Positions 1 through 64,000 of a stretch of 64,000 bases of DNA are shown piece by piece. Position 1 is the first letter of the stretch, and every line of letters starts with the position of its first letter. The DNA is taken from positions 1 through 64,000 of the forward strand of contig JAOFSE010000005.1 of the NCBI GenBank assembly GCA_028044295.1, written 5' to 3'. The notes under the pieces are model-generated. The model ran no database searches. It had not been told where the DNA came from and worked only from the letters and a program-made list of their open reading frames with translations. This stretch comes from Sulfurimonas sp. GTDB lineage: Bacteria; Campylobacterota; Campylobacteria; Campylobacterales; Sulfurimonadaceae. A program made the translations under genes and the position numbers.

Positions 1-119
1 AAGTGGTCATTAATATTATTTTATCAAATATATCTTGGAATAACTTGTACAAATCCGTCAATATGATGGATTAGTGCAAATTATTATTAAATATTAATAT
101 TAATCATTATAATTAAACT

Positions 120-425
120 ATGTACAAGATATTGATATATGACAACAATAAAAAAGATGTAGATTATTTTTGTGAGCTACTGAACAATATACATATTGAT
201 TTTGAAATAGATAAACTATCTCACTATGATGATTTTATGGAAATTTATCCACACCATCTTTATGATATTGTGTTTATTGATTTTTCAGATAAAAATGGTA
301 AAAAAATTCTTTCCCATTTTCAAAAGAACAATCCAAAACAAAAAGTTGCTCTTTTGAGTGACTCTTTTGAATGTGTAGAAAATATGGAAAATTGTGAGAT
401 GTGTAAAGATACACCCTATAAATAA
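120..425 (+). CDS. Short receiver-like protein (truncated response regulator fold)
   Basis: The 101-residue protein reads like the first four fifths of a CheY-type receiver: a hydrophobic first strand ending in Tyr7-Asp8-Asn9, a likely phospho-acceptor Asp54 in the run VFIDFSD, and a strand ending in Ser80-Asp81. The usual last strand with its conserved Lys-Pro is missing; the protein ends instead in a Cys-rich tail (Cys85, Cys92, Cys95). Receivers are normally about 120 residues. The upstream ribosome site is weak. It could be a degenerate receiver or a stand-alone signalling remnant. Function is not known. Confidence 0.55.
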   Translation: MYKILIYDNNKKDVDYFCELLNNIHIDFEIDKLSHYDDFMEIYPHHLYDIVFIDFSDKNGKKILSHFQKNNPKQKVALLSDSFECVENMENCEMCKDTPYK

Positions 426-541
426 GTCACTTAACCTCAATCACTATACACACTTTAAGAATTATATGTAACGTATATCTATTCAATTTACAGCTTGTTT
501 ACATGTATTTTCCTTGATTTAATCATCACTTAGTTCAATCT

Positions 542-943
542 TCATATCTTGATTCTACCGTTATTTCTATGGATTTTTTCTATTTCTGGTTTTATAAAGT
601 GTATAAAATGTTCCACATTGATTGGCTTTTTTAAAAACCGACGAACACCAAACTCTCTCATTTTTATATAACTTTCTTTAGTCTCATCACCACTAATGGC
701 AAACATTGCATTTTTAAGATGTGGAAATCTAATATATAACATCTGAACAAATTCATAGCCATCTAAAATTGGCATATTTATATCAGTAAAAACTAAATCT
801 GCACCATTTTGATAAATAAACTTCAGTGCATCGAAACCACTTTCAAACGAATATATATTGTCATCAGCTACACCTAAGTCTTCAAGGTGAGATTCCAATA
901 TCATTCTAATTGTTTTTGAGTCATCTACAATAATTATATTCAT
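542..943 (-). CDS. Single-domain CheY-like response regulator
   Basis: A 133-residue protein made of one receiver domain and no output domain. All landmarks are present: acidic pair Asp7-Asp8, phospho-acceptor Asp54 in the TDINMPILDG stretch, Ser84 in the switch position, and Lys106-Pro107 at the end of strand five. Single receivers of this kind relay phosphoryl groups from histidine kinases to motors or other partners in the cytoplasm. No kinase lies next to it; the nearest in the window is the hybrid kinase at 16125. The partner cannot be told from sequence. Confidence 0.85.
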   Translation of the reverse strand: MNIIIVDDSKTIRMILESHLEDLGVADDNIYSFESGFDALKFIYQNGADLVFTDINMPILDGYEFVQMLYIRFPHLKNAMFAISGDETKESYIKMREFGVRRFLKKPINVEHFIHFIKPEIEKIHRNNGRIKI

Positions 944-1324
944 GGATGAGATTTTAGTGTATTTTTCTTTTGTAAGCTATAATGGAGTGTCCCCTGTCAA
1001 GTAGACAGTTTCATGTATTCAACTACCTCTTATATTTGGAACACGAGGCAATCATATTAATTTCCCGTGTTCCACAAAGTGTTCAAAAAGTCTAAATTGG
1101 GAATTCCCACATACCCTTAGGGCTTTTGGAACAAATAAACTTTCCAAGATAATCTTACAGAAGAGGCACTATTATCTATATATTATAGGCACCATTAAAA
1201 TAATGAACTTTATATGGGTATTTAACTCGGATTAGTAGTCTGATTCTTAATTCTTCTAACAATCTATAATATACTATTTTCATACCATCTGCTGTAGCTT
1301 AAACATGTAGTACAGAATATTCTT
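944..1324. other. Gene-free stretch rich in dyad symmetries; probable left part of integrated element
   Basis: No convincing coding region is visible in about 380 bases. It holds four close dyads: CTGTC/GACAG (994-1008), TGGAACACG/CGTGTTCCA (1037-1074, 20-base loop), the perfect 12-base palindrome TGGGAATTCCCA (1098-1109) and CCCTTAGGG (1114-1122). The first dyad and the bases before it resemble the end of an IS3-type insertion sequence, but no transposase frame accompanies it, so a scar of an old insertion is only a guess. Confidence 0.4.
1037..1074. repeat. 9-bp perfect inverted repeat
   Basis: TGGAACACG at 1037-1045 is matched exactly by CGTGTTCCA at 1066-1074 with 20 bases between. There is no T-run after it, so a terminator is unlikely. 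It could be a recombination or protein-binding site near the left side of the integrated element. Confidence 0.45.
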
Positions 1325-1762
1325 TTAAGTTGCCACTTTCATAGTTCTTTTTTTCGTTAAATTTACCTTCCACCTGTTGAAGCTATTGAATGTAAAGACA
1401 AGGCACTGCTTTATATACTCCATACGGACTACTCTAACTACATCTTTTATACAAAGAAGTGGACGTGCTTGAAAAAAGCGTTCATTTAGGTTCGTCAGAT
1501 TATCGTTATAGCCGGCAAAAAACTTATTATATTGTTTAGCTTCAATAACTACTACTTCAATCATTAATCCTAACTCGGTTTTGTTAATGTCTCTGGAATG
1601 TTTAGCTCTAGTAACCCTACTCTTATCTTTTGTCTTTACTCGCATATAGTAGTTGATCGCAGTCCGAATATTTATATTCAGTGCGTAGCCTATCTCTTTA
1701 AATGTTAGGCCTTTTGAGTATAGAGCGATTACTTCGTATTCTCTTTTTGATAATCTTTTCAT
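1325..1762 (-). CDS. LuxR-type HTH regulator of the integrated element
   Basis: A 145-residue protein whose first 45 residues match the LuxR/GerE helix-turn-helix pattern (LSKREYEVIALYSKGL, then KEIG, then a recognition helix with NIRTAINYY). The remaining 100 residues show no domain I recognise. The ATG is preceded by AAAGGAAT at good spacing. Having the HTH at the N terminus is the reverse of the usual LuxR layout and recalls small phage or element regulators. Repeats of TAGGGTAY lie 35-55 bases upstream, one identical over 10 bases to a site in front of the integrase gene, suggesting it may control itself and int. Confidence 0.7.
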   Translation of the reverse strand: MKRLSKREYEVIALYSKGLTFKEIGYALNINIRTAINYYMRVKTKDKSRVTRAKHSRDINKTELGLMIEVVVIEAKQYNKFFAGYNDNLTNLNERFFQARPLLCIKDVVRVVRMEYIKQCLVFTFNSFNRWKVNLTKKRTMKVAT

Positions 1763-1796
1763 AATATTCCTTTTTTTGTTAAATAATTTATAATAT

Positions 1797-1818
1797 ATAC
1801 CCTACTAAAGTACCCTAA
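1797..1818 (-). promoter_or_regulatory. Possible operator, two TAGGGTAY motifs
   Basis: On the minus strand, TTAGGGTACT (plus positions 1809-1818) and TAGGGTAT (1797-1804) stand 13 bases apart, upstream of the LuxR-type gene that starts at 1762. The 10-base form TTAGGGTACT recurs exactly at 4910-4919 upstream of the integrase. Shared sites in front of two genes of one element point to a common regulator. Confidence 0.45.
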
Positions 1819-1918
1819 AAAATATTATAATCCTAAATAAAGGCTTTAAAACTATTATAACTATGGGATAAAATATCTCTCTAGTATAAATTTACTTTCT
1901 ATTTTTTATTTTTTTGGA

Positions 1919-1938
1919 TTGAACTTCAACAAGTTCAA
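1919..1938. repeat. Perfect 8-bp hairpin
   Basis: TTGAACTT and AAGTTCAA flank a 4-base loop CAAC. A second perfect hairpin follows seven bases later. Neither is followed by a clear T-run, so they may be protein-binding sites or a transcript-stability structure rather than a terminator. Confidence 0.5.
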
Positions 1939-1944
1939 CGGGTT

Positions 1945-1960
1945 TGGGTTAGTTAACCCA
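1945..1960. repeat. Perfect 7-bp dyad next to the previous hairpin
   Basis: TGGGTTA and TAACCCA are separated by only two bases, giving a near-continuous palindrome. This spacing suits a dimeric DNA-binding protein better than an RNA hairpin. Confidence 0.5.
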
Positions 1961-2138
1961 TGTAAATTAATCTGTGTATCTTTTTATATAAAATTTCTAA
2001 TACTTTCTCAAGTTGTTGCTTAATATGAACTGGAACTTGTTTCATTTCAAATTCTGCTAATTTGATAAAATGATTAGAGTTTTTTTATAAAAAATACTAC
2101 ACTCATAAAGAAGTCTCTTATAGTGCTTATATATGTAG

Positions 2139-2217
2139 GTACAAATTTTACACCTTTCTAGGAAAAGTACAATTATTACACCCTTCATAGGAACAGTACA
2201 GAATTTACACCTTTCTA
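2139..2217. repeat. Three iteron-like direct repeats, period 28-29
   Basis: Copies begin at GTAC 2139, 2167 and 2196. Each has GTACA, a short AT stretch, TTACACC, then TTTC or TTCA and (in the first two) a GGAA run. The third copy overlaps the end of the winged-helix gene, whose stop codon (2205-2207) lies in the TTACACC part. Periods of 28 and 29 bases place copies on roughly similar but not identical helix faces. Such arrays next to a winged-helix gene recall replication iterons or partition/transfer sites; tandem duplication of a gene tail is the alternative. Confidence 0.6.
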
Positions 2218-2528
2218 AAACTTTTTCTTCCTTTTTTTACCAGTATTTTATCTACCACTGCCGAACCAATATAGTATATAATATTTGCTCCTCTTCCACC
2301 TGTCCTTTGAACATAAAGAAGTTCTTCATTAACTAACTCTTTTTTAGCCACTTTATAAGTATTTATACTCATATTGCACTTTTCAGTCATGAACTTATCA
2401 GTTGGGTTAATATCTGGATGAAGCTGCATAAACCTTGTGTAGACAATAAGTGCATTATTAGATATATTTGAAATATCATCATTACACAACCTAGTGTATT
2501 TATTCTTTGGATTTATTTTAACTATCAT
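2205..2528 (-). CDS. Small winged-helix DNA-binding protein of the element
   Basis: The 107-residue protein has the look of replication-initiator-like or MarR-like winged helices: 'ALIVYTRFMQLHPDINPTDKF' style first helices, a recognition region around SINTYKVAKKELVNEEL and a beta wing YVQRTGGRGANIIYYI. It follows the excisionase-like gene by 18 bases on the same strand, so it is probably the last gene of the int operon. Its stop codon sits within the third direct repeat at 2196-2217. Possible roles are replication control or regulation of the element; the sequence does not settle this. The start site is weakly supported. Confidence 0.6.
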   Translation of the reverse strand: MIVKINPKNKYTRLCNDDISNISNNALIVYTRFMQLHPDINPTDKFMTEKCNMSINTYKVAKKELVNEELLYVQRTGGRGANIIYYIGSAVVDKILVKKGRKSFRKV

Positions 2529-2546
2529 ATCTAGTGTTTATATTTA

Positions 2547-2717
2547 TTACTTTTTTCTTTTAGACTCAAAGTGAGCATCTAAATCAGACTTTTTCATTCG
2601 TATTGAATAACCAAGCTTTATTGACTCTATCTCTTTAAGTCTCAATAATTTTCTAAAATAAGCTTGGGAATAACTGTACTCTAGGGCAGCAGTCTTGCAA
2701 CTAAATAATCTTTCCAT
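2547..2717 (-). CDS. 56-aa excisionase-like (AlpA/Xis-type) DNA-binding protein
   Basis: This small frame starts at ATG 2717 with AAAGGA eleven bases upstream and encodes 56 residues. It fits the excisionase-type HTH fold: an N-terminal SCKTAALEYSYSQAYFRKLL helix-turn-helix, then IESIKLGYSIRMKKSDLDAHF, which matches the family pattern of a beta hairpin ending in Arg-x-x-x-Ser-Asp-Leu. Proteins of this type bend DNA and steer integrases toward excision or act as operon regulators. It lies between the 191-aa gene (54 bases away) and the winged-helix gene (18 bases), in the same operon as int. Confidence 0.75.
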   Translation of the reverse strand: MERLFSCKTAALEYSYSQAYFRKLLRLKEIESIKLGYSIRMKKSDLDAHFESKRKK

Positions 2718-2771
2718 GTCTATATCCTTTTTCTTTAGATATAGAATGATATTTTTTATAGCCCCGATGGA

Positions 2772-3347
2772 CTAGTCAGTTGCTCGTAGTTTTTCTTTAT
2801 GAAGTTCAATTGTGTATGTTATAATGACTTTTGAGCTAGTAGGTGAGTACCCACGAAATGCAAGGTAAGCTTTCATTCTTTTTCTCAGTTCTATTAAATA
2901 AGTTCTTTCTGGTAATCTATCAATATTTTTTCTCGACCTATTAGTATCATTACTCTGAGGGGGTATTTGTTGCATATCAATGTAAAATTCATTAGATAGC
3001 ATCATAAAACCATATGCTTCTCTCTCACTTAAATTTACTATCACATCATAAGTTTCATCATCAGTATATTTATTGGCTTCAAGAAAATATTGTAATCTAA
3101 TCTGATAATGTTTTGTTGCTATTAAATCATTCCATTCTCTTTTGATTTTTCTAAGATAAGTAATAAATCTTTTTCCACTACCTCTTCTTTTTATTATTCT
3201 AAAAATTTCTTTTTGCTCAGCTATTGTTCTGTAATAATATACATGTTCTATAATGTCTTCAATTCTCCAGTCTTTTTTATTACTTAAATATTTTAATTCT
3301 ACTTTCTTTTCTCCAAGTAATCTAACATCTTTTATAGCATCAGACAT
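2772..3347 (-). CDS. Hypothetical protein of the integrated element
   Basis: A 191-residue basic, Arg/Lys- and Tyr-rich soluble protein with no signal peptide and no membrane segment. I do not recognise a family. Its start overlaps the end of the integrase gene by 8 bases, so the two are translationally coupled and probably work together or at least share expression. The charge and position suggest a nucleic-acid-binding helper of the element, as inference only. Confidence 0.6.
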   Translation of the reverse strand: MSDAIKDVRLLGEKKVELKYLSNKKDWRIEDIIEHVYYYRTIAEQKEIFRIIKRRGSGKRFITYLRKIKREWNDLIATKHYQIRLQYFLEANKYTDDETYDVIVNLSEREAYGFMMLSNEFYIDMQQIPPQSNDTNRSRKNIDRLPERTYLIELRKRMKAYLAFRGYSPTSSKVIITYTIELHKEKLRATD

Positions 3348-4896
3348 TAACTAAAACCTTTTCCAACATACTACATAGTGCATCATCAGCAGCCTCAGCA
3401 CTAACTTCTGAATACCTATTAGTAATGATATTCTTCTGTGGCTTATGTCCTAATATACGACCAATTATCTCTATACTAACACCATTACTTACTAAGGTAC
3501 TACCTATGATATGCCTAAGGTCATGGATAGTACAATTCAAGTTCCAATGGTTAGATGAGACTGTTCCATGATTTATTCTCTTTACAGATGATGTGATAGC
3601 ACTAAATACTAAACCACTCTCTGGCATTTTCTCTGTTGGAAGTGTCTCTTTTTGCCATTTAGTAAGCTTATAGGTCATATCTACCTTAGCTTTATTATTC
3701 TCAGCTCTGATTGTATATGTACCCTCATCTAAGTCTATATTCTGATACTCTAATGATGACACCTCTCCAAATCTTCTACCATGCATCAACCATACAAAGA
3801 TGTTTCTGTAATAGCTGTTCTCATAGTTATATAATTTTGTAAAAGACTTTATTGTCTCGGTTACTTTACGAGTTTCACTTAAAGGCTCTAATCCAACCAT
3901 AGTCGCAGGAGATGGTACTGTGTATTTTACTTTATTACTATTGTTTACATAGTTATAAATTGGATTAACCAATAAGTAAATACTTCTTTTAGTCCTCTCA
4001 GTTGCAGGTCTTGTTTCCATTACATACATCTCTTTACCATGCGCACCACTAATTACTTTTCCATTTCTTTTTTTCTTAACCATGTATCTCATTTGATTAC
4101 CATCAGAATCCAATAAAGGTATCTTGTTACCATTCTTATCTAGCTTTGCACGACTTACTTTCATCTTATTTACAATCTTTTGAATGTCCTCAGCATCAAT
4201 ATTATCTAGTAAGGTATTACCTAAGGTTTTTCTAATATGCTTATCATATAAACCTCTATATCTATATTCATCATATTCTCTTTTTGGTGTCTTAGATTGA
4301 AACTTTATTATTTGTGCAGAAACATATCTTTCAAAGGCTTCATTGAGAGTCATCATCTTTGTAATAGCATCCGTACTTCCTTCTGCAACTTTAATCTGCA
4401 TCAGTAGTTCGTTTTCTTCTTGCTTATGTTTTTGTCTTTCTTCTTCTAACTTTTTAATGTCATTAGTTAGTTTAAGTGCCAGTTTTGCGAGATCATCAGG
4501 AGAACTGCTCTGTAAAGCTTTTGTTGTATTATCTACTTGTATCTGTAAGCCTTCGAGCTTTGTAGAGCTTCTCAGAGATTCAAGTTTGTCTTTCAATTCA
4601 TTAGGAACAGCATCAGATGAGTCTTTTATCTCATCCTTTAGTTCCTTCATCCATTCTAGTCTTTTACTTACTGCATCAGCAATCGCATCTTTTAGGGTAC
4701 TCGCATATTCAATACTACGTACCCTTTTTTTCTTAGTCCCTTTAACCTTTGCAACAGCAGTGATTTGTAACTTATAAGGTTTATTGAGTATAATTCCACT
4801 AATCTTAACGGTCTCATCATTTACAAAAAATCTTGGAGCTATCTGCTCAGGGTGTTGTAATCTGATGTCGTTGATTGTGTTCTCTATCTTATACAT
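3340..4896 (-). CDS. int: Tyrosine recombinase / integrase
   Basis: Site-specific recombinase of the lambda-integrase family, 518 residues counted from ATG 4896, which has AGGA six bases upstream; an upstream TTG at 4923 would add nine residues but lacks such a site. The catalytic set is complete: Arg375 (HGRRFGE), a Lys near 402-404, His458 and Arg461 (HDLRH), His484 (LGHKP) and nucleophile Tyr495. Residues 95-180 form a charged coiled coil, and an arm-type domain probably precedes it. It leads an operon with the 191-aa and excisionase-like genes. No tRNA lies next to it, so its attachment site is unclear. Confidence 0.92.
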   Translation of the reverse strand: MYKIENTINDIRLQHPEQIAPRFFVNDETVKISGIILNKPYKLQITAVAKVKGTKKKRVRSIEYASTLKDAIADAVSKRLEWMKELKDEIKDSSDAVPNELKDKLESLRSSTKLEGLQIQVDNTTKALQSSSPDDLAKLALKLTNDIKKLEEERQKHKQEENELLMQIKVAEGSTDAITKMMTLNEAFERYVSAQIIKFQSKTPKREYDEYRYRGLYDKHIRKTLGNTLLDNIDAEDIQKIVNKMKVSRAKLDKNGNKIPLLDSDGNQMRYMVKKKRNGKVISGAHGKEMYVMETRPATERTKRSIYLLVNPIYNYVNNSNKVKYTVPSPATMVGLEPLSETRKVTETIKSFTKLYNYENSYYRNIFVWLMHGRRFGEVSSLEYQNIDLDEGTYTIRAENNKAKVDMTYKLTKWQKETLPTEKMPESGLVFSAITSSVKRINHGTVSSNHWNLNCTIHDLRHIIGSTLVSNGVSIEIIGRILGHKPQKNIITNRYSEVSAEAADDALCSMLEKVLVNV

Positions 4897-4909
4897 ACTG
4901 TTCCTAACG

Positions 4910-4958
4910 AGTACCCTAAGCAATTATTTGGGGTACTTCTTATGGTTTTTTGGGGTAT
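4910..4958. promoter_or_regulatory. Operator-like repeats in front of int
   Basis: Three motifs crowd the int leader: AGTACCCTAA (4910-4919), TTTGGGGTAC (4927-4936) and TTTGGGGTAT (4949-4958). The latter two start 22 bases apart, about two helix turns, and lie just downstream of the predicted -10 box. The first is identical to a site upstream of the LuxR-type gene. They may be repressor operators or integrase arm-type sites. Confidence 0.5.
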
Positions 4959-4961
4959 AAC

Positions 4962-4991
4962 AGTATATCTAATATAGTTTGATACAGTCAA
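4962..4991 (-). promoter_or_regulatory. Predicted promoter of int
   Basis: Reading the minus strand, TTGACT (plus 4986-4991) and TATACT (4962-4967) are separated by 18 bases, a good housekeeping-type promoter. The repeats at 4927-4958 would cover the start of transcription, consistent with repression. Confidence 0.5.
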
Positions 4992-5003
4992 GACAAATCG
5001 TTA

Positions 5004-5028
5004 TTTAACCCTTAAAATAGGGGTTAAA
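5004..5028. terminator. Hairpin between int and ychF
   Basis: TTTAACCC (5004-5011) pairs with GGGTTAAA (5021-5028) around a 9-base loop. It sits between the divergent int and ychF genes, so it may be part of a leader or an operator rather than a true terminator. Confidence 0.35.
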
Positions 5029-5062
5029 ATAAAGAAAAATACTAATATATATCGGAGATTAA

Positions 5063-6163
5063 ATGGGTTTAAGTATCGGTCTAGTAGGACTTCCAAATGT
5101 AGGTAAATCAACAACTTTCAATGCACTTACAAAAGCGCAAAATGCAGAAGCGGCTAATTACCCGTTTTGTACTATAGAACCAAACAAAGCTGTTGTACCA
5201 GTTCCTGACAAGCGCTTAGCTGAACTAGCAAAAATTGTTAACCCAAAAAAACTTCAGTACTCTACTCTAGACTTCGTAGATATAGCAGGTCTTGTAAAGG
5301 GCGCTAGCCAAGGTGAAGGTCTTGGAAACAAGTTCTTATCAAATATTCGTGAAACAGAGGTTATACTTCAAATCGTAAGATGTTTTGATAATGAGAACAT
5401 TGTTCACAATGAAGGTAGTATTGACCCACTTCGTGATGTTGAAATCATTGAGGGTGAGTTAATTCTTGCTGATATCGAAGTTCTTTCTAACCGTATAGAT
5501 AGACTAAAAAAACAAGCTAAAGCTGACAAGAGTGCAAAAGCCATCTTAGATGTAGCAGAAGAATTATTAGAGTTTTTAGGTGAAGGTAAACTTGCTAGAA
5601 ACTACGATAAAGCTGATAGTGAAGAGTATATACAACTAAATAACGAAGTTAGATTTTTAACTCAAAAAGAGATCATGTACGGTGCTAATACTGACGAAGA
5701 TGGTCTACTTGAAGATAATGACTATGTTAAAACTCTAAAAGCACATGCAGATGAAAACAACTGTGAACTTATCAAACTATGTGCTAAAGTTGAAGAAGAA
5801 CTTATAGGTCTTGAAGATGATGAAGCGCAAGAATTTTTAACAGACCTTGGTGTTGAAGAGTCAGGCCTTGAACAAATCATTCATAAAGGATTTGATAAAC
5901 TTGGTCTTATGAGTTACTTTACTGCTGGTGTTCAAGAAGTTCGTGCATGGACTATTCGTAAAAATTCTACAGCTCCTCGTGCAGCTTCAGCTATTCACAA
6001 TGACTTTGAAAAAGGTTTTATCCGTGCAGAAGTTATAGCTTACAATGACTACATAGAGTGTGGTGGTGAAGGTAAAGCAAAAGATGCTGGTAAAATGAGA
6101 TTAGAAGGAAAAGAATACATCGTACAAGATGGCGATGTAATGCACTTTAGATTTAACGTTTAA
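5063..6163 (+). CDS. ychF: Ribosome-binding ATPase/GTPase YchF (Obg family)
   Basis: YchF/Ola1 family P-loop ATPase of 366 residues, full length. The Walker A motif GLPNVGKST is at residues 9-17, the switch and G3 region reads FVDIAGLVKGASQGEGLGN, a coiled-coil insert runs about 130-200, and the C-terminal TGS domain ends in the typical EYIVQDGDVMHFRFNV. YchF proteins bind ribosomes and favour ATP over GTP. CGGAG stands upstream of the ATG. The integrated element ends directly in front of this gene, so its upstream control region may have been altered by insertion. Confidence 0.97.
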   Translation: MGLSIGLVGLPNVGKSTTFNALTKAQNAEAANYPFCTIEPNKAVVPVPDKRLAELAKIVNPKKLQYSTLDFVDIAGLVKGASQGEGLGNKFLSNIRETEVILQIVRCFDNENIVHNEGSIDPLRDVEIIEGELILADIEVLSNRIDRLKKQAKADKSAKAILDVAEELLEFLGEGKLARNYDKADSEEYIQLNNEVRFLTQKEIMYGANTDEDGLLEDNDYVKTLKAHADENNCELIKLCAKVEEELIGLEDDEAQEFLTDLGVEESGLEQIIHKGFDKLGLMSYFTAGVQEVRAWTIRKNSTAPRAASAIHNDFEKGFIRAEVIAYNDYIECGGEGKAKDAGKMRLEGKEYIVQDGDVMHFRFNV

Positions 6164-6171
6164 TCTTAAAA

Positions 6172-6198
6172 AGCAGAGGTAATTATTTTACCTTTGCT
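6172..6198. terminator. Bidirectional terminator between ychF and psd
   Basis: AGCAGAGGTAA (6172-6182) pairs with TTACCTTTGCT (6188-6198) with one mismatch and a 5-base loop. It lies between two convergent genes and includes the last codons of psd. Confidence 0.55.
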
Positions 6199-7001
6199 AT
6201 AGTATCTCCATATTTAACATTATCACCCATCTCTACATGTAACTCGAAAAAGTCTTTCTCAGCGAGTATAACAATAGTAGAACCCATTTCAAAACAACCA
6301 AAATCGTCACCCTTTTTCAGCTCTAAATTTTCATAGCTAAAAGATGTAGAGCTTTCAGCATTTATATTTGTTTTTATATTTGGTTCAAAACTAACTTGCA
6401 TTACTCCAACATTAAGAGCACTTACTAGTATCATATAGAATCTTTGTTTAGACTCTGTTTCACAAAGCATAACTACTCTTTCATTCTCTATGAAAAGATT
6501 TACTCTTTTGTTTAGAGATGGAACATTTACTGGATAGAACTTACCTGGTACATGCACAGCTTTTAAAACTTTCAAATCACAAGGAATATGGTAACGATGG
6601 TAATCTTTTGGAGACAAGTAAAAGTTTACAAATGTTCCGTTATGAACTAAGTTTTTCTCATCTTGAGTAAACTCAGAACCTATAAAGTCATCACACGTAT
6701 AACTCATACCTTTGATCTGAAGAGCATACTCTTTGTCTAACTCTCCACATTCTGATATCCACGAGTCACAAGGAGATATAAAATCTTGGGCATCCTTGGA
6801 GAAAACTCTATCTTTGCTCAGGCTTCTTGTAAAAAGTGCATTTAAACTTCGATATGATTCAGGAGAGTTAAACTCACTCATATCTAAGCCCATTAACTTA
6901 ACATATCCATTATTAATAAAATTTTGAACTGGTCTTGAAAACTCTCTGTTTGCAAATTTACCAAACGTTTGTGAAATAGCTGATGTTATGTGTCTACTCA
7001 T
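6183..7001 (-). CDS. psd: Phosphatidylserine decarboxylase
   Basis: Converts phosphatidylserine to phosphatidylethanolamine at the inner membrane. The 272-residue proenzyme carries the self-cleavage triplet Gly240-Ser241-Thr242 (in CFEMGSTIVIL), whose Ser becomes the pyruvoyl cofactor of the small chain. Also seen are the conserved YHRYHIP segment and a VNLFIENERVVM block. It ends the thiL-truD-psd cluster, 13 bases after truD. Length agrees with the short epsilonproteobacterial form. Confidence 0.95.
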   Translation of the reverse strand: MSRHITSAISQTFGKFANREFSRPVQNFINNGYVKLMGLDMSEFNSPESYRSLNALFTRSLSKDRVFSKDAQDFISPCDSWISECGELDKEYALQIKGMSYTCDDFIGSEFTQDEKNLVHNGTFVNFYLSPKDYHRYHIPCDLKVLKAVHVPGKFYPVNVPSLNKRVNLFIENERVVMLCETESKQRFYMILVSALNVGVMQVSFEPNIKTNINAESSTSFSYENLELKKGDDFGCFEMGSTIVILAEKDFFELHVEMGDNVKYGDTIAKVK

Positions 7002-7014
7002 TTATATATAATTC

Positions 7015-8091
7015 CTAATCATTTATTTTTCTCTTTGCAAGTTCTTCTATAAGGACTGTCGCATATGAACCTTTTGGCAATGTAAAATTAAGTTCATACT
7101 GTGCTTCTTCTTGTTTAAAACGACCCTCTACACCTTCAGCAAAGACCCATGCATATCTTCTCGCACCATCTGCATTGATATCATCATCAAAATCTTTTTC
7201 TATGACTCCAGCGCTACCAGAAGAGACATTTACCTTCTTGCCACAAAGCATCCCAGTTGGAGATATCCCTCTCTCATTAAATCGTTCACAGTCCTCTGTA
7301 GATCCGTCAAAGTCGAATAGTCTACCCTTAGGATAATGTTCCATAATATCACCATTAATTAGTTTAAATGGGTGCTTTTGAGCCTTCATACTTTCTAACT
7401 CATTATATGGCATATTTAGTAATGATTCCAACTCTTGAGGTTTAAAATTTTGGATGAGTGTGTTTATCTCTAGACGTCTACTAAGCCACAGGTTAAAAAG
7501 ATGACTCTGATACGAATTTATAAGAAGTTTTTTTATCTTAGGGTTACGTTCTTTTTTTTCACCTTTTGCAATTTTTTCACCTTGAATATGGTTATCACCA
7601 TCATTTCCAAAACGCTGAAAACCAAAAAAATTAGGCATTCCAAATTTAGATATATTTTTTAATGCTTCATCAATTTTCTGAGCACTTGTTGGATTGACTT
7701 TCTTTAGTTTAATAAAAAACCTATTTCCCTTAAGGTGTCCTGTCCTTATTTTGTTGTTGTGATAGTGCTTTTCAAGTATCTTAACCCCATCATGAGAAAA
7801 CTCATCCATTTTATCTTCATACTTTTTCATAATAGATATGTACTGCTTTGTCATTGCATGTTTATCTTTTAGTCCAGCATATCCGATTTCTTTGTTCTTT
7901 ATGCCAAGATGTTTAGCAATCATGCTAACAAGTTCAAGCGTGGAAAGGCTCTTCTTTCTTATAAAGAGAACTAGGTGCTCCCCTTCTCCAGAGAACTCAT
8001 AAAGAGGTAACTCTTCAACGACAAAATCCCGAGGAGTTTGTTTAAAGTGAAAATCTATACTAGAGTGGTTAAGTGAGTAAAATCTATTCAT
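7015..8091 (-). CDS. truD: tRNA pseudouridine(13) synthase TruD
   Basis: Makes pseudouridine at position 13 of tRNA-Glu. The 358-residue protein has the TruD signature GYAGLKDKHAMTKQY with catalytic Asp76, the NFFGFQRFG motif and the SYQSHLFNLWLSRR helix. It lies between thiL (12 bases upstream) and psd (13 bases downstream) on the same strand. Confidence 0.95.
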   Translation of the reverse strand: MNRFYSLNHSSIDFHFKQTPRDFVVEELPLYEFSGEGEHLVLFIRKKSLSTLELVSMIAKHLGIKNKEIGYAGLKDKHAMTKQYISIMKKYEDKMDEFSHDGVKILEKHYHNNKIRTGHLKGNRFFIKLKKVNPTSAQKIDEALKNISKFGMPNFFGFQRFGNDGDNHIQGEKIAKGEKKERNPKIKKLLINSYQSHLFNLWLSRRLEINTLIQNFKPQELESLLNMPYNELESMKAQKHPFKLINGDIMEHYPKGRLFDFDGSTEDCERFNERGISPTGMLCGKKVNVSSGSAGVIEKDFDDDINADGARRYAWVFAEGVEGRFKQEEAQYELNFTLPKGSYATVLIEELAKRKIND

Positions 8092-8103
8092 ATTTTATAA
8101 TCC

Positions 8104-8922
8104 CTAAAAGTGATGTGCTTTACATCTGTTTGTATATTTTTTTCTAGCACTCGAAGCAAAAATAGTAAGCTTAGTTCTAGAAAGCTTTGCTCTTCTTAAT
8201 ACCGCTTTTCTATTTCTCTTATCAAAACTAACAAGCATCTCATACTCTTCACCACTGCACCCTACTTTTTTAGATATGCATGTAGAAAACTTAAACCCTA
8301 AGTTATTTGATGATGAAAGCTTATCTAAATCACTAAACAGACCATCTGAAATATCCATCCCAGAGCTTAAGTATCTGGAAGAATTTGATATGAACCTATC
8401 TCTCAGTTGTATATTTACAAATTTTGACTTTTTATGTATTGAGCCAAGGTTCAGAAGTTTTTTTAAATCCTTAGCGCTCTTTCCAAGCTCTCCAGTATAA
8501 GCTAGTAGATGATTCTTCCGCATACCATCTCTCAATAGAGGTTTGTCAACCTTAGATATAACAGTAACAGTTATGTCTAATTTGGAATTACTTATAGTGT
8601 CACCACCTATAATATCAGCACCAAACTTTGCCGCTGCATCTTTGAATCCACTCGATAGTTCTCTCATCTCATCTTTTGTAATGTTTTTAGGCATTGCTAC
8701 ACTAAGCAGAATATACTTTGGTACTGCATTCATAGCTATGGCATCAGATATATTAACCATCATAGACTTATATGCAATCTCATAAAAGCTCATCCACTTT
8801 CTTTTAAAGTGAACATTTTCAAAAAAAGCATCTTTTGAGTATACAAAGCCATCTATTAATGCTCCGTCATCTCCGATATGATTACTTTTAAATTGGGAAA
8901 TAAAATAATTTTCTAAATTCAA
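8104..8922 (-). CDS. thiL: Thiamine-monophosphate kinase
   Basis: Phosphorylates thiamine monophosphate to the active diphosphate cofactor. In 272 residues it shows the ATP/Mg motifs of the PurM-like fold: IGDDGALI (16-23), VNISDAIAMNAVPKY, GGDTI and SGMDISDGL. The last 40 residues are unusually rich in Lys and Arg and the protein is shorter than many ThiL proteins (about 300-330), as is common in this phylum. First gene of the thiL-truD-psd cluster. Confidence 0.92.
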   Translation of the reverse strand: MNLENYFISQFKSNHIGDDGALIDGFVYSKDAFFENVHFKRKWMSFYEIAYKSMMVNISDAIAMNAVPKYILLSVAMPKNITKDEMRELSSGFKDAAAKFGADIIGGDTISNSKLDITVTVISKVDKPLLRDGMRKNHLLAYTGELGKSAKDLKKLLNLGSIHKKSKFVNIQLRDRFISNSSRYLSSGMDISDGLFSDLDKLSSSNNLGFKFSTCISKKVGCSGEEYEMLVSFDKRNRKAVLRRAKLSRTKLTIFASSARKKYTNRCKAHHF

Positions 8923-9006
8923 TAAAACTTCTTAAAATGCTTCAATTTTACATTGAAGCTAATATATGTTAAAATAGTCTGTATTATAACATTTTAGGAA
9001 CACATA

Positions 9007-10194
9007 ATGAAACAATCTATCAAACAAATTTTTAATAATATGTCTATGTTTTTTATATTTGCTACAGTCTTTGCTAGTTTTGGCGTTATGGTCTCACTTG
9101 ACCATGAAAGCTCTTATGATAAAATCGACAACCTTTTAAATCAAAAAAGTATTATTGAAAGTTTAACAAAACTGGAAAAAGATGATATAGAACTAGCACT
9201 AATTCAGTTTAATGGAAAAAGTACACAACTTCACGATGAAACAAAAAAACTTCACACACTATATCAGTACAGTTTTATAGAACGTTTTATAGTATCAAAT
9301 GCAGACGAATACCTCAAAGATTTGAAAAAGCTAACAGAACTTACTACGTCATTTAACAATAGTGCTAATGACTACTATAATAATAAAGATAAAAATAGAG
9401 ATAAGTTAGAAAAAGAGTTTTACAACATCAATCATCATATTGACTATATAATTATTAATAGTACTAATTACTCTAAATCAAAGTTCAACATACATAAATC
9501 TATGACATATATAGCATTTGTACTGATACTCTTAGCCACTTTTATCTTTAGAAGAAAACTTCAAAATATATACTCTGACTTACACTTTTTACATAACCTT
9601 GATAAAAAAGATTATAATATATACTCTCAAGAAGCAGATGCAATACTTATTAGAATGAATAGAAAACCAGTTACTGAGGAAAATCCTCATATGATTGATC
9701 CTGTTACAGGGATCAATAACCATAAAGGTATGGTACACGCTTATTCGCAAAAAAAAGGTATGAAAGAAAGTAACTTTACTACTGTAACAGTTGTGGAAAT
9801 TGATAACTTTTCAAAATCAAAAAGAGCTTATAGTCAAGAGTTTACACAAACTATACTCAAAAAAGTTGCTTTTGCTATATCTTTACATGAAAAGTCAACA
9901 GATGTTATCGCTAGAACTGACTACAACCAATTTACAATTATATTATCCCGTTCAAGTAAAGATCAAGCATATAAAGATGTAGAACTAATAAGAAAAAGTA
10001 TATCCGAGATGGAATTTAAATCTAATGAAACTGGGATTGTACATGTCACTATTAGTGGTGGATTTGTTGGAAAACCAAACAATTCAACACTTGATGAATC
10101 GATAAGAGAGTCTAAAAAAGTTTTAGTATTCACACAAAAAAATGGTTTTAACACAATCTCTCAAGTAAGAGATTTAGCTAAAGATGAACTATAA
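9007..10194 (+). CDS. Membrane protein with degenerate GGDEF domain
   Basis: A 395-residue sensor-type protein: one membrane helix near 13-30, a helical extracytoplasmic region to about 165, a second helix near 167-182, and a GGDEF-fold domain from about 230 (DPVTGINNHKGM). The catalytic signature reads DYNQF (305-309) instead of GGDEF, and the RxxD inhibitory site is not evident, so diguanylate cyclase activity is doubtful. It may bind GTP or a partner as a signalling adaptor. It converges with the gene at 10189, overlapping by six bases. Confidence 0.8.
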   Translation: MKQSIKQIFNNMSMFFIFATVFASFGVMVSLDHESSYDKIDNLLNQKSIIESLTKLEKDDIELALIQFNGKSTQLHDETKKLHTLYQYSFIERFIVSNADEYLKDLKKLTELTTSFNNSANDYYNNKDKNRDKLEKEFYNINHHIDYIIINSTNYSKSKFNIHKSMTYIAFVLILLATFIFRRKLQNIYSDLHFLHNLDKKDYNIYSQEADAILIRMNRKPVTEENPHMIDPVTGINNHKGMVHAYSQKKGMKESNFTTVTVVEIDNFSKSKRAYSQEFTQTILKKVAFAISLHEKSTDVIARTDYNQFTIILSRSSKDQAYKDVELIRKSISEMEFKSNETGIVHVTISGGFVGKPNNSTLDESIRESKKVLVFTQKNGFNTISQVRDLAKDEL

Positions 10195-11271
10195 AAAAGA
10201 GACTTTAACTTTATGAGTATCTAATCCAAGTGCAGAAATATTTTTTTCACCTTCTAAAAGCTTAGAGAACTGCTCTTGTGACACTACAGGTAAATTTATC
10301 TCTCTACCAACTACTTTTTCTATTCTTTTTTGCTCACCATCAAAAAGTTTAATATCATGAACATTTCTTACTATAATAAAGTCAGCATTTTCATCTTTTG
10401 CTTGAAGCAAGATATTTCCAGCTATTTTTAAAGAGAAATCCTTATTTACTAAAGATGAATTCAGTGCTAAGTCTTCATTTTTTAAACTAATATCAACATA
10501 CTTTGCATTCGAACCTTCTATCATAGATTCTGAAGAAGTTTTGTTAACACCCTCGAATGAAGCTATATTAAAACCATCAAAGCCCTGTACTATATTAAGC
10601 TTACCTTCTCCAAAAGATTCATCTGAGTTTACTTTATGCATTGAGTCACTTAACATACTAAAAAGAGACTCTATTTTAGCCTCTTTAGAAAGATCGTAGT
10701 TTAAAACTCTATTTTTAATAGATGTATGGTAAAAAATACCATCATCATTCTTAGATATAATCTTTAGTATTTCATCTTTAAATTCACTATTCTGCTCAAT
10801 AATATCACTAGCAATTAATAAAGAATGGTCACCTATATAGTCTTTTTTAATTTCATACGTATTTGAAGCATAATAATCAAGCTCTAAATCTACAGCATAC
10901 TGTTGAATATCATGTTCAGATACATATTTAGTAAATAAGTTTATCTTTTCCAAGAAATCACTATTATCAATTTTCAAATCTACCAATGTTCTAAACTTAC
11001 TAACTGGTTCAATAATAAAATCAGTTGAAGATGTAGCAGAAACAACATCTGCAATTAAAGCACTAGAGTTTAAGTATAAATTATTAATTTTAAGATTAAG
11101 GTTAAGGTTATTAGTATTATCATAGTCAAATTTTTCAATAGAATTTATTTTGTTCAATAAGCTTAAAACAGTATCGTTTTGATTGTACTCAACAATGTAT
11201 TTTTTATAATAAGGTAAATAATCAACCTTACAATCAAACCTAAACAACTCTACATGTAGTTCTTTTATCAT
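10189..11271 (-). CDS. Cofactor-less SdhB-SdhE fusion-like protein (possibly DUF5644)
   Basis: A 360-residue protein from ATG 11271, which follows AGAAGGAA; an upstream ATG at 11295 has no such site. Its first 105 residues line up with the ferredoxin domain of the nearby SdhB: FRFDCKVDYLPYY versus FRFNADEDYLPYY, and FIIEPVSKFRTLVDLKIDN versus LVIEPLSKKRAIKDMIIDK. The middle follows SdhB's cluster domain, and the last 120 residues follow SdhE: GFNIASFEG versus QFNIAPFYG, ADFII...IGREINLPV style matches, and ALGLDTHKV versus ELGLKHHVT. All Fe-S and CCG cysteines are gone; only Cys13 remains. Probably structural or regulatory for the divergent sdh operon. The DUF name is from memory. Confidence 0.8.
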   Translation of the reverse strand: MIKELHVELFRFDCKVDYLPYYKKYIVEYNQNDTVLSLLNKINSIEKFDYDNTNNLNLNLKINNLYLNSSALIADVVSATSSTDFIIEPVSKFRTLVDLKIDNSDFLEKINLFTKYVSEHDIQQYAVDLELDYYASNTYEIKKDYIGDHSLLIASDIIEQNSEFKDEILKIISKNDDGIFYHTSIKNRVLNYDLSKEAKIESLFSMLSDSMHKVNSDESFGEGKLNIVQGFDGFNIASFEGVNKTSSESMIEGSNAKYVDISLKNEDLALNSSLVNKDFSLKIAGNILLQAKDENADFIIVRNVHDIKLFDGEQKRIEKVVGREINLPVVSQEQFSKLLEGEKNISALGLDTHKVKVSFL

Positions 11272-11391
11272 GATATTCCTTCTCGTATTATCCATGAAGT
11301 ATATCTAAAAAAATTAAAATATGTATGTCTGTAAATGTAACATAATCCTTTTAAGAAAGCTTCATTTAGTCTATACAAAGGCAAGAAAGTG

Positions 11392-11397
11392 TATAAT
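11392..11397 (+). promoter_or_regulatory. sdhAp: Predicted -10 box of sdhABE
   Basis: TATAAT preceded by GTG (extended form GTGTATAAT) stands 38 bases before the sdhA ATG, in the divergent gap with the SdhB-SdhE-like gene. No clear -35 box, which is usual in Campylobacterota. Confidence 0.5.
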
Positions 11398-11435
11398 CCC
11401 CAAATATTTTAATTAATTTTAACAAAGGAAGCTAA

Positions 11436-13148
11436 ATGAGTATTCCAATTCATACTTACGACGCCATTGTAGTAGGAGCAGGACTAGCTGGTTGTGCCGC
11501 TGCAAGAGAGTTACAAAATGCAGGAAAGAATGTTGCTGTAATAACAAAACTTCACCCTCTAAGAAGCCACTCTGGGGCTGCACAAGGTGGTGTTAATGCT
11601 GCTTTTAGTGATGAAGACAGTATAGAACTTCACGAGTTTGACACAGTTAAAGGTTCTGACTACCTAGCTGATCAAGATGCTGTTGAGTTTATGTGTAAAA
11701 ATGCACCAGGTACTATTCGCTGGGCTGAAGGAATGGGTGCTGCATTTAGTAGAACTCCTGATGGAAAGATTGCTCAAAGACCATTTGGTGGTCAAAGTTC
11801 ACCTCGTGCATGTTTTGCAAAAGATAGAACTGGACTTACTTTACTTCAAACTATTTATGAACAAGCTCACCGCTCTGGTGTTAAATTCTTTGACGAATGG
11901 TACGCAGCTGATATCATCTATAAAGATGGAAAAGTATCAGGTGTAGTTGCTTTTAATATCCGTGATATGCAAATGGCAATTTTCAATGCTAAGTCTGTTA
12001 TGTTCGCAACAGGCGGATATGCTCGTGCTTACAAGATTAACTCTAATGCTCATGCTAATACTGGTGATGGTCTTTCAATCGTTGCTCGTCATGGTCTTCC
12101 TCTAGAAGATATGGAATTTGTACAATTTCACCCATCTGGACTTTCTGGAAATGGTGTTTTAATTTCTGAAGCTGCTCGTGGTGAAGGTGGACGCCTTTTC
12201 AACTCTGAGGGTGAAAGATTTATGGACAAATATGCTCCAAATGCTATGGAACTTGCATCTCGTGACGTTGTATCCCGTGCAATTTTAAATGAAATTCGTG
12301 CAGGCCGTGGTGTTGGTCCAAGAAAAGATGCTGTATATCTTGATGTTACTCATTTAGGTAAAGAGCTTATCATGGAAAAACTTCCAGAGCTTCGTGAACT
12401 TGCTATTACGTTCTTAGGTCTAGATATGATTAAAGAGCCTATTCTTATTTCAGCTACTGCACACTACTCTATGGGTGGTATTCCAGTTAATATTGCTGGT
12501 AATGTTCGTAAAAACAATGATGAACTAGTTGAAGGTTTCTACGCAGCTGGTGAGTGTTCATGTGTATCTGTTCATGGAGCTAATCGTCTTGGTGCTAACT
12601 CAGTACTTGAAGCACTTCTATTTGGTAGATATGTTGGTAAGACAATTGTTGAAGAACTTGACAATATTGAACTTCGTGTTTCAACTCAAGATGATGCTGC
12701 GAGAGCATTAGCAGAAATTGACTTCATCCTAAACAACAATGGTTCTGAAACTGTTCCAGCTCTTAGAGAAGAGTTACAACAATGTATGACAGCTAATGCC
12801 GGAGCATTTAGAACAGCAGAGAGTCTAGAGGTTGCCGTAGCTAAAGTTAAAGAGCTACATGTAAGATTTAAAGATATTCGTATTCAAGATAAATCAAAAG
12901 TATTTAACACTGAACTTCAAGAAGCTATTGAATTTGGTCATATGCTTGATTACTCAGCATTTATTGTTGAATCAGCACTTCCTAGAAAAGAGAGCCGTGG
13001 TGCTCACTATAGAGAAGACTTTGAAACTCGTGATGATGAAAACTTCTTAAAGCACACAATGGCTTATATGGAAGAAAATGGTGATATTTCACTTGACTAC
13101 ATGGATGTTGTACTTGGCAAACATGAACTTAAAGCAAGAACATACTAA
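11436..13148 (+). CDS. sdhA: Succinate dehydrogenase/fumarate reductase flavoprotein subunit (SdhABE type)
   Basis: Flavoprotein of the non-classical complex II, 570 residues. The FAD-binding [12 protein letters not shown] motif is at 12-23, the likely covalent-FAD His44 in [10 protein letters not shown], the substrate motif FVQFHPSGL, and the C-terminal [10 protein letters not shown]. The N terminus has no Tat signal (twin Arg), so unlike periplasmic MfrA it should face the cytoplasm. RBS AAAGGAAG precedes the ATG. With sdhB 9 bases after it and sdhE next, it forms a membrane-anchored complex working in the oxidative or reductive TCA direction with (methyl)menaquinone. Confidence 0.95.
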
Positions 13149-13157
13149 GGAGAACTT

Positions 13158-14135
13158 ATGGAACATACTATTACCACACAAGAAGTAAATTTCAAAGTAT
13201 TTCGTTTTAATGCAGACGAAGATTATCTACCATACTATGAAGACTACAAAATGGAAGTTACTTCTGAGGAAGTTGTACTAGATATTTTAAACAGAATCAA
13301 ATGGGATCACGATGGAAGTTTTTCTTACCGTCGTTCATGCCGTCATGGTATTTGTGGAACATGTGCTATTAAAGTAAATGGTCGCTCTACTCTAGCTTGT
13401 AAAGAAAGTTTAAACGACATGGTTGAAACTTTCGGAAGCGATCTTGTGATTGAACCACTTAGCAAAAAAAGAGCTATCAAAGATATGATTATTGATAAGG
13501 GTGATTTCTGGGAAAAGAATGATGCTATTCACCCTTTCCTTATCTCTCATATTGATGAACACCCTGAAATGGAATGTGCTGTAACACCAGAACAAGCGAA
13601 TGCTCTTAATGATGCAGACCTTTGTATCCAATGTGGTGCATGTCACTACGCTTGTCCAGTTATGGAAATCAACGAAGACTTCTTTGGTCCTGCTGCTTTT
13701 GCTAAGGCTTACCGTTTTGAAGCAGATGTTCGTGATGATGCTCATACTACAAGACTTCTTGAACTTAATGAAGAGAAGCAAGGTGTTTGGGACTGTGTAA
13801 AATGTATGGAATGTGCTGAAGTTTGTCCAAAAGACGTTGATCCTATTGGAAAAATAACTAAACTACACCAAATGCTATTTGCAGAGGGTGTTGCTAAAAG
13901 TAATGTTGCTACAAGACATGCTGTTGGCTTTGCTCACTCTATTGCTAAACGTGGTGTACTTGATGAGGGTGAACTTGTTCTTTACTCTGAAGGTCCAGCA
14001 ATTGTTAAACATGTACCTGTTGCAGTTAAAATGCTTACTAAAGGCAAAATTTGTATGCCTTGGAATATGCCAAAATCTGATAACCTTGATGAGATTCAAA
14101 AACTTGTAAAATCTTCATCAACAGCGAAGTTCTAG
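13158..14135 (+). CDS. sdhB: Succinate dehydrogenase iron-sulfur subunit (SdhB)
   Basis: Electron-transfer subunit of 325 residues. The [2Fe-2S] ligands are Cys61, 66, 69 and 81. Two further sets, Cys156-159-162-166 and Cys213-216-219-223, give full ligands for two [4Fe-4S] clusters; the second set has Cys where classical SdhB has a non-Cys residue and a [3Fe-4S] cluster. This is the pattern of the SdhE-dependent, archaeal-like complex II. It is the template from which the divergent protein at 10189-11271 seems to derive. Confidence 0.95.
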   Translation: MEHTITTQEVNFKVFRFNADEDYLPYYEDYKMEVTSEEVVLDILNRIKWDHDGSFSYRRSCRHGICGTCAIKVNGRSTLACKESLNDMVETFGSDLVIEPLSKKRAIKDMIIDKGDFWEKNDAIHPFLISHIDEHPEMECAVTPEQANALNDADLCIQCGACHYACPVMEINEDFFGPAAFAKAYRFEADVRDDAHTTRLLELNEEKQGVWDCVKCMECAEVCPKDVDPIGKITKLHQMLFAEGVAKSNVATRHAVGFAHSIAKRGVLDEGELVLYSEGPAIVKHVPVAVKMLTKGKICMPWNMPKSDNLDEIQKLVKSSSTAKF

Positions 14136-14143
14136 GAGATATT

Positions 14144-15025
14144 ATGGGAAAATTAAAATACGCACTTTTTACAGGATGTACAGCTAAACAAAGTACACCT
14201 GAGCAAATGTTGTCAACTATGGCAATCGCTGAAAAACTTGATATCGAACTTGTAGAACTAACTGAAGCTTCATGCTGTGGAGCTTCACACTTACAAGATT
14301 ATGATGACTTTTTATCTCTAGTTTTAAATGCTAGAAATATTGCATACGCAGAAAAGCATGGTCTTACTATGGTTACAATCTGTAATACTTGTCAGCTTAA
14401 CACTGCAATGACAAAACACCGTCTTGATAACAATGCTGATTTAAAAGCAAGGGTTAATGAAAAGCTAGAAGAAGTTGGTTTAGAGTACAAAGGTACTTCT
14501 ATGGTTACTCACTTTTTATATGCTATCATCGATGATTTTGGTCTTGATAAGCTTAAAGAGATGGTTGTTAAACCTCTAAGCCAATTCAACATTGCACCAT
14601 TTTATGGTTGTCATAACATTCGCCCTTCTGAACTTCAAAATGAAACTCATAAGACTCCTGAAAGTTCTTACAACCCTAGTTCGCTAGATGATTTAATCAT
14701 CGCGTGTGGTGGTCAAACTGTTGACTATGAAGAGAAAAACAAATGTTGTGGTTTCCATGTTGAGCTTCAAGCTCCACATACTGCAGCAGTTTTAACCGGT
14801 AATGCTATTGCTGGTGCTACTGATGGTAATGCTGACTGGATGGTAACACCATGTCCTCTGTGTCATCTTAAACTAGACACGCAAACTGGTCACGCTTCTA
14901 AAGCAATCGGTAGAGATGTTGCACTTCCAGTTTTACACATGCAACAAATGATAGGTTTAGCACTTGGATGTTCTTCAGCAGAACTAGGTCTTAAACACCA
15001 CGTTACAGAAGTAGACTTCGCATAA
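14144..15025 (+). CDS. sdhE: SdhE/HdrB-like CCG-domain subunit of complex II
   Basis: A 293-residue protein with two CCG domains: Cys12, Cys44-Cys45-Gly46, Cys80/Cys83 in the first, and FYGCHN, CCGFHVE and CPLCHLKL in the second. HdrB-type CCG domains hold unusual Fe-S clusters and pass electrons to quinone; in SdhABE complexes this subunit replaces the usual cytochrome b anchor. It follows sdhB by 8 bases with GGAGA upstream. Confidence 0.93.
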   Translation: MGKLKYALFTGCTAKQSTPEQMLSTMAIAEKLDIELVELTEASCCGASHLQDYDDFLSLVLNARNIAYAEKHGLTMVTICNTCQLNTAMTKHRLDNNADLKARVNEKLEEVGLEYKGTSMVTHFLYAIIDDFGLDKLKEMVVKPLSQFNIAPFYGCHNIRPSELQNETHKTPESSYNPSSLDDLIIACGGQTVDYEEKNKCCGFHVELQAPHTAAVLTGNAIAGATDGNADWMVTPCPLCHLKLDTQTGHASKAIGRDVALPVLHMQQMIGLALGCSSAELGLKHHVTEVDFA

Positions 15026-15028
15026 TAC

Positions 15029-15805
15029 ATGTCAGACTCTATTGAAATCATATCTTGGAATGTTAACGGTATTCGTGCCGTTGGCAATAAAGATGCTCTA
15101 AAATGGATAGATGAAAGACAAACAGACATTCTATGCCTACAAGAGATAAAAGCTCTCGAAGAACAAATCCCCGAAAACTTATTTGACAAAGACTACAGTG
15201 AGACTATAGTAAACTCAGCTCTTAAAAAAGGCTACAGTGGAACTATGACTTGGAGTACAATAGATTCTGACTTCAACTCTTCATGTAATCATGTTGACAC
15301 TACAAGTGAAGGTAGAATTGTTGAAACTCATTATGGTGATATTGCTCTTTTTAACGTTTACTTTCCAAATGGTCAAAAGAACGAAGAGAGACTAGCTCAT
15401 AAGATGAAGTTCTATGATGATTTTTTAGATCATTGTGAGAAACTTAGGGAAGATGGAAAAAGTATTATTATTTGTGGTGACGTAAATACTGCACACAAAG
15501 AGATTGACCTTAAAAACCCAAAAGCCAATTCCAAAACATCAGGATTTCTTCCAGTTGAGAGAGAATGGATGGACAAATTACTTGACCATGGCTACATAGA
15601 CACATTCAGATATGTAAATGGGGATGAAGCTGATAGATACAGTTGGTGGTCTTACCGTTCTAGCGCTAGAGTAAAAAATGTAGGTTGGAGAATTGACTAC
15701 TTTTTTATTAGTGAAGATTTGGCAGAGAATTTAGAAGATGCTTTTATACTTGATTATATTACAGGTTCAGACCACTGCCCAGTAGGAATTAGAATCTCTA
15801 TCTAA
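15029..15805 (+). CDS. xth: Exodeoxyribonuclease III
   Basis: AP endonuclease and 3'-5' exonuclease for base excision repair, 258 residues. Seen are the family motifs SWNVNGIRA, LQEIKA, NVYFPNGQ, GDVNTAH and the terminal SDHCPV containing the catalytic Asp-His. The gene starts three bases after sdhE, so it may be co-transcribed with it. No frameshift; length is typical. Confidence 0.95.
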   Translation: MSDSIEIISWNVNGIRAVGNKDALKWIDERQTDILCLQEIKALEEQIPENLFDKDYSETIVNSALKKGYSGTMTWSTIDSDFNSSCNHVDTTSEGRIVETHYGDIALFNVYFPNGQKNEERLAHKMKFYDDFLDHCEKLREDGKSIIICGDVNTAHKEIDLKNPKANSKTSGFLPVEREWMDKLLDHGYIDTFRYVNGDEADRYSWWSYRSSARVKNVGWRIDYFFISEDLAENLEDAFILDYITGSDHCPVGIRISI

Positions 15806-16022
15806 CTCCCTCTCTATGTGTCTCTTCATCCAATCTATCTTGACACTCTTGTAACATTCGTTTTAATTCACTTACTTCATTATTCTTATTATTGTTAATT
15901 TTATTTTGAAGTACTCTAATATCTTCAGTATGTTTATCTAATACTTGATGCAATAAATCCATGATTTTATCGTAGTCATTCCAGTTTTCATCATAAAAAT
16001 CAAATATCTCTTTTTCTGTCAT
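15798..16022 (-). CDS. Small coiled-coil hypothetical protein
   Basis: A 74-residue, highly charged protein with heptad-like Leu/Ile spacing from about residue 20 to 65, and an acidic aromatic N terminus (EKEIFDFYDENW). GAGGG lies upstream of the ATG. It converges on xth and overlaps it by 8 bases. I recognise no family; a dimeric helper protein is a guess. Confidence 0.55.
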   Translation of the reverse strand: MTEKEIFDFYDENWNDYDKIMDLLHQVLDKHTEDIRVLQNKINNNKNNEVSELKRMLQECQDRLDEETHREGVR

Positions 16023-16124
16023 TTTTGTCCCTCACTTTAAAGATTATAATTCTACAATAGTATTTATTTATTTATTTAAACTAAAATTAAGACTTAGATA
16101 ATAGTATATATGTATGGAGTTGTA

Positions 16125-17939
16125 ATGATTAATTTTCTATTAAATAAATGGCTATATCTATTTTTAACTTTTATATTAACGATATCAGTTTATTACATCA
16201 TCTATACCCTAAATACATTAAATAATGATAGTGATAAAATAAACAATACCTTTATACCTACAGTTGAAAATGTAAACTATATACAACTAGAACACGCTAA
16301 AGCACATCTATGGTTTGAAGAATTACTTAGTGGTGATGATTCAAATAAAATTTCAGACATTTTAAAATCATACGATCAAATTGAAAAAAAGATTATTACA
16401 ACTAACAACTTACTTAAATATGAGAGCGAACTTTACCCAAGTATCATCAATATATTAGAGAGCCACAGTGAGCTAAAGAAGCTACTATTACTTAGATACA
16501 AGAACCAAACAAAAGGTATGACCGGTACTATATCTGACCAAAAATTTGACAGTAAGTTTTTAAAGCTTTTAGCTGCTTCTGAAAAACTCAATAATATAAT
16601 TAACATATCTTTAAATAATGCAATTACAAGAATGGAAACATTTAAAATTAGACTTGCTATTTTATTATTTATATTTATTATGTTACTGCTTATCATTACT
16701 GTAAAGTATATTAGTTTTCAATCGTCATATAAACAGAAACTAATTGATGAAGTAAAGAAAAAAACTACGGATTTACGCAAAGCAAAAGAGTTAGCAGAAG
16801 ACTCTAGCAAAACAAAATCAGAGTTTTTAGCCAACATGAGTCACGAAATTAGAACACCAATGAATTCTATAATTGGGTTTGCAGAAATTTTAAATAAAAA
16901 AGATACTTCCGATGAGTATAAACTAATAACAAAGAATATATTAAACAGTTCAAAGTCACTCTTGATTGTAATAAATGATATATTAGATTTATCAAAAATT
17001 GAAGCTGGAAAAATGACAATCATCAAAGAGTCTGCCTCACTTACGGAAATGTTTATGGAGATAGAAAACATCTTTATTTTAAAGTCAGAAGAAAAAGGTA
17101 TAAAATTATTCTTTGATATTGATGATAATTTTCCAAACTATCTATTAGTAGACATATCTAGAATAAGACAAATACTCATAAACCTACTTGGAAATGCAAT
17201 CAAGTTTACTCCAGCTAATGGAAAAGTAGTTATGACTGCTAGACTAGAAAACAAATCAGACAATCATATCAACCTATTTATCTCTGTAAAAGACACTGGT
17301 ATAGGTATTCCACAAAATGAACTGTCATCTATATTTGAAGCTTTTATTCAAAAAGATGGTCAGAATAACAGAACCTTTGGTGGTACTGGACTTGGTCTAA
17401 GCATTTCAAATAAACTATCTAAGCTAATGAATGGAACTATTAATGTAGTAAGCGAAGAGAATATTGGTTCAGAGTTTACTCTTCAGTTAGATGATATAGA
17501 AATTGACAATTCCAATACCCATAAAACTGTAGAGTCTATAGATACAAATATGGAAATAGCAGGAGCGACTATTTTAATTGTGGATGACATACAAATGAAT
17601 AGAACATTAGTATCTTTACTATTCGAAGATCATGATGTTAACTTAATCGAAGCAGAAAATGGTCAAATTGCACTAGATGTATTACAAGACACATCCGTTG
17701 ATTTAATTCTAATGGATATTCAAATGCCTATCATGGATGGATTTGAAGCAACTAATATAATTAGACAAGATAATAGTCTAAAGAGCATACCTGTAATAGC
17801 ACTCACAGCATCTGTCATGAAAGAAGAGGTTCAAGCTATACTAGATCATGACTTTAATGATTATTTAGAAAAACCTATTAACACCAAGCTATTCTATCTA
17901 TCCATAAAAAAACATCTATCTAAATTTATAGTCACTTAA
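16125..17939 (+). CDS. Hybrid sensor histidine kinase
   Basis: Membrane sensor kinase of 604 residues from ATG 16125, which has GGAG at proper spacing; the ATG 15 bases earlier lacks one. Order: membrane helix near 6-25, helical periplasmic sensor to about 180, second helix near 183-200, a dimerisation domain with FLANMSHEIRTPMNSIIGF containing the phospho-His, an ATPase domain (NLLGNAIKFT, DTGIGI, FGGTGLGLSI), then a C-terminal receiver with LILMDIQMPIMDG holding the phospho-Asp and a final Lys-Pro. No output regulator is adjacent, so the signal and target are unknown. Confidence 0.93.
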   Translation: MINFLLNKWLYLFLTFILTISVYYIIYTLNTLNNDSDKINNTFIPTVENVNYIQLEHAKAHLWFEELLSGDDSNKISDILKSYDQIEKKIITTNNLLKYESELYPSIINILESHSELKKLLLLRYKNQTKGMTGTISDQKFDSKFLKLLAASEKLNNIINISLNNAITRMETFKIRLAILLFIFIMLLLIITVKYISFQSSYKQKLIDEVKKKTTDLRKAKELAEDSSKTKSEFLANMSHEIRTPMNSIIGFAEILNKKDTSDEYKLITKNILNSSKSLLIVINDILDLSKIEAGKMTIIKESASLTEMFMEIENIFILKSEEKGIKLFFDIDDNFPNYLLVDISRIRQILINLLGNAIKFTPANGKVVMTARLENKSDNHINLFISVKDTGIGIPQNELSSIFEAFIQKDGQNNRTFGGTGLGLSISNKLSKLMNGTINVVSEENIGSEFTLQLDDIEIDNSNTHKTVESIDTNMEIAGATILIVDDIQMNRTLVSLLFEDHDVNLIEAENGQIALDVLQDTSVDLILMDIQMPIMDGFEATNIIRQDNSLKSIPVIALTASVMKEEVQAILDHDFNDYLEKPINTKLFYLSIKKHLSKFIVT

Positions 17940-17957
17940 TTGGAATACCAGTTGCTT

Positions 17958-17982
17958 GATAACTTCTATATAAGGAGTTATC
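17958..17982 (+). promoter_or_regulatory. Shine-Dalgarno-sequestering hairpin
   Basis: GATAACT (17958-17964) pairs perfectly with AGTTATC (17976-17982), which ends directly at the ATG 17983. The ribosome site AAGGAG (17972-17977) lies partly in the loop and partly in the stem. This could limit translation until opened by heat, a ribosome or a ligand. Confidence 0.55.
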
Positions 17983-18252
17983 ATGCAAAACTTAGTAATA
18001 GAAAACTTAGGTGCTTACCCACAAAAGATTATAGACCTAGAATGGCTTGAAGATGAACTTTATGATGTTAATCAAGATGAAGTTAATCTTGATTGGAATA
18101 AACAGAAAAAATGTGTTGAGCATAGATTTTCTGATGACTGGGAAGTCGAGTATTGTGTTTTAGAGCATTGAGCAAGTCATGTTGGTGCAAGGTTTGACAT
18201 GACAAACTATGAAAATAAAAATGGATATTACTCAGCCTATATATATAGATAA
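17983..18252 (+). CDS. Small protein interrupted by in-frame UGA (Sec, readthrough or nonsense)
   Basis: From ATG 17983 the frame gives 62 acidic, Trp- and Tyr-rich residues, then TGA at 18169-18171, then 26 more sense codons (ASHVGARFDMTNYENKNGYY and on) to TAA at 18250-18252, 89 residues in all. The two parts share style and no other stop occurs. A perfect 7-bp stem with a 14-base, G-rich loop starts four bases after the UGA (18176-18203). Selenocysteine insertion is possible, since members of this phylum make selenoproteins; a TGG-to-TGA mutation or a true 62-residue protein are alternatives. I do not recognise the family. Confidence 0.5.
18176..18203 (+). promoter_or_regulatory. Stem-loop just after in-frame UGA (SECIS-like candidate)
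   Basis: GTCATGT (18176-18182) and ACATGAC (18197-18203) form a perfect 7-bp stem around TGGTGCAAGGTTTG. A bacterial SECIS lies just after its UGA and has G residues early in the loop, as here. However the loop begins only 11 bases after the UGA, closer than usual, so the match is partial. Confidence 0.35.
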
Positions 18253-18298
18253 TATTAGTTTTTATACCTTTAGACTATTTGAGTTGACTTAGAATCTA

Positions 18299-18832
18299 CT
18301 ACTTAGCCTTTGGTCTAAAAGCTTTTATAACATTTTCATTAGTCTCTATAAATGGGCCTTCAATCAAATCTATGCAATATGGCACTGCTGGAAAAACTGC
18401 ATCTAAACATTCTCTAATTGATTTAGGCTTTCCTGGAAGGTTGACTATAAGAGACTTCCCTCTGATACCAGCTGTCTGACGTGAAAGAATAGCCGTTGGT
18501 ACATACTGAAGGCTCACTTGGCGCATTAACTCACCAAAACCTGGCATCATCTTCTCACATACATTCTCAGTAGCCTCAGGAGTTACATCCCGAAGTGCTG
18601 GACCAGTTCCACCTGTAGTAACAACTAAACAGCACCCTGCTTCATCACAAAGCTCCTTCATAGTATTTTCAAGTATATCTTGCTCATCAGGAATACATCT
18701 GTAAACTATTTCAAACTCACTCGTTAAATAGTCCTTCATAGTATCTTGAATAGCTACACCAGAAATATCTTCATATATCCCTTTACTAGCTCTATCACTT
18801 GCAGTTATTACACCTATTTTTATTTCGCTCAA
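18299..18832 (-). CDS. mogA: Molybdopterin adenylyltransferase
   Basis: Adenylylates molybdopterin before molybdenum insertion. The 177-residue protein has the MoaB/MogA fold: GVITASDRAS at the start, VVTTGGTGPALRDVTPEAT in the middle and the INLPGKPKS-like VNLPGKPKSI near the end. It closes a minus-strand run that starts at aroB and lies 12 bases after bioV. It will supply Mo enzymes such as nitrate reductase or formate dehydrogenase. Confidence 0.92.
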   Translation of the reverse strand: MSEIKIGVITASDRASKGIYEDISGVAIQDTMKDYLTSEFEIVYRCIPDEQDILENTMKELCDEAGCCLVVTTGGTGPALRDVTPEATENVCEKMMPGFGELMRQVSLQYVPTAILSRQTAGIRGKSLIVNLPGKPKSIRECLDAVFPAVPYCIDLIEGPFIETNENVIKAFRPKAK

Positions 18833-18844
18833 AATATATTTCCT

Positions 18845-19366
18845 TTAATTTATTATCAAAAAATGATTTGCATCTTTTATGTATGTTACAGTTCCTACAT
18901 GTAGAAAAAACTCTCTTGCAGATTCTACGTCTATGATACTATCATTACCACCAAGGTAGACCTCGATAATGGTTCCGCTAGCAGATATATCTAGTAACTC
19001 TTTCATATTCCATTCATAGTTTAATAGTTCATGTAATTCATCAATACTAGATTCACAATGCTCCACTAATTTTTTCTCGTGAGGCTTAAAACAAAGACCA
19101 ATAAAACTATCTAAGTATTTAGACTTGTCTTTTGTATAGCCCATAGTTTGTAGCTTCTTAAACTTTTCACTTTTAGTTTGAAAAAAAACTGGTGAAAATA
19201 GTTGTAGTTTATCTACTCTTTTAGAGTTCTCTAACTGACTTTGAACATATTCTAAAGCCTTTATTGAACCATAACTAAAACCACATACCGTGTACTCAGA
19301 CTTATCTATAAAAGTATCAAAAAGATACTCTTCATCTTTTAGAGAGAAACCACTATAAAACTTCAT
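18845..19366 (-). CDS. bioV: Pimeloyl-ACP methyl ester esterase, BioV type
   Basis: Small alpha/beta hydrolase, 173 residues from the ATG at 19366. The nucleophile elbow is CGFSYGS (GxSxG), with likely Asp in LGGNDSIID and His in KDANHFLI. BioV releases pimeloyl-ACP for biotin synthesis in Campylobacterota, replacing BioH. The start overlaps the ftsH-like gene end by 14 bases. Assignment rests on size, motif layout and gene context in this phylum; another small esterase is possible. Confidence 0.72.
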   Translation of the reverse strand: MKFYSGFSLKDEEYLFDTFIDKSEYTVCGFSYGSIKALEYVQSQLENSKRVDKLQLFSPVFFQTKSEKFKKLQTMGYTKDKSKYLDSFIGLCFKPHEKKLVEHCESSIDELHELLNYEWNMKELLDISASGTIIEVYLGGNDSIIDVESAREFFLHVGTVTYIKDANHFLIIN

Positions 19367-20996
19367 CAATTAACTTTTTAACATCCACTTTTGTAATACT
19401 TTCTCTCTCTAGTAAAATAGCTTCTACTTTTGATATAACGCCTGACATTGAACTCAGTAGAGAAGTAGTCTCATCATAAAGCTTAGCCATAAATATCTCT
19501 TCTTCTTTATCTTTAGAAAGTAGTCCTTCACCCATGCCATACTCTTTTGTCATCTTCTCTACAAGTACTTTTGCTTCATCTAAGTCCAGCTTTGCACTAC
19601 TTGTATGTTCACCATATTTGATATTACATGCAACAACACCAGCTAAGAACATCTTTACACGAGATTCTAACTCATGTTGGATAAGTGGTTCATCAGTTGA
19701 AGGTGTTAGTTTCTCATTTGATAGCATTAACTTCTCAAAAGGAAGGTCATAATACGAAGCACATATAGCTTTAGCCGCTTGATAAGTAATATGGTACTTC
19801 TTCTGTTTTTCACTAAGTATTTGTAACTTTTTCTTACCAAACATTACTTTGTCTTTTACATGATGAAAATGTTCTATTGTTACTTGAAAATCATGTCCTC
19901 TGATTGCTAAAAGAGAAGCTTCATTTACAAGTGCAGCTAATGAAGCACCATTAAAACCTACAGTCATATTCGCAACAGCTTGAACATCTACATCATTAGG
20001 AACTTTATCTAAGTACTTAACGAGTATAGACTCTCTTTCTCTTTTAGTTGGTAGTTCTACAAATACTCTTCTATCAAATCTACCAGATCGTAAAAGTGCT
20101 GAGTCAAGAACATCAATTTGATTTGTAGCAGCAACTACAATAACTCCACTTGAATTTTCAAACCCATCCATCTCTGTTAAAAGTTGATTGAGAGTAGCCT
20201 CTCTTTCATCATTTCTAACACCATCTCTTTTCTTACCAACAGCGTCAATTTCATCTATAAATATTATTGATGGTGAGTTGTTTTTAGCAGCTTGAAAAAG
20301 GTCATGAACTCTTTTTGCGCCCATACCTACATATATCTGAACAAATGATGCACCACTTTGATAGTAAAACGGAACACCTGCTTCGTGCGCTACAGCTTTA
20401 GCTATCATTGTTTTACCTACACCAGGAGGTCCTACTAAAAGTACACCACGAGGCATTCTTGCACCGAAAGTTTTATATCTTTTAGGATTTCTCATAAAAT
20501 CTATAATCTCTTCAAGTTCCATCTTAACATCACTAATGCCACCAATATCATCAAAAGTAATATCACTCTTAATTGCTTCAACAACTCCTGATAATTCAGT
20601 TCCAAGCATAGAAGAGTTTGATGTAGTTTGTGAGTCTACATGTAAAGATTTTTTTTGATACTGTCTAAAAGCAAGACTACCAATACCTAAGACAAGAACC
20701 GTAAAAAGAAAGTAAACAAGAATATTAGACCCGCTGTCTACTTCTACTTCGTAATCTTTTAGTAAATTTGGGCTTACCTGAGAAGATACAATTTTATAAA
20801 AATTTTCATCTGTTTTTAGGTAAATATACTCATCTGAAACAGTCACACTCTTAACAGATAGTGAACCTAAAAGCTCTGAAGCTTGACTCATAGTTATTAG
20901 CTCAGCATTATCTCTAAGAATTGCAAAAAGAACCAAGATAACTACTAAAAAAGCAGATACATATAAAACGACTCTATTTGAGTTAGATTCTTGCAT
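19353..20996 (-). CDS. FtsH-like AAA+ protein lacking the zinc-protease motif
   Basis: A 547-residue membrane AAA+ protein with helices near 8-26 and 92-110, Walker A GPPGVGKT (189-196), Walker B IIFIDEID (244-251), and a second region of homology ending in LLRSGRFDRR. The C-terminal peptidase-like part is present, but the HEAGH zinc motif reads YQAAK (405-409): both His and the Glu are replaced. It should therefore unfold or disassemble membrane clients without cutting them. A true FtsH is expected elsewhere. It overlaps mtaB by 14 bases. Confidence 0.9.
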   Translation of the reverse strand: MQESNSNRVVLYVSAFLVVILVLFAILRDNAELITMSQASELLGSLSVKSVTVSDEYIYLKTDENFYKIVSSQVSPNLLKDYEVEVDSGSNILVYFLFTVLVLGIGSLAFRQYQKKSLHVDSQTTSNSSMLGTELSGVVEAIKSDITFDDIGGISDVKMELEEIIDFMRNPKRYKTFGARMPRGVLLVGPPGVGKTMIAKAVAHEAGVPFYYQSGASFVQIYVGMGAKRVHDLFQAAKNNSPSIIFIDEIDAVGKKRDGVRNDEREATLNQLLTEMDGFENSSGVIVVAATNQIDVLDSALLRSGRFDRRVFVELPTKRERESILVKYLDKVPNDVDVQAVANMTVGFNGASLAALVNEASLLAIRGHDFQVTIEHFHHVKDKVMFGKKKLQILSEKQKKYHITYQAAKAICASYYDLPFEKLMLSNEKLTPSTDEPLIQHELESRVKMFLAGVVACNIKYGEHTSSAKLDLDEAKVLVEKMTKEYGMGEGLLSKDKEEEIFMAKLYDETTSLLSSMSGVISKVEAILLERESITKVDVKKLIDEVL

Positions 20997-22233
20997 AGTT
21001 AAACTCCTCTTTTATCTCATAATTATCTATATTTAACCAGTTGCCTATTAGATCTTCATCTGATTCAACTATAATTTTATTGAAGTGTTGGTCATAACCA
21101 ACATACTTACCATCTTTTTCACTCTCTATAAGGACTTCTAACTCACCATGAAAAGCTTTTCTAAAGTCAAGGTTCTTAGCCTTTATAGCTGCTTCTAACT
21201 CATGAAGTCTCTCTTTGGCTACTTTACCATTTACTTCTGGTTTCATTGTCGCAGATGGTGTTCCATCACGTTTAGAGTAAGTAAATGCATGAAGATGTGT
21301 AAGTGGAAGGTTTGCTACATTTTGCATAGCTTCTCTCCATAACTCTTCACTCTCTCCAGGATGACCTGTAATAAAGTCAGTTCCTAGAGCGAACCCCTTA
21401 GATGCTATTAACTCAAAAAGTTCTTTATCACGTTTGTAAACGTTTCTTCTATTCATATTTTTAAGCATTTGCGGTGAAGTATGCTGAAGAGCGATATGAA
21501 GATGTTTCTCTAACCATGGCTCATCAAGTATCTCTTTAAACTCATCTGTAATTTGTATAGGCTCAACACTACCAAGTCGAATACGTCTTACACCACGGAC
21601 TTGAGATATACGCTTCATTAATTTTGCTAAAGAAGTATCTGTTTTTTGTCCATAACTTCCAACGTTAGTACCAGTTAAGATAAACTCTCCAAAACCATTA
21701 AGAGCAAGTCTAGTAATCTGCTCTATAATTTTGTTTTCATCCATACTTCTTGCATCACCACGCACATATGGAATTATGCAATAAGAACATCTAAAGTCAC
21801 AACCCTCTTGAATCTTTATGAATGCTCTGCTCTTTCCAACAAAGTCATCAACCACAGCTTCATCAATATGGTTCAAATCACCTGGATCATAAAATGGTTC
21901 TTCACGAGCAAGCATGGAGTCAATTTTTAGCTTTTCGCTTTGTCCAAAAACCCCAGATACTCTTCCCTGCTTTAGGAGACTCTCACCTTTAGTATGAGCT
22001 CCACAGCCAGTTAAAAAAATCTTAGCACCACTATCTTTTTCTACTTGCGAAATGTAAGAGCGAACATGTGTATCCGCTCCGTTAGTAACTGTACAAGAAT
22101 TTATAACTATTACATCAGCTTCACTCTCGTTTTCTGTTACATCATAATCTTTTAATGCACCCACCATAACTTGAGAGTCATATAGGTTTGTTCTACAACC
22201 AAAAGTTTTAAAATAAACTTTTTGCTTAGACAT
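20983..22233 (-). CDS. mtaB: tRNA t6A37 methylthiotransferase MtaB
   Basis: Radical-SAM enzyme that makes ms2t6A at position 37 of tRNAs. The 416-residue protein begins with the UPF0004 domain (FKTFGCRTNLYDSQ; further Cys in NSCTVTN and LTGCGAH), followed by the radical-SAM CDFRCSYC motif with CxxxCxxC spacing, and a C-terminal TRAM-like domain. The ATG at 22233 shares one base with the mscS stop (TGATG), indicating coupled translation. Confidence 0.93.
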   Translation of the reverse strand: MSKQKVYFKTFGCRTNLYDSQVMVGALKDYDVTENESEADVIVINSCTVTNGADTHVRSYISQVEKDSGAKIFLTGCGAHTKGESLLKQGRVSGVFGQSEKLKIDSMLAREEPFYDPGDLNHIDEAVVDDFVGKSRAFIKIQEGCDFRCSYCIIPYVRGDARSMDENKIIEQITRLALNGFGEFILTGTNVGSYGQKTDTSLAKLMKRISQVRGVRRIRLGSVEPIQITDEFKEILDEPWLEKHLHIALQHTSPQMLKNMNRRNVYKRDKELFELIASKGFALGTDFITGHPGESEELWREAMQNVANLPLTHLHAFTYSKRDGTPSATMKPEVNGKVAKERLHELEAAIKAKNLDFRKAFHGELEVLIESEKDGKYVGYDQHFNKIIVESDEDLIGNWLNIDNYEIKEEFNYARI

Positions 22234-23852
22234 CAATCAACCTCATTTTCAGCGATAGGCATTCTAGGCTCTTCATCTTTTGTAAGATATAGTTTTTGAG
22301 TTGGGTATGCAATTGTTATATCATCTTCTTGATTGAACATATCCACTATTTCTGTAGATATTATACTTCTTAGAGTCAATGTAGCATAAGCATTTGTTAA
22401 ATACCATGCATCGATAACTATACCATTTGGCTCTATGAACGAGAATATTCTCGGTTCTACATTTGAGTTTTTAAGACTATAGTTATTTCTTAATTTGTTT
22501 AGCTGTTTTCTAGTTATATCAGTATAACCTTTTGAGTACTTTCTAGTAACCTCTTTAGCAATATGCATTGCTTTTTTGTGGTTAGAATCAAAAGTAATAG
22601 TGATCTTTACGCCATCCCAAACAGTTTTTAAAGAGTGGTGAGAGTAGTTAGAAATCATTCTTGTGAATACAAAGTTGTTCGGTATAAAAACGATACGACC
22701 TGCTCTTCTGTTTATGCTTACAGTAGTTAGTGTAATATCTTCAAAAATAGTCATACGAAGTAGTGAGATATCCATAACATCACCTACATACTCAGTACCA
22801 TCCATAATTACACGAATTCTATCACCTACATGTATACTTCCACCGAAAACTATCACAAGCCATCCAAGTATACTCATGAACCAATCTTTCATGGCGATAG
22901 CGATACCCGCAGAGGCAAAACCTAAGATAGTTACTAAATAACCGGCATTCTCAATGTAGCTAAAAAATAGAATAAATAACACAAGAATAAAGTTAGCAAA
23001 AGTAATAATCTTATTTGCCATATAGAATCGTTCATTATCAGTTATGTACTTTTTAACAACTTTCTTTAAAAGAAAAAAGATTATGAAAACAACTAGTATA
23101 ATGACACCTATCTGAGCCATTTTCATTATCTGAGCATTTACATTTTTTTCTATGTTTACTCTAACGATATCTAGTCTTTTTTGGTACACATCAGCTGTAA
23201 CACCCATAGTATCAAGAGCTGATTCAAACCTTTCCAACTGGTTTTGCTTATCCTCTGCTTTTTCTTGGTAGATAACATTTTTATCTAAAAGCGCTATCTC
23301 TTTATAAACGCGTCCCTCAGACCTTAAAAGAATAATTATTTTAGACAACTCATTCTTTTTAACTATATAGTCATTGAATCCTTGCGTTAAAGTTTTATCA
23401 AGTGATATACCTGTAAAAATGTCAAAAGGATTTGTAATAGTTGGAATCTCATCTATATTTGGAGGAGTTAAAAGAGTTGCAAATGGAGATGAATCATTAT
23501 TTTTCAACTTCTCAATCTGTGACGATAAGATCATCTCTCTTGATTTAAGAGCATCTAACTCATCTTTTTGAGAAAGAGATTTTTTTCCTTTTCTTTGAAG
23601 CTGCTTGATTCTTTTTCTAATCTTCTCTAAAGACTCTCTAACTTCTAAAGATGTTAAGTAAGATGAATAACTTCTAATCCATACACTGCCCTCATTATCT
23701 ATTTTTTCTTCTAAAGTTTTAATCTCAGACAGTAACTTTGATACTTGTTCTCTTTTGATATCTTCTAATTCTAGCTTAGCCTTTTTTGATAAGCCATTCG
23801 CTCCAAGTAGAAGTGAGTACGCTAATGTTAAATATATAAATATTTTAATCAT
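22233..23852 (-). CDS. MscS-family mechanosensitive channel
   Basis: Inner-membrane pressure-relief channel of 539 residues. A signal peptide (to about residue 18) is followed by a long charged coiled coil to about 230, then membrane helices near 243-262, 275-293 and 298-335 with the Gly/Ala-rich pore helix (LGFASAGIAIAMKDW), and the MscS beta domain (VGDRIRV, VYV-like EYVGDVMDISLL). Larger than E. coli MscS (286). The start overlaps the aroB stop as ATGA. Confidence 0.9.
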   Translation of the reverse strand: MIKIFIYLTLAYSLLLGANGLSKKAKLELEDIKREQVSKLLSEIKTLEEKIDNEGSVWIRSYSSYLTSLEVRESLEKIRKRIKQLQRKGKKSLSQKDELDALKSREMILSSQIEKLKNNDSSPFATLLTPPNIDEIPTITNPFDIFTGISLDKTLTQGFNDYIVKKNELSKIIILLRSEGRVYKEIALLDKNVIYQEKAEDKQNQLERFESALDTMGVTADVYQKRLDIVRVNIEKNVNAQIMKMAQIGVIILVVFIIFFLLKKVVKKYITDNERFYMANKIITFANFILVLFILFFSYIENAGYLVTILGFASAGIAIAMKDWFMSILGWLVIVFGGSIHVGDRIRVIMDGTEYVGDVMDISLLRMTIFEDITLTTVSINRRAGRIVFIPNNFVFTRMISNYSHHSLKTVWDGVKITITFDSNHKKAMHIAKEVTRKYSKGYTDITRKQLNKLRNNYSLKNSNVEPRIFSFIEPNGIVIDAWYLTNAYATLTLRSIISTEIVDMFNQEDDITIAYPTQKLYLTKDEEPRMPIAENEVD

Positions 23853-24901
23853 TTAATATCTCCAAACTTATTTAGAACGCACATTACAGTCCCCTTATCA
23901 ACTTTATCGGTTATAGACACATCACCTATTCCAATGGGAATAATAAATGTAAGAGAAGAGTCTGAACTCTTTTTATCGAGAAAAAATGCTTCATAAAATG
24001 AATTAGAATCAGACACTTCATAAGAAGTGGGAAGGTTATACTTCTCAAGTAGTGACTTTATTCTTAAAGCTTCTTTTTCATTCATAAGGTTCAGCTTTAT
24101 AGATGTCTCATTTGCCATAACCATTCCTATCGCAACAGCTTCTCCATGAAGATACTTCTTATACTTTGTCTCTTTTTCAATCACATGACCAAAAGTATGT
24201 CCATAGTTAAGAGCTGCACGTATTCCATGCTCTTTTTCATCTTGAGCAACTACGTCAGCCTTTGTTTGAACAGCTTTTTTAATACACTCTTGTAAAACAG
24301 TTTTATCACTCAAGTCGGCACTCTCTAAAAATTCAAAAAAATCTTTGTTAAACGTAACAGCCATTTTAAGTACTTCTGCAAAGCCGGCACTAAACTCACG
24401 AGGAGGGAGTGTACTTAAAAAGTATGAGTCAATATAAACAGACTTAGGTTGATGAAAAGCACCAATAAGATTTTTACCATACTTGTTATTCATACCTGTT
24501 TTACCACCAACACTAGAATCAACTTGTGAGAGAAGCGTAGTTGGTATTTGTATAAAGTCAATACCTCTTTGGTATATGCTAGCAGCATACCCAGTCATGT
24601 CACCAACAACACCACCACCAAATGCAATTAGAAGTGACTTTCTATTGAATCTATTTTCAAACATAGATTCTATAATAGTATCTATACTCTCTTGATTTTT
24701 ATACTCTTCACCATCTTGTAAAGTGATTACATGTAGTTCTTTTGCGGTTACCCTTTCAAGTAAGTAATCAAGATGTAAATCAGAAATAGTTGAGTTAGTG
24801 ACAACAGCAACTTTTGTATCAAAATGGAGTGAAGGTAGTGAGTCTATTGTTATATCGTATGAATTGTCTACAACTTGTTTAAGAGGTATATTGACTGTCA
24901 T
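23849..24901 (-). CDS. aroB: 3-dehydroquinate synthase
   Basis: Second step of the shikimate pathway. Full-length 350 residues with the NAD-binding AFGGGVVGDMTGYAAS, the QVDSSVGGKTGMN catalytic loop and zinc ligands in NYGHTFGHVIE and HGEAVAIGM. It leads the aroB-mscS-mtaB-ftsH-like-bioV-mogA run on the minus strand, an order I remember from Helicobacter and related genera. Confidence 0.96.
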   Translation of the reverse strand: MTVNIPLKQVVDNSYDITIDSLPSLHFDTKVAVVTNSTISDLHLDYLLERVTAKELHVITLQDGEEYKNQESIDTIIESMFENRFNRKSLLIAFGGGVVGDMTGYAASIYQRGIDFIQIPTTLLSQVDSSVGGKTGMNNKYGKNLIGAFHQPKSVYIDSYFLSTLPPREFSAGFAEVLKMAVTFNKDFFEFLESADLSDKTVLQECIKKAVQTKADVVAQDEKEHGIRAALNYGHTFGHVIEKETKYKKYLHGEAVAIGMVMANETSIKLNLMNEKEALRIKSLLEKYNLPTSYEVSDSNSFYEAFFLDKKSSDSSLTFIIPIGIGDVSITDKVDKGTVMCVLNKFGDIK

Positions 24902-24978
24902 TATTTGTCCAAAGTAAAATTTATTATTAATCTAAATATATTACTTAAAATATACTAATAATTGACTAAAATAACAAT

Positions 24979-26385
24979 CTATATTTGAACAGGTATAAAA
25001 ATCTGATGATATTCATCTAGTTTATGGTAGAGTTTTTCGCTATCTGTAGACAGTAGAGAACTTATTTTTCTACTAGTTAGTTTTCTAGTAAAAGGTAAAA
25101 CTTGCATAAAATTTTCTTTTTGCTTTAATATTTTAATAGGGTTCTCGCTCTCTTTTAAAACCTTTATACTCTTAGAGAAAATTGTAGATAAGTTGTAATA
25201 ATGTTCTATCACTTGCTCTTTTGTCTCTTGATGTTCATTTAGATAATTATAAAGTTCAATATTTAGACTCATCTGCTCTGAGACATCAAAAATCGTTGAT
25301 GAAATTTTCTCAATATCTCTATTCTCACCCAAGATTATAGAGGCGTCTTTAACAGAATCCAACTCTTTATTAGCGATTTTAAAAACTGGCACATGTGCCT
25401 CATAGAGCATAGTCCTAGAGTGATAATTTCTAAACAAATTGTTAGAAACCATTACAAGCCCTATATGAAAATTCTTTATATCATTAAAAAAGCTATCTTT
25501 TAAATTACTATCATCATATTCAATATCTATCATAATATCGTCACAGGCATATGATTTAATTTTCCAAATAGATTCAAAGTCACTTGGGTTAACAACTTTA
25601 ATATAAAGTTTGTGTTCCAATTTTTCTGTTATAAAAACTGCCCTATCAACAAACTCTTCGATAGTACTCAACTCATCAATATTCATATCTATATACAAAT
25701 ATAAGTTTGAGCCAAATGGTTCTGGAAATTGTCCAAGTTCCCTTTTAATTGCTTTAAAAACAGATTTTAATACTGCAGGTTCACCTATAAGAACAAGTAA
25801 ATCATTGGGCTGAATCATCCTACGTCTATTTGGCATAACTAATTCTCTATTTCTGTATATAGCAACAATACGCCATTTTTTCTGTTCTATAACACCTATG
25901 TGACGGTAAACAAAAGAACTTCCAAAAGGAACAAGAACTTCCATTATTTCACCTTCACCAATACCTACATTTTGTGCAATTACAGGTACATTTGGGAGAT
26001 AATCAATAAGCCTTGATGATAAAATTTCATTAGAGTTTATGAGTACAATATTTGGATCACTATTCTCCAAATTCCATTTGTTTAAAACTACTATTCTAAG
26101 CTGTTTTTTTACAGACCTGATATTCTTAATTGTATGTTCAGTATCTAGTTGATTATCCATAATGACAATAACTTCAACAAATTCCATTTTTAGAAGATTT
26201 GCTATCTTGTAAAAACTTGTTGCATCAAACTCATAGAACTTATATCGTTTTGGATTAGCATCTTTATACTCTTTTGCCCTACCTTGAACTACATAGTATA
26301 TATTCTCATTTGTATACGTCTGTATAGTTCTTTCGATAAAGTTATCGCCAACACTACTATCACTAATAATCAGAATTTTTTTCAT
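24979..26385 (-). CDS. RCK/TrkA-type regulatory protein (COG3400-like)
   Basis: A 468-residue soluble protein. The N terminus is a TrkA-N-like Rossmann fold (KKILIISDSSVGDNFIERTI; strand YKFYEFDATSFYK), and residues about 140-215 form a TrkA-C domain (VLVPFGSSFVYRHIGV, then PNDLLVLIGEP). The remaining 250 residues look like a second, degenerate nucleotide-binding region and a helical tail. No ion-channel membrane segment is present, so it probably gates a separate K+ transporter. The family is typical for Campylobacterota. Confidence 0.7.
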   Translation of the reverse strand: MKKILIISDSSVGDNFIERTIQTYTNENIYYVVQGRAKEYKDANPKRYKFYEFDATSFYKIANLLKMEFVEVIVIMDNQLDTEHTIKNIRSVKKQLRIVVLNKWNLENSDPNIVLINSNEILSSRLIDYLPNVPVIAQNVGIGEGEIMEVLVPFGSSFVYRHIGVIEQKKWRIVAIYRNRELVMPNRRRMIQPNDLLVLIGEPAVLKSVFKAIKRELGQFPEPFGSNLYLYIDMNIDELSTIEEFVDRAVFITEKLEHKLYIKVVNPSDFESIWKIKSYACDDIMIDIEYDDSNLKDSFFNDIKNFHIGLVMVSNNLFRNYHSRTMLYEAHVPVFKIANKELDSVKDASIILGENRDIEKISSTIFDVSEQMSLNIELYNYLNEHQETKEQVIEHYYNLSTIFSKSIKVLKESENPIKILKQKENFMQVLPFTRKLTSRKISSLLSTDSEKLYHKLDEYHQIFIPVQI

Positions 26386-26445
26386 GCATATCTTCTATAA
26401 TTTTTCTTTATTATAGCACTATTATGAAAATAAGTTTGAGGAGTA

Positions 26446-26637
26446 TTAATTATCAAAAAGCGAACTGAAAAAAGATTTATTATTTGTATCTTTTTTATCC
26501 TGAAAATGTCTTTCATCAATAAAGCTAGGGTCACCCTTTTCAAATATATCTTGAGAAACTTTTTCTATATGTTTTTTCGGCTTATCTTTAATAAATCCAT
26601 TATCTTTTTTGGTAGAGGCACCATGAGGAATACACAT
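26446..26637 (-). CDS. Small hypothetical protein
   Basis: A 63-residue, Lys- and Asp-rich hydrophilic protein with no signal peptide. It starts MCIPHGAS and has the sequence style of a disordered linker with a short hydrophobic C terminus (SFFSSLF). I recognise no family. It lies alone between the RCK gene and a 199-aa gene. Confidence 0.45.
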   Translation of the reverse strand: MCIPHGASTKKDNGFIKDKPKKHIEKVSQDIFEKGDPSFIDERHFQDKKDTNNKSFFSSLFDN

Positions 26638-26700
26638 ACTAGACTCCTTCTTATATATATTTTATAACTATATTACTTCTATATATATAAATAAAAAAAA

Positions 26701-27294
26701 CTACTTTTTAGTGACGTGTGATAATTTTACCCACATGTCGTCCTTTGCAGCTCTCCATTTTCTATCTACAAAGTAACCTGTTATCTTGATCCAACTATTA
26801 GTTCTAATACTAGATGTAAAAGAAGTACTTTCAACCCATTTACCTACTTTGTCACCATCTATCTCGTTGTATATTATACTATCTGTATTAAGGTGAAAAG
26901 ATGTGGCTTTAAATGTTATAAGAGTATCTTCAGTATCATTTTTCATAATTAATTTTGGAAAATCATTACTCTTTTGCAATCCACTTATCTTTTGTTTAAG
27001 ATTTTTTATCTGTTTAACTAAGTTAGAGTTAGTAAGTTCTAAGTTACTACTATGAGTTAGCATTCCATTAAGTTCAGAGTTTTTTCTTTTTTCTTTTTCA
27101 TATAGTGCTTTATATCTATCATCGCTAGTAGTGTTTACGTAAACTTTTTGTTTTTTAGAATTTTCCAACTTTTCTGTACACTCTTCGTAATCTTCTCTTA
27201 GATCAACTATGTCTTGAACAATTGCCTCTATTCTTTGCATTTCATCTCCATGCAGAGAAATTAACAACATAAAACTTATAAATAAAACTTTCAT
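26701..27294 (-). CDS. Exported coiled-coil protein with SH3-like C terminus
   Basis: A 197-residue protein from ATG 27294, whose A is the last base of the trmA stop (TGATG), so translation is coupled. Residues 1-18 form a signal peptide, 20-105 a coiled coil, and the last 65 resemble bacterial SH3 domains (GKWVESTSFTSSIRT, SWIKITGYFV, MWVKLSHV). Such proteins usually act at the cell wall in the periplasm. Specific role unknown. Confidence 0.65.
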   Translation of the reverse strand: MKVLFISFMLLISLHGDEMQRIEAIVQDIVDLREDYEECTEKLENSKKQKVYVNTTSDDRYKALYEKEKRKNSELNGMLTHSSNLELTNSNLVKQIKNLKQKISGLQKSNDFPKLIMKNDTEDTLITFKATSFHLNTDSIIYNEIDGDKVGKWVESTSFTSSIRTNSWIKITGYFVDRKWRAAKDDMWVKLSHVTKK

Positions 27295-28409
27295 CAACAA
27301 ATACCTTTTTCAACTAATTTTACACCCATTTCAACATGATGAGTATATGGAAACTGATCAAATAGAGCCATATCAACTACATTATGAGTTTTACATAATA
27401 TCCCCAAGTCTCTAACTAATGTCTCTGGATTACAAGATATATATAAAATATGCCCATACCTTGAACTAAAGTTACATGAATCTATATCCATACCACTTCT
27501 TGGAGGATCAACAAATATGCTGTTTAGCTCATAAGAGTTGATATCTATATCTTTCATACGTCTAAACTCTCTTACACCATCAAGAGCTTGAACAAACTCT
27601 TCGACAGCCATTCTAACAAACTCTATGTTTGTTACATTATTTAACGTCATATTGGTCTTCGCCGCATTAATAGAAGACTTAGATATCTCTGTAGCTAAAA
27701 CCTTATCAAACTTTTTTGCAAATGGTATAGTAAAGTTACCTGCACCACAGTAGAGTTCAAGTAAATCACCACCAATATCTGACAAGTTTTTTAAAGCCCA
27801 AGAAATCATACTCTCGTTTACTCTTGCATTTGGCTGCGTGAAACTATTTTCTATATAGTTAAATTTATACTCTAAATTTTCTACATGTAAAGTTTCTGTT
27901 ATAAAATCTTGTCCTATAACTAGTTTTTGCTTACGACTTCTTCCTATGATATAAATACCGAGTTCATCTGCTATTTTAGTAGCTTCTACTTTCCACTCTT
28001 CTTCAAGTCTTCTATGGTAAAGGAGTGACACAACTATCTCTCCAGAACTTGAACTTAAAAAGTCAGCACCAAAGAGTTTAAATCCAAGTTTCTTGTCTTC
28101 TAGAAGCTGTAGTAATTTTGGCATTAGTGAAGATATATGCTCATTTACTTGAGGGCATTCTTCAATAAAGACTACGCCTTTTTTGTCTACATGGTTCATT
28201 GCATAACGCATTGTATCGCCGTCATGCCATATTTTAAACTCACTTCTTGAACGGTAATGCTGTTCAGGTGATTTAAAAACTGTTATTTCACCACTATAGA
28301 AGTCTTTAAATCTTTCACGATTTAATTCTAGTTTTTTACTAAGTTGATACTCATATCCATTTTCATAAACAACACAAGCACCACACTCTCCAAAATGTTT
28401 ACATTCCAT
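27294..28409 (-). CDS. trmA: tRNA (uracil-5-)-methyltransferase TrmA
   Basis: SAM-dependent enzyme making m5U54 in tRNA, 371 residues. Motifs: SAM-binding LLELYCGAGNFTIPF, the conserved FVDPPRSGMD, and the nucleophile Cys in YISCNPETLVRDL; the final catalytic Glu is in HHVEMGVKL. The N-terminal CxxxxxCxxC (ECKHFGECGAC) suggests an Fe-S site, more like RlmD/RumA-type proteins, so rRNA as substrate is not excluded. Confidence 0.88.
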   Translation of the reverse strand: MECKHFGECGACVVYENGYEYQLSKKLELNRERFKDFYSGEITVFKSPEQHYRSRSEFKIWHDGDTMRYAMNHVDKKGVVFIEECPQVNEHISSLMPKLLQLLEDKKLGFKLFGADFLSSSSGEIVVSLLYHRRLEEEWKVEATKIADELGIYIIGRSRKQKLVIGQDFITETLHVENLEYKFNYIENSFTQPNARVNESMISWALKNLSDIGGDLLELYCGAGNFTIPFAKKFDKVLATEISKSSINAAKTNMTLNNVTNIEFVRMAVEEFVQALDGVREFRRMKDIDINSYELNSIFVDPPRSGMDIDSCNFSSRYGHILYISCNPETLVRDLGILCKTHNVVDMALFDQFPYTHHVEMGVKLVEKGIC

Positions 28410-28416
28410 AATATTT

Positions 28417-29151
28417 CTACTTTATTGAAGCTATTAGATTACCAATGAGTAAATTCCACCCATCAATAAGAACAAATACTAGTATTTTAAAGGGTAAGGC
28501 TATCATTACAGGAGGAAGCATCATCATACCCATAGACATAAGTATAGAAGCAACAACCATATCTATAACCAAGAATGGTAAGAAGAGTAAGAAGCCTATC
28601 TCAAAAGCAGTTTTTAGCTCACTAATTACAAATGCTGGGATTATTACTGACAATGGGACATCAGCAACTGTAGTTGGGTTTTCCATCTTTCTAATACGAA
28701 AGAAAAGTGCTAGATCTTTCTCTCTAGTATTTCTAATCATGAAGTTTTTAAATGGCATAACTGTCTTATCAAAAGCTTCTTCATAACCAATTTTTTCTTC
28801 AACATAAGGTTTGATACCTGTCTCATAAGCTTTTGTGCCTACTGGTTCCATTACAAAAAAAGTCAAAACCATACCAAGCATTACAAGAAGTTGAGTTGGT
28901 GGCACTTGTTGTGTACCCAGTGCTTGACGTAAAAAACCAAAGACTATGACAAACCTAGTAAATGTAGTCATTACTAAGACCATACTAGGTGCTAAAAATA
29001 GTAATGTAAGAAGTACAAGAACATTTAATGAGCTAACGAGTTGTTGTGGCGTGTTTGGAGCTGCTAGTTCAAAGTTCATAGTTGGTATTTGAACAGTTTC
29101 AGCACCCAAAAATATAGTAGTACTTAAAAGTAGGACAAGTATTCTTATCAT
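28417..29151 (-). CDS. fliP: Flagellar export-gate protein FliP
   Basis: Core membrane protein of the flagellar type III export gate, 244 residues. A signal peptide (about 17 residues) precedes the four-helix FliP core: VLLTLLFLAPSMVLVMTTFTRFVIV pattern, LRQALGTQQVPPTQLL, and the C-terminal MMMLPPVMIALPFKI. Start shares one base with the motB stop (TAATG). Placement in a motA-motB-fliP-trmA cluster away from fliQ/fliR is typical of the phylum. Confidence 0.95.
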   Translation of the reverse strand: MIRILVLLLSTTIFLGAETVQIPTMNFELAAPNTPQQLVSSLNVLVLLTLLFLAPSMVLVMTTFTRFVIVFGFLRQALGTQQVPPTQLLVMLGMVLTFFVMEPVGTKAYETGIKPYVEEKIGYEEAFDKTVMPFKNFMIRNTREKDLALFFRIRKMENPTTVADVPLSVIIPAFVISELKTAFEIGFLLFLPFLVIDMVVASILMSMGMMMLPPVMIALPFKILVFVLIDGWNLLIGNLIASIK

Positions 29152-29927
29152 TACTTATTTGCTACCTTATCTAAAACAGACTTTTGAACATCAGTTCTAT
29201 CTTCAGTTTCTGCACCATAAAAATGTAGTTCAACTCTACGGTTTTTAGCTCTACCACTCTTAGTAGCATTTGTCGCCTTAGGGGTAAACTCTGCATAACC
29301 AGAAGCACTGATACGTTTAGGATCAACACCGTCAACAAGTAACTCTTGAAGCACAGAGATCCCTCTTGCAGCTGAAAGTTCCCAGTTGTCTTTAAAAATA
29401 CTGTTTGTACCAGGACCTTGATTGTCGGTATGACCTTGAACACTAACTAATGTATCATTTGGTAGTTCACCTATAATCATAGCTATTCTTTTTAAGAATA
29501 GTAGTGCGTCATCACTATGGATAGTTGCACTTCCAGGTTTAAAAAGAAGTCCAGCCGGTAGCTCTATAACAAAACCATTTTGAGCATCTTCAAGTGATAC
29601 AGCAGGGCCATCACCCTCTTTCATCATTTCATTTGCATCAGCTATTGCTTGAGCAACTCTATTCACCTGTTCAGAAGTTTCGTCTTGTGATTCAATTGGT
29701 GTAGACTCTTGAATACGTTGCTTAGAGACTTCAGTTTTTATACCGCCCTCCAAAACACTCATGGCACCTGAAAGTGAACCAATAGCCTCAGAAATTTTCT
29801 TCGCATCCATACTACTCATTGAAAGGAGCAGAACAAAAAAACAAAGAAGAAGAGACATAAGGTCACCAAAGGCTGCTAGCCATGCTGGTAAACACTTCTC
29901 ACAATCAGGACATTTTTTCTTACCCAT
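29151..29927 (-). CDS. motB: Flagellar stator protein MotB (PomB-like)
   Basis: Peptidoglycan-anchored half of the stator, 258 residues. The single membrane helix follows PAWLAAFGDLMSL with ion-binding Asp22; the plug follows, then an OmpA-like domain (residues about 120-245) with VSVQGHTDNQGPGTN and ASGYAEF. The helix flank FGDLMSLLLCFFVLLLS matches Vibrio PomB more than E. coli MotB, suggesting Na+ as the ion. The N terminus has three Cys (6, 9, 12; CPDCEKC), like the Cys-rich start of PomB. Confidence 0.93.
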   Translation of the reverse strand: MGKKKCPDCEKCLPAWLAAFGDLMSLLLCFFVLLLSMSSMDAKKISEAIGSLSGAMSVLEGGIKTEVSKQRIQESTPIESQDETSEQVNRVAQAIADANEMMKEGDGPAVSLEDAQNGFVIELPAGLLFKPGSATIHSDDALLFLKRIAMIIGELPNDTLVSVQGHTDNQGPGTNSIFKDNWELSAARGISVLQELLVDGVDPKRISASGYAEFTPKATNATKSGRAKNRRVELHFYGAETEDRTDVQKSVLDKVANK

Positions 29928-30691
29928 TAGTCAAACTGGCTCACACGGTCTACTGGAGCTAAGAAGCTAAGTAATTTTGCTTCGAGAGCTCTTGGTGCAT
30001 CACCAGATTGGATTGACATAATCCCAGAGATTATCATCTCTTTAATAAGAGTTTCTTCATCATTCCTGATCTCAAGTATATTTGCAACTGGAGTCCCAAG
30101 AACATTACCAATAATCGCACCATACATTGTAGTAAGTAAGGCAACTGCCATTGATGGACCAATAGCAGATGGATCAGCCATGTTTAAAAGCATAGCAACA
30201 AGACCAATAAGTGTACCAACCATACCCATAGCCCCAGCAAGTCCAGCCCACTGAGAGAATATAGAACCATGAACCTTATGACGCGTACTTGTTTGTTCCA
30301 TATCAATCTCTAGTAAGTCTCTAATACTATCAGGTTCGTTACCATCAATAGCCATTGAAAGACCTTTTTTTAAGAACTGATTTGGTTCATCGTTAACTTC
30401 AGTTTCTAGAGCAAGAATACCATCTTTTCTCGCTTTAGTAGCAAACTCAACAAGTTTTTTGATCAACTCACCCTTATCTTCTTCTGGAGGCTTAATAGCA
30501 ATCATGAAAATTTTAGTGAAAGACTTCATTTGTGTTGGTTTAAAAGATATCATTAGTGCACCAATACTACCACCAACAACAATCAAAACAGATGGAATAT
30601 CAATATAAGCTCCAACTCCAACACCCATACTCATAGCACCCATTAGAAGTGCCATGATTAGAACCATACCAATTACCGTACCTAAATCCAT
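29927..30691 (-). CDS. motA: Flagellar stator protein MotA (PomA-like)
   Basis: Ion-channel half of the stator with 254 residues and four membrane helices (about 4-26, 33-50, 148-170, 182-205). The stretch AMGMVGTLIGLVAMLLNM followed by DPSAIGPSMAVALLTTMYGA is almost that of Vibrio PomA, and the length equals PomA (253), not E. coli MotA (295). It probably uses sodium, fitting a marine host. First gene of the motA-motB-fliP run. Confidence 0.93.
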   Translation of the reverse strand: MDLGTVIGMVLIMALLMGAMSMGVGVGAYIDIPSVLIVVGGSIGALMISFKPTQMKSFTKIFMIAIKPPEEDKGELIKKLVEFATKARKDGILALETEVNDEPNQFLKKGLSMAIDGNEPDSIRDLLEIDMEQTSTRHKVHGSIFSQWAGLAGAMGMVGTLIGLVAMLLNMADPSAIGPSMAVALLTTMYGAIIGNVLGTPVANILEIRNDEETLIKEMIISGIMSIQSGDAPRALEAKLLSFLAPVDRVSQFD

Positions 30692-30800
30692 TCAAATACC
30701 TTATAGAAAATATTAAGCTTATAATACCACAAAATATATTAGCCCCAAGAGGAAAATATGTTTTTTTGTATTTTATTTCATATATATCGCCCAAAAAGGG

Positions 30801-30806
30801 TATAAT
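30801..30806 (+). promoter_or_regulatory. Predicted -10 box of glmU
   Basis: TATAAT lies 24 bases before the glmU start region in the divergent gap with motA and is preceded by GGG. The ribosome site GGGAAG lies directly before ATGATG. Confidence 0.5.
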
Positions 30807-30830
30807 TCAAACAAATCAATAAATGGGAAG

Positions 30831-32138
30831 ATGATGAACAAAGATAAAGTAAGTATTGTAATTTTAGCTGCCGGCAAGGGTAGTAGAATGAAGTCCTCAA
30901 AAGCTAAGGTATTACATCCTATTAGCGGTAAACCTATGCTTTATCATATCATTAAATCATCTCTTGAAATATCAAATGACATTACAGTAGTAGTTGCTCA
31001 CCAAAAAGAAGCTGTTCAAGAAAGTATGAACTCGTACTTTCAAGATATTAACTTTGTTGTTCAAGATGCAGAGAACTTTCCAGGAACTGGTGGAGCTATG
31101 AAAAACGTTAAGCCTAAAAATGAAAGAGTTCTAGTTTTAAATGGTGATATGCCTCTTATAACTGCAGAGTCTTTAAGTGGTTTTTTAGAAAATGATTCAG
31201 AAATCATTATGTCTATTTTTAGACTAGGAAATCCTGATGGATATGGTCGTGTAATAATAGAAAACAACCATGTACAAAAAATAGTAGAACAAAAAGATGC
31301 ATCAAAAGAAGAGCTACATGTAGAAACTGTAAATGCAGGAATATACGCTTTTTCAAAAAGTGTAATTCAGAAATATATACCTCTTTTAAGTAATGATAAT
31401 GCACAGGAAGAGTACTACCTCACAGACGTTATATCTATGGCTAGAGCTGATGGAGTTGGTATTTTTCCATTACTTGTAAATGAAGAAAGTTTCAAGGGTG
31501 TAAACTCTAAAAAAGACCTCTCTGATGCTGAAGAGATAATGCAAAATAAAATTAAAACATCTCTAATGAATAAAGGTGTCACTATGCAACTTCCTTCAAC
31601 TATTTATATAGAAGAAGGTGTTACATTTGAGGGTGAATGTATTGTTGAGAATGGTTGTCGTTTAACCGGAGAGACACTAATACAAAACTCACACATAAAA
31701 TCTGGAAGTGTTATAGAAGACTCTGTTGTAAAAAACTCCGATGTTGGTCCACTTGCACACTTGCGCCCAGCTTCATATATAGAAGACACTCATATAGGAA
31801 ACTTTGTAGAAGTTAAAAAGAGTTCACTCAAAGGTGTAAAAGCAGGACATCTTAGCTATATAGGTGATGCTCAGGTTGACGAAGGTACAAATATAGGTGC
31901 AGGAGTTATTACATGTAATTATGATGGTGTTAAAAAATACAAGACAATCATAGGTAAAAATGTGTTTGTTGGAAGTGATAGCCAACTTATAGCACCAGTT
32001 ACAATAGAAGATGACGTAATGATAGGGGCTGGAACAACTCTAAGAAGTGGCAAGGTAGAGAGTGGCTACCTTGCTGTAAGTAGCTCTAAAGTAAAGACCA
32101 TTAAAAACTTTTACTACAAGTTCTTTGGAAAAAAATAG
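30831..32138 (+). CDS. glmU: Bifunctional GlcNAc-1-P uridylyltransferase/acetyltransferase
   Basis: Makes UDP-GlcNAc for peptidoglycan and LPS. 435 residues: an N-terminal uridylyltransferase (LAAGKGSRM with the LxxGxGTxM-like motif, LNGDMPLI) and a C-terminal left-handed beta helix ([24 protein letters not shown]). Either ATG of ATGATG could start it; the second has better spacing to GGGAAG. Slightly shorter than E. coli GlmU (456), as usual here. Confidence 0.96.
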
Positions 32139-32139
32139 T

Positions 32140-32664
32140 TTACTTTTGTAAAATAGCTATTGTCTGTACTTCTAAAGCATCTTTTGCTTCATCCAAGGCA
32201 GTTTTATTCTCAGTGTTTTTTATACTTCTATCAGCTCTATGTTCAACTAAAAACTTAGTTGCTTCTGCGTGACCTAGGTAGGCTGCTATATGCAGAGGTG
32301 TTGTATTGTTTTTGGTTTTTGCATTTATATCTGCACCAGCATCTAAAAGTAGTTTAATTGTAGCTACATCACCACCCTCACAAGCTCTATGAAGAGGCGT
32401 TGAACCATCATTACTTTTTAATCTTACATCAGCATTTGCAACTAAAAGATGCTTAACAGAACTACTATCCCCATAAAATGCAGAAATATGTAAAGCACTA
32501 CGACCATCATTCATTTTTTTGTTTACATTCATCCCTTGGTTAATCAGCTCTTTAACTGTTTGAGAATCTTGTTTATATGTAGCAATTTGAAGTTGAGTAC
32601 GACCTTCATTAGCAAATATTGTCAACGGTAAAAGTAGTACAGCAAGTAGTTTAGTAGGTGTCAT
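32140..32664 (-). CDS. Secreted ankyrin-repeat protein
   Basis: 174 residues: a signal peptide (to about 19) and four ankyrin repeats, each with the DGRSALHISAFYG-type consensus (residues about 25-165). Ankyrin proteins mediate protein binding; bacterial periplasmic ones often protect against oxidative stress (AnkB-type). A second ankyrin gene lies 145 bases upstream on the same strand. Its partner is unknown. Confidence 0.82.
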   Translation of the reverse strand: MTPTKLLAVLLLPLTIFANEGRTQLQIATYKQDSQTVKELINQGMNVNKKMNDGRSALHISAFYGDSSSVKHLLVANADVRLKSNDGSTPLHRACEGGDVATIKLLLDAGADINAKTKNNTTPLHIAAYLGHAEATKFLVEHRADRSIKNTENKTALDEAKDALEVQTIAILQK

Positions 32665-32809
32665 CAGAATTCCTAGGTATTATTTTTTGTTATAATATCA
32701 AAGAAAAGATAACACAATATGATTTTATATTAAACATCCTAATGATGCTATTTAATATCTCTTTATCAATTTTATAGCTTCAGACGTTGTTGTCATAATA
32801 TTTCATAGC

Positions 32810-33529
32810 CTATTTTAATAATTCTACCACTTCATCCTGCTCTTCACCTTCTGCATAACCAAGAGCAGTTGTTCCCTCGGAATCTTCTGCATTTTTATCA
32901 ACACCATGACTTAGAAGATGTTTTACAATCTCTGCATGCCCCATTTCAGCTGCAGCCATAAGGATTGTGTAACCCTCTTCGTCCTTTGCATTTACATCTG
33001 CTCCATGCTCTATTAGATAAAGAGCTATATCTGACATCTGTTCTGCTTCACCCTGCACTGCATAACCCAATACTGTTGAGCCACTACTATCTTTCGTGTT
33101 TGTAGGTGAGCCTTTATCAACAAGTAGTTTCACCATATCAAGTTGTGCTTTTTTTACTGAAAATATCAAAGCACTTTTGTTATTTTTTGTAGCTATATTT
33201 ACATCTGCTCCGTTCTCGATAAGAACTTTTATAATATCTTTGTTACCTTCACTACAAGCGTAAACTAAAGCTGTGTATCCTGCATTATCTTGTAAATTAA
33301 TATCTGCTCCACTTTTAAGCAAAAAATTCACTATCTCTAACTGATTATTTTTAGAGGCCCACATTAATGCACGGGCACCACCTTTTGAGGCAGTGTTAAC
33401 ATCCTCACCAGATGATAAAGCACTCTTAACCTTGGTTAAGTCCGAATTTTTAGCTGCATCTACTAAAGTTGATTCAGCATAAACTAAAGGCGATAAAATG
33501 AATATAAGTGATAAAACTAATGACTTCAT
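32810..33529 (-). CDS. Secreted ankyrin-repeat protein, seven repeats
   Basis: 239 residues with a signal peptide (1-18) and about six to seven ankyrin repeats from residue 20 to the end, including GARALMWASKNNQ, GYTALVYACSEGN and GYTILMAAAEMGH. Repeats are longer in number than in the neighbour at 32140, suggesting an ancient duplication. Likely periplasmic protein-interaction scaffold. Confidence 0.82.
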   Translation of the reverse strand: MKSLVLSLIFILSPLVYAESTLVDAAKNSDLTKVKSALSSGEDVNTASKGGARALMWASKNNQLEIVNFLLKSGADINLQDNAGYTALVYACSEGNKDIIKVLIENGADVNIATKNNKSALIFSVKKAQLDMVKLLVDKGSPTNTKDSSGSTVLGYAVQGEAEQMSDIALYLIEHGADVNAKDEEGYTILMAAAEMGHAEIVKHLLSHGVDKNAEDSEGTTALGYAEGEEQDEVVELLK

Positions 33530-33636
33530 ATATAAACTCCATGAATGATATTATTTGTTCAAAATTATATCTAATTATTTTTTACTTAAAAATAAGATGC
33601 TACAATATATTAAAATTGATGGGAGTATTTAACAAT

Positions 33637-34848
33637 ATGAATATAATCAACCTCTCAAAACAAAAAATATTTACTAAGAGCGATAAGGTATACGCTTATG
33701 AATTAATATTTGAAGATGCTTTGCATGATAAGATTAACTTCTCAGACACAGTAAAAGAAACTTCACAAATCATCATGAACTCTATAACAAACAAGGAACT
33801 GAATAAGCTTCTTGGTAAAAATCGTTATGCTTTTGTCAATGTTGATGAAACTTCGTTATCTAAAGGTATTTTAGACGTATTAGATAAAGATAGATTTATA
33901 TTAAATATCTTAGAGAATATAGACCTAAGTGAAAAAACAATTGCTAAAATTATTCAGTATAAAAAAAGAGGCTTTATTCTCTCTATAGAACATTTTGACT
34001 CAAGTGCTGAAATGATAGTCAAATTTAGTAGATTATTTAACTATATAGATATCATAAAAATGGACATATCAATTTCTGAACCTGAAAATCTAGAAAAAAT
34101 TGTTAATAAGTTTAAAGGCACTAGAATAAAACTTCTTGCAGAAAACATAGAAACAAAAGATGAACATACAAAATACTTAGATATGGGGTTTGATTATTTT
34201 CAAGGTTATTATTTAGATAAACCCGAAATAATTGAGATTGTTGATTCTAAGGAAGCAGCACAATTTACAATACTACAGTTAATCAAAATCATCAAAGGCA
34301 ATGATAGTACTGAGAAGCTCGAATCATTTATCAAGATGCAACCAGACTTATCTTTTAAGCTTGTAGAGTTTTTTAATAACTCAAAAAAATTCAATGTTAA
34401 AATTGAGTCATTAACTCAGGTAATCACACTAATGGGAAGAGATAAACTACTAAGATGGTTAATGGTGTATTTGTATTCTGAAGTTTCAACAAATCCAGCC
34501 TCTAAATCTATTTTAGACTTAGCTATAAAGCGAGCAGAAAGAATGGAGTCTGATGCCATTAAAGAAAACAAGGATAAGGCTTATCTTGCTGGTATGTTTT
34601 CAATGCTAAGTTCTATATTTGAAACTGACATAAATGATTTAATGAACCATATTCAGATGGATAGCGATATCACATTACTTGTACTTCAGAATAAGGGAAT
34701 ATTCGCAGCTTCTCTACAAAGAGCACAAATAGCAGAAAAAGATTATTTAAAAAAGATTATGATTGAGAATTTTGATAAACTAGATACTACAGACCTGATC
34801 TATACATTAGAGTATGGTGGAGTAGAGATAGATAAAAGTAAAATTTAA
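33637..34848 (+). CDS. EAL-HDOD protein (YuxH/CdgJ type), EAL degenerate
   Basis: 403 residues from ATG 33637, where NIINLSKQKIFTKSDKVYAYEL is the expected family start; the longer frame from 33508 is not supported. EAL domain (1-200): the catalytic EALLR reads ELIFED, and IDDFG reads IEHFD, so phosphodiesterase activity is doubtful, while IIKMD keeps its Lys. HDOD domain (210-400) contains LSFKLVEFFNNSKKF and LMGRDKLLRWLMVYLY. Family members regulate motility through c-di-GMP or protein contacts. Confidence 0.88.
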   Translation: MNIINLSKQKIFTKSDKVYAYELIFEDALHDKINFSDTVKETSQIIMNSITNKELNKLLGKNRYAFVNVDETSLSKGILDVLDKDRFILNILENIDLSEKTIAKIIQYKKRGFILSIEHFDSSAEMIVKFSRLFNYIDIIKMDISISEPENLEKIVNKFKGTRIKLLAENIETKDEHTKYLDMGFDYFQGYYLDKPEIIEIVDSKEAAQFTILQLIKIIKGNDSTEKLESFIKMQPDLSFKLVEFFNNSKKFNVKIESLTQVITLMGRDKLLRWLMVYLYSEVSTNPASKSILDLAIKRAERMESDAIKENKDKAYLAGMFSMLSSIFETDINDLMNHIQMDSDITLLVLQNKGIFAASLQRAQIAEKDYLKKIMIENFDKLDTTDLIYTLEYGGVEIDKSKI

Positions 34849-34899
34849 AAATTAGTGCTAAAATACGAAAAATATTAATACATATACATAAGGTGGCAT

Positions 34900-36120
34900 A
34901 TGCTTATCCCAAATGATTTACTAAAAAATAAAAAAGTTCTTCTAGGAGTTACAGGCTCTATTGCAGTATATAAATCACTGGAAATAGTCCGTTATTTAGT
35001 AAAAGCTGGAGCAGAGGTAAAGGTCATAATGAGCGAATCTGCGAAAAAATTTGTAACACCTCTTACTTTTGAAACTTTAACATCCAACCAAATACTTGAT
35101 GACAACAATGAATCTTGGGTGGATGAGCATAACCATATTAAAGCTGGTGATTGGGCTGACATGATGCTTATAGCACCAGCAACAGCCAATACTATAGCAA
35201 AACTATCACATGCTGTAGCAGACAGTATTCTACTGCAAACTGCTCTCGCATACCCTGGTGTAAAGCTACTAGCTCCATCAGCAAATACTAATATGATAGA
35301 AAGTCCAATCACACAAGACAACTTAAGATTGCTAAAACTATCTAAATATGAGTTTGTAGATACACAGGTAAAAGAGTTAGCGTGTAAAACAACTGGAAAT
35401 GGTGCTATGGCTGAGCCTATAGATATTTTCTGGGCTTGTGCTAGAAAACTTTTAGAAGATAACTTTTGGCTCAATAGAAGTGTAATCGTGACTGGTGGTG
35501 GTACTATAGAAAAAATAGATGATGTTCGTTATATTTCTAACTATTCAAGTGGAAAAATGGCTTCTTCACTAGCTACGGCTCTTTACTGCAAAGGTGCAGA
35601 TGTCGAGCTTATAGCTTCAAAGTTTGAGAATGAACTTCCAACTAATCTAAACACTCTACATGTAGAGAGTTCAAATGAGATGTATAAGTCACTTTCAAAG
35701 TCTCTTCATATAGTAACAAAGAAAGAGAAAAAACCATATCTCTTTATGGCCGCTGCTGTTAGTGACTATGTTCCCCAAACTATACAAGAAGGTAAACTAA
35801 AAAAAGACCTTATAGGCGATACTTGGGATATGAAATTAAAACAAAATATAGACATCCTAAAGTCTATTGATAAAGCAGATATTACAACAGTCGGATTTAA
35901 AGCAGAAATGGATAAGACTAAAGCATTAGACAATGCTTTATCAATGATTTCCAAGAAAGATTTAGATGCTGTTTGTTTAAATATTTTACAAGACTCTTCA
36001 AGTTTTGGAACAGATAATAATAAAGTAGAGTTTATTTCTAAAGATGAAGTCAAATCTATCCACTCTGCTGATAAGGTAACAGTATCTCTACATATACTAG
36101 AGCATTCAAAGACTCTTTAA
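34900..36120 (+). CDS. coaBC: Phosphopantothenoylcysteine decarboxylase/synthetase
   Basis: Bifunctional coenzyme A enzyme with 406 residues. The N-terminal CoaC flavoprotein shows LGVTGSIAVYKSLE (FMN site), LIAPATANTIAK and the SANTNM motif; the C-terminal CoaB part shows VTGGGTIEKIDDVRYISNYSSGKM and AAAVSDYVP. Intact and of usual length. It opens the coaBC-uppS-prepilin peptidase-LptF/G-truA run on the plus strand. Confidence 0.96.
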   Translation: MLIPNDLLKNKKVLLGVTGSIAVYKSLEIVRYLVKAGAEVKVIMSESAKKFVTPLTFETLTSNQILDDNNESWVDEHNHIKAGDWADMMLIAPATANTIAKLSHAVADSILLQTALAYPGVKLLAPSANTNMIESPITQDNLRLLKLSKYEFVDTQVKELACKTTGNGAMAEPIDIFWACARKLLEDNFWLNRSVIVTGGGTIEKIDDVRYISNYSSGKMASSLATALYCKGADVELIASKFENELPTNLNTLHVESSNEMYKSLSKSLHIVTKKEKKPYLFMAAAVSDYVPQTIQEGKLKKDLIGDTWDMKLKQNIDILKSIDKADITTVGFKAEMDKTKALDNALSMISKKDLDAVCLNILQDSSSFGTDNNKVEFISKDEVKSIHSADKVTVSLHILEHSKTL

Positions 36121-36166
36121 TTAAAAAAACGATACAATCCTATGAAAATAAATATGGAAAATATGT

Positions 36167-36841
36167 ATGAATGAACTCAAGCACATCGCTATTATCATGG
36201 ATGGAAATGGTCGTTGGGCTGAGCTTCAAAACAAAAAACGAGTACAAGGGCATGAAGCTGGGGCCAAAGTTGTAAAAGAGATTACAACATACTGTTCTAA
36301 AAGTGAAGATATAGAAAGATTAACTCTTTACGCCTTTTCAACTGAAAACTGGAAACGTCCTCGTTTAGAAGTAGAATTTTTAATGAAGCTTTTAGAAAAA
36401 TATCTAAAAGATGAGCTAGAGGTATACTTAGAGAACAATGTAAAGTTTGAAGCTATTGGCGATATAAGAGCCTTTTCAAATTCACTTCAAAAAACTATAA
36501 AAGATATAGAAGAAAAGACATCTCACTGTGATGGTTTAGTTCAATCACTTGCTCTTAACTATGGCGCACAAGATGAGCTACTTAGAGCAGTAAACAGTAT
36601 AAAAGATAGAGGCAATATCACAGAGTCTATGTTATCTAATGCACTTGATTGTAAACATAATGTTGACTTACTTATCCGTACAGGTGGAGACCATAGACTC
36701 TCAAACTTTTTGCTATGGCAATCAGCTTATGCAGAATTGTTTTTTTCTGATACACTTTGGCCAGACTTTAAAAAAATAGAATTAGAAAATATAATAAAAA
36801 AATTTACAAAAATTGAGAGAAGATTTGGAGGGCTAAAATGA
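36167..36841 (+). CDS. uppS: Undecaprenyl diphosphate synthase
   Basis: Elongates farnesyl diphosphate to the C55 carrier lipid for cell-wall synthesis. 224 residues with the catalytic IIMDGNGRWAE, the substrate region LTLYAFSTENW and the end motif DLLIRTGGDHRLSNFLLWQSAYAEL-like Arg/Gly-rich stretch. Slightly shorter than E. coli (253). The stop overlaps the next gene by four bases. Confidence 0.95.
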   Translation: MNELKHIAIIMDGNGRWAELQNKKRVQGHEAGAKVVKEITTYCSKSEDIERLTLYAFSTENWKRPRLEVEFLMKLLEKYLKDELEVYLENNVKFEAIGDIRAFSNSLQKTIKDIEEKTSHCDGLVQSLALNYGAQDELLRAVNSIKDRGNITESMLSNALDCKHNVDLLIRTGGDHRLSNFLLWQSAYAELFFSDTLWPDFKKIELENIIKKFTKIERRFGGLK

Positions 36842-37656
36842 CAATTTTAATTATAGCGCTTCTAGTTGGTATATCTTTTGGTTCATTTTTAAATGTAGTA
36901 ATTATTCGTATACCAAAAGAAGAAACTATCATCTATGGTGGCTCCCATTGTACATCTTGCGGTGAGGGTCTAAAGCCTTGGCATAATATTCCACTTTTTT
37001 CATGGATATTTTTAAGAGGAAAGTGCTCATATTGTTCCGCTAAAATTTCTATACAATACCCTATTATTGAACTAATTACGGGATTGATATTTTTGCTACT
37101 TGCAAGTAAGTTTGGACTGAATTTTCCAATGATACTTATAGCTATGAGTTTTTCAATGCTTTTAGCACTATCAACTATAGATATAAAGTATATGATGGTT
37201 CCGGATTCACTAAATCTTTTAGCAATATTTTTTGCTATTTTTGGTGCTTGGAGTTTAAATGGAGTACTAATAAACTTTGAAAACGCTATGATTTTTGCTG
37301 GTGGCTTTACACTTTTACGATTTTCACTATCTTACATACTTACATCATCTGCACAAAGAGAAGCCAGAAAAACTATTACACCATGGACAAAAAACTATCA
37401 CACATACCCATTCATAGAAGCTATGGGTGAAGGTGACATAATGGTTGCAGCAACTATGGGTGCTCTACTTGGTGTGAAACTAACACTTGGGGCTATATTT
37501 TTCTCAGCAATTTTAGCTCTTCCTATTATGATGATACAGCTTAGAAGAGATCCTGAGAATAATAGAGTTCCTTTTGTTCCATTCTTAGCTCTTGCTACTT
37601 TCATAATTTATATATTTGATGCACAAACACTCGCACTTATAGAGGCAATTTACTAA
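36838..37656 (+). CDS. Type IV prepilin peptidase / leader peptidase (A24)
   Basis: Membrane aspartyl peptidase that cuts and methylates prepilin-type leaders; 272 residues, eight predicted helices. The N-terminal cytoplasmic loop has two CxxC pairs (CTSC, CSYC) for zinc, as in PilD. Catalytic Asp residues are in TIDIKYMMVPD and the GEGDIMV motif. No pilin gene occurs in the window. It overlaps uppS and abuts the next gene. Confidence 0.9.
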   Translation: MTILIIALLVGISFGSFLNVVIIRIPKEETIIYGGSHCTSCGEGLKPWHNIPLFSWIFLRGKCSYCSAKISIQYPIIELITGLIFLLLASKFGLNFPMILIAMSFSMLLALSTIDIKYMMVPDSLNLLAIFFAIFGAWSLNGVLINFENAMIFAGGFTLLRFSLSYILTSSAQREARKTITPWTKNYHTYPFIEAMGEGDIMVAATMGALLGVKLTLGAIFFSAILALPIMMIQLRRDPENNRVPFVPFLALATFIIYIFDAQTLALIEAIY

Positions 37657-38675
37657 TGCATGAATTAAAAAAATACATAAGAGACTCTTTAGCAGTTATA
37701 TTTTTATCAATCTTTATTCCACTGTTTTCTATAGCGTCAATAGTATTTCTTATTAAACTTGCTACCTATACAGCTGTTATAGAACTTAGTATTTTCGAGA
37801 TGGCAAAGTTATACTTTTTCATAGTTCCAGAACTCTTATTTTACACACTACCAATATCATTTTTTGTAGCATCAACACTAACTCTTTTTAAACTATCTAA
37901 TGACAATGAAATAGTCGTTCTTTTTGCTCTAGGAATCAAACCAAAAGTCATACTGCAAGCATTTTTACAACCTGCACTTATTTTGTCGACTATTCTATTT
38001 ATAAACTTTTTTGTAATTTTTCCTCATGCAAAGATTTTATCAAAGAACTTTATTATTTATAAAAAAAGTGAGGCGAAATTTAACCTTTCTGCTTCAGAGT
38101 TTGGACATAAATTTGGAGAGTGGTTACTCTATATTGGTACAGAAAATGTAGATGGAACTTACTCAAATGTAGTTCTATTTAACAAAGATAAAAAAGAAGA
38201 AGTACTGATAGAGGCTAACAAAGCTGAAATAATTAATAAAGATGGTTTATTAATACTTAAACTAACAACCGGTGAGGCTTACAGCTACTCTAAAGAGAAA
38301 TTCACTCAGATTGATTTTAAAACTATGTTTATTAACAACTATTTAGAGACTGACCTTTACAAATACAAATCAGCCATGAAATACTGGTTAGATGAAGACT
38401 TTAGAAAAAAACGTATTAAAGCGTTTACGGTAAGTATGCTCTTTGCCATTTTCCCACTTTCTAGTATATTTTTAATACTTAGTATTGGTATTGTACATGT
38501 AAGACACCAAAAGGGTAAGATTTATCTATATCTATTTTTAGGTATAGTTATTTATGATGCTCTTGTTTTAGGTCTTCAAGGTGCTCTATCTCTCTACACA
38601 ATACCTGTCATGCTTATAATATGGTTTAGCGCAACATATATAACATACAAAAAAACAATTGTAGCTAGGTTTTAA
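37656..38675 (+). CDS. LptF/LptG-family LPS transport permease
   Basis: 339 residues: about three helices (13-40, 60-80, 100-120) at the N terminus, a periplasmic beta-jellyroll domain (about 130-245), and three more helices at the C terminus. This is the YjgP/YjgQ layout, so it should form part of the Lpt complex that lifts LPS off the inner membrane. Which of LptF or LptG it is cannot be told. The first base overlaps the previous stop. Confidence 0.85.
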   Translation: MHELKKYIRDSLAVIFLSIFIPLFSIASIVFLIKLATYTAVIELSIFEMAKLYFFIVPELLFYTLPISFFVASTLTLFKLSNDNEIVVLFALGIKPKVILQAFLQPALILSTILFINFFVIFPHAKILSKNFIIYKKSEAKFNLSASEFGHKFGEWLLYIGTENVDGTYSNVVLFNKDKKEEVLIEANKAEIINKDGLLILKLTTGEAYSYSKEKFTQIDFKTMFINNYLETDLYKYKSAMKYWLDEDFRKKRIKAFTVSMLFAIFPLSSIFLILSIGIVHVRHQKGKIYLYLFLGIVIYDALVLGLQGALSLYTIPVMLIIWFSATYITYKKTIVARF

Positions 38676-38683
38676 TACCCTTT

Positions 38684-39394
38684 ATGAGAGTGGCTTTAAC
38701 AATCTCATACAATGGTACACACTACCTAGGCTCACAGTCTCAGAAATCCACTAAAAATACTATTTTAGGTAACCTTCAAACTGTACTCTCTGAGATAAAT
38801 ATAGATTCAAAAGTTGTAGCTAGTGGTAGAACTGACAAAGGTGTCCATGCTACAGGACAAGTATGTCACATAGATGTTCCAGAGTTTTGGAATGATACTA
38901 CTAAGCTAAAAAGAGTTCTCAACACCATGCTTCCTAAATCTATACATGTAAAGAGTGTAGTTAGTGTAGATGATGAGTTCCACGCAAGGTATGGCGCTAA
39001 AAAAAGAGTCTATAGATATATAATAAAAGAGTCTATGAGTAATCCATTTGAAGATCAATTCATTACCTTTGTTGATAAGATAGACTTTGAGAGAATAGAA
39101 AAGAATATAAAGCTTTTTAAGGGTGAATTTGATTTCAAAAACTTTATGAAAACTGGTAGTGATGTAAAGTCTACATGTAGAGTTGTATATAACTCATATG
39201 CCTACAAACACAATGGCTATATAATACTTCACTTTGAAGCGAATGGCTTTTTAAGAAGTCAAATAAGACTTATGGTCGGTTCCTTACTTGCACTAGACTC
39301 TAATGAGATTCTAGAACTACTAGAGTGTAAAAAACAGCATAAAGTTAAACCTGCAAAACCTAATGGACTATATCTGGCAAAGATAAAGTACTAA
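38684..39394 (+). CDS. truA: tRNA pseudouridine(38-40) synthase TruA
   Basis: Pseudouridine synthase for the anticodon arm; 236 residues, typical length for the phylum. Catalytic Asp is in ASGRTDKGVHATGQ; RVYRYII and NGFLRSQIRLMVG are also conserved. The gene follows the permease by 8 bases, so it is probably the last member of this operon. Confidence 0.95.
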   Translation: MRVALTISYNGTHYLGSQSQKSTKNTILGNLQTVLSEINIDSKVVASGRTDKGVHATGQVCHIDVPEFWNDTTKLKRVLNTMLPKSIHVKSVVSVDDEFHARYGAKKRVYRYIIKESMSNPFEDQFITFVDKIDFERIEKNIKLFKGEFDFKNFMKTGSDVKSTCRVVYNSYAYKHNGYIILHFEANGFLRSQIRLMVGSLLALDSNEILELLECKKQHKVKPAKPNGLYLAKIKY

Positions 39395-39403
39395 AAAACA
39401 CTA

Positions 39404-39428
39404 AGCAAAACATTCACTATATTTTGCT
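39404..39428 (+). terminator. Possible terminator after truA
   Basis: AGCAAAA (39404-39410) pairs with TTTTGCT (39422-39428) around an 11-base loop, ten bases after the truA stop. The stem is AT-rich and not followed by a T-run, so support is weak. Confidence 0.3.
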
Positions 39429-39460
39429 AGAATCTAGATAATTTAAAATGAAGAATTAAT

Positions 39461-39928
39461 ATGACTGAAGAAGATTTAAAAGACGTAGAACTACCAGATG
39501 GAATGAATGCTGAGACACTATCTCACTTAATGGAACCGAGAAATTATGGTAAGCTTGATAAGCCTAGCTGTATAGGTGTTGCTCTAGATGAGAAAACAAA
39601 AGAGTATGTAATATTTTATGGACTACTTGATGGTGAGATGATAAAAGATGCAAAATTTGCTACAAATGGTTGTCAAGACACGGTAGTAATAGGCTCTATG
39701 TTTACAGATATGATTATAAATAACAACTTAGACTATGCACATGGTGCTATTGCTAAAATGAATGAGAAACTAGGTTCTATGTCCGCGCAACAACAAGTAT
39801 GTGCAGACATAGTTTTTAGTTCATTTATAGCATCTCTGCAAAATCTTGAGAACTTGCAAAATGGTGAAGAAGAAGAGTTACATGTACTTAAAATGAAAGA
39901 TAGCTGCGAAGGAGAAAACCTTGGATAA
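39461..39928 (+). CDS. NifU/IscU-like Fe-S scaffold protein
   Basis: 155-residue IscU/NifU-N-type scaffold. The three cluster Cys are present at 37, 71 and 114 (KPSCIGV, NGCQDTVVIGS, QQVCADIVFSS). The Asp that normally follows the first Cys (CGD) is missing (CIG), and the C-terminal NifU thioredoxin-like part is absent. The C-terminal 25 residues are acidic. It overlaps the next gene, a ferritin-like protein, by 8 bases, hinting at coupled iron supply. Its relation to the main scaffold of the cell is unknown. Confidence 0.78.
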   Translation: MTEEDLKDVELPDGMNAETLSHLMEPRNYGKLDKPSCIGVALDEKTKEYVIFYGLLDGEMIKDAKFATNGCQDTVVIGSMFTDMIINNNLDYAHGAIAKMNEKLGSMSAQQQVCADIVFSSFIASLQNLENLQNGEEEELHVLKMKDSCEGENLG

Positions 39929-40733
39929 GCTTTATCAAAAAAAACACCAACTATGGGTAAGTATAAACTTTGCATCATTTGCAATAAATGATGAAGAGAT
40001 AAAATCAAAACTGTATGACTTTGCTCAAATTGCCTTTAGACATATGAAGTGGATTGGTTCAGATGTACTTGAACGTGGCGACAACTATAACTACGATAGA
40101 GATCTGACTTTAAATAAGCGTAAGTCTGTTTTTGAAGTGATAAATGACTTAGTAAATACTACAAAAGAGACTATGACTCTTTATAGTAATACTATACTCT
40201 CACAAAGACTTAGAACTGATGATGAGTACCTATTAGAGTATCTATCCCAGATCCTAAAAGACGAATCAAACAATAAAGAAATAACAGCCTTTAACACGAG
40301 AAGAGAATGGCTTGACAAAAACCTTGCTCAAGATCAAATAGATGCACTTACACACTTTCTTTTTGAAGAGTTATACAAAGAGTATGAACTAATTCTTATT
40401 TACGCTTACATGCAAGCCAGAACGACTGAACTTATACAGTTTAATGTTTTTCAAGATCTTATTGATGAGTCTCACTTTCACCTAAAATCATTTGGGAATA
40501 TGATGGCAAAAATGGGGATACTAGCTCTTCCAAGAGAACTTCATGAGATGACTTACATCATCAAAGATTTAAAACAGTTTGTTACAGATGGTATAGCTGA
40601 AGAAGAAGCTGCTAAAGAGATGTGTAAAGAGTTAAGTGCAGCTATCAAGGATGAAGAGTTATCTAAGTTCTTTGACTTTATTAATTACCAAGAAAGTTAT
40701 CATATAGAGCTTATGCAGAAGTTATTAAAATAA
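39921..40733 (+). CDS. Ferritin-like putative diiron protein
   Basis: A 270-residue, almost all-helical protein starting at TTG 39921 with GGAG inside the nifU-like gene. Candidate iron ligands occur in separate helices: His41 (FRHMKWIG), Glu150/Glu155 region, Asp182-Glu183-His185 (IDESHFHLKS) and Glu258-x-x-His261 (YQESYHIEL). This fits a ferritin-like four-helix fold but no named family is certain. The overlap with the scaffold gene suggests an iron-delivery or redox partner. Confidence 0.6.
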   Translation: MDKLYQKKHQLWVSINFASFAINDEEIKSKLYDFAQIAFRHMKWIGSDVLERGDNYNYDRDLTLNKRKSVFEVINDLVNTTKETMTLYSNTILSQRLRTDDEYLLEYLSQILKDESNNKEITAFNTRREWLDKNLAQDQIDALTHFLFEELYKEYELILIYAYMQARTTELIQFNVFQDLIDESHFHLKSFGNMMAKMGILALPRELHEMTYIIKDLKQFVTDGIAEEEAAKEMCKELSAAIKDEELSKFFDFINYQESYHIELMQKLLK

Positions 40734-40742
40734 ATCATTTAA

Positions 40743-41486
40743 TTAACCTCTGATTTTTGCCCATAACATCCCTATATATTCATGCATAGCTATATGAGAC
40801 TTTTCAAGTGAACCTATATTTGGTGCTCTGAAATAACCTATAAATTCTCTTTTATGAAAGTCTGTAGGTGCTGGGATAGGATTTAACCCAAGTGATTTAA
40901 AGAGTTTCATAGACCTTGACATATGTGTTGCAGATGTTACTAATACAAAATTCTCATTTTCAGCAAGTATACTTTTTGTGAAAATAGCCTCCTCCTTTGT
41001 ATCTTTTGGAGCACCATTTACAATAAGGTTTTCCTCTTTAACTCCAAGTTCTATGGCTAAGTTAGCACTCATTTGTGCATTGCTTATATCTGTACTACCT
41101 TCATAGCCAGTTAAAATTATCTTAGAGCCTTGTATCTTATTATGTATAACTATTCCCTCTAATAATCTTGTACTAAATACCTGTGATGATAATGGTTGAG
41201 ACTTATCTGTATTGTGTCCAGACCCAAGTACATGTATATATTTTATATCATGTTTATAATCATACTTTGGATATTTATCTTCTAAATTTTTTACTAAAAA
41301 GTTTGAAAAAGGTGGATACGAAAAAAGCATAAATATACCAAATGCTGAACTCAAAACCACTTTTGCGTATAAGTACTTCTTTTTATATAAAAGATAAAAA
41401 CCAATAATAAAGAGAGAAAAAACTATTCCAAATGGATGAACAAAAAACGAAATAAACTTTTTTAACATAAACCCTAACTCATTCAC
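40743..41486 (-). CDS. ElyC/SanA/YdcF-family membrane protein
   Basis: 247 residues: two N-terminal helices (about 12-30 and 38-56) and a DUF218 domain with IHVLGSGHNTD, IILTGYEGSTD and VTSATHMSRS. In E. coli, ElyC and SanA affect peptidoglycan and envelope integrity by unknown chemistry. It overlaps the hydrolase gene by 8 bases, so both probably act in the envelope. Confidence 0.85.
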   Translation of the reverse strand: MNELGFMLKKFISFFVHPFGIVFSLFIIGFYLLYKKKYLYAKVVLSSAFGIFMLFSYPPFSNFLVKNLEDKYPKYDYKHDIKYIHVLGSGHNTDKSQPLSSQVFSTRLLEGIVIHNKIQGSKIILTGYEGSTDISNAQMSANLAIELGVKEENLIVNGAPKDTKEEAIFTKSILAENENFVLVTSATHMSRSMKLFKSLGLNPIPAPTDFHKREFIGYFRAPNIGSLEKSHIAMHEYIGMLWAKIRG

Positions 41487-42285
41487 TCATAACTCCATTA
41501 ATAATTTTTAGTATATCTTTGTCCCAGAGTAATTCATAATGAGTCAACTCATCAAACTCTTCATACATGGCAAGATTTTTCACATACTCTTTTAAGTTTC
41601 TTATGTTCTTAATATACATAATTTTATCACTTTTACTAGCAAATATATATGTTTTAGACTCTATTTTACTAACATGAGTAGTATTGTCGAACTTATACCT
41701 AAATATTCTTGATAAATTAAGTTTGGGTATCCGTTTAAAAAAACTAAACCTCTCTTTTACATGTCCATAAAAAGAGTCAAATGGTCCAATAAGAAAGACA
41801 CCTTTAGCTTTAATATTTGCTGCTATAAAAGATGCCACACCTGCTCCTAGTGAATAACCCATAATGTAAAAATCACCATATTTCTCTTTGGTAAATTCAG
41901 AAATTATAATTGCATCACTAAAAATTTTCTTCTCACTGGCTCTTCCACCACTTTTTCCAAACGATCTATAGTTAAAGGTCACTATTCTAACATGAGGATA
42001 AGATATAGCCATTTTCTTGATAAGTCCAATAACATCTTGATAGTTACCACCAAAATACAGTAATGTTCCATGTATACTAGGTAGCTTTCTATATAACTCT
42101 AAGGGTTCATATATAACTCCCTCTATTGTAACACCATCGTCCATCTTAAGATGTAAAATCTCAAATTCATTGTCTAAGTCCATCTCTCTATATATTGATG
42201 GTTTAAACGTAAAATAGTATTGAATATAGTAAAAAAGAAAAGCTGAAATAAATAAAATAATCACCGTTAAAATAATATAAGTCAT
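41479..42285 (-). CDS. Membrane-anchored alpha/beta hydrolase
   Basis: 268 residues with one N-terminal helix (3-22) and an alpha/beta hydrolase fold like the BEM46/YfhR family: TLLYFGGNYQDV oxyanion region, YNYRS-type FNYRSFGKSGG, nucleophile elbow MGYSLGAG (GxSxG), and likely Asp/His near SKSDKI and LTHYELL. Substrate unknown; context with the ElyC-like gene suggests lipid or envelope ester. Confidence 0.82.
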   Translation of the reverse strand: MTYIILTVIILFISAFLFYYIQYYFTFKPSIYREMDLDNEFEILHLKMDDGVTIEGVIYEPLELYRKLPSIHGTLLYFGGNYQDVIGLIKKMAISYPHVRIVTFNYRSFGKSGGRASEKKIFSDAIIISEFTKEKYGDFYIMGYSLGAGVASFIAANIKAKGVFLIGPFDSFYGHVKERFSFFKRIPKLNLSRIFRYKFDNTTHVSKIESKTYIFASKSDKIMYIKNIRNLKEYVKNLAMYEEFDELTHYELLWDKDILKIINGVMSE

Positions 42286-42345
42286 ATCTACCCTTCTCTT
42301 TAGTAATTATAGTATAATTTCAAAAATAATAAACAGGATAACTAT

Positions 42346-43080
42346 ATGCAAGCATTTGGAAAGTTCATAACAAGTATAGACATCGAATATGTAAAAGAGC
42401 AGTACTTATACATACAAGAAGATAATGAACTGATAGATGCAACTCAGCTAGAAAATATGCTCAAGAAAAAGCGTAAAACAGTAGCTGGAACTATATTTCT
42501 TTACAATCCGACTATTGCACCTATAGGTTATAAAGATAACGCATCTTTAGAATCTCAAGGATATGAGTTTAATGATCAGTTTGATGAACTTGAATTTGAT
42601 AAAAATTGTGGTCTCTTCTCTTCTGCTATAAAAGATGGGTACAGAGGAAAGCTAGTAGAGGTTAAATACCTATTTAATCTAAACAAACCAAATATTGAGC
42701 CTACTCCTATACTAGAAGAGTTTGATGCTGACTTAGATAGATACTCATCAGGTCAACTTACTCGCTATGATAAAGAACTGAATTATCAAGACATTCCTAA
42801 TATTCGTCTTAGTGGTAAGTTCGTATTTTTTGGCTCAGGAAACAAATATGACAGGCATCATAAATCTATCATAATCTATGCAAGAGCCCTTTCAGAACAA
42901 GTTAAAAAACTTGGTAAAGAGATTGCATTTATGCATGATAATAACTATGACAAAGAAGAAAGTCAAGAAATAGCATATTTCTTACCACCAACAGCCAGTG
43001 GTAAACTAAGAGATATTAGAGCAAATGCTTTTAAAAAGTCATTCTCAACAAATCCACCTACAATCATTAAAATAGGTTAG
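42346..43080 (+). CDS. Hypothetical conserved protein
   Basis: 244-residue soluble protein with no signal peptide or membrane helix. It has a KFVFFGSGNKYDRHHKS segment and a C terminus in TASGKLRDIRANAFKK style. I recognise no family. It lies alone, convergent with the FAD oxidoreductase. Confidence 0.6.
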   Translation: MQAFGKFITSIDIEYVKEQYLYIQEDNELIDATQLENMLKKKRKTVAGTIFLYNPTIAPIGYKDNASLESQGYEFNDQFDELEFDKNCGLFSSAIKDGYRGKLVEVKYLFNLNKPNIEPTPILEEFDADLDRYSSGQLTRYDKELNYQDIPNIRLSGKFVFFGSGNKYDRHHKSIIIYARALSEQVKKLGKEIAFMHDNNYDKEESQEIAYFLPPTASGKLRDIRANAFKKSFSTNPPTIIKIG

Positions 43081-44202
43081 TTACCCTAACCTTTTAGCCC
43101 ATCTTACAAATAATCTTACTGGGCTAATAGCTTCATCTATGTCCTTTGCATAAAGTATAAAGTCTTTTAACTGTTTTGCTAAGTATGGAGCTAAAACAAA
43201 ACCATACCCTGCACTTCCATTTAAAATATATAGATTAGGGTAGTATGTAAAGTCATCTGCACTATACTTTTTACCATTAGTTATATTTTTACAACTCCTC
43301 AAAGTCTCCCTAGATAATACTACCCTTCCTACTATGGGCATATAGTCACTACTTCCTGATCGTAAGCCTGTGTAATCTTTTATAACCTCAAGATCTTCTA
43401 AATCAATTGTTTTTCTAGCTTTATTCAATAACTCTACTCGACCATTCTCTATATCATAAGCCTTATTAGATGTTTGTGGATGATAGTGAACATCATGAGT
43501 TGCACCAATAGCTAACTCGCCATTCTCACTTTTTGAGATAGATACATCTTGATGTATCGTATATGGGTTATCTGTGCTTGTTTTTACATCAATCCTATGA
43601 CCCCAGATACCTCTTATTTTAATATATGGCTCATCTATAACGGACTTGTATGCACCCGTTGATAAAATAACATGTTTAGCAACATATACATCATTTATAA
43701 TCCACTGGCCATCATCATATATTAGAGTATCTACTTTCTCTTTTATATGCTTAGCACCTTTACTCATCGCACTACATATACTTTTTGCATTAACTACTGC
43801 TGTCTCCATACAAATATTTTCATAGCTATTAGCATACTCGCTAAGTCCACTCATAAAATCTTTTGGCGTATTTAAAAGTTCCAGCTTGGTACTTTTCTTA
43901 TATTCGTTTATATTTTTAGATGAGTCTTCATCCTTTGCAATATGTATGAGTCTACTTTTTTTAAAAAGTGTTGGAAAGTTTTTTTCATAATACTCCATAC
44001 TATAGCTAAAAGCCTTGTTTAATAATTCTTTTAAATCACCTGTTTTTGAAAACTTAGGAGATATAAATGCACCGGCGGCACCACTACCTCCACTAGATAT
44101 ACCATCCATATCAAAAATAATCACCTTCTTATTCTCCAAAGAGAACTCATATGCCATGCTACACCCATTAACTCCAGCACCGACAATTGCTATATCATAC
44201 AT
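43081..44202 (-). CDS. FAD-dependent oxidoreductase (DAO family, MnmC-like)
   Basis: 373 residues with an N-terminal FAD site IAIVGAGVNGCSMAYEF, a second motif SSGGSGAAGAFISPKF (like the ASGNxAG of MnmC) and a C-terminal GLRSGSSDYMPIVGRV. These resemble the oxidoreductase half of tRNA-modifying MnmC, which turns cmnm5U into nm5U. It stands alone without the methyltransferase half. Other amine oxidases of the DAO family are possible. Confidence 0.7.
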   Translation of the reverse strand: MYDIAIVGAGVNGCSMAYEFSLENKKVIIFDMDGISSGGSGAAGAFISPKFSKTGDLKELLNKAFSYSMEYYEKNFPTLFKKSRLIHIAKDEDSSKNINEYKKSTKLELLNTPKDFMSGLSEYANSYENICMETAVVNAKSICSAMSKGAKHIKEKVDTLIYDDGQWIINDVYVAKHVILSTGAYKSVIDEPYIKIRGIWGHRIDVKTSTDNPYTIHQDVSISKSENGELAIGATHDVHYHPQTSNKAYDIENGRVELLNKARKTIDLEDLEVIKDYTGLRSGSSDYMPIVGRVVLSRETLRSCKNITNGKKYSADDFTYYPNLYILNGSAGYGFVLAPYLAKQLKDFILYAKDIDEAISPVRLFVRWAKRLG

Positions 44203-44329
44203 CTTTATCCAATTGTTTATTTACTTTATCCTATCTATTTTATCTTTAAACAGCTCTTTTAACCCAAAATTTATATATTTTCAATATCATTGTATAAAAT
44301 AATTTATAATTGGATTTATTTAGAATATT

Positions 44330-45826
44330 ATGATTTACTCAAAATTAAAAATTTATTTCAAAACTAGTATCGCAAAACCATCTATTGATTTTAAATGGGA
44401 TACTGTACAAAACAAAAACTTGTTTGCTTATTTACAAGAAAACTTTCCTGATGAAAACATATCTGAACAAGAACATAAAGACGATATAAAAAAAGTATTT
44501 CAAGAACATTTTGAACCAATAGGATACATACTCCTAACAAATAAAGAAAATATAGTAAGAATAAAAGTATTCCCATATAAAATCGAGCCAAAGAATAGTT
44601 TAAATTTAGAACCTCTTATACATCTCCTTGAAGATAACGAAGAATATATTGAGTACGACTATCATGGCAAAGAAGATCTTATATCTATAGGTAAAGCCCT
44701 AAAAGATGGTCTATTTGAATTTTTAGAAGATACTAAAGAAGCCATCAATAAAAAAGAGCTTGTAAAACATGCAGTCAGAGAAGCTTTTGAGTTAGAATCG
44801 GGTGATATTGTTATTGTTAAAAATGATTGTATTATCATTAAGATGATTGATGAATCACTTATGCGTAATGTCAACGAAAGTGAAAAAAACACAGTCGCTA
44901 ATAGATTTAATGGTATAAATGAAGATGATTTAAAGTCATTTTATAATGACATATTCTTACAAGACGAAAATCAAGACTTTTTCTACTTCGTTGCAGAGAT
45001 GTTTGTTGATGTAAATATGTTGACATCTCAAATAGACAATCAAACTTATGAAAAAAATGTTTTCTCAAGTATACAGTCAATTATAATAGAGCAACTAACT
45101 ACGGACTTTGACCATAATGATGAATTTTTTAAAGGTTTTGCTGGATATGTATTTAGAATTCACTTTAAAGAAGTATTTGGATTTATAGCTGAATTGATTT
45201 TAGCGGAATTAAGTGATGGCAATAAATATATTAATGAATTTTTACAATACTACTCACTAGACATAGTTGTACTCAATGGTAAAAAGTACAAAGTCCCTGC
45301 CATAGAGGCTGAGAATGGATGGAAATGGAATGTTGCTTCTATGATATCTATTATTAAAGTATATATGAAGGCAGAGACAACTTTAATAGAGATAGAAGAT
45401 AAAATGTCTGAACTAAAAGAAGAAATAGAAGAGTTAAACATATCAGGCTTATCTCCATTAGCTCATAATACAAACTTAATTAAAGAGATAGACAAGCTAA
45501 AGCAAGAGATATCTTATGGAGCTAAAAAGTTGGATGAATGTCTAAATGCATTTACTTCTAGTGGGGACAATACAAAACACAAAAATGAAGTTAGAGAGAT
45601 TAGGTACGATTTAAAAGATCTTCGTGAACAAAAAGACATATTAGAAAGTCACAAAGTTAGTACAGATATTGTTACAAAATATACTGATCTTAAAAGAGAT
45701 ATCGATGCTCTTATAAGACAAGAAGCGAGAGAAGAAAGAATTATAGAGCAAAACAGTGAATCTTTTGAACTAATCAAAGAAGCACTTGTTAAAGCACTCA
45801 CTTCAAAGAAAACTCTTATTGGCTAA
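44330..45826 (+). CDS. Large hypothetical protein with C-terminal coiled coil
   Basis: 498 residues, cytoplasmic, acidic and Lys-rich. The first 340 residues look globular without a known motif; residues 350-490 form a long coiled coil (EIEDKMSELKEEIEELNIS). It abuts glyS. No family recognised; a structural or partition-type role is possible but unsupported. Confidence 0.55.
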   Translation: MIYSKLKIYFKTSIAKPSIDFKWDTVQNKNLFAYLQENFPDENISEQEHKDDIKKVFQEHFEPIGYILLTNKENIVRIKVFPYKIEPKNSLNLEPLIHLLEDNEEYIEYDYHGKEDLISIGKALKDGLFEFLEDTKEAINKKELVKHAVREAFELESGDIVIVKNDCIIIKMIDESLMRNVNESEKNTVANRFNGINEDDLKSFYNDIFLQDENQDFFYFVAEMFVDVNMLTSQIDNQTYEKNVFSSIQSIIIEQLTTDFDHNDEFFKGFAGYVFRIHFKEVFGFIAELILAELSDGNKYINEFLQYYSLDIVVLNGKKYKVPAIEAENGWKWNVASMISIIKVYMKAETTLIEIEDKMSELKEEIEELNISGLSPLAHNTNLIKEIDKLKQEISYGAKKLDECLNAFTSSGDNTKHKNEVREIRYDLKDLREQKDILESHKVSTDIVTKYTDLKRDIDALIRQEAREERIIEQNSESFELIKEALVKALTSKKTLIG

Positions 45827-47845
45827 CTAAATAGACACCTCTTTAATATCTGCTATTTTAAGTATGCTTTTGTAAATAGAAGCTATCAAAGACTTTCTAT
45901 TGTTTTTTACATTTTCATTTTCTACATTTACCATTACATCTTCAAAAAACTTATCAAGTTCAGGTTTCAATCCAAACAAAGCGTCAAGTTCTTCCTCGTA
46001 TGAATCATAACTACATGTAGATACTTCTATGTATCTTACATGTAAAGATTTTTCAGCCTCTTCTTCTAGTAAACTAGAGTCTATTAACATGTTTTCGGAC
46101 ATGTTAATATCTTTCGTTATATTTGCAACACGCTTGAAAGTTGAAAAGAGTTCTGAGAATCCTTCACTGTTTACCATACTATCTAGTGCTTGAATCTTTT
46201 TACCCATAGCTAGTAGTTCTCTTTCTCCTGATGCTAAAACAGCCTCAACTATGGAAGGATTTACTTTAAAGTACTGTTTTACACGCTCTAAAAAGAAACT
46301 CTCTAACTTAGACATATCAATCTCGTCATATTCCCCTGATAAGCTCTTCAAAGTATCAACTATATCAAACTCTAAACTATGCTCTTTAGTAATTCTTACA
46401 AGTCCATTTACGGCGCGACGAAGTGCAAATGGATCACGAGAACCTGTTGGTATCTGGTTTACACTAAAAAGACCTAAAAGAGTGTCTAGTTTTATACTCA
46501 TAGCTACTATTGCACTTAAAGGAGTTGATGGAAGCTCACTATCTTCTCCAGTTGGTAAGTACTGCTCTTTTATACATGTAGCAACGTTTGAGTTTTCACC
46601 AGTCTCTTTAGCATAGTAGTAACCCATAAGTCCTTGAAGTTCAGTAAATTCATAAACCATTTCACTCATAAGATCAGCTTTTGCAAGTGAGATAGCTCTA
46701 TCTAAGTCTGTTTTTAAAGCATCTGGCTTATAGATATCAAAAAGTTTATTTGCTATTTTAGACTCTCTAGCTATCTTGTCAGAAACTGAACCAAGACCTT
46801 TAAAGAACGCAACTTTATCAAGCCCTTTTGTACTTAAACCATTTTTTAAATCATTATCATAAAAGAAAAGTCCATCAGCTAAACGAGGACGAAGTACAGT
46901 CTCATTACCTTCTACTACTTTAGAAAAATCATCTGTAAGTGCATTTGATACAACTACAAACTTATTAATAAGCTTTTCATCTTTAAAAACCGGAAAGTAT
47001 CTCTGATGTTCTTTCATAGAAGTGATTATAACCTCAGGAGGTAGTCTTAAAAATTCTTCGTCAAATGAACCTAGTAAAGCTGTAGGATTCTCTGTTATAG
47101 CCACTACTTCGCTTAGAAGTTCTTCATCCATTTCAATTTTAAGACCAGATTCATTCTCAATCTCTTTAAAGTCAGAAAGTATTTTAGAAGTTCTCTCTTC
47201 TTGGAAAAGTGTAACACCACCATTTTTTAATACATCAAAATAATCTTTAGCACCATTAATACTTACAGCATTAAAATTACTAATACGATGAACATAAGTC
47301 TCTTTAGATGATTTAACTCCAAAAAGGTCTACATTAACTAACTCATCACCAAAAAGTACATTTACCCAACGAATTGGTCTAATAAAACTCTCGCTATTAC
47401 TTGACCATCTCATAGATTTTCCAAAATCTAGTGACTTAATCCATGTGTTAATCATTTCTGATAAAAGTTCAGTTGACTTTTTACCCTTGACATCTTTTTT
47501 GTAGTAGAGAACTTCTTTACCACCCTTCTCTCCACGTCCTATCTCATGAAGAGGAACTCCACACTTCTTTGCAAAACCATTAGCTGCTGGAGTTGCCTCT
47601 CCACCTTTAAATGCTACAGCTACAGGGGCACCGAAGAACTCTTCTACACTATCATCTTGAGAAGTCTTAAACTCTCTATGCCAAATCACTAAACGACGAG
47701 GTGTATAGTAAAATTCAAATTCACCTAAAAGTGAGTTCTTTTCTAGAATATCTGCATATTTTTTTTCAATATTTTTTAACTCTTTTAAAAGAGGAACTGC
47801 TGGAAGTTCTTCTACACCTATTTCTATAAGTAATGGTTTTAACAT
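45827..47845 (-). CDS. glyS: Glycine-tRNA ligase beta subunit
   Basis: 672-residue beta subunit of the tetrameric alpha2beta2 glycyl-tRNA synthetase. Begins with LLIEIGVEELPA, contains GYYYAKETGE and SRDPFALRRAVNGLVRI, and the anticodon-binding C terminus. The alpha subunit (glyQ) is not in the window. Length agrees with the family (about 690). Confidence 0.96.
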   Translation of the reverse strand: MLKPLLIEIGVEELPAVPLLKELKNIEKKYADILEKNSLLGEFEFYYTPRRLVIWHREFKTSQDDSVEEFFGAPVAVAFKGGEATPAANGFAKKCGVPLHEIGRGEKGGKEVLYYKKDVKGKKSTELLSEMINTWIKSLDFGKSMRWSSNSESFIRPIRWVNVLFGDELVNVDLFGVKSSKETYVHRISNFNAVSINGAKDYFDVLKNGGVTLFQEERTSKILSDFKEIENESGLKIEMDEELLSEVVAITENPTALLGSFDEEFLRLPPEVIITSMKEHQRYFPVFKDEKLINKFVVVSNALTDDFSKVVEGNETVLRPRLADGLFFYDNDLKNGLSTKGLDKVAFFKGLGSVSDKIARESKIANKLFDIYKPDALKTDLDRAISLAKADLMSEMVYEFTELQGLMGYYYAKETGENSNVATCIKEQYLPTGEDSELPSTPLSAIVAMSIKLDTLLGLFSVNQIPTGSRDPFALRRAVNGLVRITKEHSLEFDIVDTLKSLSGEYDEIDMSKLESFFLERVKQYFKVNPSIVEAVLASGERELLAMGKKIQALDSMVNSEGFSELFSTFKRVANITKDINMSENMLIDSSLLEEEAEKSLHVRYIEVSTCSYDSYEEELDALFGLKPELDKFFEDVMVNVENENVKNNRKSLIASIYKSILKIADIKEVSI

Positions 47846-48008
47846 ATTAAGCTCTTTATATTATATTGACGCGATTCTATCCATATTATGGTTAAATAGT
47901 GCTTTATTAAATATTTCTTAATTAAGATGAATATACTCCGGTTTATGTTTATCTAAAAGTATTACTAGTTACAATGTCGCACAAATTAAAAAAACATAAG
48001 GAATTAAA

Positions 48009-48392
48009 ATGCCAAAGATTAACAAATACCAAGATATATCTGAAATAGATAGAGAAGCAAAAAAAGACTTAATTGACCGTCACTCTCCGTTTATTCACTG
48101 TGCTGACAATGCTACTGCTGGTGAGCCATTTGAAGTAACTGTAAAAATGGGTAACGAGTATACTCATCCAGATGATTTCGATCACTTCATCGAGTCTGTA
48201 ACACTTTTCAATGGTGACACTCAATTAGCAAAAGCTTCTTATGTACCAGGAACTCTAGGTAACACTAAAGCTCATAATACTACTACATTCACAATAATCC
48301 CAACAGGTAAAAAACTTAACCTTGTTGCTCATGGTTACTGTACTAAACACGGTATCTGGGAAGGTACTGCAGTAGAAGTAGCTGTATCTTAA
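48009..48392 (+). CDS. sorA: Class II superoxide reductase (neelaredoxin type)
   Basis: 127-residue protein with a single SOR Fe site and no N-terminal rubredoxin-like domain. Ligands are His25, His53, His59, Cys111 and His114 (GYCTKHGIWEG). The usual catalytic Glu-Lys before the first His is Asp23-Arg24. It reduces superoxide to peroxide in the cytoplasm, useful in a microaerobic organism. AAGGAA stands upstream; a terminator hairpin follows. Confidence 0.9.
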   Translation: MPKINKYQDISEIDREAKKDLIDRHSPFIHCADNATAGEPFEVTVKMGNEYTHPDDFDHFIESVTLFNGDTQLAKASYVPGTLGNTKAHNTTTFTIIPTGKKLNLVAHGYCTKHGIWEGTAVEVAVS

Positions 48393-48410
48393 TAGCTACT
48401 AACTTCCTTT

Positions 48411-48436
48411 ATATAGGGCTTTATAGCTCTATATAA
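48411..48436 (+). terminator. Terminator after the superoxide reductase gene
   Basis: TATATAGGGC and GCTCTATATA form a 10-bp stem with one G-U pair and a 6-base loop, 18 bases after the stop, followed by ATCTTCT. Confidence 0.6.
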
Positions 48437-48519
48437 TCTTCTATCCTCTATACTTCTTCAACCAATCAATAAAACATATATGTAACTAGCATGTAATCGA
48501 GATGCTCTAGAATACTGTT

Positions 48520-48888
48520 ATGAATAATTTTAAGAACTTTTTTAAACTGCACTATCAAGTAATAATTGCTTCCATCATCTTTTCATCTTTTATTTTCTTT
48601 AGTTATCCACTTACAAAACTCATAGTCTTAATGCTAGAGTTTATTATAGTGTTAGAAGTAGTTAAAATGATTAGTGAATTTATCACTAATGGTAAAATAC
48701 GCCTTCGCCATATTATTGATGGATTCATTATATTTATCATTAGAGATATTGTTGTAAACCTATCGCATGAAGAAAAAGACAAAGAGACTATTCTATTCTT
48801 ATCATTAATGGTCTTAATATTCTTTGTATTTAGAATACTGTCCATAATGATAAGTCCCTCAAAATACAGAACATCAAGTAAACTCTAA
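48520..48888 (+). CDS. PsiE-like small membrane protein
   Basis: 122 residues with four hydrophobic helices (about 12-30, 32-52, 62-80, 88-108), including IRLRHIIDGFIIFIIRDIV typical of phosphate-starvation-inducible PsiE-type proteins. Function in the family is not established. Stands alone, 127 bases after the SOR gene. Confidence 0.65.
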   Translation: MNNFKNFFKLHYQVIIASIIFSSFIFFSYPLTKLIVLMLEFIIVLEVVKMISEFITNGKIRLRHIIDGFIIFIIRDIVVNLSHEEKDKETILFLSLMVLIFFVFRILSIMISPSKYRTSSKL

Positions 48889-49024
48889 TTAACACCTTAC
48901 ATGAGTAGCCTCTGTTTAAGTAGGTGGAAAACCCATATAATTACTTCTATATAATAATATATTATATATCTAATATATTATGATATAATATTTTGTAATA
49001 TATAACAAAATGAAGGAATGACAC

Positions 49025-49462
49025 ATGGAACAGACAATGGGAATAGTAATGTTACTAGTAGGTGGAGGACTTATGTTTAGTCTTTTAGTATTTTTTACTT
49101 GTGAAGAAAAGTCTCTAAAAGATGCTAACTTTTCTGATATGAAGTGTATGGTAACTAAAGAAGTAGGCGTAACAGAATGCTTTAGTCAATTCAACACAAT
49201 ACGATACCTTGGTATCTTCTTTATCACATTAATATTTTTCAATTCATTAGTAGCAAACTATGTAGCTATTCCAAATGGATTTGGGATGAAAGAGATACTA
49301 GCATATACATTCGTACCATCTCTTCTTGGATCTTGTATTATTTTACTTGTTAAGTGGACATATCAACCTGTGATGAAGTTAATATCATCATTCTTGTATG
49401 GAGCTACTTTTATTGCTGCTTCTGTGATTGTATTTAGTACAACTGCACTATTTAATTCTTAG
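49025..49462 (+). CDS. Hypothetical membrane protein, four helices
   Basis: 145-residue membrane protein with predicted helices near 6-24, 60-78, 90-110 and 120-138 and Cys residues at 26, 41 and 52. The second half (YTFVPSLLGSCIILLVKWTY) is strongly hydrophobic. Preceded by GAAGGAA. I recognise no family. Confidence 0.55.
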   Translation: MEQTMGIVMLLVGGGLMFSLLVFFTCEEKSLKDANFSDMKCMVTKEVGVTECFSQFNTIRYLGIFFITLIFFNSLVANYVAIPNGFGMKEILAYTFVPSLLGSCIILLVKWTYQPVMKLISSFLYGATFIAASVIVFSTTALFNS

Positions 49463-49477
49463 GGTATTTACCCTAAG
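49458..49477. terminator. Shared terminator of convergent genes
   Basis: CTTAGGGTA and TACCCTAAG form a perfect 9-bp stem with only two unpaired bases between the convergent genes at 49025 and 49484; flanking A/T runs suit both directions. Confidence 0.65.
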
Positions 49478-49483
49478 TAAAAC

Positions 49484-49882
49484 TTATTTATTCATAATTT
49501 TATAATTATTACAACCTTTTACAACACCACCATCACAAGATTTTGAAAACAAATCTTTTGCTTTTAATTTATCTTCTTTTACAAACATCCCTCTAAAGTA
49601 AAAATATGCTAAATCATAACATGCTTTTGCATCATTTAAAGTACATGCCTTGTCCATATACTCAATACCACCAGAAGTATCAATATCCATTCCATTGCCC
49701 TTAAAGTACATAGTTGATACATGCGTACAACCCTGAGCTATATTTATATCACAAGCCTTTTTGTATATATCAAGAGCTTTGGCGTAGTCATTTGATCTAT
49801 ACGCAGCATTTCCATTCATAATAAGATCTGCATTTATATTTACATTTAGTAGGACTAAGAGTATTAGTGAATACTTTTTCAT
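49484..49882 (-). CDS. Secreted Sel1/TPR-repeat protein
   Basis: 132 residues: signal peptide (1-18) and about three Sel1-like repeats with the Cys-containing ACDINIAQGCTHVSTMYFKGNGM and TLNDAKACYDLAYFYFRG patterns, as in Helicobacter cysteine-rich proteins (Hcp). Cys pairs suggest disulfides in the periplasm. Shorter than typical Hcp (about 250), so it may be a minimal member. Confidence 0.8.
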   Translation of the reverse strand: MKKYSLILLVLLNVNINADLIMNGNAAYRSNDYAKALDIYKKACDINIAQGCTHVSTMYFKGNGMDIDTSGGIEYMDKACTLNDAKACYDLAYFYFRGMFVKEDKLKAKDLFSKSCDGGVVKGCNNYKIMNK

Positions 49883-49898
49883 TTATTACCTTGTTTTA

Positions 49899-51470
49899 TT
49901 ATTTAAGTGTAACGGTAGGTTCATCTAAATAAAATCCCTGAGAGTAATCAATTCCCAACTCTTTAACCTTATCCATTACCGTACTAGAATGAACAAATTC
50001 TGCTATTGTTTGCATACCTAGTTTATTTGCGAATTCTACTATTGTTTCAACAACTATCAGTGAATTTTTATCAACATCTATGTTTTTAATCAGTGAACCA
50101 TCTATTTTAATGTAGTCTGCACTCATTTTAGTCAGGTATGCAAAGTTAGAATATCCACTTCCAAAGTCATCTATAGCAATCTTAGCACCATATCTTTTAA
50201 CTTCACTCACAAACCTCTCAACCTTTTTAAAATCTTCTATAGCATCAGACTCAAGTATTTCAAATGTTACTCTTCTTGATGCATTTGAATCTTTTAATTT
50301 GTCGAGTATAAACTTAAAAATATCACTATTCATAATATCTTCGATAGATAAATTAATACTAAACTCATACTTACTGTTTTCAAACATTTCAAATGATTTG
50401 TTTATTATAATTTTTGTCACTTCAGAATAGACTTTAATATTTTTTGATATTGGTATAAAAAGGACTGGAGATAATATTTTCCCATTAGCATCTATTAACC
50501 TTGCTAAACACTCATACTTTTTAATTTCTTGAGTTTTAGTATCTACTATGGCTTGAAAGTATGGAAGTATGTTTGAGTTTTCTATAGCATCTCTTACAAT
50601 TGCAGATAGCTTGATATTTCTTTCATACTCATCTTCAAAATGCATTCTCTCTTCATATATCCAAAAAGGAAGTGACATCTGCTTAGCATACTTTAATGCC
50701 ATTGAAACATTCGAGAACATATTTTTATGATCTCTTTTTGCAGATGACGCAAGAGTAAAGTTAACAACTATGTTAATCCCCTGGTACTCAATGTTAATAT
50801 CTTTCATCTCTTCATAGAGTTCTGTGAGAAAATCTTTTAACTCATAGAAACCTTTACTCTCATCCAAAATAAAAGCAAATTCATCACCAGAGAGTCTATA
50901 TACAGAATGCTTATTAATATGATTTTTTAAGTACTCTCCAACCTTTTCAATTACATAGTCTCCAACTATAAATCCATAAAAATTATTTATTGTTTGAAAA
51001 TTATCTATGTTAAAGATTATAAGTCCAAATTCTTCATGTTCATCCAAGTCTTTTCTAAGTTGGTACACATTTGGAAGGTTTGTTAAATGGTCTGTAAAGT
51101 ACCTAGTAAAAAGCTTATTTCTATGAGAAGCAAGACTAATCTCTTTCTTTTTACTCTCGACATACAACTCATTTATAATATATGATTTTAAATCTTGTTT
51201 ATTTACAGAGTCATTTTTCAATATAAATACATCTATGCATGTAACTTCTCTATCATCATGCTTTAATAGTGAGATATCTGCGTTTATAAGCATAGATTCT
51301 AACTCTTTTTTAAGAGTCTGTACAAGGACAGTATTGTGAATAAATGATTTTACATGTACAAGCATATTTTTATCTTGAATACTCTCAAGATTTTTGACTA
51401 CACTTTGCACATCACGTGATGATGATAATATAAAATTACGCACATCCAATACTTCTTCAGTAAAATCCAT
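49899..51470 (-). CDS. GGDEF-EAL c-di-GMP protein
   Basis: 523 residues, no membrane helix. An N-terminal helical region (1-120) precedes a GGDEF domain with RLSGDEFAFIL (SGDEF, compatible with activity; no clear RxxD I-site) and an EAL domain with ECLAR, NLSIED, IDDFGSGYSNFAYL, YIKIDGS and GFYLDEP. The EAL residues look complete, so c-di-GMP hydrolysis is likely and synthesis possible. Confidence 0.92.
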   Translation of the reverse strand: MDFTEEVLDVRNFILSSSRDVQSVVKNLESIQDKNMLVHVKSFIHNTVLVQTLKKELESMLINADISLLKHDDREVTCIDVFILKNDSVNKQDLKSYIINELYVESKKKEISLASHRNKLFTRYFTDHLTNLPNVYQLRKDLDEHEEFGLIIFNIDNFQTINNFYGFIVGDYVIEKVGEYLKNHINKHSVYRLSGDEFAFILDESKGFYELKDFLTELYEEMKDINIEYQGINIVVNFTLASSAKRDHKNMFSNVSMALKYAKQMSLPFWIYEERMHFEDEYERNIKLSAIVRDAIENSNILPYFQAIVDTKTQEIKKYECLARLIDANGKILSPVLFIPISKNIKVYSEVTKIIINKSFEMFENSKYEFSINLSIEDIMNSDIFKFILDKLKDSNASRRVTFEILESDAIEDFKKVERFVSEVKRYGAKIAIDDFGSGYSNFAYLTKMSADYIKIDGSLIKNIDVDKNSLIVVETIVEFANKLGMQTIAEFVHSSTVMDKVKELGIDYSQGFYLDEPTVTLK

Positions 51471-51561
51471 GTATACTCCAAAAAAACATCTATAAAGTAG
51501 ATTTTAACCACTTTTTTTATATACTAATATTAAATATATTAATTACTAGTAGGGCTCAGCA

Positions 51562-52218
51562 TTGAAATCATTTCAGAACTTATTGCTTCTCCAGAACTTA
51601 TATCGACTTAAAGCTTTAGGTTTTGAATACTCTGATCCATTTTCTGTAAATAAAAAAAATAGTTTTGAAAAAGCCAACTCGGTAGATGAGTTAAATCAAA
51701 ATATATCTAGTTGTTATCTATGTGATTTAAGTAAGTCAAGAACACAAAGTATGCAAGGTTTCGGAAATCTAAATGCAGAGCTTATGATTATTGATTACAA
51801 TGTATCACAAAGTCAAGATTCGGCGAATAACTATTATACAGGTAGATCTGGTGATATACTTAAGAATATGATTGAGAAAGTTTTAGGACTTAATTTAGAA
51901 AGTATTTATTATACTCATGCGATAAAATGCAAACCATTAAACTCAAATCAACCATCAAATTCAGAGTGGGACTCATGTAAAAATTACCTTTACTCTCAAA
52001 TTGAGTTTATAAAGCCAAAAGTAATAGTAACCTTAGGTAAAGATGCTTATGCTAAAGTTACGTCAGAAGAAGACAACTTTCAAAGCGTAAGGGGACATGT
52101 TATAGACTTTAAAGAGTATAAACTTATCCCAATTTTTCATCCAACCCACCTGCTCAGGAATCCTGATGATAAAAAAATTGCTATGAATGATTTAAAAACT
52201 ATAAAGAACTGTTTATGA
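51562..52218 (+). CDS. Uracil-DNA glycosylase family 4-like protein, motif A lost
   Basis: 218 residues from TTG 51562 (AGGG upstream). Fe-S Cys (CYLC, then IKCKP and a Cys in the SCKNYL helix) and YTGRSGDIL, VTLGKDAY and HPTHLLRNP match family 4/5 UDGs. The catalytic GEAPG motif reads DYNVS, so base removal may be impaired. The stop overlaps the next gene by four bases. It may be an altered repair enzyme or a DNA-binding relic. Confidence 0.82.
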   Translation: MKSFQNLLLLQNLYRLKALGFEYSDPFSVNKKNSFEKANSVDELNQNISSCYLCDLSKSRTQSMQGFGNLNAELMIIDYNVSQSQDSANNYYTGRSGDILKNMIEKVLGLNLESIYYTHAIKCKPLNSNQPSNSEWDSCKNYLYSQIEFIKPKVIVTLGKDAYAKVTSEEDNFQSVRGHVIDFKEYKLIPIFHPTHLLRNPDDKKIAMNDLKTIKNCL

Positions 52219-53441
52219 AAAAACTATATATTATTTTACTATTTCCATATTTATTACTAGCTCAAAGCTTTTTAATATCTACTATTGAACTTCCAAAAAC
52301 ATATGTACAAAACCTTAACCCACAAGAGTGTGATGATGATTGTATGGAAGATTATATTGATGATCATAAGATTTTCTCATTTCTTGCAAATGCCTCATAT
52401 AGGCTGGAGGATTCTAAACTTGAAGAGATAAGAAAAAAGTATATATCCATCTTTAATCTCAACTCAAAAATAAAAAACGGAAAAGTAAAGATAGCCCTAC
52501 TTCTTCCTTATAAAAAAATTGGTCGCTATGCAGCATCAACAACTAATGCTTCATTTGCTTACCTTATGACAAGAAATCAACCATTTGAGCTAAAAAGCTA
52601 CAAACTAGAAACTGAAACATTTGAAGACATTTCTAAAACAATTAAACAGATACAAGATGATGGTTTTGACTATATTATAGCACCACTCACACAAGCGGGC
52701 GAGGAGGTCATTACTAACCTTGATCCAGAGATAGACATATATTTCCCAACTATCAATAAAAAAGACTCTAAGAGTAACTCGAAGCACCTTCACTTTGGGG
52801 GTATAGACTATCGTGCTCAAAGCGATATTCTTATAAATGAGTCTATATCTCCACTTATAGTATTTTATGACAAATCAACTATAGGTCAATCACTAAGTAA
52901 ATATCAAGAAGAAATATTTTTAGAAAAAGAACCTGAAGATATGAACTCAAGTGTTATCAAGTTTTTAATACCTAAGAGAACTACAAACTTAGAGAAACAA
53001 CTAAAAGAAAACAGCGATATAAACATGGGAACATTTTTTATAAATACACCAATTATTAAAAGTGGTATGATTATGTCTCAACTTACACTGTACGATACAA
53101 ACTCAACTAACATACTATCCACTCAAACAAATTATAATCCCCTACTCCTATCTATGACACAGTATAAAGATAGAAAGAACATGATTATTGCTAACTCAAT
53201 CACGCAACATAAAGATGTAATAATAGAGACTAACTCTCTTCTTGGAAATGACATAGTTTATGACTGGATTAACTATACGACTACAGTTGGTGTAGACTAC
53301 TTCTTGTACCTACTAAATGGTCAAAAAAGAGAGTACGATATTGAGATAGAGGATAATCAAATGATATACCCTATAAAACTAATACAACCATCAGTATCTA
53401 GGTTTATACCATATCATTTAGTCAGTGAAGACGAGATTTAA
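52215..53441 (+). CDS. Exported hypothetical with binding-protein-like fold
   Basis: 408 residues with a signal peptide (1-17) ending near ALA-like LLLAQS, and Cys39/Cys43 (ECDDDCMED). The part KIALLLPYKKIGRYAAST, then DGFDYIIAPLTQAGEEVI, resembles type-1 periplasmic binding folds such as LpoA. Co-transcribed with the UDG-like gene. Role unknown; a peptidoglycan synthase activator is one possibility. Confidence 0.6.
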   Translation: MKKLYIILLFPYLLLAQSFLISTIELPKTYVQNLNPQECDDDCMEDYIDDHKIFSFLANASYRLEDSKLEEIRKKYISIFNLNSKIKNGKVKIALLLPYKKIGRYAASTTNASFAYLMTRNQPFELKSYKLETETFEDISKTIKQIQDDGFDYIIAPLTQAGEEVITNLDPEIDIYFPTINKKDSKSNSKHLHFGGIDYRAQSDILINESISPLIVFYDKSTIGQSLSKYQEEIFLEKEPEDMNSSVIKFLIPKRTTNLEKQLKENSDINMGTFFINTPIIKSGMIMSQLTLYDTNSTNILSTQTNYNPLLLSMTQYKDRKNMIIANSITQHKDVIIETNSLLGNDIVYDWINYTTTVGVDYFLYLLNGQKREYDIEIEDNQMIYPIKLIQPSVSRFIPYHLVSEDEI

Positions 53442-53798
53442 TAAACTCTTTACATCATCTGTAATTTTTTGTGGTTTACCCTCAAAGGTAATGTAAGCAA
53501 GAGTTATGGTTAGCTCAAATATTTTTTTATCATCCTTGTAGATACTCTGTAAAAGTTTAAAAGAAGCAGCTTTCATCTCTATCAATGAACTTTCTACATG
53601 TAGATTGTCTCCAAGTTTTGCAGAAGAGAAAAAGTCAGCTTCTAGCTTTCTAGCTACAAAGTGTCCTGTCTCTAAAATGGGGTTTAAACCTTTATCAAAA
53701 AAAGCATCACTTCTAGCTCTTTCACAGAAATTTAAGTAGTTAGAGTGGTAAACAACACCTCCAGTATCTGTATCTTCATAATAGACTCGTATCTTCAT
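53418..53798 (-). CDS. ybgC: YbgC/FadM-type acyl-CoA thioesterase
   Basis: Hotdog-fold thioesterase of 126 residues from ATG 53798, which has AAAGGG upstream; the TTG at 53828 adds ten residues without support. Catalytic Asp in RVYYEDTDTGGVVYHSNYL, followed by LNFCERARSD. Overlaps the end of the convergent gene by 24 bases. In many Gram-negatives it belongs with tol-pal, but not here. Confidence 0.88.
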   Translation of the reverse strand: MKIRVYYEDTDTGGVVYHSNYLNFCERARSDAFFDKGLNPILETGHFVARKLEADFFSSAKLGDNLHVESSLIEMKAASFKLLQSIYKDDKKIFELTITLAYITFEGKPQKITDDVKSLLNLVFTD

Positions 53799-53904
53799 GC
53801 TAAACCCTTTTGAATATGTAACTTTCAAGTGTTTTAAAATTTACCGGACTCTAAAACAGTCACTAAATCTTTTAAACTGAAAGTGATTCTTAAATTATAT
53901 TTTT

Positions 53905-54144
53905 TTAAAGTTGACACCCTACACTGTTTGTTCCGAAATAATAACCCTTCTCATTGATACAACTTATGGCCACTTCATACTTCAAGGTATGATCTGCACT
54001 ACTAGTAAACTCAAATGTTTCAACAAAGCCTTTTATTGAATAGCCATCTTGTAACTTAACACTATTTATATCAGTTCCATGTTCTACTATAACCCATAGG
54101 GGTATACCTGATTGTGCTAAAACATCATATTTATCTACTTTCAT
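53905..54144 (-). CDS. Small hypothetical protein
   Basis: 79 residues, mostly beta-like and with two Cys near the C terminus (ISCIN, VGCQL). The start overlaps the DUF423 gene by 14 bases. No family recognised. Confidence 0.5.
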   Translation of the reverse strand: MKVDKYDVLAQSGIPLWVIVEHGTDINSVKLQDGYSIKGFVETFEFTSSADHTLKYEVAISCINEKGYYFGTNSVGCQL

Positions 54145-54541
54145 TTTTCACCTTTGCATCTTTTATGATTCCAACTATACAAAGAACCCATCCTATTATC
54201 ATGATAGAACCTCCAATAGGTGTGATAGCTCCTAATAACTTGATATCAGTAAGTGCAAGTGTATAAAGTGAACAAGAAAATATAAGCGTACCTGTAAGTA
54301 CAAAATAAAACCCTTTTACTATTTTTGATGAAGTAGGTACTAAGTATGCCATAAATGTTATACCAAATAGACCTAAAGAGTTATAGAACCAGTAGTCTAC
54401 TCCCTTATTATAGATAATGCTTCCATATTCACTAAGGTAAGGTTGTAAGCCATGAGCGCCAAAAGCTCCTATAGTTATGCCTAGAGCCATCATAAAAGAT
54501 GCAATTATTAAAAAAGATTTTGTGTTTGTAGTAATGTTCAA
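54131..54541 (-). CDS. DUF423 membrane protein
   Basis: 136 residues with four helices and the family signature ALGITIGAFGAHGLQ plus NKGVDYWFYNSLGLF. Small inner-membrane protein of unknown function (YgdD/YwdK relatives). Coupled to the downstream 79-aa gene by overlap. Confidence 0.88.
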   Translation of the reverse strand: MNITTNTKSFLIIASFMMALGITIGAFGAHGLQPYLSEYGSIIYNKGVDYWFYNSLGLFGITFMAYLVPTSSKIVKGFYFVLTGTLIFSCSLYTLALTDIKLLGAITPIGGSIMIIGWVLCIVGIIKDAKVKNESR

Positions 54542-54689
54542 GTTAACGTCCTTAATTAGGTTTTGAGAATTCTATACTATTGATGTATAACATTGGATTA
54601 AATAATTCAACTACCACTAAACTATCTCAAGCTAAAAGGGAAACCAGTACCAAAAACGGTCACTAGTTTTTTTTAATACCCTACTTCCA

Positions 54690-55448
54690 TTATTTTCCCT
54701 TTTTATATCTCTCGATAAATCTTGCGTACTTTACATCAGTGGGTGTTCTGACAACAAAAAGTTCCGCATCTTCTTTTACACTCAAAGCAACACGATTTGC
54801 ATCTTTTAAGACATAAAAATCATCTTTAAGTAGAGTATCACCATTTAGCACTACCTTACCATTTAAAAGATAAAAAGAGTATGTAAACTCCAAGTCAATT
54901 TCTTCGGTAAATTCACCTCTCTTATAACTTGTTTTTTTTATCTCTAAACCTTCAGTTACTGATTCAACATTTCCATCTTTACCAACATAAGTAAGCACCT
55001 CGAGTCCTGTATCCTCTTTTTTATGAAAATCCTCAAGTGTATAGTCTTTATATGTAGCATCTTGTTTCATTGTTTTTGAGAAATCTGGGTCAAACCATAT
55101 TTGAAACATCTCAGTCCCTTTTATGATTCTCTCAGAGTGAGAAACTCCTGAGCCTGCTTGAATTGCTTGAACATCCCCAGCATTTAATGGAGTGTATACT
55201 TTTGAAGCCGTATCATAATGCTCTAGCGAGCCCTTAAAAATAAAGGTTATTATCTCAAAACCCTCATGTGGATGCAGAGGAAATTCCGATGTCTCATGGG
55301 CTACTAAATGAGCCCAGTAAAAAAGGTTTGAGTAAGCCTGTGTCCCATTTTTATTAGGAAATGGGATAGGCTTATTTTCTGTAAATGCCCCATCAAAAAG
55401 TAGCTCTATCTGTTGTTCTTCTTTTTTTAAATGTTTCACCATACTCAT
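54690..55448 (-). CDS. Pirin-family protein (putative quercetinase-like)
   Basis: 252 residues from ATG 55448, which follows a strong GAGGAG; the longer frame from 55547 would overlap the upstream gene and is not favoured. Bicupin with metal-site residues in HPHEGFEIITF and HSERI. Pirins act as redox-linked regulators or quercetin dioxygenases. It follows the LRV protein by 64 bases. Confidence 0.85.
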   Translation of the reverse strand: MSMVKHLKKEEQQIELLFDGAFTENKPIPFPNKNGTQAYSNLFYWAHLVAHETSEFPLHPHEGFEIITFIFKGSLEHYDTASKVYTPLNAGDVQAIQAGSGVSHSERIIKGTEMFQIWFDPDFSKTMKQDATYKDYTLEDFHKKEDTGLEVLTYVGKDGNVESVTEGLEIKKTSYKRGEFTEEIDLEFTYSFYLLNGKVVLNGDTLLKDDFYVLKDANRVALSVKEDAELFVVRTPTDVKYARFIERYKKGK

Positions 55449-55512
55449 ACTTATCTCCTCTTTATATCTATAATTCCAGTCTTCAAATGTAACTAAATCA
55501 TTTATCTTCGGA

Positions 55513-55998
55513 CTATTCTTGATAGTCGTAATTTTTTTGTGCCTCAATACTTATAATTTCATCTTCATTAAATAGATTTTTTAAAGTGGATTTTGAAGTA
55601 CTCGGATTTTGTGCTATTGCTAATTTAATATATTCACTATCTGCTTCTTCGTACAATTCGTCTAAAGCTTCTGTTGGTGTATTTGGGTTTTGAGCTAATT
55701 TATATAATGTATAAAGTTTATCACTACTTCTCACCATTAGTTCTAAAATCTCTGGAGAAGTATTTTTATGTGCAGCTATTGCACCCATCATTTCTACACC
55801 ATCATACTTTAGTAAATATACTAAAGTTTTTGAACTTGTCTTTAGATGTCTTGCTATAAACATTTTATTATATTCATCATTTTCTTTATCTCTTGCCAAC
55901 TGATCTAATATATCACTTGAAGTAGATGGGTCTTTTACTAAGTCCAATATATCCTTGTTAGATAATGTTTGGTTGTTAATAGAGTGTAGTTCTTTCAT
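55513..55998 (-). CDS. Leucine-rich variant (LRV) repeat protein
   Basis: 161 residues containing about five LRV-type repeats with the AQNPNTPTEALDELYE and AIAAHKNTSPEILELM pattern. LRV proteins from Azotobacter carry an N-terminal Fe-S module, absent here. Probably a protein-binding solenoid. Abuts the hemerythrin gene (one base gap), so they are one operon. Confidence 0.75.
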   Translation of the reverse strand: MKELHSINNQTLSNKDILDLVKDPSTSSDILDQLARDKENDEYNKMFIARHLKTSSKTLVYLLKYDGVEMMGAIAAHKNTSPEILELMVRSSDKLYTLYKLAQNPNTPTEALDELYEEADSEYIKLAIAQNPSTSKSTLKNLFNEDEIISIEAQKNYDYQE

Positions 55999-55999
55999 G

Positions 56000-56845
56000 T
56001 TATAGACCTTCTATATTGATGATTTTTATATCTTCACCTTTAATAAACTCTTTAATTTTTCTATCTTCATAAATTATATGCTGAACCAACCACTTTTCTA
56101 TAAATATAGCTAATTCAAATTCAAAAGCAACTGTATCCATATTTATGATTTTCTTTAAAAAAGAATTCATTTCATTTATTATATTCTCATGCATTTCATG
56201 GTGATGCATAAGATGAGGATATTTAATCTCTCTCATATAGTTTTCTTCATGTTCAAAATGTTGTTTAATATACAAAGAAAGTTTCATAACAATCTCTTTG
56301 ATTTTTTCTTTACTTGAATTGTCTTTCTCACTTAATACAAAAGCTTCATTAGAAATATGAAACAAGAATTGATGCTCATCATCTATTTCCTTGTGACCAA
56401 CTAAATACTCATTTTGCCAGTGAATAATATACCGTTGGCCTTTTTTATTTTCATACCATTTTTGAATTTTTCTATCTTCATCGATTATGTGAGAGATTAG
56501 TGATGACTCTATAAAGTATGCTAAATCTTTCTCAAACTCTTTTATATTTGAGTTTGGAAGTTTGTTAAGCATTACTTTCATATTATCAATAATAATTTGA
56601 TGTATATTTATATGTTGATTAGTATTAGGATATTCAATTACTCTCATGAAACTTTCTTCATGTTTGAAGTGTATTTTCATATACTCTTTGAGCTCAACAA
56701 TTGCATCTTTTATTTTCTCTTTTCTTAGCTCAGGTGCAACAGGCTTAAAGGCTTTCATTGCAATTTCAAAGAGATGTTTATGTTCATTATCTATAAGAGG
56801 ATGACCTATAGCATACCTTTCTTTCCAGTCTAAGTCATGCATCAT
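56000..56845 (-). CDS. Tandem bacteriohemerythrin, two domains
   Basis: 281 residues with two complete O2-binding diiron domains. Each has the hallmark: DNEHKHLF / DDEHQFLF, HFKHEESFM / HFEHEENYM, NTNQHINIH / HLMHHHEMH and HIIDEDRK / HIIYEDRK. Such proteins store or sense oxygen. The double form is less common than single-domain ones. Operon with the LRV and possibly pirin genes. Confidence 0.9.
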   Translation of the reverse strand: MMHDLDWKERYAIGHPLIDNEHKHLFEIAMKAFKPVAPELRKEKIKDAIVELKEYMKIHFKHEESFMRVIEYPNTNQHINIHQIIIDNMKVMLNKLPNSNIKEFEKDLAYFIESSLISHIIDEDRKIQKWYENKKGQRYIIHWQNEYLVGHKEIDDEHQFLFHISNEAFVLSEKDNSSKEKIKEIVMKLSLYIKQHFEHEENYMREIKYPHLMHHHEMHENIINEMNSFLKKIINMDTVAFEFELAIFIEKWLVQHIIYEDRKIKEFIKGEDIKIINIEGL

Positions 56846-56983
56846 AGTTCCTATTATTTAATTTTTATATATTATATATCATTTATTCTTTTTTTATTGA
56901 GTCATTATTGAAAAAGTGCTAATGATACTTTTAATGCAGTATATATAGTATAATGCTTTTATATATATAACTCATGGAGAACA

Positions 56984-57592
56984 ATTATAGAAATACATCT
57001 TTTAGGTACTATCGCTCAGTTTGTTCTTGCTATATCAATAATTCCATATATTATAAGTATTTTTCGTGAAACTGTGAAACCAAACAGAATTTCTTGGTTT
57101 ATTTGGAGTATTATAGGTTTTGCATTTTGGCTAATAACTCCTCCTACTGCAGATGAAGTAACAAAAATGATGACAGTGATATTTATGGTAAACCCAACTA
57201 TAGTCTTTATATTGACTATATTTAAAGGGGAAAGCATCAGACCAGACAATCTCGAAAAATTTTCTTTAGTGATAGGATTGTCTTCAATCTTAGTATGGTA
57301 TATTTTAAAGGATAGTTCAGGAGTATTACCTATAAGTATCGCTATATTAGCTGACTTTTGTGCTTTAATACCAACTGTTCGATTTGTATTTAGCTCCCCA
57401 GATGAAGAAACTCCACTTGCATGGATACTGTTTTTTATGGGATCTTTAATTGCTGTTTTTGCAATTGAAAACAATAATATTGAGAGTATGTTACTACCAG
57501 TTTATATGACATTTGGTTCATTACTTATTGTCTTTCCACTGGTGCAATATAGAGTTAGAATGAATATTCCAATTAAAAAATGGATAATTTAA
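56984..57592 (+). CDS. Hypothetical membrane protein with unusual start
   Basis: The frame is open upstream of the GTG at 57074 and encodes IIEIHLLGTIAQFVLAISII then YISIFRETVKPNR, a natural first helix, so the true start is near 56984 (ATT, four bases after GGAG). Alternatively ATG 56974 with one extra A gives a shifted start; the in-frame reading from that ATG ends at TGA 57067. The protein has about six helices. Family unknown. Confidence 0.5.
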   Translation: MIEIHLLGTIAQFVLAISIIPYIISIFRETVKPNRISWFIWSIIGFAFWLITPPTADEVTKMMTVIFMVNPTIVFILTIFKGESIRPDNLEKFSLVIGLSSILVWYILKDSSGVLPISIAILADFCALIPTVRFVFSSPDEETPLAWILFFMGSLIAVFAIENNNIESMLLPVYMTFGSLLIVFPLVQYRVRMNIPIKKWII

Positions 57593-58048
57593 TTAGAACT
57601 CCATTTGTACTTCTTTAGATTGTTGAATATACAGTAAGGCATTTGTAAAACCATATTGATCAACTTCTTCTATTCCTTCTTGTTCATATTCTAATAAGTA
57701 GTCAAATCCATCTAACTCTATATCTCTAACTTTCTTTGCATGAACACTGTAAAGTAATAAATCAGCTAAATCACTAACTGGAATGATTTCTCTGTAGTTT
57801 TTACCAAATTCACTTATATATTCATCCACTATTCCCTCATTTGACATAAGAAGTATCCAAAGAATAATATTGTCTATTTTTTGAGGTGGGTTAACCTGCT
57901 CTAAAAAACTGCTGTATAGTTCTTTATTTTGAGATATTTCATCAAGTTGTTCATTAACTTGTGTGATTAAAAAATTGATTCTTTCATCACTTAGTTTCAC
58001 ATTTTTATAACCATCTAGTACTGACGTTGCGATTTGAAATGTATGCAT
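57593..58048 (-). CDS. Hypothetical protein
   Basis: 151 residues, acidic, mostly helical; no signal, no membrane segment. AGAGAG precedes the ATG. Stops next to the membrane gene end. No family recognised. Confidence 0.5.
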   Translation of the reverse strand: MHTFQIATSVLDGYKNVKLSDERINFLITQVNEQLDEISQNKELYSSFLEQVNPPQKIDNIILWILLMSNEGIVDEYISEFGKNYREIIPVSDLADLLLYSVHAKKVRDIELDGFDYLLEYEQEGIEEVDQYGFTNALLYIQQSKEVQMEF

Positions 58049-58153
58049 TATCTCTCTTTTTATTTAATGTGTAATTATTACAAGATATCCTGAAACAGTC
58101 ATTTAATTTTGTATTATATTATAAATATAAGAGTTCTATTGTAGAATGCAATT

Positions 58154-58546
58154 ATGATAGATGATACAATTTTAAATTATATAATTATTTTTATACTCTT
58201 TGAGATATATGAAATCAGTTGGCAAAAAGCCAATACCATTATGGGTATGCTTGCACGGATGTATGGTAAATACTCTCAAAGCATAATCAGATTTTTACTT
58301 ATGCAACCAACATTTATTTACTCTATTGGATTTGCTATGATTTGTGAGTTTAATGGCTATGCGACTACTTTACTAATTATAAAAGCTATTGATGTAGCTA
58401 CAAAAATAGTTCTCTTAGATAAAATATTTAACAAAAAAGAGCTATCAGATGAAATGACTTTAGCTCTATTAGCTCCTATACATTTCATGGTTCCATATAT
58501 TGGTTTATTTTTATACCCTACTTTAATATTCCTAGCATTGAACTAA
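58154..58546 (+). CDS. Hypothetical membrane protein
   Basis: 130 residues with three to four helices (about 5-22, 45-70, 100-128). Conserved-looking SWQKANTIMGMLARMYGKYSQS and APIHFMVPYIG segments. Convergent with the coiled-coil gene, overlapping by four bases. Family unknown. Confidence 0.55.
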   Translation: MIDDTILNYIIIFILFEIYEISWQKANTIMGMLARMYGKYSQSIIRFLLMQPTFIYSIGFAMICEFNGYATTLLIIKAIDVATKIVLLDKIFNKKELSDEMTLALLAPIHFMVPYIGLFLYPTLIFLALN

Positions 58547-59790
58547 GAGTCTAAGTCGCTATAACCTTTTTTAATCTGAGCTTGCTTAGCTAGGAACTGA
58601 ACACTTTTTGATATATCTTCATTTGCTATATTATAATGATTGTGTAATTTTTCTAACGACTCTTCAACTTTTGAAGTTAAAAGTGTTATAACAGACTCCA
58701 TCTGCATTTTCATATTGTTTACATCATCTTTTTTAGAATCACTTATCTCTTTTACAATACTCTCAAGTTGTGCTTGAGATCTTACGTAGTCAGACTTAAC
58801 AACTTCTACCTCTTTAAGAAGCTCTTTTATATCTGCATATACATCATGGAGACTACTACTTTGAGATTCTAAGACACTCATCTTTTTAGATGATAAAACC
58901 ATCTGTTTCATTATCATCTCACTCTGTTCTCGAATATTACTAAGTTTACTCTCGCCCTCATATAAAGAAGTAGACAAACTTTCTGAGTGAGATTTTAGTG
59001 TCTGAATTTGTTGCTCAAACGGTTTAGTAGACTCTGAAAGTTTTCTACTTGTATCATCAACAATCGTCTTAACAATAGTTTGAGATATATTACTTATATG
59101 TTTAATGTTCTCTTTCATATCTTCTATATCATCTACTATTTCACATCTACTCTCTACTGCTTTCTCAAGTGTCTGCTTAACCTTGTTAAAGTGATCTTGT
59201 TCAGCAATGCGAAGGATATCTATATGTTTATGCACTACATCGTCCAAAGATGGTAGTTGAACTTCAGTAAAGTTATCAAATGCTTTTGAAACATCTTTAT
59301 GCCAAATATCCATTTCATCAAACTTCTTTATAAAATTTGCTTGATTAGTCTGAATAGTGTCAAGTGCTTTAATATCTTCTTTAAACTTCTCCCTAATCTC
59401 TTGTTGTGAAGCTCTATCTTCCATCTGTATCTGTATCATATTTTTCTCAACTGCCGATGCATACTCTTTGAGTTGTGTAATTTGACTTATAAGCTCTTTA
59501 GTAAAGTCATGCTGAGTCTTTATATGTTGTGACCTTTGAGTTTGTTGAAGTACATTCATCATCATATACAGTAGTACCGATACAAGAAATGGAAAAAAGC
59601 TCTCTCGCATCACTAGTAAAATATCTGTAACTTCAGGGTGAATTATAAAGTGAACCAAAGAACTAATAGTTCCTATACCTATCATAAGTGGAGCATAGTT
59701 TATCTTGTTTGGGTGTTTAATAATAGTAATTTGACGTAAAAAAAGAATTGCCATAAAGACAAAGGCAAGTAATATATCGTTATCTAGCAA
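58543..59790 (-). CDS. Membrane-anchored long coiled-coil protein
   Basis: 415 residues from TTG 59790 with AAGGA upstream. Three N-terminal helices (4-20, 30-48, 57-78) lead into a 300-residue coiled coil. The layout resembles RmuC-like or chemoreceptor-like signal helices, but no MCP hairpin is evident. Function unknown. Confidence 0.6.
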   Translation of the reverse strand: MLDNDILLAFVFMAILFLRQITIIKHPNKINYAPLMIGIGTISSLVHFIIHPEVTDILLVMRESFFPFLVSVLLYMMMNVLQQTQRSQHIKTQHDFTKELISQITQLKEYASAVEKNMIQIQMEDRASQQEIREKFKEDIKALDTIQTNQANFIKKFDEMDIWHKDVSKAFDNFTEVQLPSLDDVVHKHIDILRIAEQDHFNKVKQTLEKAVESRCEIVDDIEDMKENIKHISNISQTIVKTIVDDTSRKLSESTKPFEQQIQTLKSHSESLSTSLYEGESKLSNIREQSEMIMKQMVLSSKKMSVLESQSSSLHDVYADIKELLKEVEVVKSDYVRSQAQLESIVKEISDSKKDDVNNMKMQMESVITLLTSKVEESLEKLHNHYNIANEDISKSVQFLAKQAQIKKGYSDLDS

Positions 59791-59832
59791 GTTTAATCCT
59801 TATTATATTTAAAAATATTCTATCATAAAATC

Positions 59833-60462
59833 TTATAAAACTATATCTAGTATCTCTTGTGGTTTACAAAGCATGATGTCATCCTTGCTACTGTCACTAA
59901 ATCCCCATGTTGCAAATAACGAATCTATACCAGCATTTTTTGCACTAAGCATATCTTTTGAGTTATCGCCTATCATCCATGCATTGTGATTATTTTTATC
60001 AAACTGATAATGATTCAAAATGTGCTCCAACATTTCAGCATCTGGTTTTGGAGAGCTTACTCTATCTGCTCCTATAATCACATCAAAAAGCATATCTACA
60101 TGTAGATGTTCTAACATCTTAATAGCAAATTGTGTAGGCGCATTTGTAGCAACTGAAATTTTAATACCAGAGTTTACTAGAGTATGAAGTGTATCTTTAA
60201 CACCTTCATAAAGGTAAGGGTTTTGTACACATTGTATATTGTAGTGCTCTTCAAAAAGTAACCTATCTTTTTCATGGTAAACATCTGTCTCATAAAATAG
60301 TTCAGACAGGTTTCTTTTTGGCATGTTTATAGCTTCTACTACAAACTCTTCGCTTAATGGTTCTAGACTATAGTGTGTGTCTCTTATATGGTTAACAGAT
60401 ATTGTTATATCTTTTTTGGAATCAATAAGTGTTCCATCCATATCAAAAATAACAACTTTCAC
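59833..60462 (-). CDS. HAD-family phosphatase (phosphoglycolate phosphatase-like)
   Basis: 209 residues from GTG 60462 (GGAG upstream). HAD motifs are complete: DMDGTLIDS, VATNAP, SPKPDAEM and MIGDNSKDMLSAKNAG. Likely clears 2-phosphoglycolate or a similar phosphate ester. It follows hemH by 16 bases. Confidence 0.85.
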   Translation of the reverse strand: MKVVIFDMDGTLIDSKKDITISVNHIRDTHYSLEPLSEEFVVEAINMPKRNLSELFYETDVYHEKDRLLFEEHYNIQCVQNPYLYEGVKDTLHTLVNSGIKISVATNAPTQFAIKMLEHLHVDMLFDVIIGADRVSSPKPDAEMLEHILNHYQFDKNNHNAWMIGDNSKDMLSAKNAGIDSLFATWGFSDSSKDDIMLCKPQEILDIVL

Positions 60463-60478
60463 TATACTCTCCTGAACC

Positions 60479-61429
60479 CTACTTCATCTTCTCATATATC
60501 TCTTGTAAGGCATCAACAAAGGTGTCGCTATCATTTGGGCATCTACATACTCTGTATTCTTTAAAGCCTAAATCCTCTGCGATTTCTCTGTATTCTATAT
60601 CTAATTCAAAATCAGTCTCAGAGTTATCAATTGTAAAAGCAAGGGGAAATATAACTACCCCCCTATTTCTTACCGTTTCTAGTTTCTCTTCTAATGATGG
60701 TCTTAACCAAGCTAAAGGACCTACCTTAGACTGGTAAGCTAAATGAACATGATGAAAATTCATCTTCTCTTCATTCATCATATCCTTTAGTATGTCTACA
60801 TGTCTCTCAACATGACGCTGATATACATCACCAGCATCTACTATCTTTTGAGGAAGACCATGAGCTGAAAATATAATATCAAAATCTCTATAGTCATCAT
60901 TCCCTACTTTTTCTTTTATTCTCTCAAGTACAGATTTGTTATATGTTTTGTTTTCAAAGAAGTGCTTAGTCTCTACTAAGATTGCATCCCCATCACTATC
61001 GTGATAATTCTCTTCAAAGTCCTCTAATGATGATTTTGTAGTAGTTGTAGAGTACTGAGGATAAAGGGGAATAAGGTATATCTTATCCACATTTTCTTTG
61101 TTTAGCCTCTCTATAACTTCTGGTGCAAAAGGAGGAGTATAACGCATTACAAAATCAACTATTACATTACTTCCAAGTCGATCTTGAAGCTTCTTAACAA
61201 GCTCTTTCGTATGACCAACTATTGGTGATTTTCCACCTAATTCTCTATAAATTTCTTGAGAGCTTTCTGTTCTAGTAAATGTAATCATACCACCAATAAA
61301 ACTTCTTAAAAGATTACTTTTCATTGTCAATATATTTTTATCGCTAAACATGTTTTTCAAAAAAACTTCAACCTCTGCAAGGTTATTTGGTCCACCCATA
61401 TTCAATAATATTACAGCTTCTTTTTTCAA
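60479..61429 (-). CDS. hemH: Ferrochelatase
   Basis: Inserts Fe2+ into protoporphyrin IX. 316 residues with LLNMGGP at the start, IFSAHGLPQKIVDAGD with metal His, and the DNSETDFELDIEYRE end block. Starts two bases before the DUF2461 stop region; upstream of the CcsBA and DUF2461 genes, linking heme synthesis and cytochrome c maturation. Confidence 0.95.
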   Translation of the reverse strand: MKKEAVILLNMGGPNNLAEVEVFLKNMFSDKNILTMKSNLLRSFIGGMITFTRTESSQEIYRELGGKSPIVGHTKELVKKLQDRLGSNVIVDFVMRYTPPFAPEVIERLNKENVDKIYLIPLYPQYSTTTTKSSLEDFEENYHDSDGDAILVETKHFFENKTYNKSVLERIKEKVGNDDYRDFDIIFSAHGLPQKIVDAGDVYQRHVERHVDILKDMMNEEKMNFHHVHLAYQSKVGPLAWLRPSLEEKLETVRNRGVVIFPLAFTIDNSETDFELDIEYREIAEDLGFKEYRVCRCPNDSDTFVDALQEIYEKMK

Positions 61430-61431
61430 AT

Positions 61432-62130
61432 TTATTCCTCTTTCACTCTTAGACTCACTTCATACATGTACTGTTGTAGGGGAAGCATATCTTCATATAT
61501 CTTATAAAGTGTATTAATAAGTTTAGCACCATCTTCTATTAATTTAGGATTCAGCATTTTAAATGTTGCCATACCCTTGTATAAACTCAAATCTGAACTT
61601 GGCATATCTTCACTAAAACCTCTTGGATATCGCTTATACCCTTTTTCTAAATGACTATAACCCTTTGCCACTATCTCGTCCAATATAGCTCTTAACTTTA
61701 ATCTATTTGACTCATCACTTATGTATTCTCTAAAAGCATCGAGCATAGGTTTTTCAAACCATCTTACACCAGTAGCAACATATAACTCATCAGGCGAAAA
61801 ATGCATATAAAAAGATGAACTCTGCATTCTTTTTGTATTTCCCTGCCAAAAGATAACACCAATTCTAGATTTTATAGGTTCTTTATTTGCACCCATTCTT
61901 CTAGTATCTCGATAGATTCTATAGAGTGATTTGTTTATTTTTGGTTGGGCATTGATAGTAGGTTCTAAAGCTTGAAGGTGTTCACCCATTTCAACAACAA
62001 AAGCACGTGAAGGATTTAGTATGAGCTCTTCGTACTCTTTTCTATGTGCTTCAAACCACTCTTTATTATTGTTTTTTCTAATGGCCTTTAAAAATGATAA
62101 TGTTTTTTTACCAAAGCCACTAAATTCCAT
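61432..62130 (-). CDS. DUF2461 protein
   Basis: 232 residues of the TIGR02453 type: LKAIRKNNNKEWFEAHRKEYEELI at the start and KIGVIFW-like SRIGVIFWQGN in the middle, with YKRYPRGF near the end. Function not established. Between ccsBA and hemH, 2-9 base gaps. Confidence 0.85.
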   Translation of the reverse strand: MEFSGFGKKTLSFLKAIRKNNNKEWFEAHRKEYEELILNPSRAFVVEMGEHLQALEPTINAQPKINKSLYRIYRDTRRMGANKEPIKSRIGVIFWQGNTKRMQSSSFYMHFSPDELYVATGVRWFEKPMLDAFREYISDESNRLKLRAILDEIVAKGYSHLEKGYKRYPRGFSEDMPSSDLSLYKGMATFKMLNPKLIEDGAKLINTLYKIYEDMLPLQQYMYEVSLRVKEE

Positions 62131-62139
62131 AATGCTGAC

Positions 62140-64000
62140 CTACTTAGCTAGCTTTCTATTTCTAAATGCTAACGCTATAACGACAAAGATAATTGCATAA
62201 GTTATAGGTACAAAATCAGGTACTGGTACTGGGTCACCTTTTGCATAAGAGTGCATTCCAGCAAGATAGTAGTTAACACCAAAATAAGTCATCAGTACAG
62301 ATGTAAATGATAAAAGAGAAATAACACTAAAATTAAACTCAGTATATAAAGACTTTACAAATCTTAAGTGAATTACTACTGCATAAACTAAAATAGTAAC
62401 AAGAGCCCATGTCTCTTTTGGGTCCCAACCCCAGTATCTACCCCAAGACTCATTAGCCCAAACACCACCTAAGAAGTTACCAAAAGTAAGTAAGAAAACA
62501 CCTATGATAAGACTCATCTCATTAATCGCATTTAGTTCTTTAATAGAGTAAGAAATATGTTTGTCATTTTTCTCATTCTTTAGAACAAAAAGTAAAATAG
62601 TTACAAATCCAAGTAGAGCACCAAGACCTAGAAAACCATAACTACCAGTAATAATAGCTACATGTATACTTAACCAGTAAGAGTTTAGAACTGGAACAAG
62701 GTTAGTTACCTGAGGATCCATCCAGTTAAGGTGTGCTACAAAAAGTATAAGACCACTTAAAATTGCTGTTGAAGCCATAGTCATAGCTGAACGTTTAGAA
62801 AAGATAAAACCAGCAAGGACTGTTGCCCATGAGATATATATCATAGACTCATATCCGTTAGACCAAGGTGCATGACCAGATATATACCATCTAATCCCTA
62901 GGCCTATTGTATGCACTACAAAAAGAGCAATAAGAAGACCTAGTGAAATATTTGAAAATAGAGACAGGTTAAACTTAGGTTTTAGAATTTTTGTAAAACT
63001 TAGGATTAATAATATAAATCCAAGTAGTAAGTATATAGGGTAAAGTCTCTCAAAAATATTTGCTTTATTGTAAAAAATTTCTGCCTGAACACTACTCTCA
63101 GTTGGTAGTACAGCAGAACCATAAAACTTTTGATACTCATGTATCTTATCTACTGCTGCACTAGGCTTTGTCCAATCACCTGTTTTGCTAGCTTCATCTA
63201 AAGACATAAAATACTCAAACGCTATTTTTCTAATACGTTCAGCATCTTCAGGTGAAAAAGTTTGAAGAGACTCAACTGTTGGAAACCATTTATTATTTAA
63301 ATCATTTGGTTTTGGCCAAATTTGCATTAAATGACCAGAGTAAACAGAGTATGCGATATTAACACGTTCATCAATCTTTAAAATTGCTTTGTCAAATTTA
63401 TCCCTATGCTTTGGTTGCTTTCTAACAGCACTGTCAACTTCATTCGCTATTTTATAACCTCTAAGGTTATTTGGTTCTGTAAAGAACTGTGCGAAAGAAG
63501 CATATTTATCGTCAATTTTGGCACCTATAATCTTATTTACAGCCTCATTTTTTGTTCTGATAATTTTAACTTCTCTATATGAATCAGGCTTTGCCATCAT
63601 CCCTAAAATAACTTGATTAGGAGTTAAAGAAATATCACCAACAGAAAAAGACGAGCCTCTATGAATCTTCGCTAAAATCTCTGTTGAAAGTGTGTCCATT
63701 GGCTTCATACGACCTGCACTATCTTGCACTATTAAAGTACCAAACTTGTCAGCATGCACCTTATCAAAAGAGAGAATATCTTTAACAATAGGATTTACAC
63801 CCTCTGCATATGATGGTGTAACACTAAAAAGTAATCCTAAAGATACTAATAAGCCCATTGCTTTAGCTTCACTAGATTTTCTAGCTCTCTCTGATAATTT
63901 AGAAAATCTATTTCCCTTAGTAAATAGTGCCCAAAACATTCCTAAACCTAAAAGAAAGTATCCTATATATGTAGGAAGTGTTCCTGGGTCATTGTTTACA
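62140..64000 (-). CDS. ccsBA: CcsBA cytochrome c synthase, 3' part (5' end beyond window)
   Basis: Heme export and ligation for cytochrome c (System II). The frame stays open to the right edge: before the ATG at 63939 it reads NDPGTLPTYIGYFLLGLG, the end of a ResB domain, so that ATG is not the start. The CcsA part has the WWD motif NESWGRYWGWDPKETWAL and heme His residues in the periplasmic loops. Fusions of this type are about 900-1000 residues and are standard in Campylobacterota. Confidence 0.93.
   Translation of the reverse strand, partial: VNNDPGTLPTYIGYFLLGLGMFWALFTKGNRFSKLSERARKSSEAKAMGLLVSLGLLFSVTPSYAEGVNPIVKDILSFDKVHADKFGTLIVQDSAGRMKPMDTLSTEILAKIHRGSSFSVGDISLTPNQVILGMMAKPDSYREVKIIRTKNEAVNKIIGAKIDDKYASFAQFFTEPNNLRGYKIANEVDSAVRKQPKHRDKFDKAILKIDERVNIAYSVYSGHLMQIWPKPNDLNNKWFPTVESLQTFSPEDAERIRKIAFEYFMSLDEASKTGDWTKPSAAVDKIHEYQKFYGSAVLPTESSVQAEIFYNKANIFERLYPIYLLLGFILLILSFTKILKPKFNLSLFSNISLGLLIALFVVHTIGLGIRWYISGHAPWSNGYESMIYISWATVLAGFIFSKRSAMTMASTAILSGLILFVAHLNWMDPQVTNLVPVLNSYWLSIHVAIITGSYGFLGLGALLGFVTILLFVLKNEKNDKHISYSIKELNAINEMSLIIGVFLLTFGNFLGGVWANESWGRYWGWDPKETWALVTILVYAVVIHLRFVKSLYTEFNFSVISLLSFTSVLMTYFGVNYYLAGMHSYAKGDPVPVPDFVPITYAIIFVVIALAFRNRKLAK

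Follow-up and report, generated by a model that had tools for sequence, protein, structure and literature searches.

Recurrent pairing of an IscU-fold protein with a ferritin-like protein in Campylobacterota, and its possible role in iron supply to Fe-S clusters

Two overlapping genes in a Sulfurimonas genome, one for a NifU-like scaffold and one for a ferritin-like protein, raise the question of whether such a pair hands iron to Fe-S cluster assembly. The physiological iron donor for this process is disputed, and a donor role for CyaY has been refuted by some authors, according to the portion of the account available (PMC9268430). If the pair did serve in this way, the iron-donor question would become testable in a two-component system consisting of a ferritin-like and an IscU-type protein, in a phylum in which no sampled genome met the cut-off for RIC, and the IscU fold would be shown to work with a changed ligand set. 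The locus lies in a window of 64,000 nucleotides (the whole stretch of DNA that was analysed) and comprises the following features:

39395..39460 (+), 66-nt gap between truA and the scaffold gene, from the sequence
39461..39928 (+), IscU/NifU_N-fold scaffold gene, 155 aa, ATG start, open reading frame call
39908..39914 (+), Shine-Dalgarno-like gaaggag for the partner, within the coding end of the scaffold gene, from the sequence
39921..39928 (+), 8-nt reading-frame overlap; the partner begins at a TTG within the end of the scaffold gene
39921..40733 (+), ferritin-like partner gene, 270 aa, TTG start, open reading frame call

The first-pass annotation of this DNA described an overlapping pair with the partner starting inside the scaffold gene, and the two frames were found as described, sharing 8 nt. 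Upstream of the pair lie truA (the name given here to a pseudouridine synthase match), 66 nt away, and then LptF/LptG and prepilin peptidase genes, while a convergent DUF218 gene lies downstream. The gap behind truA must contain the leader of the pair and any putative promoter of its own.

The arrangement is not peculiar to this genome. When the window's own genome is counted, the partner is present in 29 of 60 near relatives and a scaffold match in 38 of them, and in a draw of 397 Campylobacterota genomes the partner was found in 80, belonging to 23 of the 68 genera. In 67 of these 80 genomes the scaffold gene is located just upstream on the same strand, with aligned ends 10-236 nt apart; a pair was counted when both genes lay on one strand and fewer than 400 nt separated their aligned ends. 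The scaffold rows used for this count reached to about E 1e-13, with one more added, and 28 of them (the Cys-poor paralogue described below included) have no adjacent partner. The pairing thus recurs beyond chance, and the outcome that would have refuted the original idea, an absence of pairing in other genomes, did not materialise. The 13 partner-bearing genomes without a linked scaffold are nine from the family f16, two from the genus g74 in which both proteins are encoded at unlinked positions, G358, where the partner match is truncated and begins at profile position 39, and G110, where the match is distant. Given the nine f16 genomes, in which no scaffold is linked to the partner, the latter can have an independent role. 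Among 272 relatives recovered in a contig scan, the best 80 carry the titles Sulfurimonas, Sulfurimonadaceae, Sulfuricurvum, Campylobacterales, Helicobacteraceae, Epsilonproteobacteria or simply 'bacterium'. Carriage by plasmids or viruses was rejected, with no tblastn match in plasmids and no relative in viral contigs.

The form of the junction is also conserved. Of 119 distinct junctions within 400 nt, 105 show overlapping genes and 14 separate ones, in a set built with a mechanical choice of starts and with identical junctions removed, to which single genomes contributed several loci. Among 114 junctions lying within 60 nt, 59 have an overlap of 8 nt, 17 one of 4 nt, 16 one of 11 nt and 13 one of another length. 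The partner starts with ATG at 112 of the 119 junctions, with GTG at six and with TTG at one, that of this window. A loosely defined Shine-Dalgarno-like word lies no more than 18 nt from the partner start at 103 of the 114 junctions, a count uncontrolled by shuffling, and pairwise distances of scaffold and partner are correlated with r 0.95 over 115 pairs, a value uncontrolled for the species tree. Frames of 387-397 aa in four g27 genomes were considered as natural gene fusions and rejected, since the extra length upstream of the partner came from read-through in a frame other than that of the scaffold gene. One metagenome bin has an intact partner beside a scaffold gene broken into two reading frames (L132:2549-3023), reflecting either a sequencing error or a decayed scaffold.

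Flanking genes vary between families across 50 compared loci, which were picked for diversity. The gene truA is directly upstream of the pair in the window and in L128, L156 and L223, a phosphatidylserine decarboxylase gene (the commonest neighbour) is near the pair in 12 of the 50 loci and three families, and a radical SAM gene is near it in seven. Retention of the pair through rearranged neighbourhoods is good evidence of a shared function, and the pair is a real, conserved and unnamed two-gene module. Its component folds are known; the pairing and the remodelled cluster site described below are the new part, and no literature on such a pair was found among openly licensed papers.

The same survey bears on the proposal that the pair is dedicated to a single client, whose particular metal centre it would assemble or load, and does not serve Fe-S proteins in general. 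Its patchy spread among genomes and genera fits a client that is not universal, and a different NifU-like relative suggests that such scaffolds can specialise: L229:2883-3362 (+) lies between nrdD, for an anaerobic ribonucleotide reductase, and the gene for its activase, nrdG2, which suggests a scaffold dedicated to that reductase system. However, no single neighbour tracks the pair across the compared families, the decarboxylase gene being confined to its 12 of 50 loci, and a dedicated client is judged decidedly improbable. A second scaffold of the same length as the one in L229 is encoded at G270:C1:1923458-1923838.

The identification of the first protein as a NifU-like scaffold was confirmed by its Pfam NifU_N score of 40.7 bits against a cut-off of 22, and by an AF2 model (mean pLDDT 86.8, with residues 147-155 below 50) whose top PDB matches are IscU structures (7c8m, 7c8n, 7cnv, 4eb5 and 2z7e; best E 1.9e-10). 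It is nevertheless set apart from NifU, IscU and SufU proper, since it scores far under the cut-offs of the NCBIfam equivalogs (49.2 against 187.9 bits for NifU_clost, 24.9 against 192.4 for IscU and 22.4 against 92.5 for SufU) and, across the pair loci searched, is not accompanied by any relative of a desulfurase. In a profile alignment to 7c8n and in a MAFFT alignment with the NifU of the same genome, the canonical Cys-x-Asp corresponds to T46-x-E48, the second Cys to C71, the canonical His to V113 and the third Cys to C114. Compared with the IscU/NifU N-domain scaffolds (PF01592; 7c8m, 7c8n), the fold and the second and third cluster-Cys positions are therefore shared, whereas the first Cys is replaced by Thr, Asn or Ser, the Asp by Glu and the His by Ala, Ile or Val, and an extra Cys, C149, is present in the tail.

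These replacements are consistent among 75 aligned relatives. Position 46 is Thr in 47, Asn in 18 and Ser in 10, position 48 is Glu in all 75, position 113 is Ala in 33, Ile in 23 and Val in 19, C71 and C114 are both found in 75 of 75, and C149 in 74, the remaining row having a gap. Ten of 84 rows had been dropped from this alignment (the window gene L001, the Cys-poor L055, L057, L058, L231 and L232, together with L228, L229, L230 and the genome's own NifU, L061), so that the unbroken counts are valid only for the partner-linked group and its near relatives. In a 132-row alignment including paralogues, C71 is kept in 125 rows, C114 in 123, C149 in 127 and C37 in 24, and C71 or C114 is missing from nine rows, a broken gene among them. 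The first-pass annotation had assigned the cluster to Cys 37, 71 and 114 and pointed to a missing Asp after the first of these. The choice of C71 and C114 was borne out, while C37, a Cys in merely 14 of the 75 relatives, was ruled out as a ligand, with the canonical Cys aligning to T46; the Asp is indeed replaced, by an invariant Glu48 that follows T46 and not C37. That annotation had missed the tail C149, the loss of the canonical His and the conserved C235 of the partner. As predicted from these columns, the site is two Cys, a Glu and a tail Cys, rather than three Cys minus an Asp.

Such changes could mean that the IscU-fold protein has given up its cluster to act as a regulator or subunit of its ferritin-like neighbour, for example one that gates iron. 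Replacement of the first Cys, the Asp and the His in every one of the 75 relatives agrees with this, as does the persistence of sister proteins in other Sulfurimonas genomes that have also lost C71 and C114. The invariance of C71, C114 and E48 in the same alignment, on the other hand, is hard to explain without a role for a metal or for thiols, and loss of the cluster function is considered improbable.

The partner is less readily placed by sequence. Its Pfam Rubrerythrin score of 13.5 bits is below the cut-off of 22.8, although weak matches to this model occur in 54 of the 80 members of its family at E 0.1 (best 2.6e-05). An AF2 model from an 80-row alignment (mean pLDDT 95.6, pTM 0.92) contains eight long helices, read as two predicted four-helix bundles in tandem. 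A Foldseek search of PDB with this model gave no match at E <=0.001. Realignment of the Foldseek list with VIA-align, mostly involving residues 127-270, placed this half among ferritin-like proteins, led by 2qqy (Z 13.9, rmsd 2.7, 132 aligned) with Dps, bacterioferritins and a mini-bacterioferritin close behind; helical bundles can reach Z of about 13 without kinship, so that support from sequence is needed for a ferritin-like assignment. Such support comes from the family profile, for which 9viw was the sole match among PDB sequences at E 0.001 (2e-20, near full length), and from the profile of the C-terminal half, whose matches, to 9viw and at a weak level to 2fzf, bring the E and E-x-x-H columns into register. 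The 306-aa 9viw, named 'Bacterioferritin', has two repeats like the partner, and its second half bears the same E-S-x-x-H and Q-E-x-x-H motifs, whereas the first half of the partner lacks E-x-x-H motifs in most members. A model of the encapsulin cargo EncB (NF058679) scored 10.6 bits against a cut-off of 90 for the window's partner and matched 23 of the 80 members weakly (best 1.4e-4), and when the partner was compared with NCBIfam, the matches up to E 1 did not include the RIC model TIGR03652.

Candidate diiron ligands had been proposed for the partner, and the predicted fold of bundle 2 does hold conserved ligand columns of the ferritin-like type. Measured against the set E...ExxH...E...ExxH, five columns (E154, H187, E228, E258 and H261) are each invariant in the 80 members, while the position of the helix-B Glu is occupied by S184 (79 of 80) with an acidic residue beside it at 183 (Glu in 75, Asp in five). 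This Ser, read from the E154/S184-H187 and E228/E258-H261 spacing, implies that the site of bundle 2 may be asymmetric, and the candidate metal site may be atypical. Bundle 1 conserves H9 (79 of 80) and H41, R96 and D100 (80 of 80 each); Glu at position 38 occurs in just 20 of the 80, so its site is degenerate in most members. C235 is present in 79 of 80. A fold without any metal site, which would have refuted the original idea, is thus not what the model suggests, a candidate ligand set being conserved in bundle 2.

Because the pairing recurs and the ligand set of bundle 2 is conserved, a link between iron handling and the IscU-type protein is the natural reading. The pair is tentatively regarded, with a probability of roughly 0.4, as a two-protein module of the iron-donor or repair type, analogous to RIC/YtfE with IscU. 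The ferritin-like partner would bind and oxidise iron at bundle 2 and dock with the scaffold. On the scaffold, C71, C114 and E48, perhaps joined by C149 in the mobile tail, would ligate either iron or a labile Fe-S cluster. Such a complex might then supply iron for, or protect, the assembly and repair of Fe-S clusters beside the NifS-NifU and SUF systems, acting like RIC/YtfE with IscU from unrelated parts and presumably drawing sulfur from a NifS or SufS encoded elsewhere in the genome. This reading draws on the conserved pairing, overlaps and Shine-Dalgarno-like words, the varied neighbourhoods and the correlated distances, on an IscU fold with invariant C71, C114 and E48 and a near-invariant C149, and on the ferritin-like fold with its ligand columns. 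Against it stand the nine f16 genomes without a linked scaffold and the two g74 genomes with unlinked genes, the S184 at the helix-B Glu position, which may make for an atypical metal site, and the replacement of the first Cys, Asp and His, owing to which the scaffold may not assemble clusters. Sequence alone cannot separate donation, protection and client-specific assembly.

Two known systems offer precedents. RIC/YtfE/ScdA resembles the partner, with its candidate diiron site, in being a diiron protein built on a four-helix bundle, and it has a functional connection to an IscU scaffold. In E. coli, IscU and IscS both interact with YtfE, which can serve as an iron source when a cluster is assembled on IscU, as described in the part of the source available (PMC9268430). 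The same passages (PMC9268430) give RIC/YtfE a hemerythrin-like fold with His-rich ligands, whereas the partner is of the ferritin type and has no RIC match among those listed. Within the phylum, HerA of C. jejuni, a diiron protein, also has its gene beside Fe-S assembly genes, upstream of iscS-nifU, according to the accessible text (PMC4257069). It differs in being a hemerythrin that is transcribed separately and is encoded next to a three-domain NifU, and in its protective role: it shields Por and Oor from oxygen, and in that text its authors saw no evidence for repair (PMC4257069), which as an analogy also counts against donation or repair by the present pair.

The absence of other iron donors lends the iron-module reading weak support. 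RIC was over its cut-off in none of the 397 phylum genomes, but this cut-off is strict and was passed by only one of 14 control genomes; weak and mostly partial RIC matches occur in 51 of the 397, the best (38.9 bits) being near full length with an internal stop in the partner-bearing G245. Frataxin gave no match in the window's genome, nor in 13 of the 14 controls, so its absence says little. Both points, with the weak match in G245, are to be set against the iron-module reading as well. A stronger version of it would have an undescribed, dedicated iron-donation and repair complex for Fe-S proteins replace RIC/YtfE-type donors in Campylobacterota, in which the tandem ferritin-like diiron protein hands iron directly to the remodelled scaffold (T46/E48/C71/C114 and mobile C149), with thiol exchange between Cys235 and C149 possibly coupling the two. 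In this full form the proposal is unlikely.

The window's genome also encodes a second NifU, with a NifU_N score of 140 bits, read as a canonical three-domain protein with CGD, GC and HC motifs and adjoining a NifS-like gene, and a SUF operon (G000:C1, L242:4890-10115) with two SUFBD_core matches and other genes named from reading. With NifS-NifU and SUF present elsewhere, the pair is an extra to the assembly machinery, and sulfur could come from either system. Across 210 loci that carry both genes of the pair, partly overlapping and in many cases short, with 81 of at least 6.5 kb, no relative of the NifS or SufS of this genome turned up. The earlier suggestion that the system is not centred on IscS agrees with this lack of a desulfurase beside the pair; given the NifS-NifU and SUF genes elsewhere in the genome, it is weakly supported. 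SUF was over the cut-off in 79 of the 397 genomes and in 34 of the 80 with the partner (odds ratio 4.5, p 1.7e-7, relatedness uncorrected), including 31 of the 67 with the pair. A tie to SUF as a rule was rejected because none of the 14 other partner-bearing genomes of the same genus carries SUF, which the window's genome does.

A further explanation assigns the pair to peroxide or oxygen defence. The partner would be a peroxidase or oxygen reductase of the rubrerythrin type, fed with electrons by the cluster or thiols of the IscU-fold protein, and Fe-S enzymes would be shielded rather than built. Rubrerythrin is the commonest weak Pfam match of the partner family, and C235 of the partner and C149 of the scaffold are conserved. 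In one f9 genome (L200) an unlinked partner gene is convergent with a peroxiredoxin gene, with Fur-family (best match PerR) and ferredoxin-like genes near, the peroxiredoxin and PerR models scoring under their cut-offs, and at a second f9 locus that has the pair (L201) a peroxiredoxin relative lies about 2 kb beyond. The orphan partner also faces oorCBA in the five f16 loci read, Oor being an enzyme protected by HerA/HerB in C. jejuni in the portion of the report available (PMC4257069). However, of the 210 pair loci one has a peroxiredoxin relative (L201), two have a Fur-family relative (L209 and L210), and none shows a Cys pattern like that of rubredoxin. IscU-type clusters are labile, and would make an odd electron carrier. 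Defence against peroxide or oxygen is on balance somewhat unlikely, and the pair continues to be read, tentatively, as an iron module.

Several loci were recorded in the course of this survey. The f16 orphan partner (L215, L216, L235, L237 and L238) lies 3' of pdxA on the same strand, facing the 2-oxoglutarate oxidoreductase genes oorCBA; the neighbouring gene families were named on L215 and assigned by clustering in the other four. At L236:824-1327 a bacterioferritin-like gene, named from its sequence, is found about 1.6 kb from an orphan ferritin-like gene in G048. In two f6 genomes (L209 and L210) the Fur-family relative is in the same locus as the pair. The Cys-poor scaffold relative (L055, L056, L057, L058, L060, L231 and L232), about 180-230 aa long, does not adjoin a ferritin-like gene. 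Both remaining cluster Cys are gone from it (as in NG[T/N]QDT and DSANMV), most members have a C-terminal CPY motif, and it co-exists with the pair in G191 and, judged by length and score, in G374.
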